From Thraustochytrium sp. TN22 (taxonomy: Eukaryota; Sar; Bigyra; Thraustochytrida; Thraustochytriidae), in the NCBI GenBank assembly GCA_013306675.1, contig JABLUY010000167.1:1-64000 (forward strand): a stretch of 64,000 bases of DNA. The letters are read 5' to 3'. The notes under the pieces are model-generated. The model ran no database searches. It was given only the letters and a program-made list of their open reading frames with translations, and had not been told where the DNA came from. Positions 1 to 64,000 of this stretch are shown here, piece after piece; positions within the stretch are counted from its first letter, which is position 1, and every line of letters begins with the position of its first letter. Position numbers and translations under genes: made by a program.

Positions 1-310
1 GCGCCAGTGCACGGCGACGAGGTCGCCCCGGACGGCCAGCGCGGGGACGTCCACGACGCGGCGCAAGCGGTCCTTCTTCTCCTTGCGGCGGCGGTTGGTC
101 CGGCGCCTGCCGCCGGCGTTGTAGGTGCTAGCGTCGGCAGCGTCGCGGTGAAATGCGGCGGCCGCTTCGTCCCACGACGACGGGCTCTTCAAGAGGCGCG
201 GCGCTCTTGTACACGACGCTGCGCTGGCTGCTGCGGCGGCGCGGCATGCCCAGGGAGATGCGCTGGCGCAGCGGGCGCCGCTGCGAGGAGCTCGATTTGG
301 ATTGGTAACG
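1..310 (-). other. possible 3' part of a minus-strand coding region running off the left edge
   Basis: Read on the minus strand from about position 180 to the window edge, one frame stays open and has a protein-like composition: SSWDEAAAAFHRD, then a basic stretch RRRTNRRRKEKKDRLRR, then VVDVPALAVRGDLVAVHW. A second minus frame just upstream (about 190-310) also looks coding (QRRPLRQRISLGMPRRRSS, then SVVYKSAAPL). The two would need a frame change near 165-190, by an intron, a sequencing error or decay. I recognise no family; the basic run could be a nuclear-localisation signal. It abuts the TIR fragment on the other strand, so the join near 300 may be a rearrangement point. Confidence 0.25.
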
Positions 311-763
311 CACGGCCTCGTGAAGCAGGTCGCGCAGCAGCTCTCGAGCAAGCACAACATTAGATGCTGGCTCGACGACAATGACGTGCAAAGCGACGTC
401 ATGACGGCAATGGTTCAGGGTATCAACCGATTCATGGCTAGCGTGGTCTTCTTAACGCGCGAGTACATGGCTGACTTTGAGGTCAACGAGCCGCGGCCTC
501 TGGAGGATGAGTTCGCCTACATACGCCAGCGCCACAAGCCAGCACGGATGATCCCGTGCGTGTTCAAAGCGGATGAGGTTGACAAGAGCGCATGGAAGAG
601 CCTCTTCGGCTCTGGGTGGGGCGGCAAAACGCCCTCTCTCTGCGGGCTGTCGAGCCCGCCTTCGGACGGTGAGATCAAGCGCCTCGCCAAGCGTATCCTG
701 GAGGTCCTCCCTGATCGGGCGATCAGCAGCGTCAGCAGCGCCAGCAGCACACGCCAACTTTAA
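302..763 (+). CDS. partial TIR-domain protein, 5' end missing or in an unseen exon
   Basis: The translation has the TIR pattern: LVKQVAQQLSSKHNIRCWLD (helix and strand with the WLD turn), then SDVMTAMVQGINRFMASVVF, LTREYM, then EDEFAYIRQRHKPARMIPCV and a closing helix near KRLAKRILEVL. TIR domains mediate self-association or NAD+ cleavage, and this WLD-type form is common in protist multidomain proteins. The first TIR strand (usually hhISY) is absent. The frame has no ATG: position 302 is TTG, and the frame is open back to about 152 with unrelated-looking Ala/Arg-rich residues. It may be a 3' exon or a 5'-truncated fragment. The Ser-rich tail ends at a TAA at 761-763. The TIR assignment is fairly secure; whether the gene is intact is not. 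Confidence 0.5.
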   Translation: MVTHGLVKQVAQQLSSKHNIRCWLDDNDVQSDVMTAMVQGINRFMASVVFLTREYMADFEVNEPRPLEDEFAYIRQRHKPARMIPCVFKADEVDKSAWKSLFGSGWGGKTPSLCGLSSPPSDGEIKRLAKRILEVLPDRAISSVSSASSTRQL

Positions 764-1662
764 ACAAGAAAAGAAACATGCAGAATCGTGAACGTGATTG
801 GCACGCCACTTCGAATGAAGTTTTCAGAATTGAAAGAGTCGACGGCTGTCTGCCGACGATCCTTTGTCAATTTTTTTTTCGTGGTGCTTCCGCCGCGTGC
901 CTGGCTGGCAACGTGTCGGCTATGGGAGCAGGCCCACACCTCCGAAGCCTCATTCAGAAGAAACGAGATGTGACGATTGTTGTGAAAAAAAAGGGCCAGC
1001 CGCGGCGGACTGCCTGCGTTGCACTTCGGGCCCTTTACAAAGGCGCACGTGGTGCTGTGCTCTCGAAGGTTTGGCGAGGCACGCTGATTCGGAGCGGCAG
1101 TAGCTGGTTCTCGTTCTGCGAGGCGCACACGAGGCAGATTGCCATTGTGCTCATGAGGTTTCGAAGAGACAGCGAGACACGGAACATGCACTTGGCTCAC
1201 TTTGTTTTTAGCCAGCGCTAGTAGTCGGCCGAGCGCGCCCCAGAATTCACGCCGGCGCGGCCGCGAGCGATCCACAGCGCAACGATTCGTTTGAGGGCCC
1301 GAGTGCGTCACAGGATTAACGCAGGCGCGACCGCGAACGGTTCATGGCGCACATTTTTCTTTGACGGCATCGTCGTCGGGGTGCAGTTCGCGAAGCGCTC
1401 TTCGTCGTGCGCTTGAAGAGCTCACGCGACACTCTTCCCGCAGGCAAGACATTTGCAAGTGCCTCTCTTCGATACGACCTCGGAGTACCTAGCAGGGCTT
1501 TTCGGCATGGGCTCGATCATCGCGCGCAGCGCGATTGACGGAAAGCAAGCATGAGCCGTGGCGCCCTTGCGCCAGAGACTGCAGTGCAGGTGAATGAAAA
1601 TTACATCTGTTGAAGTATGAGCATAAGAAAGGGGGCTGTTGGCTGCACTGCAAGACGATGGC
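764..1662. other. intergenic, no gene seen
   Basis: About 900 bases between the TIR fragment and the 3' end of the BAR-like gene. Short open frames exist on both strands but show no domain or consistent codon pattern. Positions about 1231-1290 and 1309-1365 look like a diverged direct duplication, sharing patterns such as GGCGCGGCCGCGA / GGCGCGACCGCGA followed by TTCGTTT / TTTTCTTT. Confidence 0.6.
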
Positions 1663-4011
1663 TCAGTTGTTTCTGAACTCCTCGTGGAGCGTGGCGAAGC
1701 GGATGGTGGTCATGCCGCCGGAGGGCGCGGGCGAGGGCGCACTCGGCGTTGTTGGTGGTGGTGCTGGCCCTACGGCAGGTGGTAGGAGCCTGCTATTGTC
1801 GGTGGGGAGCGGGGGCAGCGGCGGTGGGCAGGTACGCGCGGGGATGAAAGGTTTGTCAGGTTCGGTGCGCTGTGAGCTCCACGACCCGAAGATGTCGTCC
1901 TCGGCAGCGTCGGAGTGCATGTCGTCGTCGTCATTCAAAAGGGTGATGCCGGCGATGTCGAAGGCTTCCTTGTTGCTGAGCGGCGCGGAAGGCCCGGGTG
2001 GGGGCAGCGGCGAGTCGGAGGGCTGCGTGTTGTTGCTCTGCACGGAGCTAAGGGAGAGGCGCGAGCGTGAGCGCACGAGTCCGAGCGAGAGGCGGGCGGT
2101 GAGCGATGCGCGATTGGTCGGGCTAGCCGGACGGCGCTTGGCGTTGAAGGAGTGTCGCTTGGACGAGCTGGGTTCGTTGCCGCGCTCGGCCTCGCCGCCG
2201 CCATTATCCGAAGCGGCTGCTGCTGCGAGCAGCGCCCTGAGGCGACCGGAGCGGTAGGCGCTGGAGGCGTAGCTCGCGGGCGGCACGTTGCTGGAATCCT
2301 GCAGCGGCGCGTTGACAAGCAGCGTGGGTGGCAGAGCGGCGGACCCCTGGGTCCCAGCTGCTAGGCTCACGGGCTGTGCAGCCGTTGCGGTTGTCGCTGG
2401 CGCTGTCGCTGGCGTTGTGGCTGTCGCTGTTGGTGCGATTGATGCGGAAATGGACGAAGGTGTCGGGGGAATTGGCGGCGGCGGCGGCGGCGGCGGCGAC
2501 GCCGCCCCGGATGCTGTTGCCGCTGCCGCGACGACCGCTGGGCTTGTTCTTCGAACACGAAAGCTGCGCGGCCGGGTCGCGTCGGCACGAGTGGCGTCGG
2601 CCGGGAGCTTGACGAGGACGCCCGTGGGACTCTCCGTGGCGCTGGAGGAAGAGGAGTTGTTGCTGTTGGGGCTCGTGCTGGAGGATGCAGACGAAGAGGG
2701 CGGAGGCGGGACGGCCGGGGGCTTGGAGGACTTGGTGTCGACCGAGTTGCGGTGACGGCGCATCCTGCTCCTCCGCTGCTGGGCGGTGGAGGAGCCGGCG
2801 CCGCCTTGGTGATGATAGTGGGCGGCGTTCGCGGCGGGTGGTCCGTGGTGGCCATTTCCGGCGCCCGATGGAAAGGCGGCGGGCGCCAGGTTGGCCTGCG
2901 CCGCGGCGACCTCGGCGCTGGCGGCCTCAATCCTGACGAGGCGGCGCTGCTGGAGGCGCTCCCGGGCAATGGAAGTCTCGTAGGCGATGTCGACGACGGC
3001 GCAGGCGGCGCGAGGGAACTGAGGCAGGTAGGTTTCGAGGAGCGACGCCAGGCGTCGGGCGAAGCCGTGGTAGCAACCCAGCGTGAGCCCGATGGTGTCC
3101 GGCAGCTTCCGAATCTGCTCCTCGCGGAAGCGGTCGAGGCCGAGCACACAGGCGTCGGTGGCGTCGCAGAGCGCGCGCTCGGCGGCGTCGAGGCGCTCTC
3201 GTTTGGTGCGCGCCTCGGCGACGCGGCCGGCAATGTCGCCCTCGTCTGGCAAGGGGTCGTCGAGCGAGGCGAGTGCGCCCGCGGTGCGCGGCGATGATGT
3301 TGATACTGATGAGGACAAGGAGGCGGAGACGCCGGCACCGGCCTGGCCTTTGCGCGGGGTAGCGGGCGTTGCGCCACCGAGCGCCGCCGCGGCAGCGAGC
3401 GTGGTGGGCGAGGCGACACGCATCTTGCAGGAGGCAGTGCCGTTGCGCGGCACGGCGAAGGAGAGGCTGGGCGCGTCGTCGTCATCGTCGGCCGCCGCCG
3501 CGGCGGCGCTGGCCTGGGCTGCGCTGCAACGCGGATGGCGCTTGCGCAGGACGGTGAGGACCTCGAGCTTCTTCTTGCGGTCATCGATGCGCGCGCGCAG
3601 CGAGCGCACGTCGGCACCGAGCGTCTCCATGCAGGGTCGCAGCGCGCCGTTGACAAAGACGGCGTGCGCGGGCTTGGAGACCGCCTCGGTGGCGGTCATC
3701 ATGCCCTGGAGCGCGCGGCAGAAGGTGGTCGGGTCGTTGCGCCCGTGCTCGGACGGGTTGGTGGGGCGCGTCACGAGGATGGTGTGGCGCGCGAGCTCCT
3801 CGGCGAGCGTCTGGCTGCAGGCGCTGAGCGCGTCCAGCGCGCCGGCCCACGCCACCATGGCGGCCTGCACTCTGCGCAGGGACCGCTCGGTCTCGAGGAA
3901 CTGGTCATGCGCGCGCTCGAACTCCTTGTCGCTCGCCACGCCCTCGGGCCCGGCGGCGCGGCTGCGGATTTGCTCCAGCAGCCTGCGCTTGAGTTTCTTC
4001 ATTTGCTTCAT
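1663..4011 (-). CDS. BAR-domain-like protein with long disordered tail
   Basis: A 782-residue protein. Residues about 1-180 and 270-370 are charged, helical and heptad-like: EFERAHDQFLETERSLRRVQ, then a segment with MTATEAVSKPAHAVF, then RARIDDRKKKLEVL, and after a low-complexity insert of about 80 residues, RTKRERLDAAERALCDATDA and YHGFARRLASLLETYLPQF. This order (helix 1, helix 2 with the LDY-like region, late helix with LP-F) resembles the amphiphysin/BIN BAR fold, a dimeric coiled coil that binds curved membranes. The rest is Ala/Ser/Pro-rich and includes poly-Pro runs that could bind SH3 domains; no SH3 domain is visible. The insert within the BAR region is unusual. It is transcribed away from the MKP1-like gene across a 2-kb GC-rich spacer. 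The family call rests on pattern only; another coiled-coil protein is the alternative. Confidence 0.5.
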   Translation of the reverse strand: MKQMKKLKRRLLEQIRSRAAGPEGVASDKEFERAHDQFLETERSLRRVQAAMVAWAGALDALSACSQTLAEELARHTILVTRPTNPSEHGRNDPTTFCRALQGMMTATEAVSKPAHAVFVNGALRPCMETLGADVRSLRARIDDRKKKLEVLTVLRKRHPRCSAAQASAAAAAADDDDDAPSLSFAVPRNGTASCKMRVASPTTLAAAAALGGATPATPRKGQAGAGVSASLSSSVSTSSPRTAGALASLDDPLPDEGDIAGRVAEARTKRERLDAAERALCDATDACVLGLDRFREEQIRKLPDTIGLTLGCYHGFARRLASLLETYLPQFPRAACAVVDIAYETSIARERLQQRRLVRIEAASAEVAAAQANLAPAAFPSGAGNGHHGPPAANAAHYHHQGGAGSSTAQQRRSRMRRHRNSVDTKSSKPPAVPPPPSSSASSSTSPNSNNSSSSSATESPTGVLVKLPADATRADATRPRSFRVRRTSPAVVAAAATASGAASPPPPPPPPIPPTPSSISASIAPTATATTPATAPATTATAAQPVSLAAGTQGSAALPPTLLVNAPLQDSSNVPPASYASSAYRSGRLRALLAAAAASDNGGGEAERGNEPSSSKRHSFNAKRRPASPTNRASLTARLSLGLVRSRSRLSLSSVQSNNTQPSDSPLPPPGPSAPLSNKEAFDIAGITLLNDDDDMHSDAAEDDIFGSWSSQRTEPDKPFIPARTCPPPLPPLPTDNSRLLPPAVGPAPPPTTPSAPSPAPSGGMTTIRFATLHEEFRNN

Positions 4012-6011
4012 CTTGTCGCGGCCGCCGTTGCTCGCGCTGGAGCGCTGGGAGCGCTAGGAGCGCTGGGAGCGCTGCCCTCGCCCTCGCCCTCGTCCTCGTC
4101 CACGCCCGCGACCAGTGCGCACTGGCAGCGGCGGCGTGCGCCAGCGCTGCGCTGCGCTGCCCTGCGCTGCGCCGCGCCGCAGGCCGCCTCTGCCTGCGCT
4201 GCCTGCGCAGGCAGGCTGTCTCTGGCTGCCCCTGGCCGCCTGCCGGCTCGTCTGGCAGCCTTGCGCCGCCGCGCGGTATCTGATTGTCCCCCTGCTGGTC
4301 GTGGGACTGCCTGCCTGCCTGCCCAGCTGACTGCGGACGTCCACGGTTTGTCGAAAAAAGTCGCCGCGGTGCTCACCGTGGCGCAAGCGGCCAGTGGGCG
4401 CAAGCAGGCTGTCCGGGCAGGGGCGTCTGCCTTGGCGAGCGTCCGGCGCGCTAGCCTAGCTAGGCTCCGCCTCGAAGACTTTCTTTCAGCCGACTGGGAG
4501 CGCTGCGCTGCGCTGCGCTGCGGTCCCGCTGCTTTGTGCCACGGTGTGTGCGCGCACCCCCGCGGCGCATACAGGCACTGCAGACATTTTGCAAGTGCCG
4601 CATTTGCCAAACTTCGACTTGTGATGCGCATCGCGTCAGTTGCGTGGCTCGCTTTCCGCCTTGGCTTTGGCTTTCAAAACGAAACGCGAGACTGAAAGTG
4701 GGGCAAGCCATGACCAGACTCACTCACTCTAGTCCGAGTCAGCCAGCTGGTTGTTGTAACTGACTCCGGTGGCGGAGGCTCTGACTTGGTTGCACTTCGC
4801 GCGGCCAGAACTTGAAGGGCTCGTGCCAGGAGGCGAGAGCGAAGCCGCACGGGGCGCGCGGCGGGCGGCGGCGGGCCGGGCCGCACGGCACGGGCCCGGG
4901 CCTCGCTCTCGGCCGAAGCGGCCACCTCGTTCCCGGCAACGGCGGCGGCGGGTTGCCCTCCCTCATCGCCACTGTCAGGCTCGTCCTGGTTTCCCTGCGC
5001 GGCCTTCGGCGGCCTTCGCCACGCTTGATTGCTCCTGCCAGGCGGCGAGCAAGCTCGCACGCTCGCTCGCCACGCTCGCCAGCCCTCCCGTTCTCGCTTC
5101 TCCGCGAGTCTCGCTTCTCCGCGAGTCTCGCTTCTGCGCGAGCTGCGCGAGTCCTCACGAGTCACCGCCCGCTCGCTCGCCCGAGCGGCGCCGAGCGCCC
5201 CGCGCCGGCCGCCGCCAGGTACGGGTCGGCCTGCGCCGGGCACGCGCTGCACGCGCGCCTCGGCCTGCCAGTGCCGCGCTAGTCCGCTTGTCCGCTGCTT
5301 GCTTGTCCGCTGCGCTCCTGCGCCGCCGCGCACCGCACGCGGCGCCGCCGCCCGCCTGCCGGCGCCTGCCGGGACTGGGGCTCGGCGGCTCGCGCGTCCT
5401 GCTCCGCCCTGCCTCCTGCAGCCAGGGCTGGCCGCCGCGCCGCGCCTGGCCTCGGCCGCCAGACTCGCTTCCGCGCTCTCCGCTGGGCGTCTGTCTGTCA
5501 CCAGGCTCTGTCTGTCTGCTGTCTTTCCGTCGCCTCGTGGTCGCTCCCGCCGCGCTGCTGCCGCTGCCTACTGTGCAGGTGCACCTCGAAGCCTGGCCAG
5601 AGGCGCCGCGGCTGCGCGACTTTGCGCCGGTTTGCGGCACTTGCGGCGCGCGGCGGCCAGTGGCGGCCGGCCTGCCCGCTGTTGTGTTGTGACTGACTGC
5701 AGCCGGCCGCGCCTCGCGCCTCGCCGCGCCGCGCCGCGCCGCCAGCTCGTTCGCGCTGCCGCCGAGACAGCGCGCGCCGCGCCGCGCCGCGCCGGCTGGC
5801 CGCGCGCCGCCGGCGGCAGAGCGGCAGCGCGGGGCGGGGGCGCGCGGGCGGCGGAGCGGCGCGCGGCGCGGCCGGCGCGCGGCGGCGCGAGCAGCAGCGG
5901 AGCAGGCGCGCGGCGGAAGCGGCAGAGGAGCAAGAGGAGGCGCGGGCGGCGCGGCGCGGCGGCGAGGCGCGGCGGCGCGCGGCGGCGGCGGCGGCGCGCG
6001 GCGCGCGGCGC
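4012..6011. other. divergent intergenic region, extremely GC-rich
   Basis: This 2-kb spacer lies between the divergent BAR-like and MKP1-like genes. It holds runs such as GCGCTGCGCTGCGCTGC, GCCTGCCTGCC, CTTCTCCGCGAGTCTCG repeats (5095-5135) and dense CGCC tracts near 5700-6010. Open frames of hundreds of codons occur on both strands but are Arg/Ala/Pro-only, as expected from GC-rich noncoding DNA. It presumably holds both promoters; no specific element can be defended. Confidence 0.6.
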
Positions 6012-8222
6012 ATGGGCAACAAGCCCCCGGCGGGCGTGCGCGGAAACGGGCGCGGCGCGGCGCCGGCGCCCGTGGGGGAGGCGAGCTCCAGGTCGAGGTC
6101 CAGGTCGAGGTCCAAGTCGAGGTCCGTGGGCGGCCTGCTCGCGGTGCACGTCGGCCAGCACCGGCGGCCGGAGGTCGTCGAGGAGCTGGAGGAGCAGGAG
6201 GGGCGCGCGCCGACGCGCGAGGAGGCGGCAGAGACCTCCGCGGCGGCGGCCAGCGAGGAGGAGGAGGGGAACCAGCGGCCGGAGCGGCGGTCGCGGCCGC
6301 GGAGCGACAGGCGAAGCGGCAGGATGCCGAGCAGCAGCGAGGCCGGGCGCAAGAGCGGGTCGCTGCGGCGGCCCGCGTCGCCCGCGCTGGCGGCCGCCGC
6401 CGTCGGGCGCAGCAGCAGCAGCAGGCGCAGCGACGACGCGAAGCGGTCGCGGACTTCGCGGCAGCTCAAGGCGTCCTCCAAGGCCAAGGCCGCCGCGGCG
6501 GCGGCGGCCAGCGGGCCAGCACTCGGAGGGGCGCAGCCTACGCCCACGCCGCTGCAGCAGGGCCAGCACCCGGCGGCGCTGGCGCTGCAGGCGGCGCTCA
6601 AGAAGAGCGCGAGCCAGGCGGGCGGCGGCCTGGGCGGCGGGCCGACCGACCGGGCGCCACATCCTTTCGCGGCCGCCCTGCAGGGCGCAGGGGCCGCGGG
6701 CGGCGGCGGCGGCGGGATGCCGCCCCTGCGGCCCGTGTTCAACCCGGGCGACTTCGCCAAGGCGACGCTCAAGAAGACGGGCGGGCCCGGCGGCGCGGGC
6801 AGCCCCCTCGGCGGCGGCGGCAGCAGCAGCAGCGCGCTCACGGTGGCGGCCTCGGCGCCGACCGAGACCGGCATGGACTCAGTGCGGCAAAAGGCCATCG
6901 AGGACGCGCGGCGGTGCAGCAAGGAGGCGTCCAAGATCTACCCGTGGCTGTGCGTGAGCGGCGACTGGGTGGCGCGCAACAAGGAGGTGCTGCACGAGGC
7001 CGGCGTCACGCACATTCTCAACATGGCGCATACCGTGTGCAAGAACTATCACGAGGCGTCGGGCGAGTTCGACTACCTGGCGCTCGACGTGATCGACAGC
7101 GCCAACGAGAGCATCCTGCCCTTTCTGCTCGAGGCCATCATGTACATTGAGACGGCGCGCACCTCGGGCGGTTGCTGCTTCGTGCACTGCCACATGGGCG
7201 TCAGCCGCTCCTGCACCGTTGTGGTCGCCTACATGATGTGGAAGGACAACATGCCCTTCGAGGACGCCCTGGCCGAGGTCAAGGCCAAGCGCCCCGTGTG
7301 CAACCCGAACGCCGGCTTCTTGGGCCAGCTCATGGAGTTCGGCCGTTATATCCGCGAGGTGCCGCGCAAGCCGGAGCTCTACCGCATCGCGCCGCACTCC
7401 GCCAAGGACCCCTCACTGGTGTGCAAGCTCTGCTACGAGGTCAAGGACGCCACGCGGCCCGTCACGGCGCGCCCCACGGAGCTCGACGCGCGCGGCGTCT
7501 TCGTCGTGCACGACCACGCCGCCAAGGTCTGCTTCGTCTGGGCCGGTCCGCGCTGCCCGCGCGAGGCCGACTTTCTCGCGGCCGCGGACAAGTGGGTCTC
7601 CTGGATGGTCGAGCTCCTGCCCAACTTCCGCGACCACTCCATCGTGCACTGCGGCGCCCGTGACTCCGATGCGCGCCAGGGCTTTTGGGTTGCGCTTGGC
7701 GTCGACGCGGCCGACGCCGAGGAGATGGACGACTCGGACGTTGACCAGGACCTCGGCAAGTACAACGAGGAGTACGCCGTCGAGCCTGCCAAGTCCGACC
7801 CCCCGCCGCACCTCTCCAAGGCTACGCACCGCTCCGTCGTCTCGTCGCCAGACCTCTTGCGCCGCGCCGCCGACCACTTCATCGTCGAGCTCTACGGCTG
7901 GATAGAGGACGAGGACCACCAGGACCACTGGGAGCGCCTCGAGAACTATGACTCGGACGACCTCGACTCGGACGCCATGTTTGTGCTCCTCGTGCAGGAC
8001 CGCAAGACGGCATCCTCGCCCGCCTTCTCCTTTGAGCGCGCCTACGTTTGGCTCGGCAGCAACCTCGAGGGCCGCATCAACGAGGACGCCTCCGTTTCCA
8101 AGGCGCGTCGCTTCATTCACACCCGCAAGGACGAGACCAAGTCCTCCTCGGTCGAGATCACCGTCGAACATGACGACGAGGAGTCCGATGACTTTTGGCT
8201 CGCCTTTGAGGCAGGCTATTGA
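6012..8222 (+). CDS. MKP1-like dual-specificity phosphatase with C-terminal gelsolin-like repeats
   Basis: A 736-residue protein. Residues 1-285 are disordered (Ser/Arg, poly-Ala, poly-Gly). A dual-specificity phosphatase domain follows at about 305-450, from KIYPWLCVSGDWVARN to LGQLMEFGRYI. Its P-loop reads HCHMGVSRS with nucleophile Cys393; LDVIDSANES carries the likely general-acid Asp about 30 residues upstream. After about residue 470 come gelsolin-like segments: GVFVVHDHAAKVCFVWAG, and near the C-terminus AYVWLGSNLEG. This order, phosphatase then gelsolin homology, matches plant MAP-kinase phosphatase MKP1, which dephosphorylates the Thr and Tyr of MAP kinases. A MAPK substrate is inferred. 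The C-terminal third is acidic. The start MGNKPP is the first ATG after the GC-rich leader and the stop is TGA. Confidence 0.8.
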   Translation: MGNKPPAGVRGNGRGAAPAPVGEASSRSRSRSRSKSRSVGGLLAVHVGQHRRPEVVEELEEQEGRAPTREEAAETSAAAASEEEEGNQRPERRSRPRSDRRSGRMPSSSEAGRKSGSLRRPASPALAAAAVGRSSSSRRSDDAKRSRTSRQLKASSKAKAAAAAAASGPALGGAQPTPTPLQQGQHPAALALQAALKKSASQAGGGLGGGPTDRAPHPFAAALQGAGAAGGGGGGMPPLRPVFNPGDFAKATLKKTGGPGGAGSPLGGGGSSSSALTVAASAPTETGMDSVRQKAIEDARRCSKEASKIYPWLCVSGDWVARNKEVLHEAGVTHILNMAHTVCKNYHEASGEFDYLALDVIDSANESILPFLLEAIMYIETARTSGGCCFVHCHMGVSRSCTVVVAYMMWKDNMPFEDALAEVKAKRPVCNPNAGFLGQLMEFGRYIREVPRKPELYRIAPHSAKDPSLVCKLCYEVKDATRPVTARPTELDARGVFVVHDHAAKVCFVWAGPRCPREADFLAAADKWVSWMVELLPNFRDHSIVHCGARDSDARQGFWVALGVDAADAEEMDDSDVDQDLGKYNEEYAVEPAKSDPPPHLSKATHRSVVSSPDLLRRAADHFIVELYGWIEDEDHQDHWERLENYDSDDLDSDAMFVLLVQDRKTASSPAFSFERAYVWLGSNLEGRINEDASVSKARRFIHTRKDETKSSSVEITVEHDDEESDDFWLAFEAGY

Positions 8223-9241
8223 TTCTGAGGCACGGTGCGTGCTTGCTCTAGCGTAGAGCAGCGTAGAGCACGCGCAGTATCAAGAACGACATCAACAAGA
8301 TCCACCAAGCGGGTTGCGGCTCATCATCACCATCATCCCATCTGTTCTGTTGTACCTGTCACACACATTTGATAATCGTAATCGTTTGTTTCTTCTTTTG
8401 TTTTCCTTTCTTGTCACAACTTGAACAACAAAACCAAAAAGGTCCGGCGTGTCTCGTCCAACCTGCCTTGGCACCGGATCCTCACGCGTAAGATCATCAT
8501 GAATTACTCTTCTTGCCACAGACCGTAAGTTATCGCCGTGTTGTCCCGGCTGTCCCAAATCCGCCTTGTGGTCATGACCCGCCTTGTGTACCTCTATCCG
8601 TCGCAGTTGCGGCGACGCCGCGGTCTGTTCGTGCCGTGCAACTTGAAACAAGCCAGCTCCGAATCAAGCCGAGCTTCGAGCCTCGCCTCGGAGAGCTCCG
8701 CTGCCGGCGCCAGGGCGGGCTGCCAGGCTGCGACCGCACAGCTCCGGCTCCCTTTTGGCGTCGACCTCCTGGCTGGCGGGCTGGCTGTCAGGCTGCCAGG
8801 CCAGGCTGCCCTGCGGACTTGAAGTGGCAGTGGCGAGCGCCAAAGCGGACTCGGAGGGCGGGGCAAGGCAGGGCGGCCAGCACGGCCCGGCCGCCCGGGC
8901 GTTCGTGCACAGTCTGCCACTCACCATCACTGTCACTGTCTGTCAGCCACTGCATGATCTGGACGGGGCCTGACTAGCCCACGGTAGCAGCGAGCTGCCC
9001 TGCCAGGCACTTCAACCAACAAGTTGCCTTTCTGCCATCTGAGCCATCAGTGCAAGTGGGCGCGGCGGCGAGAAAGGGCAAGCGTCGACTTGTAGGCTGA
9101 GGCGGGTGCGCACTGGCGGCACGCGCGGCGCGGGCGAGGGCGAAAAGCACGCGCAGCACGCGCTTGCCTCGGCGCGGCTTGGCGCGGCTTGGCGCGGCAA
9201 ACCCACTCGCAGCGGCGCAGAGCGCGCTCTGGGGCGGCAAG
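8223..9241. other. intergenic, no gene seen
   Basis: About 1 kb between two plus-strand genes. The first 300 bases are AT-richer than their surroundings and include TTGTTTCTTCTTTTGTTTTCC (about 8384-8410), a plausible 3' UTR or polyadenylation zone. The rest is GC-rich, with no open frame that looks like protein. Confidence 0.6.
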
Positions 9242-11506
9242 ATGGTGGACACGTCGACGCTCATGGGCGCGCCGCCGGACCGGTGGAAGAAGAATGAGCA
9301 GGTGCAGATGAAGCTGATTCACCAGGCGTACAAGTCGGCGCTGTGCGACCCGCTGGACGATGAGATGGAGGAGAGCGCCGCGGACCTGCTGCGGCTGGCG
9401 CAGAGCGACACCTTCGCGAACCTGCTGGGCGGCGACCTGGTGCGGTCCGCGACGAGCCTGGCGGCCGGGTCGTCGGTCCCGTCGCCGCTGGGGCTGGACC
9501 GGTCGCCGCCCGAGCTGGACGCCGAGGATCACGACGGCGACGACGGCAACGGCGGCGACGGGTCGGAGCTGCCCGTGGGCCTGCGCGGCGGCTCGCTGCC
9601 GGACGCGGAGAGCTTCTTGCCCGGCGACTCGGTGCTGCGCTCCAAGCACAGCGAGGGCAAGGAGCCGCGCACCGTGCCGTTCCGCGACTTTCAGCAGTTC
9701 GTGGACTCGCTAGACTTCGAGTACTGGCGGGACCACTTCCGCAACCAGAACAGCGACCGCATCATGTCCGAGGTGGCACAGAGCATGGTGTCGCACATTT
9801 GCACGGCGCAGTCGAGCGGCGAGCTGCGCGTGCGCCACGGCTCCGTGCCGCTCGGCAAGGTGCTGCGCAAGAAGCGCGAGCAGATCACGCCGCTGGCGCT
9901 CTGCCTGCACGAGCTCAAGCTCTGGGCCGTGCACAAGCTGCGCATCATGAGCATCTTCGAGGCCAGCACGCACCGCGAGATCGAGCGCCGCATCCGCTAC
10001 CTCGAGCTCCTGCAGCGCAAGGAGGTCTGGGGCGGCGCCACCATGCCGCTGCAGAGCGGCATGCGGCCCATCGCGCACGACAAGCTCTTTCGCCTGCTGC
10101 TCAACTCGCGCGAGGACCTCGTGCGCGCGCGCGACTACGCCTACCGCGGCTACTGCCGCCGCGCCTCGCGCGAGAAGCTCGGCCGCCTCGGCAACCTGCT
10201 CAAGGACGTCCTGCTCAACGAGATGCGCGTCATCTCCGGCTTCTTCTCCATGGACGCCAAGCTCTCCGACCCCAAGACGCGCTCGCTGCAGCCCACGGAT
10301 CTCCTCAACTCGTGGAAGAACCAGACCTTTGTCAACTACGAGAACATGGCCAATGTCTGCCTGCGCTCGCTTTGCGACGTGCCCCTCGTGCGCGCCGCTC
10401 TGCTCTCCAAGTACGACTCGCGCGATGTCCAGGCCTCGCTCGTCGACATCGGCGCCTGGTCCAAGCAGAACCGCTTCTGCCTCCCGCCCCACGCCGAGCT
10501 CGGCCCGGACGCAGACGCCACCTACCTGCTCGACGACGACAAGGCCGCCCAGGGCCTCCTGCCCGAGGCCTTTCGCATCGCCGCACCGCGCATTAAGGAG
10601 AAGCTCCAGGAGCACGACCCGCACGCCAAGCCTCCGCTCACCCGCAAGGCGCTCCTCAAGATCTTCCGCAAGGCATTCAAGGACGACGCCATCATCCTCG
10701 AGGTCATGAAGCGCACGCTCAAGTACCTCGCCGCCATGCAGGACCTCGTTCCGGCGCTCTACATTAGCTTCCAGCTCTGGGAGCTCGCCGGCCAGGGCGG
10801 TGACTTTGTCCTCTTCGACCTCATGCGCGAGCAGTGCATCGCCGTCATGCAGTCCACCATCGCTCGCGTCCACGCCTGCCAGGCTGCGCAGCGCGCGCTC
10901 GTCTCCTTTTACGCCAAGGTCGTCCAGGGCCACGAGGAGGTCATGGAGCGCCGCCGCCTCCGCAGCAAGCGCGCCAAGTACCAGCCCGCCTGGGTCGCCA
11001 ACTTTTACACCCTCAAGCAGGACCTCCTCGTCGTCTCCCGCAAGGCGTATTCGCAGGCCTACCTCCAGCTCTGGGAGGTTGCCAAGGACGCGTGGGAGTA
11101 CGACCTCAGTGCCGAGCAGCTCAACGACAAGATCGAGACGCTGCGCCGCGTTTGCGAGGACTTCGCGCCCGAGCTTCGCCGCACCGCCTACGACGGCAAG
11201 TTCCACACCTCCGACCTCGTCAACCTCGACACCAATAATTGGCTCCGCCTTGAGCCCGTTGTCCCCCCGGCGCAGAGCAAGCGCGTCTCCAAGCGCACAC
11301 TCTGGGTCGGCGACCGCGAGCAGACGCTATCCGAGATCATTGGCGCCAAGGCGGGCATGCGCAGCGACGATGAAGACGATCCTGATGCTGCCGCCGACGA
11401 TGACGACGGTGAGGACGATGAAGACGACTACGAGCTCCACCGTGACTCCGTATCGGCTCATGGTCGTGATGACGATCTCTTTGCCTCGGCAACCACTGCC
11501 GTTTGA
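9242..11506 (+). CDS. unrecognised largely helical protein, 754 residues
   Basis: I do not recognise a family. The chosen start is ATG at 9242 (MVDTSTLMGAPPDRW); an in-frame ATG at 9164 would add 26 low-complexity residues. Residues about 140-640 have ordinary globular composition with many amphipathic helices: FQQFVDSLDFEYWRDHFRNQ, ELKLWAVHKLRIMSIFEAST, KLFRLLLNSREDLVRARDYA, LRSLCDVPLVRAALLSKYDS, LVPALYISFQLWELAGQGGD. There are no membrane segments, no signal peptide and no obvious nucleotide-binding motif. The C-terminal 50 residues are Asp/Glu-rich. The Trp/Tyr/Phe content and even codon pattern mark it as a real gene. It could be a cytosolic scaffold or trafficking factor, but this is a guess. 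Confidence 0.75.
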   Translation: MVDTSTLMGAPPDRWKKNEQVQMKLIHQAYKSALCDPLDDEMEESAADLLRLAQSDTFANLLGGDLVRSATSLAAGSSVPSPLGLDRSPPELDAEDHDGDDGNGGDGSELPVGLRGGSLPDAESFLPGDSVLRSKHSEGKEPRTVPFRDFQQFVDSLDFEYWRDHFRNQNSDRIMSEVAQSMVSHICTAQSSGELRVRHGSVPLGKVLRKKREQITPLALCLHELKLWAVHKLRIMSIFEASTHREIERRIRYLELLQRKEVWGGATMPLQSGMRPIAHDKLFRLLLNSREDLVRARDYAYRGYCRRASREKLGRLGNLLKDVLLNEMRVISGFFSMDAKLSDPKTRSLQPTDLLNSWKNQTFVNYENMANVCLRSLCDVPLVRAALLSKYDSRDVQASLVDIGAWSKQNRFCLPPHAELGPDADATYLLDDDKAAQGLLPEAFRIAAPRIKEKLQEHDPHAKPPLTRKALLKIFRKAFKDDAIILEVMKRTLKYLAAMQDLVPALYISFQLWELAGQGGDFVLFDLMREQCIAVMQSTIARVHACQAAQRALVSFYAKVVQGHEEVMERRRLRSKRAKYQPAWVANFYTLKQDLLVVSRKAYSQAYLQLWEVAKDAWEYDLSAEQLNDKIETLRRVCEDFAPELRRTAYDGKFHTSDLVNLDTNNWLRLEPVVPPAQSKRVSKRTLWVGDREQTLSEIIGAKAGMRSDDEDDPDAAADDDDGEDDEDDYELHRDSVSAHGRDDDLFASATTAV

Positions 11507-11798
11507 CACATAAGTTAGCAAGCAAATCAAGCAAGCAAATTATCATCATCAGAGCCAAGCAAAAGCAAGCAAAGCAAGCAAACGATCATCAGAGCCAACC
11601 AAGCAAAGCAAGCAAACGATCAGCAGATCACGCCTCGTTTGTGTTGTGCAATTCGTAATGTTCAATTCGAAATCATCAAAGTCGTATGTACAGAGCATTT
11701 TTTTACACATTGCTGTCTGCTCAGGTCGCCAGGAAGCAAACCTTAACTTGTTAGTCGTCTCGCAACATGACCAAGTCTCTCTCTACATCCCCCCATCT

Positions 11799-11834
<36 letters not shown>
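11507..11834. repeat. simple repeats: CAAGCAAG-type tract, then (CT)n(CG)n
   Basis: Positions 11515-11635 are built from AAGCAAGCAAA, ATCATCAGAGCCAA and similar words in imperfect tandem. Positions about 11796-11820 are (CT)n and 11821-11832 are (CG)n, an alternating purine-pyrimidine run of a kind that can adopt Z-DNA. The first snoRNA copy starts immediately after it. Confidence 0.8.
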
Positions 11835-11934
11835 ATCCCGCTCAGTCGGTAATTCCAAAAAAGCTTAATCGTCATAGATGCACCAGGTGTCCCCGGGCTC
11901 CGACTGGTGCCAAGCATTTCGTCTTCATCGCGGG
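11835..11934 (-). ncRNA. box C/D snoRNA, copy 1 (18S 530-loop guide)
   Basis: On the minus strand the segment opens CCCGC-GATGA and closes CTGA-GCGGG: box C (GCGATGA), box D (CTGA) and a 5-bp terminal stem. An internal ATGACGA fits box C'. The bases just before box D read TGGAATTACCG, an 11-nt perfect complement of CGGUAAUUCCA, the universally conserved 530-loop of 18S rRNA. The fifth base upstream of box D pairs with the U of CGGU, which I believe is the 2'-O-methyl site made by yeast snR77 and human SNORD65. A GCACCAG/CTGGTGC pair inside could be a hairpin; the same GGCACCAG also complements CUGGUGCC just upstream in 18S, so a second guide is possible. Confidence 0.75.
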
Positions 11935-12121
11935 TCTCTCTCGCCTCAGGATTTTGCTCTCTCCCACACAACAAAACAGACACGTACCGCGCATGTCGAC
12001 TTGACATGAGGCCTCGCGGGAGCTGACTATGATGATGGCATTCTCCTGTTACAGGTGGAGTCAAAGAACACGGTCAGTCTCCCTGCACGATGCTCTCTAT
12101 ACTCTCTCCGACGCGCCCCTC

Positions 12122-12217
12122 CCGCTCAGTCGGTAATTCCAAAAAAGCTTAATCGTCATAGATGCACCAGGTGTCCCCGGGCTCCGACTGGTGCCAAGCA
12201 TTTCGTCTTCATCGCGG
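12122..12217 (-). ncRNA. box C/D snoRNA, copy 2 (18S 530-loop guide)
   Basis: Nearly identical to copy 1 over the whole element, from CCGC-GATGA to CTGA-GCGG (minus strand), with the same TGGAATTACCG antisense element, C' box ATGACGA and internal GCACCAG/CTGGTGC pair. Outside the element the flanks of copies 1 and 2 are quite different, so conservation stops at the RNA ends. The flank on the box-D side (CGACGCGCCCCTCC) is shared with copy 3. Confidence 0.75.
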
Positions 12218-12248
12218 TCTCTCCCTCTCTCATACTGCAGACACGTAC

Positions 12249-12308
12249 TGAGCTTTGACCTGAGCTTTGACCTGAGCTTTGACCTGAGCTTTGACCTGAG
12301 CTTTGACC
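12249..12308. repeat. five tandem copies of a 12-bp unit TGAGCTTTGACC
   Basis: Five perfect units in direct tandem, lying between snoRNA copies 2 and 3. Nothing comparable lies between copies 1 and 2, so it is a local expansion rather than part of the snoRNA repeat unit. Confidence 0.9.
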
Positions 12309-12433
12309 TGGAGACTGTTTGCCAAGCCTCGCCGGCAGCGATCTATGCTGACATTCTCTTGCTGTCAAAGGGACACAGTTAGTCTCCTTGCTCGAAACTC
12401 TTGCCGCTCCCTCCTCTCCCCGACGCGCCCCTC

Positions 12434-12529
12434 CCGCTCAGTCGGTAATTCCAAAAAAGCTTAATCGTCATAGATGCACCAGGTGTCCCCGGGCTCCGAC
12501 TGGTGCCAAGCATTTCGTCTTCATCGCGG
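12434..12529 (-). ncRNA. box C/D snoRNA, copy 3 (18S 530-loop guide)
   Basis: Same element as copies 1 and 2: terminal stem CCGC/GCGG, box C GCGATGA, C' ATGACGA, guide TGGAATTACCG and box D CTGA, all on the minus strand. Copies 2 and 3 lie about 312 bp apart and 1 and 2 about 285 bp apart. The intervening DNA keeps short echoes (ACATTCTC and CAGTCTCC words; CGACGCGCCCCTCC next to box D), so the array arose by tandem duplication and the spacers have since drifted. Confidence 0.75.
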
Positions 12530-12988
12530 TCTCCTCGCCCTCGTCGTTCCTCGCCACCAACCGCCTTGCCTTTGCCCCGGCCCACCGGCCTTCAAGTTGG
12601 TGCTGGTCCTTCCGGCTGCTTCTTCGTGCTCGGGCAGCGGCCTCGGACAGCTCGAGCGCAGCACAGCATAGCGTTGCTCCTGGCCACTCGCTCCCGCCCA
12701 CGCGCTGCACGTACCGCGCGACGCCGTCGCTCCTCTCGCGCTTTCGCTTTGAGGTTTGCTGCTGCGCCGCCGCGCTGCTGCTCTCTCTCATGGCCATCCG
12801 ATGGCGCTGCGCTGTCTTGCCCCCCACCATCGCCGTTTCTCTATGACGCGAGGGGGTGAGCGTCCGAGTCTTGCCGCCCAAAAGATCGTTTGAGGACTCG
12901 GACTCCTTGAGCCTGACTGACAGTGATGAGAGCGCGGGCAAGCCCGCCTGCCAAAAAAACTGGCCAGTGACGGCGCGTCGCCGCGCCG
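12530..12988. other. spacer upstream of the snoRNA cluster, no gene seen
   Basis: About 460 bases that would lie 5' of the snoRNAs on their strand and 5' of the small membrane-protein gene on the plus strand. A promoter for either could lie here. No protein-like frame and no further C/D element was found. Confidence 0.5.
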
Positions 12989-13501
12989 ATGCGGCCGCTC
13001 CAGGGCTTCGTGGTGCTGGTGTCTGGCGCGCTCGCGGCGCTGGCGCTGCTGGCCTGGACCGTCGGCCCGGCGCTGCAGCTGGAGGAGGCGGCGCAGACCG
13101 CGCTCGTCCGCGTGTGGGCGCTGCTCGCGAGCAACGAGCTCAATGAGACGGACGCGGCGGCGCTGCGCGAGGAGGCGCGCGCCTGGACCGAGGCGCTGCG
13201 CGGGCTGACGCCCGACGTGTACTTTGCGCTCGCAGCACCGCTGTTCCTGAGCGTGGCGAGCCTCGCCGTCATTGTCATCTATGGCCTTGCCAGCCTTGCC
13301 TCCATGCCGGAGGCGGACGATTTCAAGACGCTCGTGGACTCGCACGGCGCGCGCCAGCGCGCCACCATGCACAATGCCTGCATTGACGGCCGCCGCGATA
13401 CACCCTTTGTCAACGACCTCTCCGCCCTGCAGGTCAACCGCCTCCTGCACATGCGTGCTGCGCAGACCAGAGCAAGTACAGCGGCAGCGAATACCCTGTA
13501 A
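12989..13501 (+). CDS. small two-helix membrane protein, family unknown
   Basis: A 170-residue protein. Residues about 6-28 (GFVVLVSGALAALALLAW) form a first hydrophobic helix, possibly a signal anchor, and about 80-103 (FALAAPLFLSVASLAVIVIY) a second. Between them lies a charged loop with ASNELNETDAA, containing a possible N-glycosylation site NET. The C-terminal 65 residues are soluble: DDFKTLVDSHGARQRATMHN, then TPFVNDLSALQVNRLLHM. I recognise no family. The stop lies about 50 bases from the stop of the convergent dynamitin gene. Its aromatic, Cys and His content suggests a real protein. Confidence 0.55.
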   Translation: MRPLQGFVVLVSGALAALALLAWTVGPALQLEEAAQTALVRVWALLASNELNETDAAALREEARAWTEALRGLTPDVYFALAAPLFLSVASLAVIVIYGLASLASMPEADDFKTLVDSHGARQRATMHNACIDGRRDTPFVNDLSALQVNRLLHMRAAQTRASTAAANTL

Positions 13502-13548
13502 ATTGTAAAGATGTCATTGTGTCAACAAAAGTAGGGGAAAAGCAAGCG

Positions 13549-14703
13549 TCAGGCGGCGTCCGTGCCGAGGAGCGCCTGCACGCGGTCGAGGTTCTCTGCG
13601 AGGCTCTGCTGGAGGGTGTCCAGCAGTTCACGGTCGAGCTTGGCGGCCTCTTGCAAGTCGGCCTGGACGCGGTCAAGCTCGTCCAGCCGCGCGTGCAGGT
13701 TGGCATTGTGCTGGTGAATCTCTTGCGCGGTGCGCAGACGGTCGACGATGGCAGGCAGGCTCGAGGCCACCGCATCGCAGTTGTCGAGCTTCCTGAGCAG
13801 GTCAGCGGCCTCGCGCGATGGCACGGCGCCGGCCTCGGCCTCGGCCGCGCGCCGCCGCTGCCGCAGGCGAGCCGAGTCCTCGAGCTCCTTGCTCACAGCC
13901 TTGGCCTTCTGCGCCAGGTGGCTCAGCCGGCCCTCGTCCAGCAGGCTCAGGTGCTCCTCGAGCGCGGCCACGGCGCCCACGAGCGGGCCGCGCGCGCCCC
14001 GACCCTCGCCCAGAGCGGCCTCCAGAGCGGCCACGCGCGCCTCCAGCGCGCCGGCCGCCTCCGCGTCCTCGCCGGCGCCCTGCGCCGCGTACAGCAGATC
14101 CACGCTCAGCACCTGCTGCTGCGCGTCCTCGCCGCCGGCCTCTGCCGCGCGCTGGCCCAGCCGCTGTCGAAGCGCGTCGGCACGCGCGCGGTTGAGTGCC
14201 TGTGCCGCGGCGCGCTCCTCGGCGCTGCTCTCCTCGTTGCTCACGAGCGGGCCGAGCCCCTGCTGGCCCTTGAGTGCGCCCAGCGTCCGCTGCAGCTCGC
14301 GCACGCCGCGCGTCAGCTGCTCGTACGCATCGCTGTGCGCGCCGCCGTCCTCCTCCTCGCCATCGTCGTCCGCGGCTAGGTCCTCGCACAGCTCTGCCAC
14401 CTCGGCCTGCAACCGCTGGAAGCGCTCCAGGGGCGACTCCAGCAAGGTCCCGGCCAGCTCCGGCGGTCTGCGCGCGCCGCTCGCCTTCTTGTCCACCACG
14501 AACCTCCGGCCTGCGAACACCTCGAACACGCGCTCGGGCTCCGGCACCGCCGACGCGTCCACGCCCTCGTCCTCGCGCGCCGCGCCGCCGCCCGCCGCCG
14601 CCGCGCCCCCGCCCGCCGTCGCGACGGTCGCCGCGCCGCCGCCGCCGCCGCCTTCGGCTTCCGCCACGTCCGGCGTCTCGAAGACCTCCCAGCTTGCGTC
14701 CAT
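13549..14703 (-). CDS. DCTN2: dynactin subunit 2 (dynamitin, p50)
   Basis: A 384-residue protein starting at MDASWEVFETPDVAEAE; an upstream in-frame ATG at 14820 would add 39 unsupported residues. Two landmarks match dynamitin: the N-terminal WEVFETPDV (human form DVYETSDLP) and ESPLERFQRLQAEVAELCED (human form [20 protein letters not shown]). The remainder is a series of predicted coiled coils (VRELQRTLGALKGQQGLG; VAALEEHLSLLDEGRLSHLA; ELDRVQADLQEAAKLDRELL), as expected for the p50 shoulder subunit of dynactin, the activator of cytoplasmic dynein. Poly-Gly and poly-Ala runs fill residues 17-45. The length is close to the usual 400. It implies a working dynein-dynactin system in this organism. 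Confidence 0.85.
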   Translation of the reverse strand: MDASWEVFETPDVAEAEGGGGGGAATVATAGGGAAAAGGGAAREDEGVDASAVPEPERVFEVFAGRRFVVDKKASGARRPPELAGTLLESPLERFQRLQAEVAELCEDLAADDDGEEEDGGAHSDAYEQLTRGVRELQRTLGALKGQQGLGPLVSNEESSAEERAAAQALNRARADALRQRLGQRAAEAGGEDAQQQVLSVDLLYAAQGAGEDAEAAGALEARVAALEAALGEGRGARGPLVGAVAALEEHLSLLDEGRLSHLAQKAKAVSKELEDSARLRQRRRAAEAEAGAVPSREAADLLRKLDNCDAVASSLPAIVDRLRTAQEIHQHNANLHARLDELDRVQADLQEAAKLDRELLDTLQQSLAENLDRVQALLGTDAA

Positions 14704-15644
14704 GGTCGCGCGCCGCGCCCGAACCGCGCGCGCGTCGCGCAGCAGAGGTTCGCTCGCGTGTAGGCCTCGTGCGATTGCTTTGGTCGACGCGGCGTGGACG
14801 AGATGATCAGATTGATTCACGGTTAGCTCGCCGCGCGAGCGAGCCGTGGCCGCTCGCTCGCGCCCCAGCGAGCCGTGACCGCTCGCTGGGGCGCCGCGCC
14901 GCCTTCATGAGGACGGACGTTGCGCCGGTTGCGGCGCAAGACGACTTGGCTGCGCACCGGCGCCGCGTCGAGATTTTGCGCGCGAGCCTGCCTGATGCAG
15001 GGCGCACCGGCCGAACGTCCCGTCGCCGCAGCGTGTCCCGCGGAATTGTGGCCATTGTGGCGTGCCAGCCCGGGCCTGCCCGTGGACGAGTCTCGCGGCG
15101 CACGAGCAGCACAAGAGCCAGTTGTCCGCCTTGAGGCAGCTGAGCAGGTGCCGCGCGGCTTGTGTCTCAGGCTGTGGCCAGCCCGGCCGCCACTGCACTG
15201 GCAGGCCGTCTCCACGTTCTTCGGACCGTGGCTAGGCCTACCTACTGCGAGGGAGAGTCCTGGGAGACGGCGGCCCGAATCCGCGACGTCCGGCGCGCTC
15301 GCCGCTGGATGCATGGCGGGGCGTGTTGTGTTCTCCGCGGGGAAGTTCCGGCTGCGCGCGTTGTCCCACCAGCCATGGCAGAGCGCCATGAGCGAGCAAA
15401 GCTGCAAAGGCGGTCGTGGACCGTCGTGCGATCTCGTGACACGAGGCTCGCAAGGTGGCCAAAGCTAGGAGAGCACGCGACTCGTCACAGAGGCGCGCCG
15501 CATCGCCCCGAAGCGTCCCCCCCCCTCCCTTTCAACCAACCGCCCCACCCCCCCCTCTCTTCTCCGCGCTCTCTCGTCCTCGTCACCAGCAGCCTGCAGG
15601 CCTCAATCGTGGACCAGGCAGACGCAAGCCCGCCGCACGTCACG
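14704..15644. other. divergent intergenic region, no gene seen
   Basis: About 940 bases between the dynamitin and NADPH oxidase starts. The frame upstream of the oxidase stays open back to 15162, but those 161 codons show no conserved character. Near 14826-14886 the phrase CGAGCCGTG(G/A)CCGCTCGC occurs twice. Positions 15521-15560 are pyrimidine-rich (CCCCCCCTCCCTTTC and CCCCCCCCTCTCTTCTCC), a likely core promoter or 5' UTR feature of the oxidase gene. Confidence 0.5.
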
Positions 15645-18218
15645 ATGCTGCACGCAGAGGGGGAGGAAGAGGTCGTGGCGGTCGCCGCTCCCATGCCGGT
15701 GGTCGCCGCCTACTCGACGACGCCGAGCATGCCGCCCTTGCCGCCACCCAAGCCGGCCAAGCCGAGCCACTTTGCCGCCCCCGCCGCCACGGCCACGGCC
15801 ACGGCCGCATCCTCGACTTTGGCACAGCGACAGGTGCAGCGACTCGAGGTGGAGCGTCAGCAGCATCAGCATCAGCAGCAGAAGCCCCAGCGCCAAGAGC
15901 CGCGCGGGTCCGCGAGCATCGGGTACTCGTTGTGGGCTCACAATCTCGGCTACGCGGCCGGCCTGAGCAACGTGGTTTGCGGCTTCCTCACCATCATGTG
16001 GGCGCAGGAGATTGCGGATCGGCCAGCGGCCGGCGACCTCCTCTTCGCGATAATGTTTTGCGGGCCGTACTGCGTCGTGGTGGGCCTCCTCGTGCTTGCC
16101 TGGGAGAAAGTTTACGGACTGCGGCGCGTAGATTGGCTGCCGGGCGAGGGCTCGCCATCTGGAGCGCGCTCCTGGGTACGCGCCGCGCTCTACGCGGTGT
16201 TCGCTTTTGGTGCGTTCTTCTCGTACCCAACCATGCTGGCCGCCGGCGTCATGCTCATGAGCGCCGCGGCCAATCTCGTCGCGTATCAGAACAAGGAGGT
16301 GCTCACCTCGCACAACGTTGTGCACGAGTCCTTCTTGCTGTGCAAGTGCCAAGCGTCCAAGACGGCGCCGGACGACGACACCGCGGCCGGCAAGAGCAGC
16401 GGGCGCCTGGCGCGCTTCTGGCGCCACCTGGAGGAGACCGGCTCCGTGGGCCAGGTCCTCTTCGTCGGCGTCTATGTGGCCATCAACATCGTGCTCTGGC
16501 TGCAGCGCCTGGTTTCCTGGATAAGCCTGGTGGATGACCTGCAGACGGCATGCGCGCCCACCAATCAGTACGCCTGCCTCTCGGACTTTGCGCCCTTTGC
16601 CAAGGCCTTTGGCCAGACGCTCAACTTTAATTGCAGCGTCATTTTGCTGCCTGTGCTGCGCACGCTCGTGCGCAAGCTCAACAACGTCTCCGTCACGGGC
16701 TCCTCCGCCGTCGCCAAGTACATGCCGCCGTTGCGCAAGAACATCGTCATGCACAAGTTCATCGCCATCTTCGTGCTCATCGGCGCCGTGGGCCACATTG
16801 GCTTCCACATGCTCAACCTCTGGAAGGCGCCCGAGGCGACCATGTCCATCTTTCAGGCCGGCGCATTCGTGTCTGGCTTCCTTATCACCTTCGCCATGTA
16901 CGCCATCTACACGGCTGCACAAAATCGCGTCAAGCGCTCGCACTACGAAATCTTCTGGAACGCGCACCACGGGTTTCTCATCTTCTTCGCCTGCATGTTC
17001 GCGCATGCGCCGCGCTTCTGGGCTTGGGGCTGCATCCCGCTCTTTGCCTACATTGCGGAGCGCCTCTACCGCGAGCGCAAGGGCCGCAAGAGCTTCTTCG
17101 TTGCCTCCGTCGTCTACAAGAAGCCCGTCATGTGCCTCAGCTTCTTCCCGGCGCGCGCGGGCGACTTCGTCTTCAAGGAGGGCCAGTACCTGCACCTGCT
17201 CGCACCCGGCATCTCGCCCTTCGAGTGGCACCCCTTCACCATCTCCTCGGCCTACGAGGACCTTGAAAAGAAGGACGGATACGTCACCTTGCACATCCGC
17301 GTGCAGCGCGAGGGCTCCTGGACCTGGCAGCTCTGCGAGCGCTTCAAGCAAATGGCGCCCGCCTCCGCCTGCAAGGGCGAGAACTTCTCCCTCGTGCTCT
17401 CGCACCTGGACAGCCAGGGCGTGTCGCAGCGCGGCAAGCACCTCGGTCCGGACGGCCTGCCGCTCATCCAAGTCGACGGCCCGCACGCCGCGCCAGCCCA
17501 GCACTACTCCGAGTACGATGAGGTCATGCTCGTCGGCGCCGGCATCGGCCTCACGCCCTCCTCCGCCATCATCCAGTCAGTCCTGCGCCACAAGTGGAAG
17601 AAGGGCTTCAATCCTAGCACCATCCACTTCTTCTTCGTCGTCCGCCACTCCGAGATCTTCTCCTTTCGCTGGTTCATCACGCTGCTTCACGAGCTCCAGC
17701 GCGGTGTCGCCAGCGACTACGCCGCCGGTGCCCTGGACCACGCCCGCAACCGCCTCCAAATCCACCTCTTTGTTACCAGCGCGCCCAAGGATGGCAGCCG
17801 CGTGCAGCGCGAACCCAGCGTCGCCATGGGTGCCTTGCCCGTCATGAACGCCGAGGAGAGTGCCACGCGCCAGGCAGGCATGAACGTGGACCTCGGCTTT
17901 ACCGCCGAGGACCTCGAGGTCGCCCTCCTCAACCCCACCGTCTCCTCAAAGCAGTTGCCCGCGTTGGTCGAGCAGGCCAGGGCCGATCCGAAGACTGAGT
18001 TCGCCAACCGCAAGGGCGACATCTGGATTTGGAACGGTCGTCCTCCCTGGGACGACATCTTTGCGCTCATCAAGCACAACCGCCTTCCGCACATTCATCG
18101 CGTCGGCGTTTGCTTTTGCGGCACGCCCATTATCGGCAAAGACCTCAAGACGTACTGCCACAAGTACTCTTCCGTCGACGATCACTGTCGCTTCGAGCTC
18201 CACAAGGAGAACTTTTGA
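15645..18218 (+). CDS. NADPH oxidase with an N-terminal p22phox-like module (natural fusion)
   Basis: An 857-residue protein from MLHAEGEEEV. Residues about 92-220 look like p22phox: SLWAHNLGYAAGL (human p22 AMWANEQALASGL), then CVVVGLLVLAWEKVYGLRR, then SWVRAALYAVFAFGAFF and LMSAAANLVAYQNKE (human YYVRAVLHLLLSVPAGF and IASGIYLLAAVRGE). A NOX2-like catalytic subunit starts near 265: FVGVYVAINIVLWLQ, then LNFNCSVILLPVLR. Heme ligands are H370/H441 and H384/H454, with the family spacings of 14 and 13. FAD motif HPFT is at 529, NADPH motif GAGIGLTPSS near 631, a CFCGTP motif near 824, and the C-terminus is KENF as in NOX2. It moves electrons from NADPH across a membrane to O2 to make superoxide. 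No EF-hand is visible, so control is not by direct Ca2+ binding of that type. Confidence 0.85.
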   Translation: MLHAEGEEEVVAVAAPMPVVAAYSTTPSMPPLPPPKPAKPSHFAAPAATATATAASSTLAQRQVQRLEVERQQHQHQQQKPQRQEPRGSASIGYSLWAHNLGYAAGLSNVVCGFLTIMWAQEIADRPAAGDLLFAIMFCGPYCVVVGLLVLAWEKVYGLRRVDWLPGEGSPSGARSWVRAALYAVFAFGAFFSYPTMLAAGVMLMSAAANLVAYQNKEVLTSHNVVHESFLLCKCQASKTAPDDDTAAGKSSGRLARFWRHLEETGSVGQVLFVGVYVAINIVLWLQRLVSWISLVDDLQTACAPTNQYACLSDFAPFAKAFGQTLNFNCSVILLPVLRTLVRKLNNVSVTGSSAVAKYMPPLRKNIVMHKFIAIFVLIGAVGHIGFHMLNLWKAPEATMSIFQAGAFVSGFLITFAMYAIYTAAQNRVKRSHYEIFWNAHHGFLIFFACMFAHAPRFWAWGCIPLFAYIAERLYRERKGRKSFFVASVVYKKPVMCLSFFPARAGDFVFKEGQYLHLLAPGISPFEWHPFTISSAYEDLEKKDGYVTLHIRVQREGSWTWQLCERFKQMAPASACKGENFSLVLSHLDSQGVSQRGKHLGPDGLPLIQVDGPHAAPAQHYSEYDEVMLVGAGIGLTPSSAIIQSVLRHKWKKGFNPSTIHFFFVVRHSEIFSFRWFITLLHELQRGVASDYAAGALDHARNRLQIHLFVTSAPKDGSRVQREPSVAMGALPVMNAEESATRQAGMNVDLGFTAEDLEVALLNPTVSSKQLPALVEQARADPKTEFANRKGDIWIWNGRPPWDDIFALIKHNRLPHIHRVGVCFCGTPIIGKDLKTYCHKYSSVDDHCRFELHKENF

Positions 18219-19066
18219 GCTGTTGCAATGTCCGCGTCCCATCTGCTTTGTGTGGTGTTAATTACCATTGGTGGGACCAGGAACGGACGGCTCGCTCTGT
18301 CCGAGTCTGTCATAGTCAGAGAGGGCCGGGTGCTTCCGAGTTCCTAAGTACTTACTGTCGAGAAGATACCAAACCATCCTGTAGGCTAGTTAGCTTGTTT
18401 GATTTTCATGGCCAATGTCCGAAGATCCCCTTGGAGCGCCAATGTCCGAAAAGCCTTGGCGCTGTGACTGACTCTGTCCGCTGGGAGCAGGCCCAGGCCG
18501 GGGACCTGCGGCTCGGCATCAAGGAGTTGGAAAGGGAAGAACTTCGCTGGCAGACTCGGCGGAGGCGTGACGCAGCGACTACGTTGGCAGCCAGTGCAGT
18601 GGCCGCCGGCCGGCCCGCGTCCTCGATCCGATGACACTGCACGTGTGCTCGCATGACATCATCGCCGTGCCGGGAATTCCCGCAAGCGGTTGGGCATCTC
18701 CTGCGCGCAGGAGGTGAAATGTCGCTTGCCAGGAGCAACCTCGGCTAGACGCGCGTCGTGCAGACCGGGATCGGCGGCGCTGCTCGGCGGCGGCGGCCTC
18801 GCGTGGACGCCAGGTGCCCCCGCGCTTAGCGGGCTCCTCGCAGGCCAGACAGGCGGGCAGGCGAGCAGGCACGGCGACGCGCAGGTAACCCACGCTCATT
18901 ACGACTTCGTCCTGTAGCGGCTCGACGAGAAGAGCCACCAAGGCTCTCTTCTCTTCCCTCTCTCGAAGCGGGGATCCCTGTAAGGCTGACTTACCTCAGA
19001 GTCAGACGGTCAAGTTCATCCCAAACCTGAAAGCAACCCGAGTTATCCGAGTCCGAGACAACGAAC
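18219..19066. other. intergenic, no gene seen
   Basis: About 850 bases between two plus-strand genes. It holds a short direct repeat, CCAATGTCCGAA, at about 18412 and 18439. No frame has coding character and no RNA gene was recognised. Confidence 0.6.
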
Positions 19067-21262
19067 ATGGCAAGCCAGCGCTTCACGAACCTGCTGCGGC
19101 CGCTGGACCTGAATGGCGGCCGCGTGCAGCTCAAGAACCGCGTGCTCATGGGGTCCATACATAGCGGGCTGGAGGAGATCAAGACGGGCGGGCGCCTCGA
19201 GAGCATGGCGGCATTTTACGCGGCGCGTGCGCGCGGCGGTGTTGGGCTGTGCGTGACGGGCGGCGTGGCGCCCAACAATGCAGGCCGCGTCGTGTACATG
19301 TCCGCCAAGATGAGCACAACAGGCGAGCGCGATCACCATCGCTGCGTGACGGATGCGGTGCACGCGGAGGGAGGCAAGATCGCCATGCAAATCTTGCACG
19401 CTGGCCGTTACGCGTACCACCACTGGGCCGTGGCGCCGTCGGCGTTGCGGTCGCCGATCAGCATGTTCAAGCCTCGCGCGTTGTCGGCGAGCGAAGTGGA
19501 GTCGACGATCGACGACTTCGTGCGCGCCGCGGAGCTGGCGGGCGAGGCCGGCTACGACGGCGTCGAGGTCATGGGCTCGGAGGGCTACCTCATCAACGAG
19601 TTCCTCACACTCGAGGCCAACAAGCGCACGGACGCCTGGGGCGGCGACTACGCGAACCGCATGCGCCTCCCGGTGGAGATCGTGCGCCGCATTCGCGCGG
19701 CGCTCGGCCCGGACTTTATCATCATCTACCGTCTCAGCATGCTGGACCTCGTGCCGGGGGGGTCCACCTGGGACGAGATCGAACTGCTGGCGCGCGAGGT
19801 CGAGGCGGCAGGTGCCAGCATCATCAACACGGGCATCGGCTGGCATCAGGCGCGCATCCCGACCATTGCCACGGCCGTGCCGCGCGGCGGCTTCGCCTGG
19901 GTCACCAAGCGCCTCATGAGCTCCGTCGACATCCCGCTCTGTAGCGTAAACCGCATCAACATGCCCAGCACGGCCGAGGAGATTCTCCGCGACGGCTACG
20001 CCGACCTGGTCTCGCTCGCGCGCCCGCTGTTGGCCGACCCGGACTGGGTTGCCAAGGCGCAAGCCGGCGACGAGGACGGCATCAATACCTGCATCGGCTG
20101 CAACCAGGCTTGCCTCGACCACACCTTCGCCGGCAAGCGTGCGTCCTGCCTTGTCAACCCACGCGCCTGCTACGAGACCGAGCTGCGTCTCGACCCGGCG
20201 CCGGCTCAAGTGCGCGCCGCCGTCAAGGTCGCCGTTGTCGGCGCCGGTCCGGCCGGCCTGGCCTGCGCCGCCAGCTGCGCCGAGCGCGGGTTAAACGTCA
20301 CGCTCTTCGAGCGCAGCAAGACCATCGGTGGACAGTTCAACATGGCCAAGCGCATCCCGGGCAAGGAGGAGTTCTTTGAGACGCTGCGTTACTTTACGGT
20401 CCAGCTGCAGCGCCTCGGTGTTGACCTGCGCCTGGGCCAGGCCGCCGCTTCCCTCGACGAGCTCGCCGCACAGGGCTACACGCACGTCGTGCTCGCCACT
20501 GGCGTGCGCCCGCGCAAGGTGCGCTTCCCGGGCAGCGACCACGCCAAGGTCGTCAGCTACGTGGACGTCCTCGAGGGCCGCGTCCGCGTGGGCCGCCGCG
20601 TTGCCATCATCGGCGCCGGCGGCATCGGCTTCGACGTCGCCGAGTTTCTTTCGGATCCCCACGGCAAGGAGCTCACACAAGATGGCCCGGCGCCCGGCAT
20701 CGCCTCGGACGCCGACCTGCGCAACTTCGCCAACGAGTGGAAGATCGACCTCGCCAACGAGGGCCGGGGCGGCCTCATGTCCTCGTCGCCGACCCCGCAC
20801 GAGGAGTCCGCTCCGCGCGAAATCTACCTCCTGCAGCGCGGCAAGACCAAGATGGGCGCCAACCTCGGCAAGACGACGGGCTGGATCCACCGCACCGCGC
20901 TGCGCGAGCGCGGTGTTCATATGTTGCGCAACTGCAAGTACGAGAAGGTCGACGACCAGGGCTTTCACATCACCGTCAAGGGTGAGTCCCGCCTCCTGGA
21001 TGTGGACCACGTTGTCGTTTGCGCCGGCCAGGAGCCGGAGCGCGCGCTCTGGGACGCCGGCGCCGCCCCGTCCTCCTCGATTCAGCGCTTCCTCATTGGC
21101 GGTGCCGAGGAGGCTTCGGAGCTCGACGCCAAGCGCGCTATCGACCAGGGCACGCGGTTGGCGGCCACCATCGAGACCGCCAAGACCGGCGACGTATTCA
21201 ACCAGCCCGTCCCTCTTTCCGCCAAGCTCTTTGCAAAGGTCTTCTCCCTTCTTGGTAATTAG
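19067..21262 (+). CDS. fadH: bacterial-type 2,4-dienoyl-CoA reductase (FadH)
   Basis: A 731-residue protein closely matching E. coli FadH from end to end: KNRVLMGSIHSGLEE near the N-terminus, GYDGVEVMGSEGYLINEFLT with the active-site Tyr, and NTGIGWHQARIPTIAT with the active-site His. The 4Fe-4S cysteines lie in CIGCNQACLDHTFAGKRASC (C342, C345, C349, C361). A FAD/NADPH half follows with VVGAGPAGLACA, KRIPGKEEFFETLRYF, GAGGIGFD, LGKTTGWIHRTALRERGV and VVCAGQEPERALWDAG. The enzyme reduces 2,4-dienoyl-CoA with NADPH through FMN, FeS and FAD during beta-oxidation of unsaturated fatty acids. Animals and fungi use an unrelated SDR-type reductase, so a bacterial origin is likely. The start is the first ATG; no clear targeting peptide precedes the barrel. 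The C-terminus ends AKLFAKVFSLLGN, not a peroxisomal SKL. Confidence 0.92.
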   Translation: MASQRFTNLLRPLDLNGGRVQLKNRVLMGSIHSGLEEIKTGGRLESMAAFYAARARGGVGLCVTGGVAPNNAGRVVYMSAKMSTTGERDHHRCVTDAVHAEGGKIAMQILHAGRYAYHHWAVAPSALRSPISMFKPRALSASEVESTIDDFVRAAELAGEAGYDGVEVMGSEGYLINEFLTLEANKRTDAWGGDYANRMRLPVEIVRRIRAALGPDFIIIYRLSMLDLVPGGSTWDEIELLAREVEAAGASIINTGIGWHQARIPTIATAVPRGGFAWVTKRLMSSVDIPLCSVNRINMPSTAEEILRDGYADLVSLARPLLADPDWVAKAQAGDEDGINTCIGCNQACLDHTFAGKRASCLVNPRACYETELRLDPAPAQVRAAVKVAVVGAGPAGLACAASCAERGLNVTLFERSKTIGGQFNMAKRIPGKEEFFETLRYFTVQLQRLGVDLRLGQAAASLDELAAQGYTHVVLATGVRPRKVRFPGSDHAKVVSYVDVLEGRVRVGRRVAIIGAGGIGFDVAEFLSDPHGKELTQDGPAPGIASDADLRNFANEWKIDLANEGRGGLMSSSPTPHEESAPREIYLLQRGKTKMGANLGKTTGWIHRTALRERGVHMLRNCKYEKVDDQGFHITVKGESRLLDVDHVVVCAGQEPERALWDAGAAPSSSIQRFLIGGAEEASELDAKRAIDQGTRLAATIETAKTGDVFNQPVPLSAKLFAKVFSLLGN

Positions 21263-21834
21263 AATCAGCAATGGTAAAATGAATGTCCTGTTTCTCCAGT
21301 CCTTTGCTCCAGCCACAGCCACAGCCCGCCCGCAGCATCGCCCCTCGCCCACCTGTCCCCCCCGCAAGACCAGGCACCCCAACCTGGACACGACACTCTC
21401 TCGAGCACAGCCCTTTCTGCACCTGTTGGGCCGTCCTTACCGCCAGTGCCGTTACCGCGGGCGCCGTGACCGCCTTTGACTCTTGCGCCGCCATCGCGCG
21501 GCGCTGCGCGGCGCTCGCGGCGCTGGCGATGACGCGATTCCCTACACGAGGAAATCCTGGCGCACCTATCCGTTCGCCGGCCGGGGTCCGCGCCGCCGCT
21601 GCACGTGCCCGCCCCTTTGGCCAACCAAGCTTTGTCAATGCCAACCAAGCAAGCAAGCACTGGCACTTGCACTTGTGGCGGCGCGGCCTCGGACCCGACG
21701 ACTCCGGGGCCGGCGAGGCGGACTCGGACGCCGCCGCCGCGGCGTCGCGGCTCGCGCAGTGCGGCGCAGCGCGGCGCGGTGGCGCGGCGCGCAGTGCGCA
21801 GCGGGGCGGGGGCCGGCGGCGCGCGCTGCAGACC
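21263..21834. other. intergenic / 5' leader of the next gene
   Basis: About 570 bases. The frame of the downstream gene is open back to 21283, but the sequence before ATG 21835 reads as low-complexity residues without motif, so it is treated as leader. AACCAAGC occurs twice near 21622 and 21640. Confidence 0.5.
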
Positions 21835-24800
21835 ATGGCCGACGCGGGCGGCCAGGCCGCGGCCGCGACGAACAGGGCCGGGGCTGACGACGGCGCCAGT
21901 GCCACTGGCGCTGACGCCGTCGAGATCGTCGCCGACGCCGACGCCGTCGCCGGCGCTGACGCCGGCGACGCCGGTGAAAAGGGGAGCACGAGCAGCAGCA
22001 GCAGCAGGAGTAGCAGCAATGCAGACGCAGCGGCGCCCAAGGCCCGGGCTGCTGCGCCCAAGGAGCGACGCGTGGATAGGCTGTACCGCGATTATTTCAC
22101 GGCCAAGGAGCACCTCCAGGCCAAGTCAAGAGAGCTGCAGGCGGCAGAGTGCCCGTTCGCGCCGCGGCTCACGCGCATGGCGTCCCGCTTCGGGGCCTCC
22201 GGCGACCAGGAGCATTACGACCGGCTCTACATGGCCGCGCAGACCAAAGCGGAGCGCCTCAAGGAGAAGCGACGCGAGCTCGACCCTGAGTGCTCCTTCT
22301 CGCCGTCCATCACGCCGCGCGCCGCGCGGCGGCGCGGCCGTGGCGGCAAGGCGCGCGTCTTCGACCGCCTGCATGCCACGGCGGCCGCCACGCAGCAAAC
22401 GCTCAAGGCGAAGCGTGAGCTGCCCGAAAAGGAGTGCAGCTTTCAGCCGCGCACCAACCACAACAGCGGCCGCGGCCGGGGTCGAGGCAGGGGCCGCGGC
22501 CGAGGTCGCGGCCGAGGACGCGGTCGCGGCCGAGGCGGTGACGCGAGCGGCGCCGACTCGACACCAGAGCCAGCGCGCGCGGTCGCCCCCACGCCGCCGC
22601 CAAATCCCGCGCGGCTCTGCCCCGACAAGGAGGCGCTCGAGGAGGCCGCGCGTGCCCGTGAGGCGCGCCAGACGCAATTGAGTCTCAAGGACTGCACCTT
22701 CCAGCCCAAGCTCGTGGCTCGCTCGTCGTCGTGGCGCGAGACCAACAAGGAGCACAAGCCACTGCCAGAGCGCAGCGAACTCATTCTAGCGCAGCGCGAA
22801 GCGCGTCGCCACGCGCTGCGCAACACCATCCTGGACCGCATCATGCAGGAGTGCACCTTTGCGCCGCGCAGCGTAACCAGACCCGACAGCGATGCGGTTC
22901 GCGTGCTGTCGAGCGAGGAGGCACACAAGGTCAGCGTCCGGCTCTACATGGACGCGAAGCGGCTCGAGGCGAAGCGCCGCCTGCAGCGAGAATCGCTCCT
23001 GGCGCGAGACACGAGCCTCGTGCAGCGCCACCTCGGCAAGTGGAACATGAAGCGTATTAACTTCCTGCACGCCACGGGCACCGCGACGGTGGCGCGCAAA
23101 CGCTGGCATGCCAAGGACCCGAGGACAAAGCACTCACTTGACGTGGCTCGCGAAAAGGACGACCTCAAGGAGTGCACCTTCGCGCCGCGCGTCGAGCCGC
23201 TCTCGCGCAAGCTGGACGCCATCCTATTGGACCGCCTCGGTGGCGGGGGCGGAGTCGGCGGCGGCAGCAGCGGCGCATCCGCCTCTTCCGCGGCATCCGG
23301 CTTCGCAGCCAACTCGCCGCGCTACGTGCGCCTCTATCAGGACGCGCGCCGTCTGCGCGTGCACCTGGACGACCTGCGCTACGAGAATGATCGCCGAATC
23401 GACGAGGCCGCGGACACCGCCTTTGACGCCAGCGCGCCAGAGTTGCAGCGCCAGCGCAAGTACAGCTATGACAGGGAACAGACAATGCGCCTCTACGAGG
23501 ACGCGCGCCGCATTGAAGAGCGCAAGGAGCGATTGTATCACCACCTGCGCATCCTCGACGAGGAGCGGCGCAACGTGCGTTTCTCCGCGCGCAATATCGC
23601 CGAGGTTGAAACCGAGCTGCGGAACACCTCCGGCCGCGTCTCCCCGAAGCACCTCATCGAGCCGCGCTCCCCGCAGGACAAGGAGGCCCACCTCACCTCC
23701 ATGCACGAACGCCACTCGCAAATTCAGAACGCGCTGCAGACCGTGCGCCGCATGCTCGACAAGGAGGAGGACGACCGCACGCGCACACGTTTTTCGGCGG
23801 ACACCATCGACGCAACCGACGAGGCCAAGGTCTGGAGCCCCACGTCCTACGACGGCCGCCAGGCTCGCGACATTTTACTCCAGGCCAAGCCAGTCTCACC
23901 GCGCGCGCGTCGCGCCTCCTCGCCTACGCTCGAGGAGGCCCCAACGCCGCGCCACCTCGTCGAGAGCGTTCCCAAGCTTGACCCTTGGCGTCCGGGCTCG
24001 CCCGGCCGCCAGCGCAGGGCTTCCGTCCTCGACTCCGAGTCCGTGCGCACCTCAGATTCCTCTTCGCTGTGGCGCCCCGACAAGCGCGAGGCGCGCCGCG
24101 TGGCACAAGCCAAGCGCGCCGCTCGCTTCAAGGTGCTCTCTGTCAAAACCGGGGGCGCCTCCTCGTCCGCGACGGAGACAGCGATGCACGACGAGGTCGA
24201 GGAGGTCGTGGAGCATCAGGCTGAGGTCGCGGCCCAGGCTCGGATCTCCTCTTCCAGCGTTGCGGTCACCGAGGAGACGCCGCCTCCCACTGCGCAGCCC
24301 ATGGACCGTGCCTTTGGCAGCCCCATGTCTCTCCATTCCTCTTCCTCCTCTTCTTCCTCGGCCGTCTCCTCGCACTCGTCCTCCACCTCGCCGACCTCGG
24401 CCCCTGTCTCGGTCTCGGGCGCCGAGGGCTCTGATGATGATGATGATGATGAGGATGGGGATGGGGATGGCGAGGACACGGAGACAAAGCCGACGACTGC
24501 AGAGACGATCGCGTTCACGACGGACATTGCAGACGTCGCGGCCGCGGACGTCACGACGTCGGACGCCGCCGCCAAGGACACCGTGCCATCGGCGACTTCG
24601 GTCATCGAGGCAGGCACGCCCGTGTCGCCTCCCACCGCAACGATCGCTCCAGACATGGAAAAGGGGCCTTCCACGACTCCAAGCTTCGAAGTAGGCTCGC
24701 CCATGTCCCCTTCCACCTCTTCGTCGACTTCTTCCTCCTCATCAAGCAGCTCCTCCGGGGCTTCCTCGTCTTCGAGCTCGGAAGCGGATAAGTCAGACTC

Positions 24801-25479
24801 GGACTCGGGCTCTGATTCGGACTCGGACTCGGACTCGGGCTCGGACTCGGACTCGCATTCAGATTCCGACTCCTCGGGCTCGTCGTCCTCGGGTTCCGTC
24901 TTGGACTCTGAGACATCTGCACCGCTATCGCCGGACGAGCCAAAGTCGGTCGAGAGTGCACTTGGTTTGACCTCAGACCTGCCAGCCGCGGCCAGCCCAC
25001 CCGTGCCTCCGGCCGAGTCACGCGAGACGCCGTCGATGCCCAAGAGGCCGCCGGCTCCCTTCAAGAGAAAGCAACACGCCGACGCGGCCAAGGAGGACGC
25101 GGACGCGGACGCGGACGCAGACGCGGACGCGAACTTGGCCGACGGCAGCATGGATATCGAGACCAAGAGCCAGGAGGGCATGGACATGCCCGCTCTCCTC
25201 GACCTCAAGACCCCGAGCTCACCCGTCTCGCAGAGCATGCGCAATACGCATCATGCAAAGAGCCCCGTGTCAGCCTGCAAGAGCGACGCGAGCGACCTTC
25301 CTCCTTCTCCCGTCTACCTCTCCAAGGCGCCGCCACCCGCGCCCGGCAACTTGAAGGCTGCCGCCGCAACGGATGGCGCAAGCGAGCTCGACAGCCTCGG
25401 AAGCCTCGACCTCGACGTCTTCCTCGACCAGGCCGACGGTGCCAACGACCAGGACATCCTTGATCTCCTCGATGACTGA
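21835..25479 (+). CDS. CTFxP-repeat protein with RG-rich and Ser/Asp-rich low-complexity regions
   Basis: A 1,214-residue protein with no catalytic domain I can name. The N-terminal half has at least six copies of a short motif, acidic-Cys-(Thr/Ser/Pro)-Phe-x-Pro: ECPFAPRL, ECSFSPSI, ECSFQPRT, DCTFQPKL, ECTFAPRS and ECTFAPRV, at about residues 104, 152, 199, 286, 339 and 446. Each follows a basic helix such as RLYMAAQTKAERLKEKRREL. The spacing of 50-100 residues and the repeated RLY-D---L--K pattern suggest a repeating helical unit. Such CTFxP proteins occur widely in flagellated protists; a cytoskeletal role is plausible but unproven. An RG-repeat segment lies near 22470-22550. Residues about 860-1100 are Ser/Asp/Glu-rich (SDSDSGSDSD) and a DADADAD run follows. 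Confidence 0.7.
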   Translation: MADAGGQAAAATNRAGADDGASATGADAVEIVADADAVAGADAGDAGEKGSTSSSSSRSSSNADAAAPKARAAAPKERRVDRLYRDYFTAKEHLQAKSRELQAAECPFAPRLTRMASRFGASGDQEHYDRLYMAAQTKAERLKEKRRELDPECSFSPSITPRAARRRGRGGKARVFDRLHATAAATQQTLKAKRELPEKECSFQPRTNHNSGRGRGRGRGRGRGRGRGRGRGRGGDASGADSTPEPARAVAPTPPPNPARLCPDKEALEEAARAREARQTQLSLKDCTFQPKLVARSSSWRETNKEHKPLPERSELILAQREARRHALRNTILDRIMQECTFAPRSVTRPDSDAVRVLSSEEAHKVSVRLYMDAKRLEAKRRLQRESLLARDTSLVQRHLGKWNMKRINFLHATGTATVARKRWHAKDPRTKHSLDVAREKDDLKECTFAPRVEPLSRKLDAILLDRLGGGGGVGGGSSGASASSAASGFAANSPRYVRLYQDARRLRVHLDDLRYENDRRIDEAADTAFDASAPELQRQRKYSYDREQTMRLYEDARRIEERKERLYHHLRILDEERRNVRFSARNIAEVETELRNTSGRVSPKHLIEPRSPQDKEAHLTSMHERHSQIQNALQTVRRMLDKEEDDRTRTRFSADTIDATDEAKVWSPTSYDGRQARDILLQAKPVSPRARRASSPTLEEAPTPRHLVESVPKLDPWRPGSPGRQRRASVLDSESVRTSDSSSLWRPDKREARRVAQAKRAARFKVLSVKTGGASSSATETAMHDEVEEVVEHQAEVAAQARISSSSVAVTEETPPPTAQPMDRAFGSPMSLHSSSSSSSSAVSSHSSSTSPTSAPVSVSGAEGSDDDDDDEDGDGDGEDTETKPTTAETIAFTTDIADVAAADVTTSDAAAKDTVPSATSVIEAGTPVSPPTATIAPDMEKGPSTTPSFEVGSPMSPSTSSSTSSSSSSSSSGASSSSSSEADKSDSDSGSDSDSDSDSGSDSDSHSDSDSSGSSSSGSVLDSETSAPLSPDEPKSVESALGLTSDLPAAASPPVPPAESRETPSMPKRPPAPFKRKQHADAAKEDADADADADADANLADGSMDIETKSQEGMDMPALLDLKTPSSPVSQSMRNTHHAKSPVSACKSDASDLPPSPVYLSKAPPPAPGNLKAAAATDGASELDSLGSLDLDVFLDQADGANDQDILDLLDD

Positions 25480-25870
25480 TGCCGCCGCCGCGGCCGCCTC
25501 AGCTCGACTCGCTCTGCTAACGTTTTACAACCATTTTATAACATGTGCCCTGAGTGCTTTACGCCCATCATGATGCAGCGAGGACATTAGTACGATCCTC
25601 CAGCCTCCTTTCATGCCCTGGCGCTGGCCGAGGTCAGCCTTCGGCCAGTCGAGCTTCATGGCGCCCTCGAACTCGGGACGATCACCTTGTTCGGCTTTGC
25701 GAGCTCGGGGGCTTTCCTTGGCCGGAGGCCAGTGCTCTTCCTGTGAGGCGGAGCTCCTTGGCGCCCTGGAACTACGGCTCCAGCTTCAGCTTGTTCGGGT
25801 ACACGGCTAGCTCGTAGCTAGTAGATGATCCGGGGTCCTCACTGAGCAGGCGCCGTGCAGAACCTGAACG
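25480..25870. other. intergenic, no gene seen
   Basis: About 390 bases between two plus-strand genes. The first 80 bases are AT-richer (TTTTACAACCATTTTATAAC) and fit a 3' end region. CTTGGCGCCCTGGAACT near 25758 and ATGGCGCCCTCGAACTC near 25659 form a weak local repeat. Confidence 0.5.
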
Positions 25871-28171
25871 ATGACGGACGTTGAGCGCGGCGCGGAGGAC
25901 GCGGCGCTGCTCGGCGGCGACGGCGCGGCGGGCGGCGGCGGCGCGGGAGCGGCGGCGGGAGCGGCAGCAGCGGGAGCAGCTGCAGCTGCTGCAGCAGGAG
26001 CAGCGAGCGGCGGGCCCGGCGCGCCGCATGGCCATGCGGCGCGAGGCCTGGGCCGGCCCGGCGCAGCGGCGAGGACCGCCGCGGCCGGGTCGAGCGCGCA
26101 GCTCGCGTACGTGGCGCTGCTGGAGCTGAGCGCCGGCGCGCTGGTGGCCGGCGCGGTGTGCGCGGCGGCCGTGGAGGCGCTGGACGCGGCCGCTGGCCCG
26201 CGCGTGCGGCCTGCGTGCATGGGCGTGGTGCTGGCGCTCGTGGCCTGGGCGTACGCGCGCGCGGTGCGCGCGGCGTGGCGGCTTGGGCCGGTCGCGGCGC
26301 GCAGCGTCATGGTGAGCAGCCCGGCGTTTCGCGGCGCGGCCGCCCTCGCGCCGGACGGGCCGCGGCTCGCAGCCTTTTTCGCGGAGAACTACGGCCCGGT
26401 GGAGAACGTGCTGCCGTTGCTGGACGTGGGCGAGGTGGTGCGCCTGCGCAGGCTGCGCGCCGAGCTGCGCGCCAAGCTCCACGCCGCGGAGCGGGAGCAC
26501 CAGCGCTGGCGGCCGCTGCACGGCTTCGTGGCGCGCCTGCCGTGCTGCCGCACGAGCCGCCGCATGGCGCGCCGTGCGGGCGAGCGACGACAGGACCGCC
26601 TGCAGCGCTGGATGGACCGCATCGACGAGCGCCTCGCGGACCTGGACACCGCGCACCAGGTCGAGGCACTCGGGTGCGCCGTCGTCACCTTTGAGTCGCC
26701 CGCGGACGCCGCCACCGTGCTGCGGGACGGCCTCGCCGTGGGGTCGCACACGCCGGCCGCCGAGGGTCCGGCCGCGGAGGAGGACGAGGACGAGGACGGC
26801 TTTGTGTTTTTCGACGGGCTTGACCCGGCGCATGGCAGCGACGACGACGACTCGCTTCCGTCGCCGCTGCCGGCCGCCCTGCGCCGCGCGCGCGGCGGCG
26901 CGGTGCGTGATCCTGCGCACGGCTGGTGGATGTCGCCGGGCCGCGAGCTGCGCACGCGCTTTGGCGAGGATCTGCAGCCCATCTTCGCGCGGCCGCCGCC
27001 CGAGCCAGAGGACCTCAACTTCGAGGCCATGCGCGCCGGCGCCGAATTCGCCCGCTCCTCCTGGCAGCGAGAGGTCGGCGTCCTGGCCATGGCTGCGGTG
27101 GCCGCGGTGGCGGGCTTCTTCGCGAGCGCCATCCTTGTCATGCTGGCAGCGGCCGAGGACGACCGCGCCGACGCCTCCTTCCACGGCTACCACTACCACG
27201 CGGTGTCCTCCGAGGCCGACGGCTTCATGGCCTTTGTGGTGGCGGCCGCCATCTCCGCCGCCACTGTTTACCTGGGCCTGCTTGCCGCGGGCCTCGCGGG
27301 CCAGCGGGCGCGGCCCACGTACTCACAGGCCGACGCGGACGCGGTCTCGGCTGCCGCCCTCGTCACGCTCGCGCACTGGTTGGCCCTGTATCTGGGCGCG
27401 GTCCAGGCCGGCCCTGGCGCGGCCAGCGTGCTCTTCTGGCACGTCATCCTGCTCCACGTTGGCGGCCTGGCGCACGCGGTCTACCGTCTAGTCACGCGCA
27501 CGCGCACCGGGCCGCGGCTAGGCCTACTGTACGCCGAGGCGCTGGCGCTCCTGGTGGCGCCCGCGCTGGCGAGCGCCACGAGTGCCGCCGCCCTCCTGTG
27601 GCCGGCGCTTGCCAGCCTCGCGCGCCTCATGCTGGAGGACCTGATCAGTGCGTCCCAGCGGAACGAGCCGCCCCAGGGGGCGGGGCCCGACGCCGCTTTC
27701 GCGACGCTCTCGGTGCTCCCGTGGCGTGCGGTTGCGGTCGCGTCACTGCCGGCGCTGAGGGACCTGGCGGACCTGGGGGCGCGCCAGGGCTTCTTTAGGC
27801 CAGAGGGTGGCAACCTCTTTGCCACGATCTGCTTCGGCTTCGTGCTGGCCGCCGCGCTCGCCTGGACCTGGACCGGCAAGGTGCGCCAGCTTCGATCTCG
27901 CCTGCCAGCGGGCGTGGCGGCCGTTCCGCAAGACGATGCGCCAGCGCAGCGGCGCGAGGGTGCCAGCGGCTCCAAGGGTCACGTCGCGCCGGCGCCGTCC
28001 ACTGAGGCGCGCGGCGTGAAAACCTTTATTGGCGCTGAGTGGAGTGCGCTGGCGACGCTCGCGCGTCAGGCCTCGGAGACAGGCGGCCGCACGTATCGCT
28101 TGCCGCCTCTGCGCGACCCGCAGTACGGCAGTGCGCCCGTGGACGAGCCCGTCACACCCAAGGTGCTCTAA
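25871..28171 (+). CDS. multi-pass membrane protein, OSCA/TMEM63 (DUF221)-like
   Basis: A 766-residue protein. After an Ala/Gly-rich N-terminus come two or three hydrophobic segments (AYVALLELSAGALVAGAVCA; MGVVLALVAWAYARAV). A cytosolic region of about 280 residues has the order seen in OSCA/CSC1 channels: RSVMVSSPAFRG, then FFAENYGPVENVLPLLDVGE, a charged coiled coil, GCAVVTFESPADAATVL, then PPPEPEDLNFEAMRAG (compare the family's VTF-S and APEP-DI-WENL). At least seven hydrophobic helices follow (GVLAMAAVAAVAGFFASAIL; GFMAFVVAAAISAATVYLGL; FATICFGFVLAAALAWTW). Family members are mechanically or osmotically gated cation channels. The sequence is divergent and Ala-rich, so the call rests on the order of landmarks. 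A generic transporter is the alternative. Confidence 0.5.
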   Translation: MTDVERGAEDAALLGGDGAAGGGGAGAAAGAAAAGAAAAAAAGAASGGPGAPHGHAARGLGRPGAAARTAAAGSSAQLAYVALLELSAGALVAGAVCAAAVEALDAAAGPRVRPACMGVVLALVAWAYARAVRAAWRLGPVAARSVMVSSPAFRGAAALAPDGPRLAAFFAENYGPVENVLPLLDVGEVVRLRRLRAELRAKLHAAEREHQRWRPLHGFVARLPCCRTSRRMARRAGERRQDRLQRWMDRIDERLADLDTAHQVEALGCAVVTFESPADAATVLRDGLAVGSHTPAAEGPAAEEDEDEDGFVFFDGLDPAHGSDDDDSLPSPLPAALRRARGGAVRDPAHGWWMSPGRELRTRFGEDLQPIFARPPPEPEDLNFEAMRAGAEFARSSWQREVGVLAMAAVAAVAGFFASAILVMLAAAEDDRADASFHGYHYHAVSSEADGFMAFVVAAAISAATVYLGLLAAGLAGQRARPTYSQADADAVSAAALVTLAHWLALYLGAVQAGPGAASVLFWHVILLHVGGLAHAVYRLVTRTRTGPRLGLLYAEALALLVAPALASATSAAALLWPALASLARLMLEDLISASQRNEPPQGAGPDAAFATLSVLPWRAVAVASLPALRDLADLGARQGFFRPEGGNLFATICFGFVLAAALAWTWTGKVRQLRSRLPAGVAAVPQDDAPAQRREGASGSKGHVAPAPSTEARGVKTFIGAEWSALATLARQASETGGRTYRLPPLRDPQYGSAPVDEPVTPKVL

Positions 28172-28270
28172 GGAGAATGTATGTATCTTAGCAAACTTGC
28201 GTGCGTCATACGGTAGCACTATCGTATCAGGATGTTTCAGGTTCTTGGGCTCTCTGTCTCTTGTGCATGG

Positions 28271-29698
28271 TCAGGCCGAGGCGTCCTTGGCGTCGCCATC
28301 ATCATCGTTTTCGTCGTCTCCCTCCTCGTCCTCCTCATCCTCCTCGTCGCTGCTCGAGTCCGAGTCGGTGCCGAAGATGCCCTTGATGCCCTCCAGCTTG
28401 GAGTCGTCCTGCGGCGTGGCAAACTCAAGCTGCGAAATGTCGACGGGCTCGAGCGCCTTCTTGGAGGACTCCTTGAGCTGGACCTCGGGCGGCGGCGCCG
28501 GGCGGCAAAAGTGGATGAACTCGACCTTGTCACGGTAAAACTCGGTGAAGAGGTCGCTGTGCTTTTTGAAGATGCGGAAGCACATGGTGCGGAAGCCCTT
28601 GCGATGCTTGGTCTGGCCACCGTACGCCACGATCTGCGCGGCAACAAAGGCGACGCGCAGCTTGATGGGCGGGCACGGCAAGAAGTCGCGCGAAAAGGCA
28701 GGGTCCTCGTAGTTGGCGTCTCCAACGACCCAGCTCATGGCAATGCGCGGCTGCGCGGGCCGCTGCGGGCCGAGCGTGGAACGGCGCTGCACGTGCGAGC
28801 CCCAGTGGATGATGCGGTGCGAGAAGTGCCACGCGGAGCCCGGCGGGCAGGGCAACGCGCGAATGCTCTGATAGGCCTGCGGGTCGTTGGCAAAGATCTC
28901 CTTGAGCGGGTCCACGTCCTGGCGGTCCGCCTGATGGAAGAGCGGGTCCGCCGTCGCCGGCACCACGTAGAGGCACGAGTTGTTTGGGCCCGCGTCAGTG
29001 AGCGCGAACCAGGTCGTGCTGAGGCGCGAGGTGCCGTCGGCGCGAAAGGACTCTGGCCCCGAGCCCATACGGTCGCGGTGCGGGCCCCAGCCGCGCTCGC
29101 CGCGGTCCGGCTCCACATACCACGCATACATGTCGCCGATGAAGCGCGAGCCGCCCGTGGCCGCCTCGAGGCGCGCCGCGGCGCCAGCCACGAGCTCCCA
29201 CGCCTCGTCGAAGATGAAGATGAACGACGCTGGCCACCCGTGCTGCATGAGCCGCACCACGCCGAGCGCCAGCGCGTGGACCTTCTCCGCGTGGTCCGGG
29301 CCCAGCCCCAGATCCTCGTGCGTCATGTGGAAGAAGCCATTCTCCGCAAACTCTTCGCGCCGCGTCTGCGCCTGCTCGTTCCACGCCTCCGCTTCCTGCG
29401 CCGCGCGCTTCGCCGCGCGCTGCACGATGTCCTCCTCGCCCACGTGCAGGTGCGGGCACACCTGGCGCCAGTACGCCGCGTCCTCCAGCGTCTCGAGCAG
29501 CTGGTCATCCGCCGCCAGCCCTGGCGCCGCCGCCGCGTCCGGCGCGGGCAGCCTGGCGCCCGCCGCCGCCGCCGCCGCCGGGCTCGCCGTCGCCGCCGCC
29601 TCGCCCATGGTCCTCGCCCTCTTGGTCTGCGGCGCTGCTGCCTGCTGTGACTGCTGCGGCGTGCCGCGGCGCTTGGCACGGCAGCCGTCCCGAGCCAC
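28271..29698 (-). CDS. PhyH-like Fe(II)/2-oxoglutarate dioxygenase
   Basis: A 475-residue protein; an alternative start at 29608 (MGEAAATASP) would drop a basic, Gln-rich N-terminus of 30 residues. The core (about 70-390) has the phytanoyl-CoA dioxygenase pattern: GWGPHRDRMG gives the HxD iron pair, STTWFALTDAGPNNSCLYVV the jelly-roll centre with the typical N-(S/G)-L-VVP turn, and WHFSHRIIHWGS the distal His region, with RIAMSWVVGD following. Fe(II), 2-oxoglutarate and O2 use is inferred from these ligands; the substrate cannot be read. The last 50 residues are an acidic tail (DSDSSSDEEDEEDEEGDDE), unusual for lipid PhyH enzymes and more like nuclear or chaperone-bound proteins. It lies 3' to 3' with the membrane-protein gene. 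Confidence 0.7.
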   Translation of the reverse strand: MARDGCRAKRRGTPQQSQQAAAPQTKRARTMGEAAATASPAAAAAAGARLPAPDAAAAPGLAADDQLLETLEDAAYWRQVCPHLHVGEEDIVQRAAKRAAQEAEAWNEQAQTRREEFAENGFFHMTHEDLGLGPDHAEKVHALALGVVRLMQHGWPASFIFIFDEAWELVAGAAARLEAATGGSRFIGDMYAWYVEPDRGERGWGPHRDRMGSGPESFRADGTSRLSTTWFALTDAGPNNSCLYVVPATADPLFHQADRQDVDPLKEIFANDPQAYQSIRALPCPPGSAWHFSHRIIHWGSHVQRRSTLGPQRPAQPRIAMSWVVGDANYEDPAFSRDFLPCPPIKLRVAFVAAQIVAYGGQTKHRKGFRTMCFRIFKKHSDLFTEFYRDKVEFIHFCRPAPPPEVQLKESSKKALEPVDISQLEFATPQDDSKLEGIKGIFGTDSDSSSDEEDEEDEEGDDENDDDGDAKDASA

Positions 29699-30240
29699 TC
29701 ATGGTCACTCTCTATCTCTATCAGTGACGCACTGGCAGACTCGGACAGGGACCAGGACTCGGAGGCGCCGGCAATGCCATCGCAGAACCAGGCGGAGAAC
29801 TCCTTCAAGCGCAGCAAGACGCTGCGGCACCCGAACGTGCTGGCGGACCAGGACCAGGACCGTACCAACAGCCCGGGCACCTGCGCGGAAACTCGCGCGC
29901 AGCCAAAGTGCCCAGCGTCCACTTGAGCTGTATGGTAGCCAAGTTAGCGCGCAAAAGACCGAGCACCAAAGCTCTCGGACAAGGCCAGATGAAAAGTGAA
30001 AATCGTGATGGTGCAGTCACACGGCGGCGTCACACGAAATGGGATCAAAGCGCGGGCATCCCGTGCTCCACGTGGCGTCGGCGTCGGCGTTAACGTCGAC
30101 CCGGCGGAGGTGATCAGAGCCGTGCGTCGCTTGCTTCGGTTTGTGCTGGTTTGCTGGCCGGCTGGCTGGCTACTCGAGTCTCTACCTCTAACTTGGCGAA
30201 GGCAAGGAAATGTATACGAAGGACCTGGGCTTGGGCGTGT
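29699..30240. other. intergenic, no gene seen
   Basis: About 540 bases between two minus-strand genes, so it should contain the promoter of the dioxygenase and the 3' end of the RING gene. No motif can be defended. Confidence 0.5.
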
Positions 30241-31746
30241 TTACTCGGCATCGTCCAGGACGATGGGATCCTGGGGTGTCCCGGTGCCCGTCCCGGCGCT
30301 GGAGCTGGTCGGCGTGGAGCGCGCGGCCTGACGCAGGTCCTGGACGGCGTCGGCGTCGTTCACTTGCAGAACGGGGCGGCGCTGGCGCGAGCGTGAGCCC
30401 GAGCGGCGGCTGCCATAGGTTGTGGACGCAAAGGCGGTGGTAGAGGACGCGGAAGAGGAGCCGAGCTCCAAGGGCGCAAAGGCGTCCGTGCTTGGCCAGG
30501 CGGAGAGCGCGTGGACTCCGCCCGACGCGAAGATGCGCTCCGCAAAGGCCGCGACAAGAGGCGCGAGCACCTCGCCCACGGAAAGGGCGTCGGTGGCTCC
30601 AGGCGGGCCGGAAGGTGGTACTGGTGATGGCGACGACGACGACGAAGACGACGACGACGAGGAGGAGGACGAGGAGGACGAGGAGGACGAGGACGACGAG
30701 GAGGATGAAGAGGACGAGCTCGAGGACGAGCTCGAGGACGCGGGGGCGCGCACCGAGGCGGGCTGGCCTTGGAGGGAGCCGCGGCGGCGCGTGGCTGGGC
30801 CCTCGGGGCTCGGCGTAGCGCCGTCGTCCAGGCCGGACATGCCGGGCGCGAACTGGGTCCGGTGCACATAGTTGATGCGCAGGCCGAGCGAGCGCGCGAC
30901 GAGCGCAACGTGGTCGAGGAAGTCGTGGATGTCGTCGTCAGACTCCTCGTCCTCGCGCTCGAGCGTGTCACGCAGCTCGCGCGGCGCGACGACCTTGGAG
31001 GCGCCAGTCTTGCTGGAGCGCAGGCTCTTGACCTCGCGCTTGCAGAGCGGGCATCGGCAGCTGCGCTGCAGCCACTTGTCGATACAGCCGTAGCAGAAGC
31101 GGTGCTCGCAGGAGCTCAGCATGCCGCGCTCTTCGATGGAGTCGAGGCAGATACCGCAGGGGTCCTGCTCCGCGGCGGCGGAGGCCGGGTTGGCGGGCGG
31201 CGCGCCGGCCGCGACCGGCGTGGTCTGTGCAGGCGCCGCGGGCGCGCTCGCGGACGGGGCGAGCGGGACGCGCGGGAGCGGGGCAGCCGCGGCGGTGCTG
31301 GTGCTGGTCACGCTGACCGTACTGGTGGCCGTGGAGGGCGTCGCTGAGGCGAGAGTCGCGGCGCGCTCGCGCTTGGGTCGCGCGGACGCGACGCGGCGCA
31401 GCTTGCTAGGCGGCGCGCCAGCGCCCTGCGCCGCGCAGGCAGAGCTGGCAGAGCTGGCGCCGGCGCGCGAACTAGGCGCCGCCGCCGGGTCCTGTTGCGC
31501 GAGGTCGTCCGCAGCGGTTTCCAGGCGCAGGGCAGCGTGGCTGTTTCCGGCGGCGCAGGACGCCGCGTCCGCGTGCTCGCGGCGGCGCTTGCGGTGTTTG
31601 CGCATGTGCTCGGCGCCGGCGCCTGCGAGCGCCGCCGCCACGTCGTGTTGCTTGCCCTCGCTGCCGGCCCTGGCGAGCGCCCTGCGCCCGCGCTTGTTGC
31701 TCGTCTCGGCGGCGTCCGCGTCCGTGCCGGGCCTCGCGCGCCGCAT
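30241..31746 (-). CDS. RING-finger protein, probable E3 ubiquitin ligase
   Basis: A 501-residue protein. A C3HC4 RING is at about residues 195-235: CGICLDSIEERGMLSSCEHR, FCYGCIDKWL, then CRCPLCKREV, with all eight zinc ligands present. The RING is followed by KSLRSSKTGASKVVAPRELR and an acidic segment with DDDIHDFLDHVALVARSLGL and RINYVHRTQFAPGM, a pattern reminiscent of the region after the RING in PHRF1/Topors-type proteins. A run of more than 40 Ser residues lies near 340-385. The N-terminal 190 residues are basic and Ala-rich with possible nuclear-localisation signals (KHRKRRREHAD). The C-terminus has SYG-RRSGSRSRQRRPVLQV and then an acidic end. An E3 role is inferred from the RING; substrates are unknown. 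Confidence 0.75.
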   Translation of the reverse strand: MRRARPGTDADAAETSNKRGRRALARAGSEGKQHDVAAALAGAGAEHMRKHRKRRREHADAASCAAGNSHAALRLETAADDLAQQDPAAAPSSRAGASSASSACAAQGAGAPPSKLRRVASARPKRERAATLASATPSTATSTVSVTSTSTAAAAPLPRVPLAPSASAPAAPAQTTPVAAGAPPANPASAAAEQDPCGICLDSIEERGMLSSCEHRFCYGCIDKWLQRSCRCPLCKREVKSLRSSKTGASKVVAPRELRDTLEREDEESDDDIHDFLDHVALVARSLGLRINYVHRTQFAPGMSGLDDGATPSPEGPATRRRGSLQGQPASVRAPASSSSSSSSSSSSSSSSSSSSSSSSSSSSSSSSSSSSPSPVPPSGPPGATDALSVGEVLAPLVAAFAERIFASGGVHALSAWPSTDAFAPLELGSSSASSTTAFASTTYGSRRSGSRSRQRRPVLQVNDADAVQDLRQAARSTPTSSSAGTGTGTPQDPIVLDDAE

Positions 31747-32504
31747 CTCGCTCTGCGCCGCGGGGCCGCCTGGCCGCCCTTGCGCCGCGCTGCGCCTCGC
31801 TGCGCTGCGCTGCGCTGCGCGGGGCCGGGCCTCGCGCCGCTGCGTGCCGCCTGCCGCCGCCCGCTCCGCCGCGCGCGCGCGCGGGTCTTCTCTCCTCGCG
31901 ACGGGGCTCTGGCCGCCCCGCGGCGTCGCACGCGCGGTAGTGGGTTATCGCCCAGGCGCGCCGCGCCTGCGCCACTTGCGCGCCGCAGCCCCACTTGCGC
32001 CGCAAGTCGGGAATCGCGTGTGCAGCCGCGCTCTGGCGGCGACGATGCCACGCCAAGTCAGCGTGAGACGGAATCGGCGAGGACTCGGACGATGCAATGC
32101 AAGGCAATGCAGTGCAATGCAGTGCAGTGCAATGCAGTTCGCAGACCAAGGCGGGGCCTCGAGCAGGTTCGAGGCAGCGCAACTTGAAGGCGGCGCGAGA
32201 GAGGCGACGCTGAGACGCGTGGCCGCGTCGGCTACGGCTCGGCAGCCGACTGCGAGGCCTGCTCAGCGGAAGAGCCTCAGAGGCTGCGCGTTGGCGCCGC
32301 GACCGTGCACCAGGGGCCCGAACGGCTTTGCAAGACTCAGTCAACTTGAAGTTGAACTTGACTCAGACTCGAAAGAACTTGTTCTTGTCGAACCGTGGCA
32401 ACCGCGACGAGGACGAGGACTCGAGGAGGGAGGTGGCAGCGGCCGGGACTGTCAGCGAGAGGGAATGCGCGGAATGCGGGCATGTGACTCTGGCAGCTGC
32501 GCAG

Positions 32505-32558
<54 letters not shown>

Positions 32559-33151
32559 ATGCAGAGAAGTCACGACGCGTCCGCCCGCGCCACAGCGAAT
32601 CGCGGTACAACGAAGGTCTCGCTCCGCGACGGTGAAACCAATCATTCTTCGCTCTCTATTTCTCTCTCTGCGACAATCAGGAAAGGAAAAAGATTGGGTT
32701 GGGTCAGGCATGGGCTAGGTGGTCATCCACATGGGCTGTCAATCAAGGCTGTCATAAGAGACAGTCAGAAAGGGAGGTCCAGGCCCGCTCGCAGCTAGCA
32801 ATTAGCTGCAAGCGGGAAGGCTGGCCGTGCCCTAGCTGGAGCAGAACTGGAGACTTTGCTCTCCGGAGGGTGGGTGGCATGCAGGGGAGCACACGATCTG
32901 TATGTACGTAGCTGAGAGCGAGGCAAAACTCTGAAGAGCGTGGAATGGAGAGCAAGCGAAACAACACGACTCGACTCGACACGACACGACACGACCAATA
33001 CGACGCGAGGAGAGAGACGGACTGGGAAACTAGCTGCCCACTAGCTAGCAACCCCAGGCCGGCACGTGCTCGGCGCGCCCTCTAAGGTCGGTCCTTGTGA
33101 ATTCTGCCGCTCTCCACGCGCGAAGACAGGAGCTTGCCTTGCAGACTAGCT
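31747..33151. other. intergenic with short tandem repeats, no gene seen
   Basis: About 1.4 kb. Contents: GCAATGCAGT-type imperfect repeats at 32095-32135, a pure (GA)n tract at about 32508-32555, and CGACACGACACGACACGACC at about 32976-32996. No frame looks like a protein. It contains the RING gene promoter on one side and the 3' flank of the KDM6-like gene on the other. Confidence 0.6.
32508..32555. repeat. (GA)n microsatellite
   Basis: About 24 uninterrupted GA dinucleotides, bounded by GCAGGTCA on the left and GGGAATGCAG on the right. Confidence 0.95.
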
Positions 33152-34746
33152 CTAGCAGATCTCAGTAAGCCACTCGGAGAACTCGGAGTTGGCGAGCGAG
33201 GCGGCGACACGGCCCACTGCCGAGTCGCCGGAAGACGGGACATGGTCCTCGACGGGCTGGACGTCCATGAGAGGGTCGGCAACGGAGATGTGCGACATAC
33301 CAAAGTCGTTCTCGTCGAAGATGATGGAGGCGGCGTCGTCCGAAGAGACCGGGCCGGCGGCCCCGGCGGGGGCCGCCGAGACGGCATGGTCGACGACGCC
33401 GGAGACGACGTCGTCCACAAAAGAGACGCTCGAGGCGTCGGAAGCCTCGCGCTTGATGGCGAGCAGGTGCTGCACCTCCTCGTTGCTGGCAGCAGCGCTG
33501 GTGAGGCTAGAGATGCTCTGGTTGTCGTCATCCAAGACGAAGAGCGCCCGGTCGTCGTCCGTCAGGAGCAGCGAGCTCCAGGCCGGCGACCCGGGGATGG
33601 AACACTGATCCAGCTCGTCCACGAGGCTCGACATGGACGGACCGAAGCTCTTGGCGGGCGAGACAAGAAGCGGCTCCAGCGGCTCCGACACCGACTTGGT
33701 CGGCGACGGCAGCAGCGGCGCGGTCAGCGCCAGGGTGTCAAGGTCAGCGTCGGCCTTCTTGGCTGGCGTGGCCGGCGTCGCGCCGGCCTTGCCGCGCTTC
33801 GCCTTCTTGGCCGGCTTGCCCGCCGCAGCGCCCACGCTGACCGACCCGGCCGACGAAGACGACGACGACGTCGTGCTGGAGCTCGAGGCGGCGCACGCGC
33901 CGCCCTTCTTGCGCCGCTTGGCGGCGGCCGGGCCGCCCACCGAAGCGCCGCCGCTGCCTGGCGCGCCCTTCTTCTTCTTGCTGCCGTTGCTGTCGCCGCT
34001 GCCCGCGCTCGAGCCGCGCACCAGCGCGCCGGCCTTGGCCGAGGCGTCCTTGGCGGCGGTGCCGTCCTTGCTCGCAGCGCCGACCGCGGCGCCGGAGGCG
34101 GACGAGGCGGCCGCCGTGGAGCTCGGTGCGTTCGTCGCCGTGGTGGCAGCCGCCGGCGCGGCAGCGGCGGCGGCGGCCGCGGCGCTGGCCATCTTGCGGA
34201 TGCGCTGTTGTTCGGTGTACCAGACGCGAATGCAGAGGTCGCGGTCGACGAAGCCCGAGCTGATGGGCCGCATCACGGACGTGATGGGGTGCGGAATCTG
34301 CGCAGGCGCGGCACGGCGCGGCGCGAGGTCCGGGCGCGCGAGCGAGGAAAGCGCCACGGGCACCTCCCTGGCACGCGAGAGCGCCACGTTGCCGAGCATC
34401 TCCTCGATGGTGGTGGGCGGCTTGACGACGAGGTGCTCGATGCTGGTGGTGCGCGTGCGCAGGAGCTGCGCCACCTCCTGCACGCGCATGCGCAGGTCGT
34501 CAAAGTACCACTTCTCCAGGCACAGCGTCAGGTGCCCGTTGTGCTGCGCGCGGTGGCGCTGCCAGCACTCTGAGCAAAAGACGGCTGGCCGCGACCGTAG
34601 GACCTTGCGCTTTTCGATGGGCACCATGGTTGTCGTGGCCGCCTTGGCCGGGGTCGACGTCGCAGCGCCGTTGGACGCCGCAGCGGGCCGCGCCACGCCC
34701 GCGGCCGCCTTGTCCGGGGACGAGACGGCTTGCGAGGGCGCGCGCG

Positions 34747-34785
<39 letters not shown>

Positions 34786-35555
34786 TGTGCATGGGTTGCG
34801 AGGGCGCGCCAGGCGCCGGACGCGGCGCACCGTGATGCGGCGCGGACGGCCACGGGCGCGACGCGGGCACGGGCTTGCCCGGCGGCATGCCAGGGCGCAT
34901 GTGCGGGTGGTGGTGCGCATGCGGATAGAGCGGGCCCATGGCGCCCGGGCGCATCCCATTGTGGCCGGGCAGCATGGCGTTGGGGCGGCACGGGTTGGCG
35001 ACGGCGTTGGCAATGGCGCAGGCACTCGAGGCGGAGCGCGCGAGCGGGTCGTCCTTACCGCCCATGCCGGGCTTGGCATAGGCGGCAGCGGCCGCGGCGG
35101 CATGCAGGCCAAGCGGCGGGCAGGGCGGTAGGATCTTGCCGCCGGGCAAGGAGCCACCGGTTAGCTCGCGCCACGTGGCGATGGCGTCGGCCGAGGTGCC
35201 AAGCATCTCGGCCTCCTGCTCGGTGCAGGAGAATACAACGTTACTGCGGACTGCGGCGGGCGAGCTGAGCCCGTTGCGGCGCTTGAGCACGGTCTTGGTG
35301 GTTCCATCCAGCTGCACCGTGTAGAAGCCGTGGCCACTCTTGGTGACCGTGCCGATCTGGCCCGAGTCATTGACGATGACGCGGCTGTCAACACGCAGCC
35401 AGTTCGGCACGGGAGACCGAGGCTTGCGGCGCGAGGCCGCCTTCTTGTCCGGCCCGCTCAGCGTATTGAGCTTGGCGAGTGGAGGCTTGCCAGGCATGCC
35501 GCCAGGCGCCACGTACGGCCGCACCGGCGCCATGCCAGCGGGCCGCATCGCAGAG

Positions 35556-35587
<32 letters not shown>

Positions 35588-38419
35588 AGGCGGCATGACG
35601 CCCGGTCGGTTGGCGTTCATGGGCGCGGTGGCGCACGGCCCAGTGGTGCGCGGCACTGGCGGTTCGGTCTTGACTTCGGTCTTGACGGCGGGCTGCGACG
35701 GCTGCACGCGGACGGCCGGGTCGCCCGGCTCGCTGCGGGTCTCCAAGTCGCGCGGCGCCGGGTGCTCGGTCTTGATGGGCATGCCGCGCGGCGTGGAGAA
35801 GGCGGAGCGGCGCGCCGCATCGACGGCCTGCAGAGGGCGCGGCGCGGCGCCGGCGCCTGCCGCCGGGGCCGCAGAGGAAGTAGTTGTAGGTACAGTGGAG
35901 GAGGCCGCGGCCGTCGGCGCGGTGGCTGCGGCGCCCGGCACGGGCCTGGCAACGGCGTTGGGCGCCGGCCTGCGGCTCGCGAAGAGGGCCGGCTTGCCGC
36001 CGGCGCCGAGCGCAAGAGGACCGGCGGCGGGCTTGCCCGCGAGCGTGTTGGCGCTGGCGGCGGGCTTCTTGTTCGCGGCCAGCAGCGCGAGCGCGGCGTG
36101 GTTGAGCGTAGCAGTGGTGCCAGTGGCATTGAGGTCCATGCTCTTCTCCGGGCCGAGGCAGTCACAGGTGGCGCAGTAAAAGTAATGGTGAAAGAGCTCG
36201 CGGTGGCAGTCCTCGCAGTGCGTGGCGTTGGAGCCGGCCGGCTCGGGCGCCGGGCGGAACTGGTGCTCGAGCGCCTGTCGGCGGATGGCATCCTCACGGT
36301 CGAGCGCGTGCTCGAGCTGCGAGGTGAGCAGGCCGAGCAGCGGGTTGGAGAGCGTCGCGCACTTGCGCTTGGCAGCCTCGAGCTCGGTGATGGCGAGGTC
36401 GAGCGCCAGCGTGAGCATGGGGCGAACCTCGGAGGCGAGGCGAAACGAGGACACAGCGCGCTCCAAAAAGTTCCACGAAGACGAGACCATGTCGCCGCGC
36501 GCCATGGTCCAAAAGACCGTGCCGGGGCTGATGCCGACGAGCTCGCGTGCCTGCAGCAGGCCGTACATGACCGGGATGCCGTTGCGGATCAGGTAGCCGA
36601 CGTTCGGGAAGACCTTGCCAAAGTCGCTGCCGTAGAGCTGGCGCGCCGCCTCGGCGTGCGAGGCGGCCACGGCGCCCCACTCCTCCTGGCCCGGGCCGTG
36701 GTTCATGGAAAAGGTGCGGTACCGGTTCGTGCCCTCGCGCAGCGGCGAGCACACGCCCGTCTCCTTGATGGCCAGCTGCGGTCCGATCTTGAGCGTGGAC
36801 GGCTGGTGAATATGCAGCACGTTGACCGGGCTGGTGAACCGGATACACTCGGGCAGCTTCTTGAGCTCCTCGCGCTGCGGCGCCCAGTTCTCATTCTCCT
36901 GGCCCATGGACTGCCGCGCGCACCGCACGCCGCTCTCTCGCGCCGGTGTCGACGCCGTTGCGATGGTCGTGGAGGCCGCGCCATTGGCGGCAGGGCCAGA
37001 GGTGGCCGCGGTCTCCTCGCGCTTGCGCTTGAGACCAGCCTCTGTTTTCGCGGTGACCGAGGCGCTGGCGGAGGCATCGCCGCCCTTTTTGGCGGCGGCG
37101 GCGGCCGCCTCGGCCTCGGCCGCAGCGGCTGCCGCGGCTGCCGCGGCGGCCGCAGCACGCGTAGCGGCGCGGCGCGTGGCGGGGCGGCGCGCCTCGGCCG
37201 CGGCCTTGTCCTTGGCCTCCTTGGCATCCTGCTCCTTGCCCTCCGCCTTGGCCTTGGCCTCCTCGGCCTTGGCCTGCTTGACGGCGAGGTCATGCACGGT
37301 GACGTTGAGCGGCAGCGAGCCGACGCGCTCCTCACGGATCTTGCACGGGCCCGACACAAGTGCGTGCTTGAAGACCGCGACCGGAACGCTGGCGCGCGGC
37401 GGCGCCTCGGCCTTTCCTTCCTGCTGCTGCTCCTCCTCCTGTTGCTGTTGCTGCTTCTGCTGAGCGTCTTGTTGGCCACCAGCCGCGGCCTCGGCCTCGC
37501 CGGCCGACGCCGCGGTGTCCGCAGAAGCGGCAGCAGATGCAGGCGCAGGAGCGCTACCGGCCACGGCAGACGCCGGGGGCGCCGGCGCTGGCTTGGGCTT
37601 GGTCGCGCGACGTGGCGCCGGCTTGGTCGGGCCCGAGACCTTCTCGAGGTGCGCGAAGCTGAAAAGCTCGTTGCGGAGGCCGGTGGCCTCGACGAGGCCG
37701 TTGACGATGGTGATGTTCTTGGCCAGGACGCTAGCGCCAAAGGTCTCCGGGTCGAGCGTGGCGTAGTCGTCCTTGTTGACGCGCTGGTGGTCAATGCGCG
37801 CGAGCAGATTGTGGCGCTTGGCCAGCGTCATGCATTCCGCGTGCATGGTACACCCGAGCACGCGGACGAATGACGTGGAGTTGACCTTGGGGAAGTCGAT
37901 CTTGGGCAGCGCCTTGACGGCAGGCGCGTTGACGCCCACCATGACTGGCCCCGTGCGCGCCATCTTGTTGGGCCCGTGGCCGTATGCGTGCGGGTGGCCT
38001 GGCCGCACGCGGTACCCTGGGCGCGCCATGGCGGCCATGCGGGCGCCCTGATGGTTCATGCGGTGAGCCGCCTGCATGTGCTGCGTGTGCTGCGCCGCGG
38101 GCATGCCAGGCCGCGCCTGCATCTGCATCTGCATCTGCAATTGCTGCTGCTGCTGCTGCTGGGCGTAGGCCGGATGTGTCTGCGGGTGCGCGACCGGGCG
38201 ATGCTGCACGGCCGCAGGAGCGCCCGCATAGGGGCGAGCCTGCTGCACGGGCTGCTGCGCCGGCCTGTACGTGCTGGCCGTGGATGGCGGTGCCCCTCTC
38301 GCGGCGGAGGGCTGCTCCGGCTTAGACGCAGAGGGGGTCGCCGTCGTCATCGGCGCACGCGGCGCCGAAGCCACCACCGCAGCCTGACCCGCCATGGGCT
38401 TGGCCACCACAGCGCTCGC

Positions 38420-38454
<35 letters not shown>

Positions 38455-38671
38455 CCGCCACAGCCGGTCTCGGTTGCTGCTGTGCCTGCTGCTGTGCCTG
38501 CTGCTGCGCCTGCGAGGCGACGACCGGCTGCGGCGCTACCTGGCGCACGACCGCACCGGCCTTGATGGGCGTCTGGATCGCATGATTTGTCGTCGCAGGA
38601 GCCGCTGGCTTGGCCGTCGCAACCGCACTCGAGGCCGCGCTCGCAGGCGCCGCCGACGCCGCCGGTGCCGC

Positions 38672-38715
<44 letters not shown>

Positions 38716-39033
38716 TGGCCGTGGGCGCTGCGGTCGGCGCGGGCTCCGGGTCGGGCCCGAGGCAGAGGCAGCATCGGTAGCGCACGGTGGTGGTGGCGGC
38801 GGGCGCCGCGGCAGCAGGCGGCCTCGCCTGCGTGGCGCCCGGCGCGACGGGCGCGCCGCCCGCCGCGGGCGCGCCTGCCGCGGGCGGCTGCTGCTGCTGC
38901 TGCTGGAGTGCCTGCGTCAGCGCCTGCGGCTGGGTTCGCGGAGGTGGCGGCCGTGCGGCAGCGCCTCGCGGCACGAGCGTCTGCGGCTGTGCGCGCGGCG
39001 CGGCAGCTGGCAGCGGGCGCGCGGGCGCGGGCT

Positions 39034-39065
<32 letters not shown>

Positions 39066-39427
39066 TGCTGCAATTGCTGCTGCTGCTGCTGCTGCTGCTG
39101 CGGCGGCGGCGCGGGCTGCTGCTGCTGCGGCCTGGGCGCGGGCTGCTGCGCGAGCGGCTGCGGCTGACGCGGGTGGCTGTGCACGTGCGCGGGCTCGGGC
39201 TCGTGCTCACGCTCGAGGTCGTGCTTGGCGAGCGGACGCTTCTGCGCGCGCGCGAGCGCGGGCTGCGGCGGCGCGGCGGCCTGCTGCGCCGCGGCGGCGC
39301 CCGCGGCGGCGCCCGCGGCCGCGGCGGCGGCAGGAGTATCCATGCGCGTCGCGGCGGCGGCGCTGCGCTGCTGCTGCACCTGCGGCCGCAGAGGCGCTGG
39401 CGCGCGCTCCGCGCAAGGCCCCGCCAT
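33152..39427 (-). CDS. giant KDM6/UTX-like JmjC protein lacking iron-binding histidines
   Basis: A 2,091-residue protein from MAGPCAERAP; alternatives are ATG 39343 and the frame-opening ATG 40363, whose first 312 residues look noncoding. Residues 1-520 are Gln/Pro/Ala-rich with CAG/CTG tracts. About 566-600, NITIVNGLVEATGLRNELFS matches UTX LTVIRGLAGALKLDLGLFS. The JmjC core (about 843-985) follows: NENWAPQREELKKLPE (UTX KKWKLQLHELTKLPA), IGPQLAIK, FSMNHGPGQEEW (UTX SVNINIGPGDCEW), FPNVGYLIRNGIPVM and ISPGTVFWTMARGD (UTX INAGTVHWVQAIGW). UTX binds iron through H1146, E1148 and H1226; here the first His falls on PLREGTNR and the second on Phe, so demethylase activity is unlikely. The zinc domain is split: HCEDCHRELFHHYFYC near 1067 and FCSECWQRHRAQHNG near 1615, separated by about 520 residues holding an SH3/Tudor-like patch (SRVIVNDSGQIGTVTKSGHG). 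No TPRs are seen. Confidence 0.65.
34748..34783. repeat. CTG/CAG triplet run encoding poly-Gln
   Basis: Eleven to twelve CTG triplets on the plus strand, read as CAG (Gln) in the KDM6-like gene. Similar runs occur at about 35560-35588, 38140-38160, 38890-38910 and 39070-39105. They are likely length-polymorphic. Confidence 0.85.
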
Positions 39428-42400
39428 GCGCAGCGCGCGCTGCTGCCGCGGCGCTGCCTGCTCCGGCGCGCCGCGCTGGGCGCCCGCTGCGGGGCGGCCT
39501 CTCGCGGCGCCGCGCGCTCGGCCAGCCCGGCGTCGCCGCGCGCGCGGGGAGGGATTCGAGGATTGACGACAGGAGCTCGAGTGGAGCGCTGGATTGGATG
39601 TTTGTTTGAATGCGCGAATGCGTGGATGCGCGCGCACTGCGCAGCCGCGCCGCGCCGCGCCGAGCTGCGCTGCGCCGCGCCGGCCGCCGCGCTGCCGCCG
39701 CGCCGCGGGCTGCGCCGGGGCCGCGCGCTCGCCTGCGCCGCGTCTGCCGCGGCGGCCGCCGCCCCGCCGCCTCCGCCGCGCCCGCGCGCCGCGAGCCGAG
39801 CGCAACGCCTTCTCGCTATCCGCACCTTGCCCGACGAGGAAGAAGCGCGCGGCCGCGAGGCGCCGCCCGCGAGAGAGAGCGCGAGCGCGCGAGAAAGAAA
39901 GCAGGCCTGGCCGCGCGCCGAGCCGCGCCGCCGCGCCGCGCCGGGTCCAGCGGGCGCCGGGCCTCTGCCGGAGCCGAGGCCGGCCGGCCGCGAGCCCGCG
40001 CCGAGCCGCGCTGGCGCCTGGCCTCGGTCGGCCGCGCGCTGCTGATGCCTGCCTGCCTGCCTGCCTGCCTGCCTGGCCGCCCCCCCCCTGCTCGCGCCCG
40101 CCGGGCCGCTTAAGGTGGCGCCGCGCCTGGCCGCGCCGCGACGCCGGGGCTAAGATATGGGCGAGATGAGGGATGCGTGGAGAAGCTTCTTGCCAGGCTT
40201 GCCAGGCTTGCCAGGCTCGGCCTTGGCTCGCGCGGCGAGCGAGCGAGCGAGCGAGCGAGCGAGGCAAGTCGCCACGCAACTCGACGCAAGCCTCGCGCCG
40301 GCAAGTCGCCACGCGGCCTGGCAGTGGCAAGGGTCGCCGGATCCACTGCTGCAGGACGGCCACCGGCCAGCGACGGAGGTCAGTCAGTCAGTCAGGCTGT
40401 CTGTCAGCGGCGCCTGCGCTGCGCTTCCGGCGCAGGGAAGAAGCACTGCCGCTGTCTGCCAGAGCGCGACGAACCTCTCGAGGCTCCGGAGTCCGGATTG
40501 CGCCTCGCAGGCCCCCACTCCCCGTCTCGCTCCCTCGCTGCTGGCCAGCGTCGCGATGGGCTACTCTGATCAGGCTCGGCACTGCACCGACCGTGACGGC
40601 GGCGGCACGTACGTACGGTTACAGTGGCGCTCGCCGTCCGATGATGGTTCGCTCCTCGCTCAGCTGAAGCGCCTACTACATCATCCTCAGCCACCGGGTG
40701 ACGCAGCGCTGCGAGCCCGCGCCGCGAACCTGACGTCAAGCAAGCCTTGCAAGGCATGGCGTGCCACGCCACGCCACGCCACGCCCAGCAAGCAACGCGG
40801 CGCGGCGCGGCGCAACGCGGGCTAGCTGAGCGCTGCTGCACTCGGTGTCGGAGGCAGGCAGCCTGGGCATGGAAGACGCGACTCGGTGCACAAGGTAGGC
40901 CTGGCAGGCTGGCTGGTTGGGGCGCCACGGCGCCCGGCCACCCACCGCCCCCTGAACAGACTTGCACAAGCGCAGCAAGACGCAGCCTGGCTGGTAGTTC
41001 TCGCCGCCACATGCCGTCACATCACATCACATCACATCACATCACATGGTAAGGCAAGGCCAAGATTGCAAGCAATGCGTCCAAACCAACACAAGCAGTG
41101 GACCGAGGCCAGGACCGCGGCGGCGGCGGGGATATTTCTGAATGCCGCGGCCCGACTTTGCTGCGCGCAAACTGCTCGTCCTCTGGGACTCGCACGAGGC
41201 ACACTTGCGCGCCGTTGCACGCCACGCCGACGCTGCCAGCTGTGCTCGCCTCCAAGCCCAACGATCAAGCGGTGGCGAGCTCGCGAGCTGCTCGGGCAGG
41301 CGGGCAGGCAGGCAGGCACGCACGCACGCATGCACGTAGGCACGCACGCCGCAGGCCAGCTCGCTGAGCTCGGGCTGTGCTTTGCCTTGCTTGCGCAGCT
41401 CTCCGAGCGTCAGCCTGCGCAGCTCTCTTGGCCTGGGAAAGATTCGAGGCAAGGCCAGCCGCACGCTTCGCTAGGACCCACGTGCCGGAAACGCTAGGCC
41501 CCGAGCCGCTGCCCGCGCGCGGTAAGGTGGCTCTGCCGCGCACTCCGCATTGCATGCGCTCCGCTGCTCATTGCTGCGAGACAGGCCCCCGCTGTCCGCC
41601 GCCGCGCCAGGCGCACGAGCAGGCGAGGAGCAGCCGCGCGGCCAGGCGGCCAGAGCCGGGCCCGCGCCGCAGGCCGTGCGCGCGAGCGCCAGGGCCGACG
41701 CAGCGAGCAGAGAGCAGCGCACGGCGGGCGTCGCGGGCGTCAGGCTGGCGCCGCGGCGAGGTTCTCGGGCGCGAGCTGACCTGGATCGACTCGAGGCGAC
41801 CCACCGCCGATGACGTAGCTGGTGCACACTGGTGTGCAGTGACTGCAGGCACTGCAAAGCCTGAGCCTTCAAGTTGCCATGACTCGGACCATGGAGGCCT
41901 CAGGCTCAGCCGCCGCGCTGCCAGCACTGCGCGCTGCACTGCTACCAGGTCAGTCAGGGTCAGCTGAGCTCTCAGCTCAGCTGGTTGCCCGCCGGCGGCG
42001 CGGCGCTCTGGCAGGCCCTGCGGAGACTTGACCGATGGCGGCACTCCAACTAACTTACCTGGCAGGCGAGCGAGTGCCACTGCCAGGCAGCGAGGGGCGC
42101 TCTTCCCGCGCCGCCGCGAGACTGAACCACCGCCGACTCCGAGCGAGCGACGGCGAGCGACTCGGAGCGGACTCGGACCTGGAGCGATCACGAGCGAGCG
42201 AGCGAGCGAGCGAGCTAGGCGCATCAAATTGCACATGGTCGCCACTGCGGTGCGGGTCTGATGCCTTCTGCGGGCTGGGGCGCTCAGGGACACAGCGTGC
42301 CACGCAACGCCTGTGTTGCGGCCGATGCTTTGCTTTGCTTGCTTGCCGGACTTGGCGCGTCTTGCCTGAGCCGCTTGGCGTGGCGTGGCAGGCGAGCACG

Positions 42401-43826
42401 CGGCGCTTGCTGGAGCAAATCGCCCCCCCTCTCACGGAAGCGAGCGACGAGGCTCTCGCTCTCTCGCGCCTCTCGCTCAGCATCATCGATTCGCGGACGC
42501 CAGCCCAGCGCACTCGGACCTCCAGGTGCGAGTGGGCCCCTAGCACCGAGCTTGCTCCCAGCTACTACCTGCAAGCACCTGCCACCCTGTGCCTCCGGCG
42601 GCCGGGCCTCTCGCGCACAACGGGTGGCGGACGCCCCGCCCGGCCCCTCTCCTGGCCGCGTGCCGCCAGGGCCGCAGGCCCGCAGGGCCGGGCCCCGATC
42701 CCGTTCGCGGGCGCCATTCTGCCATGCGATGACAAGTGATGCGAGGACTTCTGTGGTCCGGTGGCGGCGCCGCCGCGCGCGGCGGTGGCCAATCCGCGCC
42801 GCCGTTACGTGCCAGTGGATGATGCGAATAAAGCATGCGGCGTGTGCGCCGGCGTGCGCCCAGCGTGCGAGCGTGAGCGAGCAATGGCAAGCGACTTGAA
42901 GCGCCTCGAAGCGAGCAAGGGCCGGGCCGCGCGGCTTGGCGCGGGCAGCGGCGAGACCGACCCTGCAAGGACGGAGCTGCGCGGAGCTTTTCGCTGCTTG
43001 GCTTGGGCGTACGCCACGTGGCGTGAAGCGTGAAGAACACTGACAGTGAGTGCAGTAGCTTCCCATGTGCGAGCGCGGCCCGTGTTGTGGTCGCAGCGCG
43101 GCGCGCGTCGACTCAGCAGGCTGCGCAGCCTGCACCGTCGGAGGCTGCTGAGGCAGCTGAGCCACGCTACTAGCTTAAGCCTAGTAGGCCCTAGTTCGCA
43201 AGCCGCCGGATCACGGGATCCCGTGCAGTGAGCGGCACAACAGTGGTTCGGCTCGCTTTGGCCGGTCCACCTGCCTGGCGCTGACCAGCCTTGGCCAGCC
43301 ACGCCCAGCCTGGCAGGTGTGCCCCGCTCCGGAAGGAAAAATTCGTATGGCTAGCTACTAGCGACTAGCTACATTCAAGTTCTTGGGAGGAGGCGGTATG
43401 CGAGGCGCACGAACAGTGAGGCGAGGATGCGCTGGGAGCTCAGCAGCAGCAGATGCCGCGCTGGAGCTCGAACACACGCGCTGGCGTTCTGGTCCGGCGC
43501 CGGAGCTGGAATGCAATACTGCAGGAGTTCGGATCCAGCGCCCTGGGGAACTAACAGCAAGTAGGAAAGGAAATCAAAGCGGCGCTGGAGACTGGAGCCC
43601 GCCAACCAGCCAGGGTGGCTGGCTGGACATGCCACGCTGTCCCCAGCAGCTCTCGGGCACTTTCGAGGTGTGATGTCATGCCATGAGTTATCGCACACCT
43701 ACTGACACAGCTGGACCTGCAGGCTAGAGTCATCCGCGAGGCCGTCAGGGGCAGTGACTGAGAGTGACATCGACCTCCGTGTTAGCCTAGGCCTAGAAGG
43801 ACGGTGTGATGCCATGCCATGTGTCA
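39428..43826. other. long gene-poor intergenic region
   Basis: This 4.4-kb stretch is the largest without a convincing gene. The first 900 bases are very GC-rich and form the leader and promoter of the KDM6-like gene. After about 40,350 it is a patchwork of tetra- and pentanucleotide repeats: CCTG at 40047-40075, GAGC at about 40235-40262 and 42188-42212, ATCAC at about 41017-41046, GGCAGGCAGGCA/CGCACGCACGCA at about 41297-41345. Many short CTAGCTAG-type words also occur. Open frames up to 290 codons have shifting low-complexity composition. No tRNA or snoRNA was recognised and no transposon remains are evident. Confidence 0.6.
41017..41046. repeat. (ATCAC)n pentanucleotide microsatellite
   Basis: About six tandem ATCAC units ending in ATGG, inside the gene-poor region. 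Confidence 0.9.
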
Positions 43827-43926
43827 TCAGCACACCTGCTGGCACAGCTGGACCAGCAGGCTAGAGTCATCCGCGAGGCCGTCAGGGGCAGTGACATTGA
43901 CCTCCGTGCCAGAAGGACAGTCCACC
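43676..43926. repeat. tandem duplication of the 3' end of the rhomboid gene
   Basis: About 120 bases at 43676-43800 repeat 43810-43926, which contains the last 30 or so codons and the stop of the rhomboid gene. The shared core includes GGCTAGAGTCATCCGCGAGG and GCCGTCAGGGGCAGTGAC. Read on the minus strand, the outer copy encodes TAPDGLADDSSLQVQLCQ plus stop, nearly the same as the real C-terminus (TAPDGLADDSSLLVQLCQ...). The outer copy has a small insertion and point differences. Confidence 0.85.
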
Positions 43927-44972
43927 GAGACGTGCGTGTAGTTGATGTAGGTGGCTGACACGCCGGCATCGGCACACTCGTCGCAGGTCCACCACGGATT
44001 GTCGCCCGGCGGGAAGGGTACGCACGAGAGGTACCGGCACCAAGAGCACCACTCCTCGGCGTTGACGCCAAAGTACAGCACGAAGAGCGAGGCAACGAAG
44101 ATGGACGGTGTGAGCAGCATCGAGAGAGCCTGCAGCACGGTCTGGTAGCTCTTGCGCTCCTTGAGCTCGCCCCAGCGCGTGTACCGGTTAGCCACCAGCA
44201 CGCCGAAGCCAACCAGCACGCCCGTGATGAAGCCCGCGATGTGCGCGAAGTTGTCCAGGTACGGCATGAGTCCCAACATGAGGTTCACGGCCGTCGCCAG
44301 CACGAGCTGCGTCACCACGATGCAGTGCTGCCCGCGGTAAAGCGACCAGTTCAGGACAATCTCGCTCCACGCGCTGCCAAAGAGCGCGAAGATGGCGCCC
44401 GAGGCGCCCACGCCCACCGTGACCGGGCTCAGGATCGCGCTCCACACCACCCCTTCGACGCCGCCCAGCAAAATGATGAGCGCCGCCGCCACGCTGCCGA
44501 ACTGCCGCTCCAGCGGGAAACCAATCTGCCACAACGCAAACATGTTGAACAGGTAGTGCAGCACGCCAGCGTGCAGAAAGATGGGCGCGATCAGCCGGTA
44601 CCACTCGCCCTCCAGGATGAGGTCGCCGCGCTTCGCGCCCAGTTCCAGCAGTGTGCTCACCGAGACGCCCACCGTCGGGTTCACCGACATGGCCTCCACC
44701 TTCCACCCGTTCACGGCGAACTCCACCACGAGCATCACCGTGCACACCACCCAGAGCGTCGCGCAAACCACGGGCCGCCCTGACTTGAGCAAGGTCGCCT
44801 CCGACTTGTCCTTCTCCAGGTGAAACGAGCCGTACGAGGACGCCGCGCGCACCAGCCTCCGGAACCGCGTCGGGCTCGCGACGCCCGCCTCATTCGCGCC
44901 CGCGCCGCCCGCCGCCTCCTCGCGCGCGGGCGTCGCGGGCCGCAGCTCGGGCCGCAGCTCCTCCACGGGCAT
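43827..44972 (-). CDS. rhomboid-family intramembrane serine protease
   Basis: A 381-residue protein. Residues 1-60 are cytosolic. A first membrane helix (VVCATLWVVCTVMLVVEFAV) is followed by the rhomboid core: EWYRLIAPIFLHAGVLHYLF with the HxxxHxxFN-like HAGVLHYLFNMF, GVGASGAIFALFG with nucleophile Ser191, and NFAHIAGFITGVLVGFG with catalytic His244. Both dyad residues are present, so the enzyme should be active and cleave transmembrane substrates. After the core, a seventh helix (LTPSIFVASLFVLYFGV) leads to a Cys-rich C-terminal tail (EEWCSWCRYLSCVPF, WWTCDECADAG, several potential N-glycosylation sites), probably lumenal or extracellular. A six-plus-one layout with a Cys-rich tail resembles secretory-pathway rhomboids of plants and protists rather than mitochondrial PARL. 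Confidence 0.85.
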   Translation of the reverse strand: MPVEELRPELRPATPAREEAAGGAGANEAGVASPTRFRRLVRAASSYGSFHLEKDKSEATLLKSGRPVVCATLWVVCTVMLVVEFAVNGWKVEAMSVNPTVGVSVSTLLELGAKRGDLILEGEWYRLIAPIFLHAGVLHYLFNMFALWQIGFPLERQFGSVAAALIILLGGVEGVVWSAILSPVTVGVGASGAIFALFGSAWSEIVLNWSLYRGQHCIVVTQLVLATAVNLMLGLMPYLDNFAHIAGFITGVLVGFGVLVANRYTRWGELKERKSYQTVLQALSMLLTPSIFVASLFVLYFGVNAEEWCSWCRYLSCVPFPPGDNPWWTCDECADAGVSATYINYTHVSVDCPSGTEVNVTAPDGLADDSSLLVQLCQQVC

Positions 44973-44995
44973 GGCGCCGCCTGCGCAGCGAGGGA

Positions 44996-45026
<31 letters not shown>

Positions 45027-45735
45027 CGCGTCCGAGTCCGCCTCGCCCTCCTTCGCTCGCGCGCCGCGCCGCGCCGCGCCTCGACCGGGCTGCGAGTCTG
45101 CGGCTGGGCTTGCTTGGTCTCTTCGCCGCGGGACTGCGAGTCCGGGTCGGAGCGCTCGTCAGTCTCGGGCAGGGAGGCGGTCTTCCCGCTCCCGCGGCGC
45201 GCCGGCCCGGGTCCGCGCCGGCCGCCGCCTGCTCCGGCCGGTCTGCGCCTCGCACCGGACCCGGGGCGGCCGCCGGGCCGGCTCGCCAGTTCTCCGCTCT
45301 CCCAGACGATGCGGAGACCAGAACTCGCTCAGGCAGGGAGGGCCGGCCGGCGCCCGAGAGCGCAACGGGCTGGCTAGCTAGCGCCTGCCTGCCTGCCCGC
45401 CCGGGCCTGCCTGCCTGCCTGCCTGCCTGCCTGCGTTGGGCGCGCAACGAATCGATCGCCCGCTTGCGAGAGGGGGGCCATCTTGGTCCATCTTGGTCCA
45501 GGCTGACACTCACTCACTGGTCAGTGGGCGAGGGAAAGTCCACCTCACTCAGACGCGGCTACACTTTACTTGTTACAGACAACTTGAAAGGCGCTGCTGC
45601 AAAAGCAGCGCGAGCGACGCAGCGGGCCAGCGGCAGCGCCTTGCCAAGTGACGGACGAGGCGTTGTTCTCTTGGACCCCTCCGTGGCGGTTTCCCGTCGG
45701 CCCGCCAGCTGGAACGGCCTTGCACGTGAGCGTAG
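44973..45735. other. intergenic with CCTG tetranucleotide runs
   Basis: About 760 bases between the rhomboid start and the 3' end of FAAL copy 1. (CCTG)n runs lie at about 44997-45026 and 45387-45433. No coding frame is credible. Confidence 0.6.
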
Positions 45736-48700
45736 CTAACTTAGCACGATCCCGTCGTCTTGAGGCGTGATGCTGTGCTTGGTGAGCGCTCCCGGATTGA
45801 CATCGGCTTTGGTCCGGGCAGCTTGTGGCGCGCATGTGCGCGGGGCGATCGACGCTCGAGGTCCGACGCGGCCATTGCAAAGGCAAACAGCACCAGGCTG
45901 CAGCAACGATTGCGGCCCGATCCGCGAGGGGCCGAGCTCGAAGGCGCCATTCGTGAACTGGTGCGCCGTAAAGTAGACGCTCGTGTCCACGATCGCACCC
46001 TCGCCCGCCGTCAAGAGCTGGTGCTCGCGGAGCCTGCTCGAGTTGAGCACAGCGCCCTGGCCCACGCGAGCCCCCATGAAGCGCGCGTGCATGTTGTACA
46101 GCGGGCTCGCGTGGAGGACAGGAAGCAGAAGGTCCTCAAAGAAACCTGTAAAGTTCTGGTACATGCAGTACATGCTGCCTCGCGTAGGCACCGCGCGGAG
46201 CTCATGCGACACGCCGAGAACGCCGAGCGCCACCACACGCTGCGGCACCATGGCCAGCCCGAGCATCGCGAGCCACAGGCTGACGGCCACCAACACAATG
46301 GCCGCATCGCGCTGCACCCCGGCATCGTAGAGCACAAAGGAGGCGAACTCGTAGGCCGGGATCAGCGAGACCACCGCGAGGACCAGCACAGCACCTCGCA
46401 GAAGGAGCAAGAGAACCTCTTCGCCGACGCCCCAGAGTCCGGGCGGGTCCGCGTCCTCGGCAGCCAGCGCAAAGGTAGCGCCGCGGAACTTGCGGTGGCC
46501 CGACGGCAGCACCTCGTCCCTGTCGAGCGCGCTGAGCATAGCCAGGCTCGAGCGCGGCCGGAGCTCGCTCCCAAACCCGAGCGTCGCAAACACGCCGGCC
46601 TCGGACTGCGCACCAATGCTCACCCGCGCGAGCTGGCCGTCCGATTCGGTCTCCACGAAGATGAGACTGGCCATCGACTTGTCGCCCATGCAGATGAGGT
46701 CCGCGTTGGACGGCGAGACCCAGCACACGGTCGTCGTGAAGGTATCGCGACCGATCGAGGCGCCCAGCGCGCGCAGGTACCACAGCACGACGCGCGTCTC
46801 CTCGAGCCACGTCAGCCAGGTGGCGTACACCAGACCGAAGAGGTAGTCCGCGGCCCAGTGGCGCAGGTCACGCAGCGCACCTGGCCAGACCTCACCCGGA
46901 CGTAAACGTCCCACGAGGACCCACTTGGCGGCGACCGCAACGAGGGACATGACAAAGCCCGTCACGAAGAAGGACGAGGCCCAGAACGCAAGCTCGGCGT
47001 AGCGGAAGCCCGACGGGTAGCCGCAAGCGTCCCAGATGAGCAGGTTCACCACGCTCGCCGCGAAGTAGATCTGCAAGATCATGCACATGATGACGAGCTT
47101 GGCGATGAGATCGACGACGCTGCTGCTCGCTCGAGACGCAGACACGACGCCCACGCCGTCCGCAGCGTCCACCGCCTCGCCTTCACTGGCCACACGCAGC
47201 GGCTCCAGCTGCGCGCCATCGGCGAGCGAGGCGCCAAGCATCACCACGGCCCCGGCCCGGACCTGGCTCCCGGCACCGAGACGCACGCGCCGGAAGCGGA
47301 GCGTGCGCTCTCGGGCGTCAAAGGCGCGGCAAACGACGCTGCCTTTCACGATCGCGTCTGCGCCGATCGACACGAGGTCCAGGTCCCGCAGCAGCGTCTT
47401 GAGCTTGGCGCTGAGCGCGACGCGCCCGCCCATGAGGATGTAGAACACGTTGAGCAGCGGCGTGTCGACGAGCCAGCGGCCCACCGCATTCTCCCACATG
47501 TGCATGAGGCGGTCGACGAGCCACCAGCGCAAGTACGGCAGCGAGCCGATGGCGACCTCCCGGGGCGCCAAGCGCCAGAGCAGCAGCCACTTGGTCGCGA
47601 GAACGAGCAGGGAGAAGCTGACCATCCAGACCGGGATGACCAGGGGCACGAGCACGCCCATCATGGACGCGGTGTCGGTGACCCGGTAATAGACCCAGGG
47701 CTCGCCCAGGTCGCTCTCGAAGCGCACCCAGTACCCAAAGTGGTAGGCGGGCAGAATGGCAGCGGTCATCTCAAAGAAGATGAGCCAGACACCGAGAAAC
47801 TGCAGCAGCCCGGCCAGGCCAGTGGGCAAAGCATGCCCGCCGATGAGGGGAAGCTTCTCGAGAACTTGAAACGAAGCTGCGCTCTTGGCTCCGATCGCCT
47901 CGACGATGGCACGGACGCTGCGGTGCGTAGCGATGAAGTCCGCCTCGAGGGCGTCTGCATCACTCAGTAGCAATTCCACGAGCGCGTTCACCTCGACCAT
48001 GGCGAGCGAGCTCATGCCGGCGTCGAAGAGGTCGTCGTCCGCCTCAAGAGCAGGGCACCCGAGGCTTTGCCGCGCCCTTGTCAGTAGCCACTCGATGCGC
48101 GCGTCAAGACCCTCGGGCATCTCCTCGTCCTCCGTCTCGTCGCTCGTCGTGACCGCCTGGGCCGCGCCGGCCGGGGCCGCGCCGGCCTGCGCGACCACGG
48201 CGAGCTGGTCCTGCAAGAAGGCGTCGCGCGCGGCACGACGACGGATCTTGCCACTCGTTGTCTTGGGCACGGTGCGCGGCCTGATGAGCACCACCTTGGC
48301 TGGAGAGAAGCCATGATCGCACGTCACTGCTGCACGGACGGCCTCCGCGACCTGCACAGCGTTCGGCAGCTTGGCGTCACGCACCTCCGCCACCACCACC
48401 ACGTCCTCGGTGTGCTCAAGGCAAAAGACAGCACAGCACCCGGGGCGAATGGCCGCGCTGCAGGCGTCGACGGTGGACTCCACGTCCTGCGGGAAGATAT
48501 TGCGCCCGCGCACGATGAACATGTCCTTGATGCGGCCGCACACGAAGACCTCTCCCTGCAGCAAAAAGCCCATGTCCCCCGTGCGCAAATACCGCCTTCC
48601 GTCCGGCACAGCCAGCTCTGCATTGAGTACTTGAGCCGACAGATCGGGTCGCCGCAGGTAAGCGTCCACCTTGGAAGGGCCGGCAGCCCAAATCTCGCCC

Positions 48701-49893
48701 ACGCAGCCCTCTTCAACCGGCTCCCGTGAGTCCGGGTGCACGCAGAGCAGCGTGATGCCCGGGCCCGACCGCCCGTTGCTGACGAGCGTGAGACCGCCGC
48801 TCTGCTCTTCCATCTCCTCTTCCACACGCCTTCCTGGCTGAAGCTCGAAGCCGGCGCGCAGATGGACGGCGCGTGGGCCCTTGGGGGGCTGGTGCGTCGA
48901 GAGGAGCATCACGCTCTCCGCCAGCCCATACGTGGGGTCCATATACTCCATGCGCACGCCCTGCGCAGCGAATGCGTCCACGAAGTGGCGCAGCGTCTCC
49001 ATGCGCACCGGCTCGGCGCCAGGCGAATAGCGCGTGCAGGTGCTGAGATCTAGGGTCGCGCGTTTGGCAGGCGGAACCTTGCGCACCACCAGCTCCAACG
49101 CGAAGCTCGGACCGCAAGTCATGGTCGCGCGGTACTTGGAGATGGTCTCGAGCCAGAGCACCGGATTGCGCAAGAATGCTGCTGGCGAGAACTGCACGGT
49201 CGACGCGCCCGCGGTGATGGCGCTCAGTGTGCACCCAACGAGACCCATGTCGTGGTAAAACGGCACCCAGCTCACGCCTCGAGTCGCCTCATGGATGCCC
49301 ATTGCCGTGCAGATGCTGAACATGTTCGCGTCAAGGTTGCCGTGCGTCACACAGACGCCTTTCGGGTCGCCTGTGCTGCCGCTCGAGAACTGCACAAATG
49401 CGATTGTCTCTGGGTCCGGCACGTGATGCAGGCCTACGCTTGCAGAAGGCTTGGCTTTGCACACATCGTGCCATTTGAGTCCCGCTGGGAACTTGCTCGC
49501 CCCGATAAGGAGGCGGCGAGCGCGCAGGAGAGGCGTGTGCGAAAGCACGTGCGTGAGCTGCGACACCTCGACCGCCTTGGCGAGCTTGGCGAGTCCCGGC
49601 TTGGCGTTGTTCGGATCCGGCGGATACACTGGCACGGCCACGAAGCCGCCCAGAAGGCAGGCCATCATGGCCAAGATGAAGTCGGTCCCCGGGAAGAAGA
49701 CCAGCAGCACCATGTCGCCACGCCTCACGCCCCAGGACCGCTCCATGATGTTCACAATTCCCAGCGCCCCGGCGACGAGCCCTCGACGAGTCAGCACCGA
49801 CGCCTCTTTGCCCTTGTCATCCAGCCAGGTGAAGAGCCTTTTGTCTGGCTGCTCATGCGCCAGCCGCACGGCGTTCTCGCAGAAGGTCCCCAT
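45736..49893 (-). CDS. FAAL-ACP-membrane (Pls-like) megasynthase, copy 1
   Basis: A 1,385-residue protein; the start MGTFCENAV is chosen because copy 3 starts MAKSICENAV (an upstream ATG at 49959 adds 22 residues). Residues about 1-560 form a fatty-acyl-AMP-ligase-type adenylation domain: FVQFSSGSTGDPKG near 170, VPFYHDMGLVG, GAEPVR, YGLAESVMLLS, YLRTGDMGF, IVRGRNIFPQDVE, and KTTSGKIRRR with the catalytic Lys. A carrier domain follows near 600-660 with DLFDAGMSSLAMVE, whose second Ser fits the phosphopantetheine site. The C-terminal 700 residues hold six hydrophobic helices and three soluble hexapeptide-like modules (GAGSQVRAGAVVMLGASLAD; VSIGAQSEAGVFATLGFGSE; ARVGQGAVLNSS), the layout of the epsilon-poly-lysine synthetase C-terminus. 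Loading of a fatty acid on the carrier, then transfer at a membrane, is inferred; the product is unknown. Confidence 0.8.
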   Translation of the reverse strand: MGTFCENAVRLAHEQPDKRLFTWLDDKGKEASVLTRRGLVAGALGIVNIMERSWGVRRGDMVLLVFFPGTDFILAMMACLLGGFVAVPVYPPDPNNAKPGLAKLAKAVEVSQLTHVLSHTPLLRARRLLIGASKFPAGLKWHDVCKAKPSASVGLHHVPDPETIAFVQFSSGSTGDPKGVCVTHGNLDANMFSICTAMGIHEATRGVSWVPFYHDMGLVGCTLSAITAGASTVQFSPAAFLRNPVLWLETISKYRATMTCGPSFALELVVRKVPPAKRATLDLSTCTRYSPGAEPVRMETLRHFVDAFAAQGVRMEYMDPTYGLAESVMLLSTHQPPKGPRAVHLRAGFELQPGRRVEEEMEEQSGGLTLVSNGRSGPGITLLCVHPDSREPVEEGCVGEIWAAGPSKVDAYLRRPDLSAQVLNAELAVPDGRRYLRTGDMGFLLQGEVFVCGRIKDMFIVRGRNIFPQDVESTVDACSAAIRPGCCAVFCLEHTEDVVVVAEVRDAKLPNAVQVAEAVRAAVTCDHGFSPAKVVLIRPRTVPKTTSGKIRRRAARDAFLQDQLAVVAQAGAAPAGAAQAVTTSDETEDEEMPEGLDARIEWLLTRARQSLGCPALEADDDLFDAGMSSLAMVEVNALVELLLSDADALEADFIATHRSVRAIVEAIGAKSAASFQVLEKLPLIGGHALPTGLAGLLQFLGVWLIFFEMTAAILPAYHFGYWVRFESDLGEPWVYYRVTDTASMMGVLVPLVIPVWMVSFSLLVLATKWLLLWRLAPREVAIGSLPYLRWWLVDRLMHMWENAVGRWLVDTPLLNVFYILMGGRVALSAKLKTLLRDLDLVSIGADAIVKGSVVCRAFDARERTLRFRRVRLGAGSQVRAGAVVMLGASLADGAQLEPLRVASEGEAVDAADGVGVVSASRASSSVVDLIAKLVIMCMILQIYFAASVVNLLIWDACGYPSGFRYAELAFWASSFFVTGFVMSLVAVAAKWVLVGRLRPGEVWPGALRDLRHWAADYLFGLVYATWLTWLEETRVVLWYLRALGASIGRDTFTTTVCWVSPSNADLICMGDKSMASLIFVETESDGQLARVSIGAQSEAGVFATLGFGSELRPRSSLAMLSALDRDEVLPSGHRKFRGATFALAAEDADPPGLWGVGEEVLLLLLRGAVLVLAVVSLIPAYEFASFVLYDAGVQRDAAIVLVAVSLWLAMLGLAMVPQRVVALGVLGVSHELRAVPTRGSMYCMYQNFTGFFEDLLLPVLHASPLYNMHARFMGARVGQGAVLNSSRLREHQLLTAGEGAIVDTSVYFTAHQFTNGAFELGPSRIGPQSLLQPGAVCLCNGRVGPRASIAPRTCAPQAARTKADVNPGALTKHSITPQDDGIVLS
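45801..47800 (-). repeat. near-identical 2-kb block shared with 50555-52554
   Basis: The 3' half of copy 1 matches the 3' half of copy 2 at a constant offset of 4,754 bases with no indel. By eye I count about 16-20 substitutions in 2 kb. The identity ends sharply near 47800, just at the first membrane helix, and at the other end near 45801, where copy 1 lacks 12 bases. Confidence 0.9.
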
Positions 49894-50471
49894 AATGATG
49901 TTGCAGTGCAGCGCGCGCAGTGCGGCCTTTCGCAAGCCCTTCTCGCCAACGCCGCACAAGACCTGCCTGCCGCCGAGGGGTGGGGGCGGGGGCGCGAGGG
50001 AGGACGTTAGGGTCGCCGTAGCGCGGCCCGCGGCCTTCGCGTTAGGCTCTCAGCGCTCTCACGCTCTCTGTGTTGTAGTTTTGCGAGACGCGCGCAACCA
50101 CTCGCGCGCCGCACGCGCCGCACAGCCTGCGCGCCCTTGCTGGCGCCCGCTGCGCCCCCGCTCGCCCGTCACGGCCCGTGTCCTTCTCGCGGCGCGCACG
50201 TGGCACTGGCGGTGCCGCGATGCGCTGCGATGCGCCGCGATGCGCCGCGGAGGTGCCTTTCCTGTCCAGAGTAATTCAATTATGGTTTGATTACCTCCCG
50301 AGTCCTGTCACTCTGCCCCCCCCATTGGTGGGCCGGCGGGGGCGGGCGGGGCCCCTGGGCCTCGTCCAGCCAAGTGACCTACTAGTACACCGGGTACTAC
50401 GGGCCGGTAGTAAGTTACACCCCGGCGGCCCCACTACTGCAGCCTGCAGGGAGTGCAGGCGCCCCCAGATC
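49894..50471. other. spacer between copies 1 and 2, no gene seen
   Basis: About 580 bases. It should contain the promoter of copy 1. Odd words include GATGCGCTGCGATGCGCCGCGATGCGCCGCGG (about 50219-50250, a TGCG-CGA repeat) and ACTAGTACACCGGGTACTACGGGCC near 50381. Nothing like the spacer between copies 2 and 3 is visible. Confidence 0.5.
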
Positions 50472-53400
50472 TCATACCTGCGCGAGCTCGTCAGCTTGGG
50501 GTACCTTGCTCAGGCTGTGCTTGGTGAGCGCTTCCGAATTGCCAGTGATGATGACATCGGCTTCAGCCCGGGCAGCTTGTGGCGCGCACGTGCGCGGGGC
50601 GATCGACGCTCGAGGTCCGACGCGGCCATGGCAAAGGCAAACAGCACCAGGCTGCAGCAACGATTGCGGCCCGATCCGCGAGGGGCCGAGCTCGAAGGCG
50701 CCATTCGTGAACTGGTGCGCCGTAAAGTAAACGCTCGTGTCCACGATCGCACCCTCGCCCGCCGTTAAGAGCTGGTGCTCGCGGAGCCTGCTCGAGTTGA
50801 GCACGGCGCCCTGGCCCACGCGAGCCCCCATGAAGCGCGCGTGCATGTTGTACAGCGGGCTCGCATGGAGGACAGGAAGCAGAAGGTCTTCAAAGAAACC
50901 TGTAAAGTTCTGGTACATGCAGTACATGCTGCCTCGCGTAGGCACCGCGCGGAGCTCATGCGACACGCCGAGAACGCCGAGCGCCACCACACGCTGCGGC
51001 ACCATGGCCAGCCCGAGCATCGCGAGCCACAGGCTGACGGCCACCAACACAATGGCCGCATCGCGCTGCATCCCGGCATCGTAGAGCACAAAGGAGGCGA
51101 ACTCGTAGGCCGGGATCAGCGAGACCACCGCGAGGACCAGCACAGCACCTCGCAGAAGGAGCAAGAGAACCTCTTCGCCGACGCCCCAGAGTCCGGGCGG
51201 GTCCGCGTCCTCGGCAGCCAGCGCAAAGGTAGCGCCGCGGAACTTGCGGTGGCCCGACGGCAGCACCTCGTCCCTGTCGAGCGCGCTGAGCATAGCCAGG
51301 CTCGAGCGCGGCCGGAGCTCGCTCCCAAACCCGAGCGTCGCAAACACGCCGGCCTCGGACTGCGCACCAATGCTCACCCGCGCGAGCTGGCCGTCCGATT
51401 CGGTCTCCACGAAGATGAGACTGGCCATTGACTTGTCGCCCATGCAGATGAGGTCCGCGTTGGACGGCGAGACCCAGCACACGGTCGTCGTGAAGGTATC
51501 GCGACCGATCGAGGCGCCCAGCGCGCGCAGGTACCACAGCACAACGCGCGTCTCCTCGAGCCACGTCAGCCAGGTGGCGTACACCAGACCGAAGAGGTAG
51601 TCCGCGGCCCAGTGGCGCAGGTCACGCAGCGCACCTGGCCAGACCTCACCCGGACGTAAACGTCCCACGAGGACCCACTTGGCGGCGACCGCAACGAGGG
51701 ACATGACAAAGCCCGTCACGAAGAAGGACGAGGCCCAGAACGCAAGCTCGGCGTAGCGGAAGCCCGACGGGTAGCCGCAAGCGTCCCAGATGAGCAGGTT
51801 CACCACGCTCGCCGCGAAGTAGATCTGCAAGATCATGCACATGATGGCGAGCTTGGCGATGAGATCGACGACGCTGCTGCTCGCTCGAGACGCAGACACG
51901 ACGCCCACGCCGTCCGCAGCGTCCACCGCCTCGCCTTCACTGGCCACACGCAGCGGCTCCAGCTGCGCGCCATCGGCGAGCGAGGCGCCCAGCATCACCA
52001 CGGCCCCGGCCCGGACCTGGCTCCCGGCACCGAGACGCACGCGCCGGAAGCGGAGCGTGCGCTCTCGGGCGTCAAAGGCGCGGCAAACGACGCTGCCTTT
52101 CACGATCGCGTCTGCGCCGATCGACACGAGGTCCAGGTCCCGCAGCAGCGTCTTGAGCTTGGCGCTGAGCGCGACGCGCCCGCCCATGAGGATGTAGAAC
52201 ACGTTGAGCAGCGGCGTGTCGACGAGCCAGCGGCCCACCGCATTCTCCCACATGTGCATGAGGCGGTCGACGAGCCACCAGCGCAAGTACGGCAGCGAGC
52301 CGATGGCGACCTCCCGGGGCGCCAAGCGCCAGAGCAGCAGCCACTTGGTCGCGAGAACGAGCAGGGAGAAGCTGACCATCCAGACCGGGATGACCAGGGG
52401 CACGAGCACGCCCATCATGGACGCGGTGTCAGTGACCCGGTAGTAGACCCAGGGCTCACCCAGGTCGCTCTCGAAGCGCACCCAGTACCCAAAGTGGTAG
52501 GCGGGCAGAATGGCAGCGGTCATCTCGAAGAAGATGAGCCAGACACCAAGAAACTGTAAAAAGGTTGCGACCAATGCAGGCAGCTCGCAGCCTGAGGCAC
52601 GCGGCACCGGGTCAAGTGTTGGATTTCCGCCGCGTCTCGTCTCGATGGCCTCCGCGAGGAGGCGCACCGTACGGTGCGTGGCCAAGAAGTCTGACTCGAG
52701 CGCGTTCTCGGCAGCGCCAAGAAGGGAGTCCACATGTGCTGCTACCTCAACCATGGCGAGCGAGCTCATGCCGGCGTCGAAGAGGTCGTCGTCCTCGCCG
52801 AGCGCGGCATTGCCAAGACTCTGGCGCGCCTGGACGAGGAGCCACCGTCGCCGAGCCTCGGGGTCATCCTCAATGTGTTTGATCGCAGCGACCTTGCTCG
52901 TGCTGGCACCGCGGCCGCCGCACTGGGCCACAACAGCAAGCCCACCACGCATAAAGGCGTCGCGCGTCTCGCGGCGGCGGATCTTGCCACTCGTCGTCTT
53001 GGGAATCGACCGCGGTCTGATGAGCAGAACCGCGAAAGGCGAGAAACCATGGTCTCGCGCCACAGCGCCGCGCACCGTGTCTGCGAGCTTCGACGCGTCC
53101 TTGAGCGAGGGATCGCGGACCTCAGCCACAACGACGACATCCTCAGAGTGCTCCAGACAGAAGGCAGCGCAGCAGCCGGGACGAATGGATGCACTGCAAG
53201 CATCGACGCTGGCCTCCACATCCTGAGGGAAAACATTGCGCCCGCGTACAATGAGCATGTCTTTGAGGCGGCCACAAACGAAGACTTCGCCCTGGTGCAC
53301 AAAGCCCATGTCACCGGTGCGCAAATACGTCTGGCCGTCCGGCTCCGCGAGCTGCGCGTTGAGCTGAGTCGCGGAAAGATCTGGCCGGCTCATGTAGGCG

Positions 53401-54821
53401 CAAACCTTGGAAGGGCCCGCCACCCACAGCTCGCCAACGTGACCCGGCGGGACCGCCTCGCGCGTGTCTGGGTGGACCACGAGTACCGTGGTGCCTGGCG
53501 CCGGGACGCCGTTGCCCACGAGGACCTGGCCTTGGTCGGCATCGTCGTTCTCGGTGGCCTCTATCGCGGTCCCCGCCTCACGCGTGTACGAGGTTCGCAA
53601 CCGAACTGTGATGGGCGCTGCCAGGGGCGCTCGCTGCTGCGTGACGAGCAGCACGTTCTCCGCGATGCCGTAGACGGGACACAGGGAGCCTGCAAGGACG
53701 CCTTGCTCCCTGAAGGTCTCTCCAAACGTCGCGAGGGTCTGCGGACGCACCGGCTCGGCGCCGTTGAGCCAGCGCGTGCACCGGCGAAGATCAAGCTTCG
53801 CTCGCACCTCCGCAGGCGTCTTGCGTGCCACGAGCTCGTAGGCAAAGTTCGGCGCCGTGGTATGTACGGCGCCATACGTGGAGATGGCCTCAAGCCAGAG
53901 CCAAGGGCGCCGCAAGAAGGTGCTTGGTGCCATGAGGACCATCAAGCCCCCCGCCTGCACGTTGGCCAAGATGCAGCCGATGAGACCCATGTCATGGTAG
54001 AAAGGCACCCACGCGACTCCGACCGAGACCTCTGTCCAGGCCAAAGCGCCACGGATGCTCTCCAGGTTCGCGCTCAGATTACCATGTGTCACACAGACGC
54101 CTTTGGGATCGCCCGTGCTGCCGCTGGAGAACTGCACAAAGGCGAGACTCTCAGGCGCTGGAGCTGCCGGCAAGGCGAGATCGCCGGCTGCAATCCCGGC
54201 CTTGCTCACATTGTGCCACTCAAGGCCCGCTGGGAACCTCTTCGTACCGATGACGAGGCGCCTGGCGCGCAGGAAGCTGGTGTGCGAGAGCACATGTGTG
54301 AGCCGCGTAAGCTCGGCAGCCTTGGCGAGCTTGACGAGTCCCGCCTGGGCGTTGTTTGGGTCTGGCGGGTACACCGGCACGGCGACAAAACCTCCCAGTA
54401 GGCAAGCGACCATGGCGACGATAAAGTCAAGCCCGGGGAAGAAGACCAGCAGCACTTTGTCGCCCCGTCGGACCCCCCATGACCGCTCCATGACCTTGAC
54501 GACGCCAAGCGCGCTGGCGACGAGTCCCCGGCGCGTCAGCACTCCCGCCTCTTCGCCCTTGTCATTCAGCCAGGTGAAGAGCGCCTTGTCCGGCTGCTCG
54601 TGTGCGAGCCGCGCGGCGTTTTCGCCGAAGCCGCACGGGGCACGAGGGTGGTCGCAGCGCTGGCCGCGGCAGTCCTTCGTCCTGCTCTCCGCGCGCTCGC
54701 GCTGCGTGCCGCGGTCATCGTTTTGCGTTGGCGAGACTGCCGCCACGCCTGTGGCCTGCCTGATGTAGGGCGCCGCACCAGTCATGAGGTGTTGCCTCAG
54801 AGAGGCCTTGGGCAGGTTCAC
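50472..54821 (-). CDS. FAAL-ACP-membrane (Pls-like) megasynthase, copy 2
   Basis: A 1,449-residue protein with the same domain order as copy 1. The adenylation half has FVQFSSGSTGDPKG, VPFYHDMGLIG, GAEPVRPQTLATF, YGIAENVLLV, YLRTGDMGF, IVRGRNVFPQDVE and KTTSGKIRRR; the carrier has DLFDAGMSSLAMVEV. By eye the FAAL halves of copies 1 and 2 are roughly two-thirds identical, while the membrane halves are almost identical. The N-terminus differs: copy 1's start codon is not conserved, and this frame opens about 65 residues earlier (MNLPKASLRQHLMTG; ATG 54785 is the alternative) with a basic, polar leader. The C-terminal tail also differs (ALTKHSLSKVPQADELAQV). FAAL divergence may mean a different acyl substrate delivered to the same membrane module. 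Confidence 0.8.
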   Translation of the reverse strand: MNLPKASLRQHLMTGAAPYIRQATGVAAVSPTQNDDRGTQRERAESRTKDCRGQRCDHPRAPCGFGENAARLAHEQPDKALFTWLNDKGEEAGVLTRRGLVASALGVVKVMERSWGVRRGDKVLLVFFPGLDFIVAMVACLLGGFVAVPVYPPDPNNAQAGLVKLAKAAELTRLTHVLSHTSFLRARRLVIGTKRFPAGLEWHNVSKAGIAAGDLALPAAPAPESLAFVQFSSGSTGDPKGVCVTHGNLSANLESIRGALAWTEVSVGVAWVPFYHDMGLIGCILANVQAGGLMVLMAPSTFLRRPWLWLEAISTYGAVHTTAPNFAYELVARKTPAEVRAKLDLRRCTRWLNGAEPVRPQTLATFGETFREQGVLAGSLCPVYGIAENVLLVTQQRAPLAAPITVRLRTSYTREAGTAIEATENDDADQGQVLVGNGVPAPGTTVLVVHPDTREAVPPGHVGELWVAGPSKVCAYMSRPDLSATQLNAQLAEPDGQTYLRTGDMGFVHQGEVFVCGRLKDMLIVRGRNVFPQDVEASVDACSASIRPGCCAAFCLEHSEDVVVVAEVRDPSLKDASKLADTVRGAVARDHGFSPFAVLLIRPRSIPKTTSGKIRRRETRDAFMRGGLAVVAQCGGRGASTSKVAAIKHIEDDPEARRRWLLVQARQSLGNAALGEDDDLFDAGMSSLAMVEVAAHVDSLLGAAENALESDFLATHRTVRLLAEAIETRRGGNPTLDPVPRASGCELPALVATFLQFLGVWLIFFEMTAAILPAYHFGYWVRFESDLGEPWVYYRVTDTASMMGVLVPLVIPVWMVSFSLLVLATKWLLLWRLAPREVAIGSLPYLRWWLVDRLMHMWENAVGRWLVDTPLLNVFYILMGGRVALSAKLKTLLRDLDLVSIGADAIVKGSVVCRAFDARERTLRFRRVRLGAGSQVRAGAVVMLGASLADGAQLEPLRVASEGEAVDAADGVGVVSASRASSSVVDLIAKLAIMCMILQIYFAASVVNLLIWDACGYPSGFRYAELAFWASSFFVTGFVMSLVAVAAKWVLVGRLRPGEVWPGALRDLRHWAADYLFGLVYATWLTWLEETRVVLWYLRALGASIGRDTFTTTVCWVSPSNADLICMGDKSMASLIFVETESDGQLARVSIGAQSEAGVFATLGFGSELRPRSSLAMLSALDRDEVLPSGHRKFRGATFALAAEDADPPGLWGVGEEVLLLLLRGAVLVLAVVSLIPAYEFASFVLYDAGMQRDAAIVLVAVSLWLAMLGLAMVPQRVVALGVLGVSHELRAVPTRGSMYCMYQNFTGFFEDLLLPVLHASPLYNMHARFMGARVGQGAVLNSSRLREHQLLTAGEGAIVDTSVYFTAHQFTNGAFELGPSRIGPQSLLQPGAVCLCHGRVGPRASIAPRTCAPQAARAEADVIITGNSEALTKHSLSKVPQADELAQV

Positions 54822-55442
54822 GGCGACCTCCGCGCAGACGCCCGCTTCCGGCGTCCGCTCGTCTCGTCGTGAGCGCCGCTGCAGCGCCGTCGCGGCAGTG
54901 CCGCCGCGGCGGCGGCCTGACTCACGTCAGTGATTGGGACTTCTTGTTTCCAGTTTGCCTGCTTGCAAGCCTTGCACGTGCTGCAGAGCTGGCCGCTGGG
55001 ATCCTTCGCTGCCTTGCAAGCTGGCGACCCATCACCACTGGCGTCAATGAATTCTGCACTGCTGCGAGCTCGCAGCGCCCGGGCAGCCTCGCTGCGGCTG
55101 CCTGCTGCCACAGGTCGCCATGCCGGGCCGCGCGACGCGTCGCGATCGCGCACCATCGCATCGTTCGCGCAGAAATGACCGTCCCTGGCTTTCGCGGCGC
55201 AGTAGGCCTACAGTGGAATGAATCACGTCGGCTAATTCTAATTAGGCAGGTAGGCAAAGGCCTAACGTAAAAGTTAGCTCAGGCTCGCCGAGCGTGCCAC
55301 GACTGCTGCCCGCCTGGGGCAAAGGTTTGGACGCGCAAAAAGTCATGGAGGACGATTTATTATTTTTTAATCTCTGGGAGAGCCCGACTCAGAGCCTGAC
55401 AGTGTGAGAGTGACTCGAACCGTGACTGGTATCTGACTCTCA
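54822..55442. other. spacer between copies 2 and 3, no gene seen
   Basis: About 620 bases, with no convincing open frame. TATTATTTTTTAATC near 55358 is one of the few AT-rich spots in the window and fits the 3' flank of copy 3. Confidence 0.5.
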
Positions 55443-58400
55443 TCAGAGCGGCACTGGCAAGTCATCCGCTGGCTCGATGGAGTGTCGACCACCCTTGTCC
55501 TGATCAGCTTGGGCGAGCTGAGGAGCGCATGTGCGCGAGGCGACGGTGGCTCGAGACGCGACGCGGCCGTTGCAAAGGCAGACTGCTCCGGGCTGCAGCA
55601 AGGCCTGAGCCCCCAGACGCGAAGGGCCGAGCTCAAAACCGCCGTTGGTGAACTGGTGGGCCGCGAGAAAGGCGCCAGCGTCCACGATGGCGCCTTCACC
55701 CACGCTCAAGAGCTGATGCTCACGCACAAAGCTCGAGTACAGCACCGCTCCGCGCCCAATGCGAGCACCCATGAAGCGCGCGAAGGCGTTGTACATGAAG
55801 GTGCCGTGGAGCGCCGGCAGCAGGAGCTTCTCGAGGACTGCCGTAAACAGCTGGTACGAGCAGTACATGCTGGGACGCGTCGGGATCTCGTGCAAGTCCC
55901 GCCGGAGCCCAAGGACGACCAGCGCGAGCAGGCGCTGCGCAACCGCAAGTCCGAGCAGGGCGAGCCAGAAGCTCACGGCGAGCAGGATGATGGCGACGTT
56001 GCGGTCCAGGCCAGCGTCGAAGAGCGCGAAGTGCGCAAACTCGTACGCGGGAATCAGGGAGGCGACCACGAGCACGAGAAAGACCGCGCGAAAGAGGAGG
56101 AGCGCGGCCTCTTCCGCCGCACCCCACGCCGGCCGCAGCGCGAGCGCGCTCTCAGACCTGGCAAGGGGGAAGGTGGCGCCATAGAACTTGCGATGGCCGG
56201 ACGGCAGGACCTCGCCCTCGGCCAGCGTGCTGAGCGAGGCGAGACTCGATCCTGGCTGCATTGTGCCGCCGAACGAGATTACGGAGAAGAGGCCGATCTC
56301 GCAGCGATCGGCAATGCCCACCCTGTAGCGCTGAGCGCGAGCTTCGGTCTCCACAAAGATGAGGCCGGCCATCGAGCCCTCGCCCATGCTGATCATGTCT
56401 GCGTTCGAGGGCGATATCCACATGGCGTTCGAGATGAAGCTGAAGCGGCCCAGTGTGGCGCCCAGCGCGCGCAGGTAGGCCAGCATGGACCGGGACTCCT
56501 CGAAGTACACAATCCAGGTCGCAAACAGGAGCGACCACAGGTAGTCCGCAGCCCAGTGGCGCAGACTGCGCAGAAGGCTAGGCGCGGCGGGTCCGGCCCG
56601 CAGACGACCGATGAGAACCCACTTGAGCCCCACTGCGACAAAGGACATGCAGCATGCTGTGACGAAGTAGGAGGATGTCCAGAACGCCAGCTCCGTGTAG
56701 CGGAAGCCCGACGGGTAGCCACAGGCGTCCCAGATGGCCAGGTTCACCACGCTTGCCGCAAAATAGAGCTCCAGAATCGCGCACATGAAGACAAGCTTGG
56801 TCACGAAGGCGCACGCGATGCTGGCGGGGGATGCCACAGCGACCTCGTCTGCTCCACCACTCTCAACGGTCTCGCCCTCGCCAGCCACGCGCAGCGGCTC
56901 CAGCTGGGCGTGGCTGCTGAGCGAGGCGCCCAACAGAGCCATGGCGCCGACGCGAACATGGGCGCCAGCGCCGATGCGAAGGCGCCGAAAGCGCAACGTA
57001 CGCGCCTTGGCGTCGAAGGCGCGGCTCACGAGCTCGCCCTTGATAACGGCGCCACTGTCGATGGCGACCAGGTCCACGTCCCGCAGGAGCACCTTGAGCC
57101 TGGCCGAAAACGCGATGCTGCCGCCCAAGAAAATGTAGAATACGTTCTACAGCGGCGTGTCGACAAGCCAGCGCCCGACGCAAATCTCCCACATGTGCAA
57201 TAGACGGTCCACGAACCACCATCGCAGATAGTGCATCGAGCTCAACTCGATCTCGCGCGGTGTCCAGCGGCCGACGACCACCCACTTGGTGACGATGACG
57301 AGCGCCGAGAAGCTCATCAGCCACAAGGGGATGACGAGGGGCACCAGGAGGCCGAACATCGTGAGCGAGTCGGTGACGCGGTAGTAGACCCAGGGCGTGC
57401 CCAGGCCACTCTGGAAGCGCACCCAGTACCCAAAGTGGTACGCCGGCAGAATGGCAGCGGCCATCTCGATGAAGATGAGCCAGACGCCAAGAAACTGGAG
57501 CAGGCCAACCAGAGGCGCGGGCAGCGCGCGGCTGCCCACGCGCGGAAGGTCATCGAGCTGCTGCTTTGACCCGACACGCCGCGCCTCGACAGCCTGCACG
57601 ATGTCACGAGCGCTGCGGTTCGAGGCGAGAAATTCCGGCTCCAGCGGCATGCCGTCGCCGAGCATGGTCTCCACCAAAGCACTGATTTCTACCATGGCGA
57701 GAGAACTCATGCCGGCGTCGAAAAGGTCATCGTCGGGGCCCAGCTTCGGCATGTCCAGAGCCTCGCTCGCCTTGCCAAGCAGCCAGTCCAGACGCGCCTC
57801 AGGGGTGTCGCCCACATCATCGTCCAGGTTCGCTGCCGTGTGCTTGGGCGCAGGCCCGCTGCCGCACTGCGCGACCACGGCGAGCTGGCCCTGTAAGTAG
57901 GCATCGCGCGTCGCGCGGCGTCGGATCTTGCCGCTCGTCGTCTTGGGCACGGTGCGCGGCTTGATGAGGACCACGTCGAAAGGCAAGAACCCGTGGTCCC
58001 TCGCCACGGCGCCTCGCACCGTGTGGGCCAGTCCCACCGCATCCTTCATCTTGGCGTTGCGCACCTCTGCCACCACGACCACGTCCTCGGAATGGCCGAG
58101 TGCAAAGGCGGCACAGCAGCCCGGCCGTATGTCGGCACTGCAGAGGTCGACGCTCAACTCCACGTTCTGCGGGAAGACGTTGTGTCCGCGGACGATGAAC
58201 ATGTCCTTGATGCGCCCGCACACGAAGACCTCGCTGTGCAGCAGGAAGCCCATGTCGCCGGTGCGAAGGTACCGCTTTCCGTCTGGCTCGGCGAGCTCCG
58301 TGTTGAGCACCTCGGCAGACAGCTCCGGTCTGCTCAGGTACGTGGACGTCTTGGATGGGCCTGTGACCCAGATTTCCCCAAGGTGGCCTTCCGGGACCGC

Positions 58401-59594
58401 CTCGCGCGAATCCGGGTGCACGATGAGCACGATGTTGCCCGGGGTCGGCGGGCCATTGCTTAGTAGAGTCTGGCCGTCTTCGTCCGGACCCGCCAACTCG
58501 ATCTCGGTGCCGGCTTCGCGTGCGTACGATGTGCGCAGGCGCACCTGGATAGACTCAGAGCCTGAGACGTGCGAGGAGACCAGAATGACGTTCTCTGCGA
58601 GGCCATATCCCGGGCAGATGAGCTCCGCGCGGACGCCCTGGTCCTTGAAGGTTGTCACGAACGCAGACACGGACTCCACGCGCACCGGCTCGGCGCCACT
58701 CAGCCACTGCCTGCAGCAGCTCAAGTCCAGCTTGTCACGCACCTGCGGCGGCGTCTTCCTGGCCGTGAGCTCGTAGGCGAAGTTCGGTCCGCACGTGAGC
58801 TCGGCGCGGTACTCGTGGATGGCCTGGAGCCAGAGCCAAGGCTTGCGCAAAAACGCAAGCGGGGACATGAGCACAGAGAGGCCGCCTGAGTTGATCATGA
58901 AGAGGATGCAGCAGACGAGGCCCAGATCGTGGTAAAAGGGCACCCACGATACGCCCCTCGGGGCCCAACGCTGCTCCGAAGGCGGCTGACTCCGGACGCC
59001 GGTCTCGTAGATGGTCGCCAGGTTGGCGTTCAGGTTGGCGTGCGTGACGCAGATGCCCTTGGGGTCGCCCGTGCTGCCGCTGGAGAACTGCACAAAGGCG
59101 AGGTCTTCCGGCGCGGGTACCCGAGGCGGGTCGATGCGGACCGCCGGCTTGGCCTTGCGTACGTCGTGCCACGTGAGGCCCGCGGGAAACTTGCTCGTGC
59201 CGATGATCAGGCGCCTGACGCGTAAGAAGACCGTGTGCGACAAGACCGTCGTGATCTGCGCGACCTCGATGACCTTGGCCAACTTCGCGATGCCCGGCCT
59301 GGGGTTGCTCGGGTCCGGTGGAAAAACGGGCACGGCCACGAAGCCGCCCAGGAGGCAAGCCATCATGGCCATGATGAAGTCGGTTCCGGGAAAGAAGAGC
59401 AGAAGCACCTTGTCACCAGGATGCACGCCCCAGCTCCGCTCCATGTGGTGCGCGAGACCAAGGGCGCCGGCAAGGAGCTCGTGCCGCGTCAGCGTCGCCG
59501 CCTCCTTGCCCTTGTCGTCCAGCCAGATGAATTGCTTGCGATCAGGCTCCTCCCTCGCGAACTGCACAGCATTCTCGCAGATGCTTTTCGCCAT
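55443..59594 (-). pseudogene. FAAL-ACP-membrane (Pls-like) megasynthase, copy 3, split by one in-frame TAG
   Basis: The frame from MAKSICENAVQFAREEPDRK (59594) runs 815 codons to a TAG at 57147-57149, and the same frame continues without shift to 55443. Together they span 1,384 codons, matching copy 1. The FAAL half is intact (FVQFSSGSTGDPKG, VPFYHDLGLVC, GAEPVRVESVSAF, YLRTGDMGF, IVRGHNVFPQNVE, KTTSGKIRRR), as are the carrier (DLFDAGMSSLAMVEI) and the first two helices. The TAG replaces a Leu codon (CTC in copies 1 and 2) in DTPL-NVFYI, inside the first soluble module. Downstream, DVDLVAIDSGAVIKGELVSR, FVREHQLLSVGEGAIVD and all later landmarks are kept, though diverged. It may be a fresh pseudogene, a readthrough gene, a gene now making a shorter FAAL-ACP protein, or a sequencing error. 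Copy 3 is the outgroup to copies 1 and 2. Confidence 0.7.
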
Positions 59595-61243
59595 TCTTCT
59601 TTCTCTGCGTGCGTGCGCGCGAATACTTTCGATGCAGATCTGCCGTGGTTTGGCTCATGCATGCTGCAGCCCCCTGCAGAGCATCTCAGCGCCGCTGCTT
59701 CCAACTGATGAATCAGATTAGACTCGGCCGCAAGTGGCACTGGTGTTGGGCTGTGGAATGTGGCACGCAGCGCACGCACAAGGCCCGCACAAGCCCGCAC
59801 AAGGCACGCGCGGCCAAATTACAGCAAATTACAGCACGGGGTCTGGTGGAAAAGTTGAGCTCGGGAAGGGGCTGTCACGGTCTGGCTCGGATGGGAAAGT
59901 TGAGCGAGCTCGGGGAGGTGGGCCGAGTCTACAAGCAAGCGCTGCACACGTTACCCCCGCCAGACGACTTGGAGGTACGTGGCAATGCGTTCCGCAGCCA
60001 GCTACGCGCGACAAGGAGCTGCCAGCGGGCCGTGGCCCGTTTTCTGCAACACGCTTGCCAGGCTTTTCACGGGAGCAGGCCGAGGTAGGAGGAGGCTTTC
60101 CTCTGGTCAGAGACTGTACCACCCGCTACCACCCTGTCAAGTGCTCGTGCCACTCATTCCCCGGCCAACTACCATGGCGGCTGGCAGTGCACGAACTTCG
60201 GAGCGCCCCAAACAAGGCGTAGCCAAACTTTGCTGACAGTGAGCAACCTGCCGCCGTGGTTCCTGGGGAACCAACTTGAGGTCGCTTCCTGACAGGGAGA
60301 GACACACTCGGCTTTCGTGGCACGCGCCCGCGAGCGGCGCCGACCTTGCGCCAACAGACCTGTCAAAGTTCGGACTCCGTCCGAGTCGGACACGACGATA
60401 CATCGTAGCTGCACTGCAGTGGCAGGGCAGGCGCACGCTCGGCCCGCCACCAGCGGGGGCCTGCGGGGCGGCCCGCACTGCAGGGCGGACACCGTGAGAC
60501 GGGCGGCACGGGCGGACGCTCCCCGAACGCGCCTCAAACTCAGCTAGGCCTTAGGCCTTACTAAAAGTTGCGCGCGCGCCGCGGTCGGTGATAAGATTAC
60601 CGGTACCATCCTGGCCTCCCGGGGCCTGACGGTGCCTGACGGCCTGGCGTGGAGCTAGACCATCACTCGAGCCGCGGTCGCGCTCGGTAAAAGTTGCGCT
60701 CCCGAAGGCAGCGCGTGGCGACCGCGTGCCAGTGGCAGACACCGGCCAGCACAGCTACCATCATGAGTCGTGCATAGTAGAGTTTGAGGCCCAGCCTACA
60801 CCTGCAGTCACACTCGCCGTCGTCACGCTCCGGGACTCCGTGTTGTCATCAGTCGCTCTCGCAAAGCTCGACTTGGACTCCTGGACAGCCTGAGGCGCGG
60901 CGGGACTGACTATGAAGTCCAGAGGAGCCCGACACTGTGCTGCGAGGCCCCGCTGGACACCGTCGCGTCGCGTCGCGTCGCGGCGGCACATGTGGATGCA
61001 TGGCCCTTGCGCGGGCGCGGTCTAATCGTTCGGCCTCTTTGCGAAGCGGCCCAAGCGCGGATAGGCCGGCATGCCATTCTGGGCGGCGACCAGTACAACG
61101 TCGCCTCGTCCGGCCGCGCCCCGCCCCGCCCCGCCCCTCGCGTCCCGGCTCGCCTCGACGGTCGGCGGCGGCGCTCGCGGCGGAGGACGGACGCCCGCTC
61201 GCAGCCAGCCCCCGCGCGGCGCGGCGGCGACGGCGACTCGGCC
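59595..61243. other. divergent intergenic region, no gene seen
   Basis: This 1.65-kb spacer lies between the copy 3 start and prefoldin 5. TAAAAGTTGCGC occurs at about 60560 and 60689, near GCCGCGGTCG in both places, giving an imperfect 130-bp local repeat. The last 200 bases before the prefoldin ATG are GC-rich with CCCCGCCCCGCCCC. Nothing else could be identified. Confidence 0.5.
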
Positions 61244-62073
61244 ATGGCGATGGATCCCACCAAGATGCCGCTGCAGCAGCTGCAGCAGCAGCGCAACGCG
61301 ATGCAGCAGGTGAGTGCGCGGCGCAGGGCGGGCGGCCGCCGCGCGCTGCCGCGAGAGCGCCGCGCGCCCTCGCGGCCGCCGCGCGCGCCGGCCGGCCGGC
61401 GAGGCGAGGCCAGGGAGGCGGTGCAGGCCGCGCGAAGACGCGCAACGCTCGCGACGCTCACGTTAGCTGACGACCTCGCACCGCTTTGCGCTTGCAGGAG
61501 CTGCAAGAGATGAAGACTCGGCACCGCAGTATGATGACCGCCGCCAAGCGCTACGTGGAGTCCATGCGGACCGTCGAGATGGTCGAAAAGGCCAAGGAGG
61601 GTACGTTCGTCGGCGTGCACGCGCTCGCACACGCCGGCTTGCGCGTGCGCTCGCCTTCGTCGTCGCAGCCGCAGCAAGATACTGACATGTCCGAACGCGC
61701 GCGCAGGCCAGAAGATGCTCGTGCCCATGAATGACTCCATCTTTGTGCCGGGTGAGCTCTCAAACACGACGCACGTGACCGTGGAGATCGGCACCGGGTT
61801 CTTTGTGAAGCGGACCATTCCGGATGCCAAGGAGTACCTGGGCCGCAAGGTAAGTCGTCCTTTTCAGAGCAGACCTCAAGAACGAGCTCGACTGACCGGT
61901 GTTCGGGGTTTGGGGATTGACTCGCGCAGCTTCAGAACGTGCAGGCGTACATCGAGCGCGTTGGCGTCAACATCCTCGCGCAGGAGAACAACCTCGCGCA
62001 GATTGACGAGATCTTCAGGGCCCGGGTTGCCATGGTGCGCGAGCAGGCCGATGCGGCAGAGCAGGCTGTCTAA
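61244..62073 (+). CDS. PFDN5: prefoldin subunit 5, four exons
   Basis: Exons at 61244-61309, 61498-61600, 61707-61849 and 61930-62073 join in phase to 151 residues (human 154). All introns are GT-AG (donors GTGAGT, GTACGT, GTAAGT; acceptors TTGCAG, GCGCAG, GCGCAG) and each has CTGAC as a likely branch point 20-45 bases before the acceptor. Introns are short: 188, 106 and 80 bases. The protein has the alpha-prefoldin layout: an N-terminal coiled coil (QQLQQQRNAMQQELQEMK), the conserved KMLVPMNDSIFVPGEL and VTVEIGTGFFVKRT hairpins (human ELLVPLTSSMYVPGKL and VLIDVGTGYYVEKT), and a C-terminal coil. Prefoldin delivers nascent actin and tubulin to the CCT chaperonin. Position 61936 is a second in-phase AG that could drop two residues (LQ). 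It is the only clearly intron-bearing gene in the window. Confidence 0.9.
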
Positions 62074-62353
62074 AGCGCGAGCGTGGTCGCAGTGGGGCGG
62101 ATGGGCTGCGCGCTGTCAAGCAATAGCTGCTTGGCGCGAGCCGCTTCTCAGCAGAGCATGCATGCCTGGGTAGGCGCGATGCAAGGGTACTCTCTATTCT
62201 GTCTTTCTGACCTCGTAAGCTGGCATGGCATGGCATGGCATGGGCCATGGCGTGGCATGTGGCATGGTATGGTATGGCATGGGCAATGGCATGGCATGGC
62301 ATCAAATGATATTCGGTCGTTTCTTTTTCCAATGCATCGCGCCGTCTGCAAAC
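62074..62353. repeat. TGGCA pentanucleotide repeats between convergent genes
   Basis: At 62219-62310, TGGCA, TGGTA and GGGCA words repeat imperfectly (TGGCATGGCATGGCATGG). The prefoldin and TTL-like genes end on either side. Confidence 0.85.
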
Positions 62354-63940
62354 CTAGTCTTGCGCCTGCTTGGCCTCATCCTCCCGCGTTGCCGGCGCCT
62401 GCGTCGACGCAGGAGCGCGTGCCCGGAGCTTGAAGCGCGCAGGTGAGTCGGCGCGCACGTCGGCCGATGGGGTGGCTCGGCGTGGGCGGACGCGCAGCCA
62501 CTTCTCGTAGACCCTGCCGCGGCCGCGCGGTGCCTGCGAAGAGCGCTGGTCGACCCTCTCCAAGAGGTCGACGCCGTCGGGCGGAGCCATGTCGAGGTAC
62601 TCGCGGCCGAGCACTGCGGTGATGTCACGGCCGAGGCGGCGCAGGAGGCCAGCGTGCCACTCGTTCTGCACGCCCAAAAAGGGGTTCGTGTTCGCCTCGA
62701 TGAGCCAGGGTTTGAGCTCGTCGTCGAGCAAAATGTCAAAGCCGAAGAGCTCGAACTTGCGCAGTCCGGGCGTCGCCACATTCATCTCCTTATAGGTGGC
62801 GCGAATCGCGTCCAGGATGATGGCCTGGAATCGCGGCACGAGGTCCTGCGCCACGTCCACGCCCTGGTATGCCTGATCGCCATCGAGCGCCTCCTGCAGG
62901 TCCGCAAAGGACAGCGTGTTGCCCGCCTCGAAGCGGCCCAGCCCCGGGCTCTTGCGCTGCAGGCAGTAGTTCGTCAGGTGCGCCGTGGCGTCGTGCAGCG
63001 AGTCCATGGAGAAGGGCTCCGAGCACGTGCGCAGGTAGCCCTCCCGCGCGATGAAGATCTTGCCGGTGTCCAGCACCAATGCCCACATGCGAATGTCCAT
63101 CTTACGGCGCCCGTTGGGCCACAGCAGCGGATTTGCCACGTACCGCTGCACCACGACATTGCCGCCGGCCCTCTCCACGTACGAGCGGATCTCCTCCAGC
63201 GTGCGGTGCACTTCGATGCCGCGCCCGCAGTTCAGTGCGGACGGCTTGCAGATCCACGCCTGGCCCCTGGGCGCGCTCGCTACGGCGCGCTGCAGCGCGG
63301 GCCACGCGGCGCCCGCCAGCGTCGTCACCACGTAGGTGCCCGGGACGACTTCATCCGCCTCGATGCGCCGCTGCGCGTAGAAGCGCGAGAGGCTGCGAAA
63401 GAGGCCCGACTTGGTGCAGAGGGACGCATTGCGCGGGAAATGGTTGACCAGCGGCATGCACGTTGCATTGCCTGGCACGGCGTCAAAGAGCGTGCGCCCG
63501 TGCGGCCGCGTCTCGCTGCGATACGCGACCGTCGGCTTCCACACCACGTCGAAGCCGCCGCGCTCCATCTGGCGACGCATCGCTGCCGTGTCATCTTCGT
63601 TGCGCACGTGCTGCGGCGCCACAACCTCGGGCGGCGCCATGGCTCCGTGCCACTCGGTAAAGGCCTCGCGCATCACTTCGGAGTTACCGGGAAACACGCA
63701 AACGCGCAGTGGCGGCCTCGGCTCGCGGCTTGTGGCCGCATCGCCGCTGCCACCGCGCCGTTTCGAGCTGCTGTGCAGCCGCCGCGACGAGAGCTCCTGC
63801 TGCTGCACGAGGGCCAGCTTATTCGCCTCCGGCTGTTTCTCCTCGGCCTCGGCCGCCTTGCCCTCGGAGTCCGCCAAGCAGTCGTCGTAGTCCTTTGATT
63901 CCTCCTGCTCGCGCTGCTTCTCCTCATCGCTGGCGGCCAT
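62354..63940 (-). CDS. tubulin-tyrosine-ligase-like (TTLL) enzyme
   Basis: A 528-residue protein from MAASDEEKQREQ; an upstream ATG at 63982 would add 14. After an acidic, Lys-rich N-terminus of about 75 residues comes a complete TTL/ATP-grasp domain: WKPTVAYRSETRPHG, VNHFPRNASLCTKSGLFRSL, QAWICKPSALNCGRGIEVHR (ATP-binding Lys and Gly-rich loop), VVQRYVANPLLWPNGRRKMD, IRMWALVL, TAHLTNYCLQRK, and FELFGFDILLDDELKPWLIE followed by ANTNPFLG, carrying the metal-binding Glu and Asn. TTLL enzymes add Tyr, Glu or Gly to tubulin tails or other proteins, marking axonemes and stable microtubules. The amino acid used cannot be read from this. A basic tail (YEKWLRVRPRRATP) follows. Together with the dynactin p50 subunit it supports a microtubule-rich, probably flagellated cell. 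Confidence 0.85.
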   Translation of the reverse strand: MAASDEEKQREQEESKDYDDCLADSEGKAAEAEEKQPEANKLALVQQQELSSRRLHSSSKRRGGSGDAATSREPRPPLRVCVFPGNSEVMREAFTEWHGAMAPPEVVAPQHVRNEDDTAAMRRQMERGGFDVVWKPTVAYRSETRPHGRTLFDAVPGNATCMPLVNHFPRNASLCTKSGLFRSLSRFYAQRRIEADEVVPGTYVVTTLAGAAWPALQRAVASAPRGQAWICKPSALNCGRGIEVHRTLEEIRSYVERAGGNVVVQRYVANPLLWPNGRRKMDIRMWALVLDTGKIFIAREGYLRTCSEPFSMDSLHDATAHLTNYCLQRKSPGLGRFEAGNTLSFADLQEALDGDQAYQGVDVAQDLVPRFQAIILDAIRATYKEMNVATPGLRKFELFGFDILLDDELKPWLIEANTNPFLGVQNEWHAGLLRRLGRDITAVLGREYLDMAPPDGVDLLERVDQRSSQAPRGRGRVYEKWLRVRPRRATPSADVRADSPARFKLRARAPASTQAPATREDEAKQAQD

Positions 63941-64000
63941 TCTCTTGCGCGCACCTGCACAAGCGAGCACGCGCAGACACAAGCACGCCCAGCCCGAGCT

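Follow-up and report, generated by a model that had tools for sequence, protein, structure and literature searches.

Locus and reading frame

The window analyzed here is a stretch of 64,000 nucleotides from the thraustochytrid Thraustochytrium sp. TN22, with a G+C content of 0.678. It is taken from one contig (C74) of an assembly of 37.9 Mb in 453 contigs that was searched as a whole. On the forward strand, it carries an intact reading frame in which a membrane segment resembling human p22phox lies upstream of an NADPH oxidase (NOX) core. The main features are listed below, with residue numbers referring to the encoded protein.

15645..18218, + strand: reading frame of the putative fusion gene, intact, 857 residues plus stop, no intron needed
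15732..15764, + strand: proline-rich stretch PPLPPPKPAKP, residues 30-40 (paralog counterpart PPKPPPKPQK)
15918..16298, + strand: p22phox-like membrane module, residues 92-218, delimited by sequence comparison and hydropathy
16299..16430, + strand: linker between the p22phox-like module and the NOX core, residues 219-262
16431..18215, + strand: NOX core (haem-binding membrane domain, FAD domain, NADPH domain, terminal KENF), residues 263-857
16752..16754, + strand: haem ligand H370, equivalent to NOX2 H101 by NOX2 alignment
16794..16796, + strand: haem ligand H384, equivalent to NOX2 H115 by NOX2 alignment
16965..16967, + strand: haem ligand H441, equivalent to NOX2 H209 by NOX2 alignment
17004..17006, + strand: haem ligand H454, equivalent to NOX2 H222 by NOX2 alignment
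17229..17240, + strand: FAD motif HPFT, residues 529-532
17535..17558, + strand: NADPH-binding motif GAGIGLTP, residues 631-638

The frame is free of stop codons from 15144 to 18218, with an ATG at 15645. Third-position G+C is 0.82 over the N-terminal segment (15900-16310), 0.95 over the linker (16311-16430), and 0.88 over the core, with values of 0.70 upstream and 0.59 downstream. The codon-position base composition of the N-terminal segment is coding-like throughout. When the segment is scored by the codon choice of the core, it reaches -0.06 in frame and -0.49 and -0.59 in the other two frames; the score of the core is higher, at 0.27, on a scale that was trained on the core itself. The three strings on which the initial annotation had based its comparison with p22phox are each found once in the translation: WAHNLGYAAGL at residues 97-107, SWVRAALYAVF at residues 176-186, and LMSAAANLVAY at residues 204-214. 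The same annotation described the core as following directly upon this segment, which has to be read with a qualification: hydrophobic sequence in the segment ends at residue 214 and resumes in the core at residue 268, leaving some 50 residues between them. The proline-rich stretch is located N-terminal of the putative four-helix segment, both here and in the second copy of the gene described below, and PPLPPPKPAKP agrees with PxxPxK, the pattern of class II SH3 ligands.

The NOX core

Pfam assigns the families Ferric_reduct, FAD_binding_8, and NAD_binding_6 to the core, each above its cut-off, and no EF-hand family is among the six Pfam families listed for the window protein (limit E 10). As read from its sequence, the predicted gene product is a one-chain NADPH oxidase without EF-hands, and its assignment to the calcium-independent group is by this absence of EF-hands. 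An NCBIfam scan of the window protein and its paralog gave nothing beyond weak flavoprotein rows below cut-off. The earlier description of a complete NOX2-like core is borne out, as the four haem histidines, HPFT, GAGIGLTP, and the terminal KENF are all present. The top PDB match of the core is NOX2 (1.5e-36), with NOX5 practically level (2e-36); since these E-values are nearly equal, the core is not demonstrably nearer to NOX2 than to NOX5.

The window protein and human NOX2 share 155 identities over 480 aligned residues (32%). H388 corresponds to NOX2 H119, and S410-G411 corresponds to NOX2 T178-G179. The CG and the C-terminal phenylalanine of NOX2 are kept, and the terminal KENF is shared with the human protein. 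The inter-haem aromatic residue, NOX2 F215, is kept in the window protein and is a valine in the paralog. Other positions are changed: NOX2 R54 is a lysine and T178 a serine in the window protein, the TXXT of NOX2 is replaced by TAAQ (CAAH in the paralog), and the window protein lacks the loop E cysteines that form a disulphide in human NOX. Elsewhere in the assembly, oxidoreductase frames on contigs C417, C64 (two), and C101 were considered and set aside, as by eye they are of ferric-reductase or ferredoxin-reductase types.

A second fused gene and the likeness to p22phox

A search of the assembly with the whole protein (E up to 0.001) returned one other gene, on contig C375. The core of this paralog is 44% identical to the window core (1.1e-151), and an N-terminal segment matching that of the window protein (27%, 1.8e-7) lies upstream of it in the same 1016-residue frame. 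The C375 segment is also found when the window segment alone is the query (30%, 1.4e-7), and a search with the paralog segment (limit E 10) yields only two places, its own and the window gene, the latter at 2.4e-7. Because the same join occurs on two contigs, a misassembly or a mistaken frame is unlikely, and conservation of the segment at the protein level argues against transcripts that omit it. A third genomic place for the segment, on C156, was taken as a chance match (E 1.72, with an internal TGA). The paralog also contains an SH3 domain (PF14604 at 9.3e-9 and PF00018 at 2.4e-7, both above cut-off), which is N-terminal and stands ahead of the proline-rich stretch, and a weak WW match (0.0056) that falls below cut-off. 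A frame on C343 with PX and SH3 matches was considered as a p47phox and set aside; it has one SH3 match, not two, and by eye resembles a sorting nexin.

Residues 92-218 contain hydrophobic stretches compatible with four helices, as judged from hydropathy and from the helix assignments of low-confidence structural models. A comparison with the CYBA profile had been named beforehand as a refuting check, and PF05038 is unlisted for both the window protein and the paralog in a scan with a limit of E 10, in which program filters discard most matches above ~0.1. A CYBA profile scan of the organism's own genome likewise gave no rows, but 14 controls were equally silent. Some weak Pfam matches inside the segment (DUF2721 at 0.22, zf-CDGSH at 0.12, and Cg6151-P at 0.84) were put down to chance. 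In a single-sequence search of the segment alone against the PDB, p22phox was not returned, and the sole match, to a subunit of complex I (E 5.9), was taken as chance. Human p22phox as a query against the whole genome gave four weak places elsewhere (E 0.036 to 1.3) and did not return the window locus; one of the four, on C385, was rejected, with low-complexity frames around it. No stand-alone p22phox was found in the genome by human p22phox or by either segment in six-frame searches, which are blind to introns, and no relatives were found in viral and genome contig collections by two to six short peptide patterns per search. Residue Q13 of p22phox is not kept in the module. Single-sequence AlphaFold2 models of residues 86-263 and 86-480 have helices where expected, at a mean pLDDT of 47.5 and 44.1, respectively, and their folds are unusable; Foldseek with the low-confidence 86-263 model gave no match at E 0.001.

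More sensitive comparisons point towards p22phox. The profile of the two copies, searched against 177,635 PDB sequences (E up to 10), gave four matches, of which the top three are p22phox, with E-values of 1.9, 4.5, and 4.5 that are not significant. These three are every p22phox among the PDB sequences listed, bar one 25-residue tail peptide. The p22phox alignment of the profile covers columns 55-131 only, and the best single-stretch i-Evalues are 62 and 130. When the same profile was compared with human p22phox by hhalign, a probability of 50 was obtained over 116 columns, with an E-value of 1.6e-4 that applies to a single comparison. Human p22phox outscored all of the decoys (216/216), which were hydrophobic stretches from E. 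coli and the own genome; the best of these reached a probability of 8.7 over 17 columns, and decoy E-values went down to 0.0038.

The window segment by itself scores higher against human p22phox than any hydrophobic stretch of the same length from E. coli (749/749) or from the own genome (205/205). These decoys are overlapping stretches from six-frame translations, and four scoring schemes were used, with z values of 4.3 to 6.2 for the E. coli set. Among shuffles that preserve the hydropathy pattern either locally or class by class of residue (3000 per null), the window-human score was reached 0 to 27 times per 3000 across 18 settings of matrix, mode, and null, and the joint score of window and paralog against human p22phox was reached 1 to 23 times per 3000. 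The paralog segment alone is at chance level, its score being reached by 105 to 1818 of 3000 shuffles, by 39 to 220 of 749 E. coli decoys, and by 20 to 69 of 205 own-genome decoys. When the paralog is aligned directly with human p22phox as a pair, helices 1-2 are misplaced. The window segment is 28% identical to human p22phox and 29% identical to its own paralog. Identity across window, paralog, and human p22phox is found at 14 columns, a number that none of 762 decoys reaches (maximum 13) and that came up 7 times when the human sequence was shuffled 1000 times. Human identity is weakly enriched at the paralog-invariant columns (14/32, vs 16/74 elsewhere; Fisher p 0.02). An alignment of the three sequences by MAFFT gives the same register and 14 invariant columns.

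A further line of evidence concerns buried polar residues. Human p22phox contains a caged polar network formed by N11, E53, R90, H94, and Y121, which is described as highly conserved and as comprising disease hot spots (PMC9711523). The positions aligned with these residues in the window protein are as follows.

15939..15941, + strand: H99, aligned with p22phox N11, helix 1
16104..16106, + strand: E154, aligned with p22phox E53, helix 2
16179..16181, + strand: R179, aligned with p22phox R90, helix 3
16191..16193, + strand: Y183, aligned with p22phox H94, helix 3
16272..16274, + strand: N210, aligned with p22phox Y121, helix 4

The register of this alignment was fixed before the network positions were known. 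Two of the residues, those at E53 and R90, are identical to human, and the other three are substituted, all by polar residues. The five residues H, E, R, Y, and N are invariant between the window protein and the paralog, though only 35 of 121 aligned columns (29%) are identical between the two. The window-paralog alignment has nine invariant polar columns, and five of them are the network positions. When the helices were slid independently by up to seven places, five invariant polar positions were obtained in 8 of 50,625 combinations. Among decoys aligned to human p22phox, polar residues at all five network places occurred in 0 of 749, and at four places in one. Aligned directly with human p22phox, the paralog has R, Y, and N in their network places, and the first two positions are missed.

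Interpretation and relation to known oxidases

The claim of a p22phox-NOX fusion made in the initial annotation is supported by the profile comparison, the decoy ranking, the polar network, and the second fused gene, while the plain CYBA tests went against it. On the sequence evidence, we consider that the gene is probably a real p22phox-NOX fusion, whose module is most likely a divergent p22phox. It is unlikely, in our assessment, that the four helices are instead an unrelated membrane extension born in this lineage, such as an anchor or cap, that came to look like p22phox by convergence. Such an origin would agree with the missing CYBA profile match for both the window protein and the paralog, with the chance-level result of the paralog alone against human p22phox, and with the loss of several NOX2 residues that contact p22phox; in DUOX1, moreover, helix M0 occupies the p22phox place (PMC9711523). 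It is opposed by the top rank of p22phox in the PDB profile search, by the 216 of 216 decoys outscored, and by the five buried polar positions that are in register and invariant, together with the 14 three-way identities.

The nature of the enzyme and of the join can be weighed in the same way. The top PDB match to NOX2 argues against a metal (ferric) reductase that carries additional helices and in favor of a superoxide-producing NOX, as do the retained equivalents of H101, H119, and G179, which are three of the four marks of superoxide producers given in PMC3591440 (the paralog has four of four). Three other genes with ferric-reductase domains exist in the genome and were not returned by the module search. 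Extra N-terminal helices are, however, frequent in protist and plant ferric reductases (PMC3591440), and lysine for R54 and serine for T178 also lean towards a reductase, a reading that we hold to be quite improbable. An artificial join, in which the segment is non-coding or core transcripts or proteins begin downstream of the module, could draw on the codon choice of the segment, which is less core-like than that of the core itself. With a single open frame, a coding-like base composition across the segment, and the same join conserved at the protein level in a paralog on another contig, this explanation is hardly credible.

If the gene is a p22phox-NOX fusion, the chain would run from an N-terminal tail with the proline-rich stretch, through a module of four helices that is homologous to p22phox and then a linker, to the NOX core. 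Both ends of human p22phox are cytosolic and NOX2 starts in the cytosol, so the fusion would require no change of topology. Judged from homology only, the module would most likely pack on the NOX core at helices 3-5, the place that p22phox takes as a chain of its own in the human complex. The packed module would stabilize the core in cis, and a single chain would enforce 1:1 assembly. The N-terminal proline-rich stretch may assume the docking role, held beside the core, and electrons would travel from NADPH via FAD and two haems and be handed to oxygen on the opposite side. In the paralog, the SH3 domain before the proline-rich stretch could give an off state by self-binding or could mediate binding between the two proteins. 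In this scheme we infer the fold, the topology, the packing, superoxide production, and SH3-dependent control. An extended version, which we put forward tentatively and regard as doubtful, is an all-in-one phagocyte-type oxidase whose single chains unite core and p22phox, to which the paralog adds the function of the SH3 organiser. The SH3 domain would hold its own or its sister's proline-rich stretch and keep the oxidase off until released, and the p22phox-NOX partnership would predate the split of stramenopiles and opisthokonts.

In the human NOX2-p22phox complex (PDB 8gz3, 7u8g), the four haem histidines, the FAD and NADPH motifs, the terminal KENF, and residues E53 and R90 of p22phox are as in the window protein, but the human complex has two chains where the window protein has one. 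Human p22phox forms a heterodimer with NOX2 and docks the SH3 organiser p47phox (PMC9711523, PMC3591440). The proline-rich region that binds the SH3 organiser follows the helices in human p22phox, whereas the proline-rich stretch precedes them here. The TXXT motif of human NOX2, which contacts p22phox (PMC9568551), and the loop E disulphide are lacking in the window protein. Fungal NoxA-NoxD/Pro41 and NoxB-Pls1 are also calcium-independent NOX enzymes with a membrane partner (PMC9421330), but NoxD/Pro41 and Pls1 are separate proteins, unlike the fused module. The NOX of Naegleria gruberi has an SH3 domain within the NOX chain (PMC3591440), as does the paralog; in Naegleria it lies inside the NADPH-binding domain, with no p22phox-like part mentioned in the portion of that paper describing it, whereas the SH3 of the paralog is N-terminal. 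In DUOX1, too, the p22phox place is taken by membrane sequence belonging to the NOX chain itself, namely M0 (PMC9711523), but M0 is a single helix and is connected to regulatory domains that include EF-hands, in contrast to the putative four-helix segment of the window protein.

No p22phox paralogues are on record (PMC9568551), its origin is termed unknown (PMC3591440), and p22phox, p47phox, and p67phox are stated, from homology searches, to be restricted to opisthokonts (PMC9421330). A p22phox-like protein of Dictyostelium is divergent and disputed (PMC2121648). No description of a fused p22phox-NOX appears among the titles and abstract openings of the open literature listed, a search that left subscription papers mostly outside, and a similar fusion may be annotated elsewhere. 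If our reading is true, such a fusion, occurring naturally in a far-removed lineage, would provide gene-fusion evidence for the NOX-p22phox pairing, and the origin of p22phox-NOX would move back, contrary to the published opisthokont restriction. It would also mean a single-chain oxidase in which the function of p22phox is open to study by mutating one gene, and with the SH3-bearing paralog, one protein would suffice to test how SH3 docking is linked to activation.

A temperature-responsive 'superoxide NADPH oxidase' has been reported from a thraustochytrid transcriptome (PMC3986615). As a separate observation, the present assembly has a gene arrangement that indirectly suggests a thraustochytrid, and thus a stramenopile: a 3044-residue frame passes the curated cut-off for PfaA, an omega-3 PUFA synthase (2539.7 bits vs 1010.1, the score being taken together with neighbouring matches in the same frame), and a 2083-residue frame with weaker matches lies near it on the opposite strand.

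The fused paralog and the genes beside the fusion

A second gene of the same kind as the window fusion lies on another contig of the assembly, C375. It has an N-terminal SH3 domain and weakly matches WW; a proline-rich stretch then comes ahead of the p22-like helices and the NOX core.

C375, approximately 150,148-153,108 (excerpt L007, 2149-5109): fusion paralog, with SH3, p22-like helices and NOX core

Two genes flank the fusion in the window.

13549-14820, minus strand: dynamitin family gene (PF04912, 2.6e-34)
19067-21262, plus strand: Oxidored_FMN and Pyr_redox_2 domains in one frame of 731 residues

The dynamitin family gene is upstream and on the opposite strand. The domain architecture of the other neighbor resembles that of bacterial 2,4-dienoyl-CoA reductase.

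PX-SH3 and ferric-reductase-type frames

C343, excerpt L028, 1367-4441, minus strand: PX domain then SH3, in one frame with a single SH3 match
C64, 80000-89000 (excerpt L022): two ferric-reductase-type frames in tandem, of 805 and 813 residues

The C343 frame looks more like a sorting nexin than like p47phox, the SH3 organizer docked by p22phox in human cells. Both C64 frames have a hydrophobic stretch far along the chain, a late position that PMC3591440 also describes in plant and stramenopile reductases.

PUFA synthase-type and possible synthase frames

C124, 26703-35603, minus strand, and 38227-41142, plus strand: PfaA-type PUFA synthase frame and a neighboring frame
C410: very long frame of 5691 residues with several partial PfaA profile matches

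On C124, a PfaA-type PUFA synthase frame spans 3044 residues, and a 2083-residue frame is nearby on the other strand. This arrangement suggests a thraustochytrid. The C410 frame may encode another multimodular synthase, for polyketides or fatty acids.
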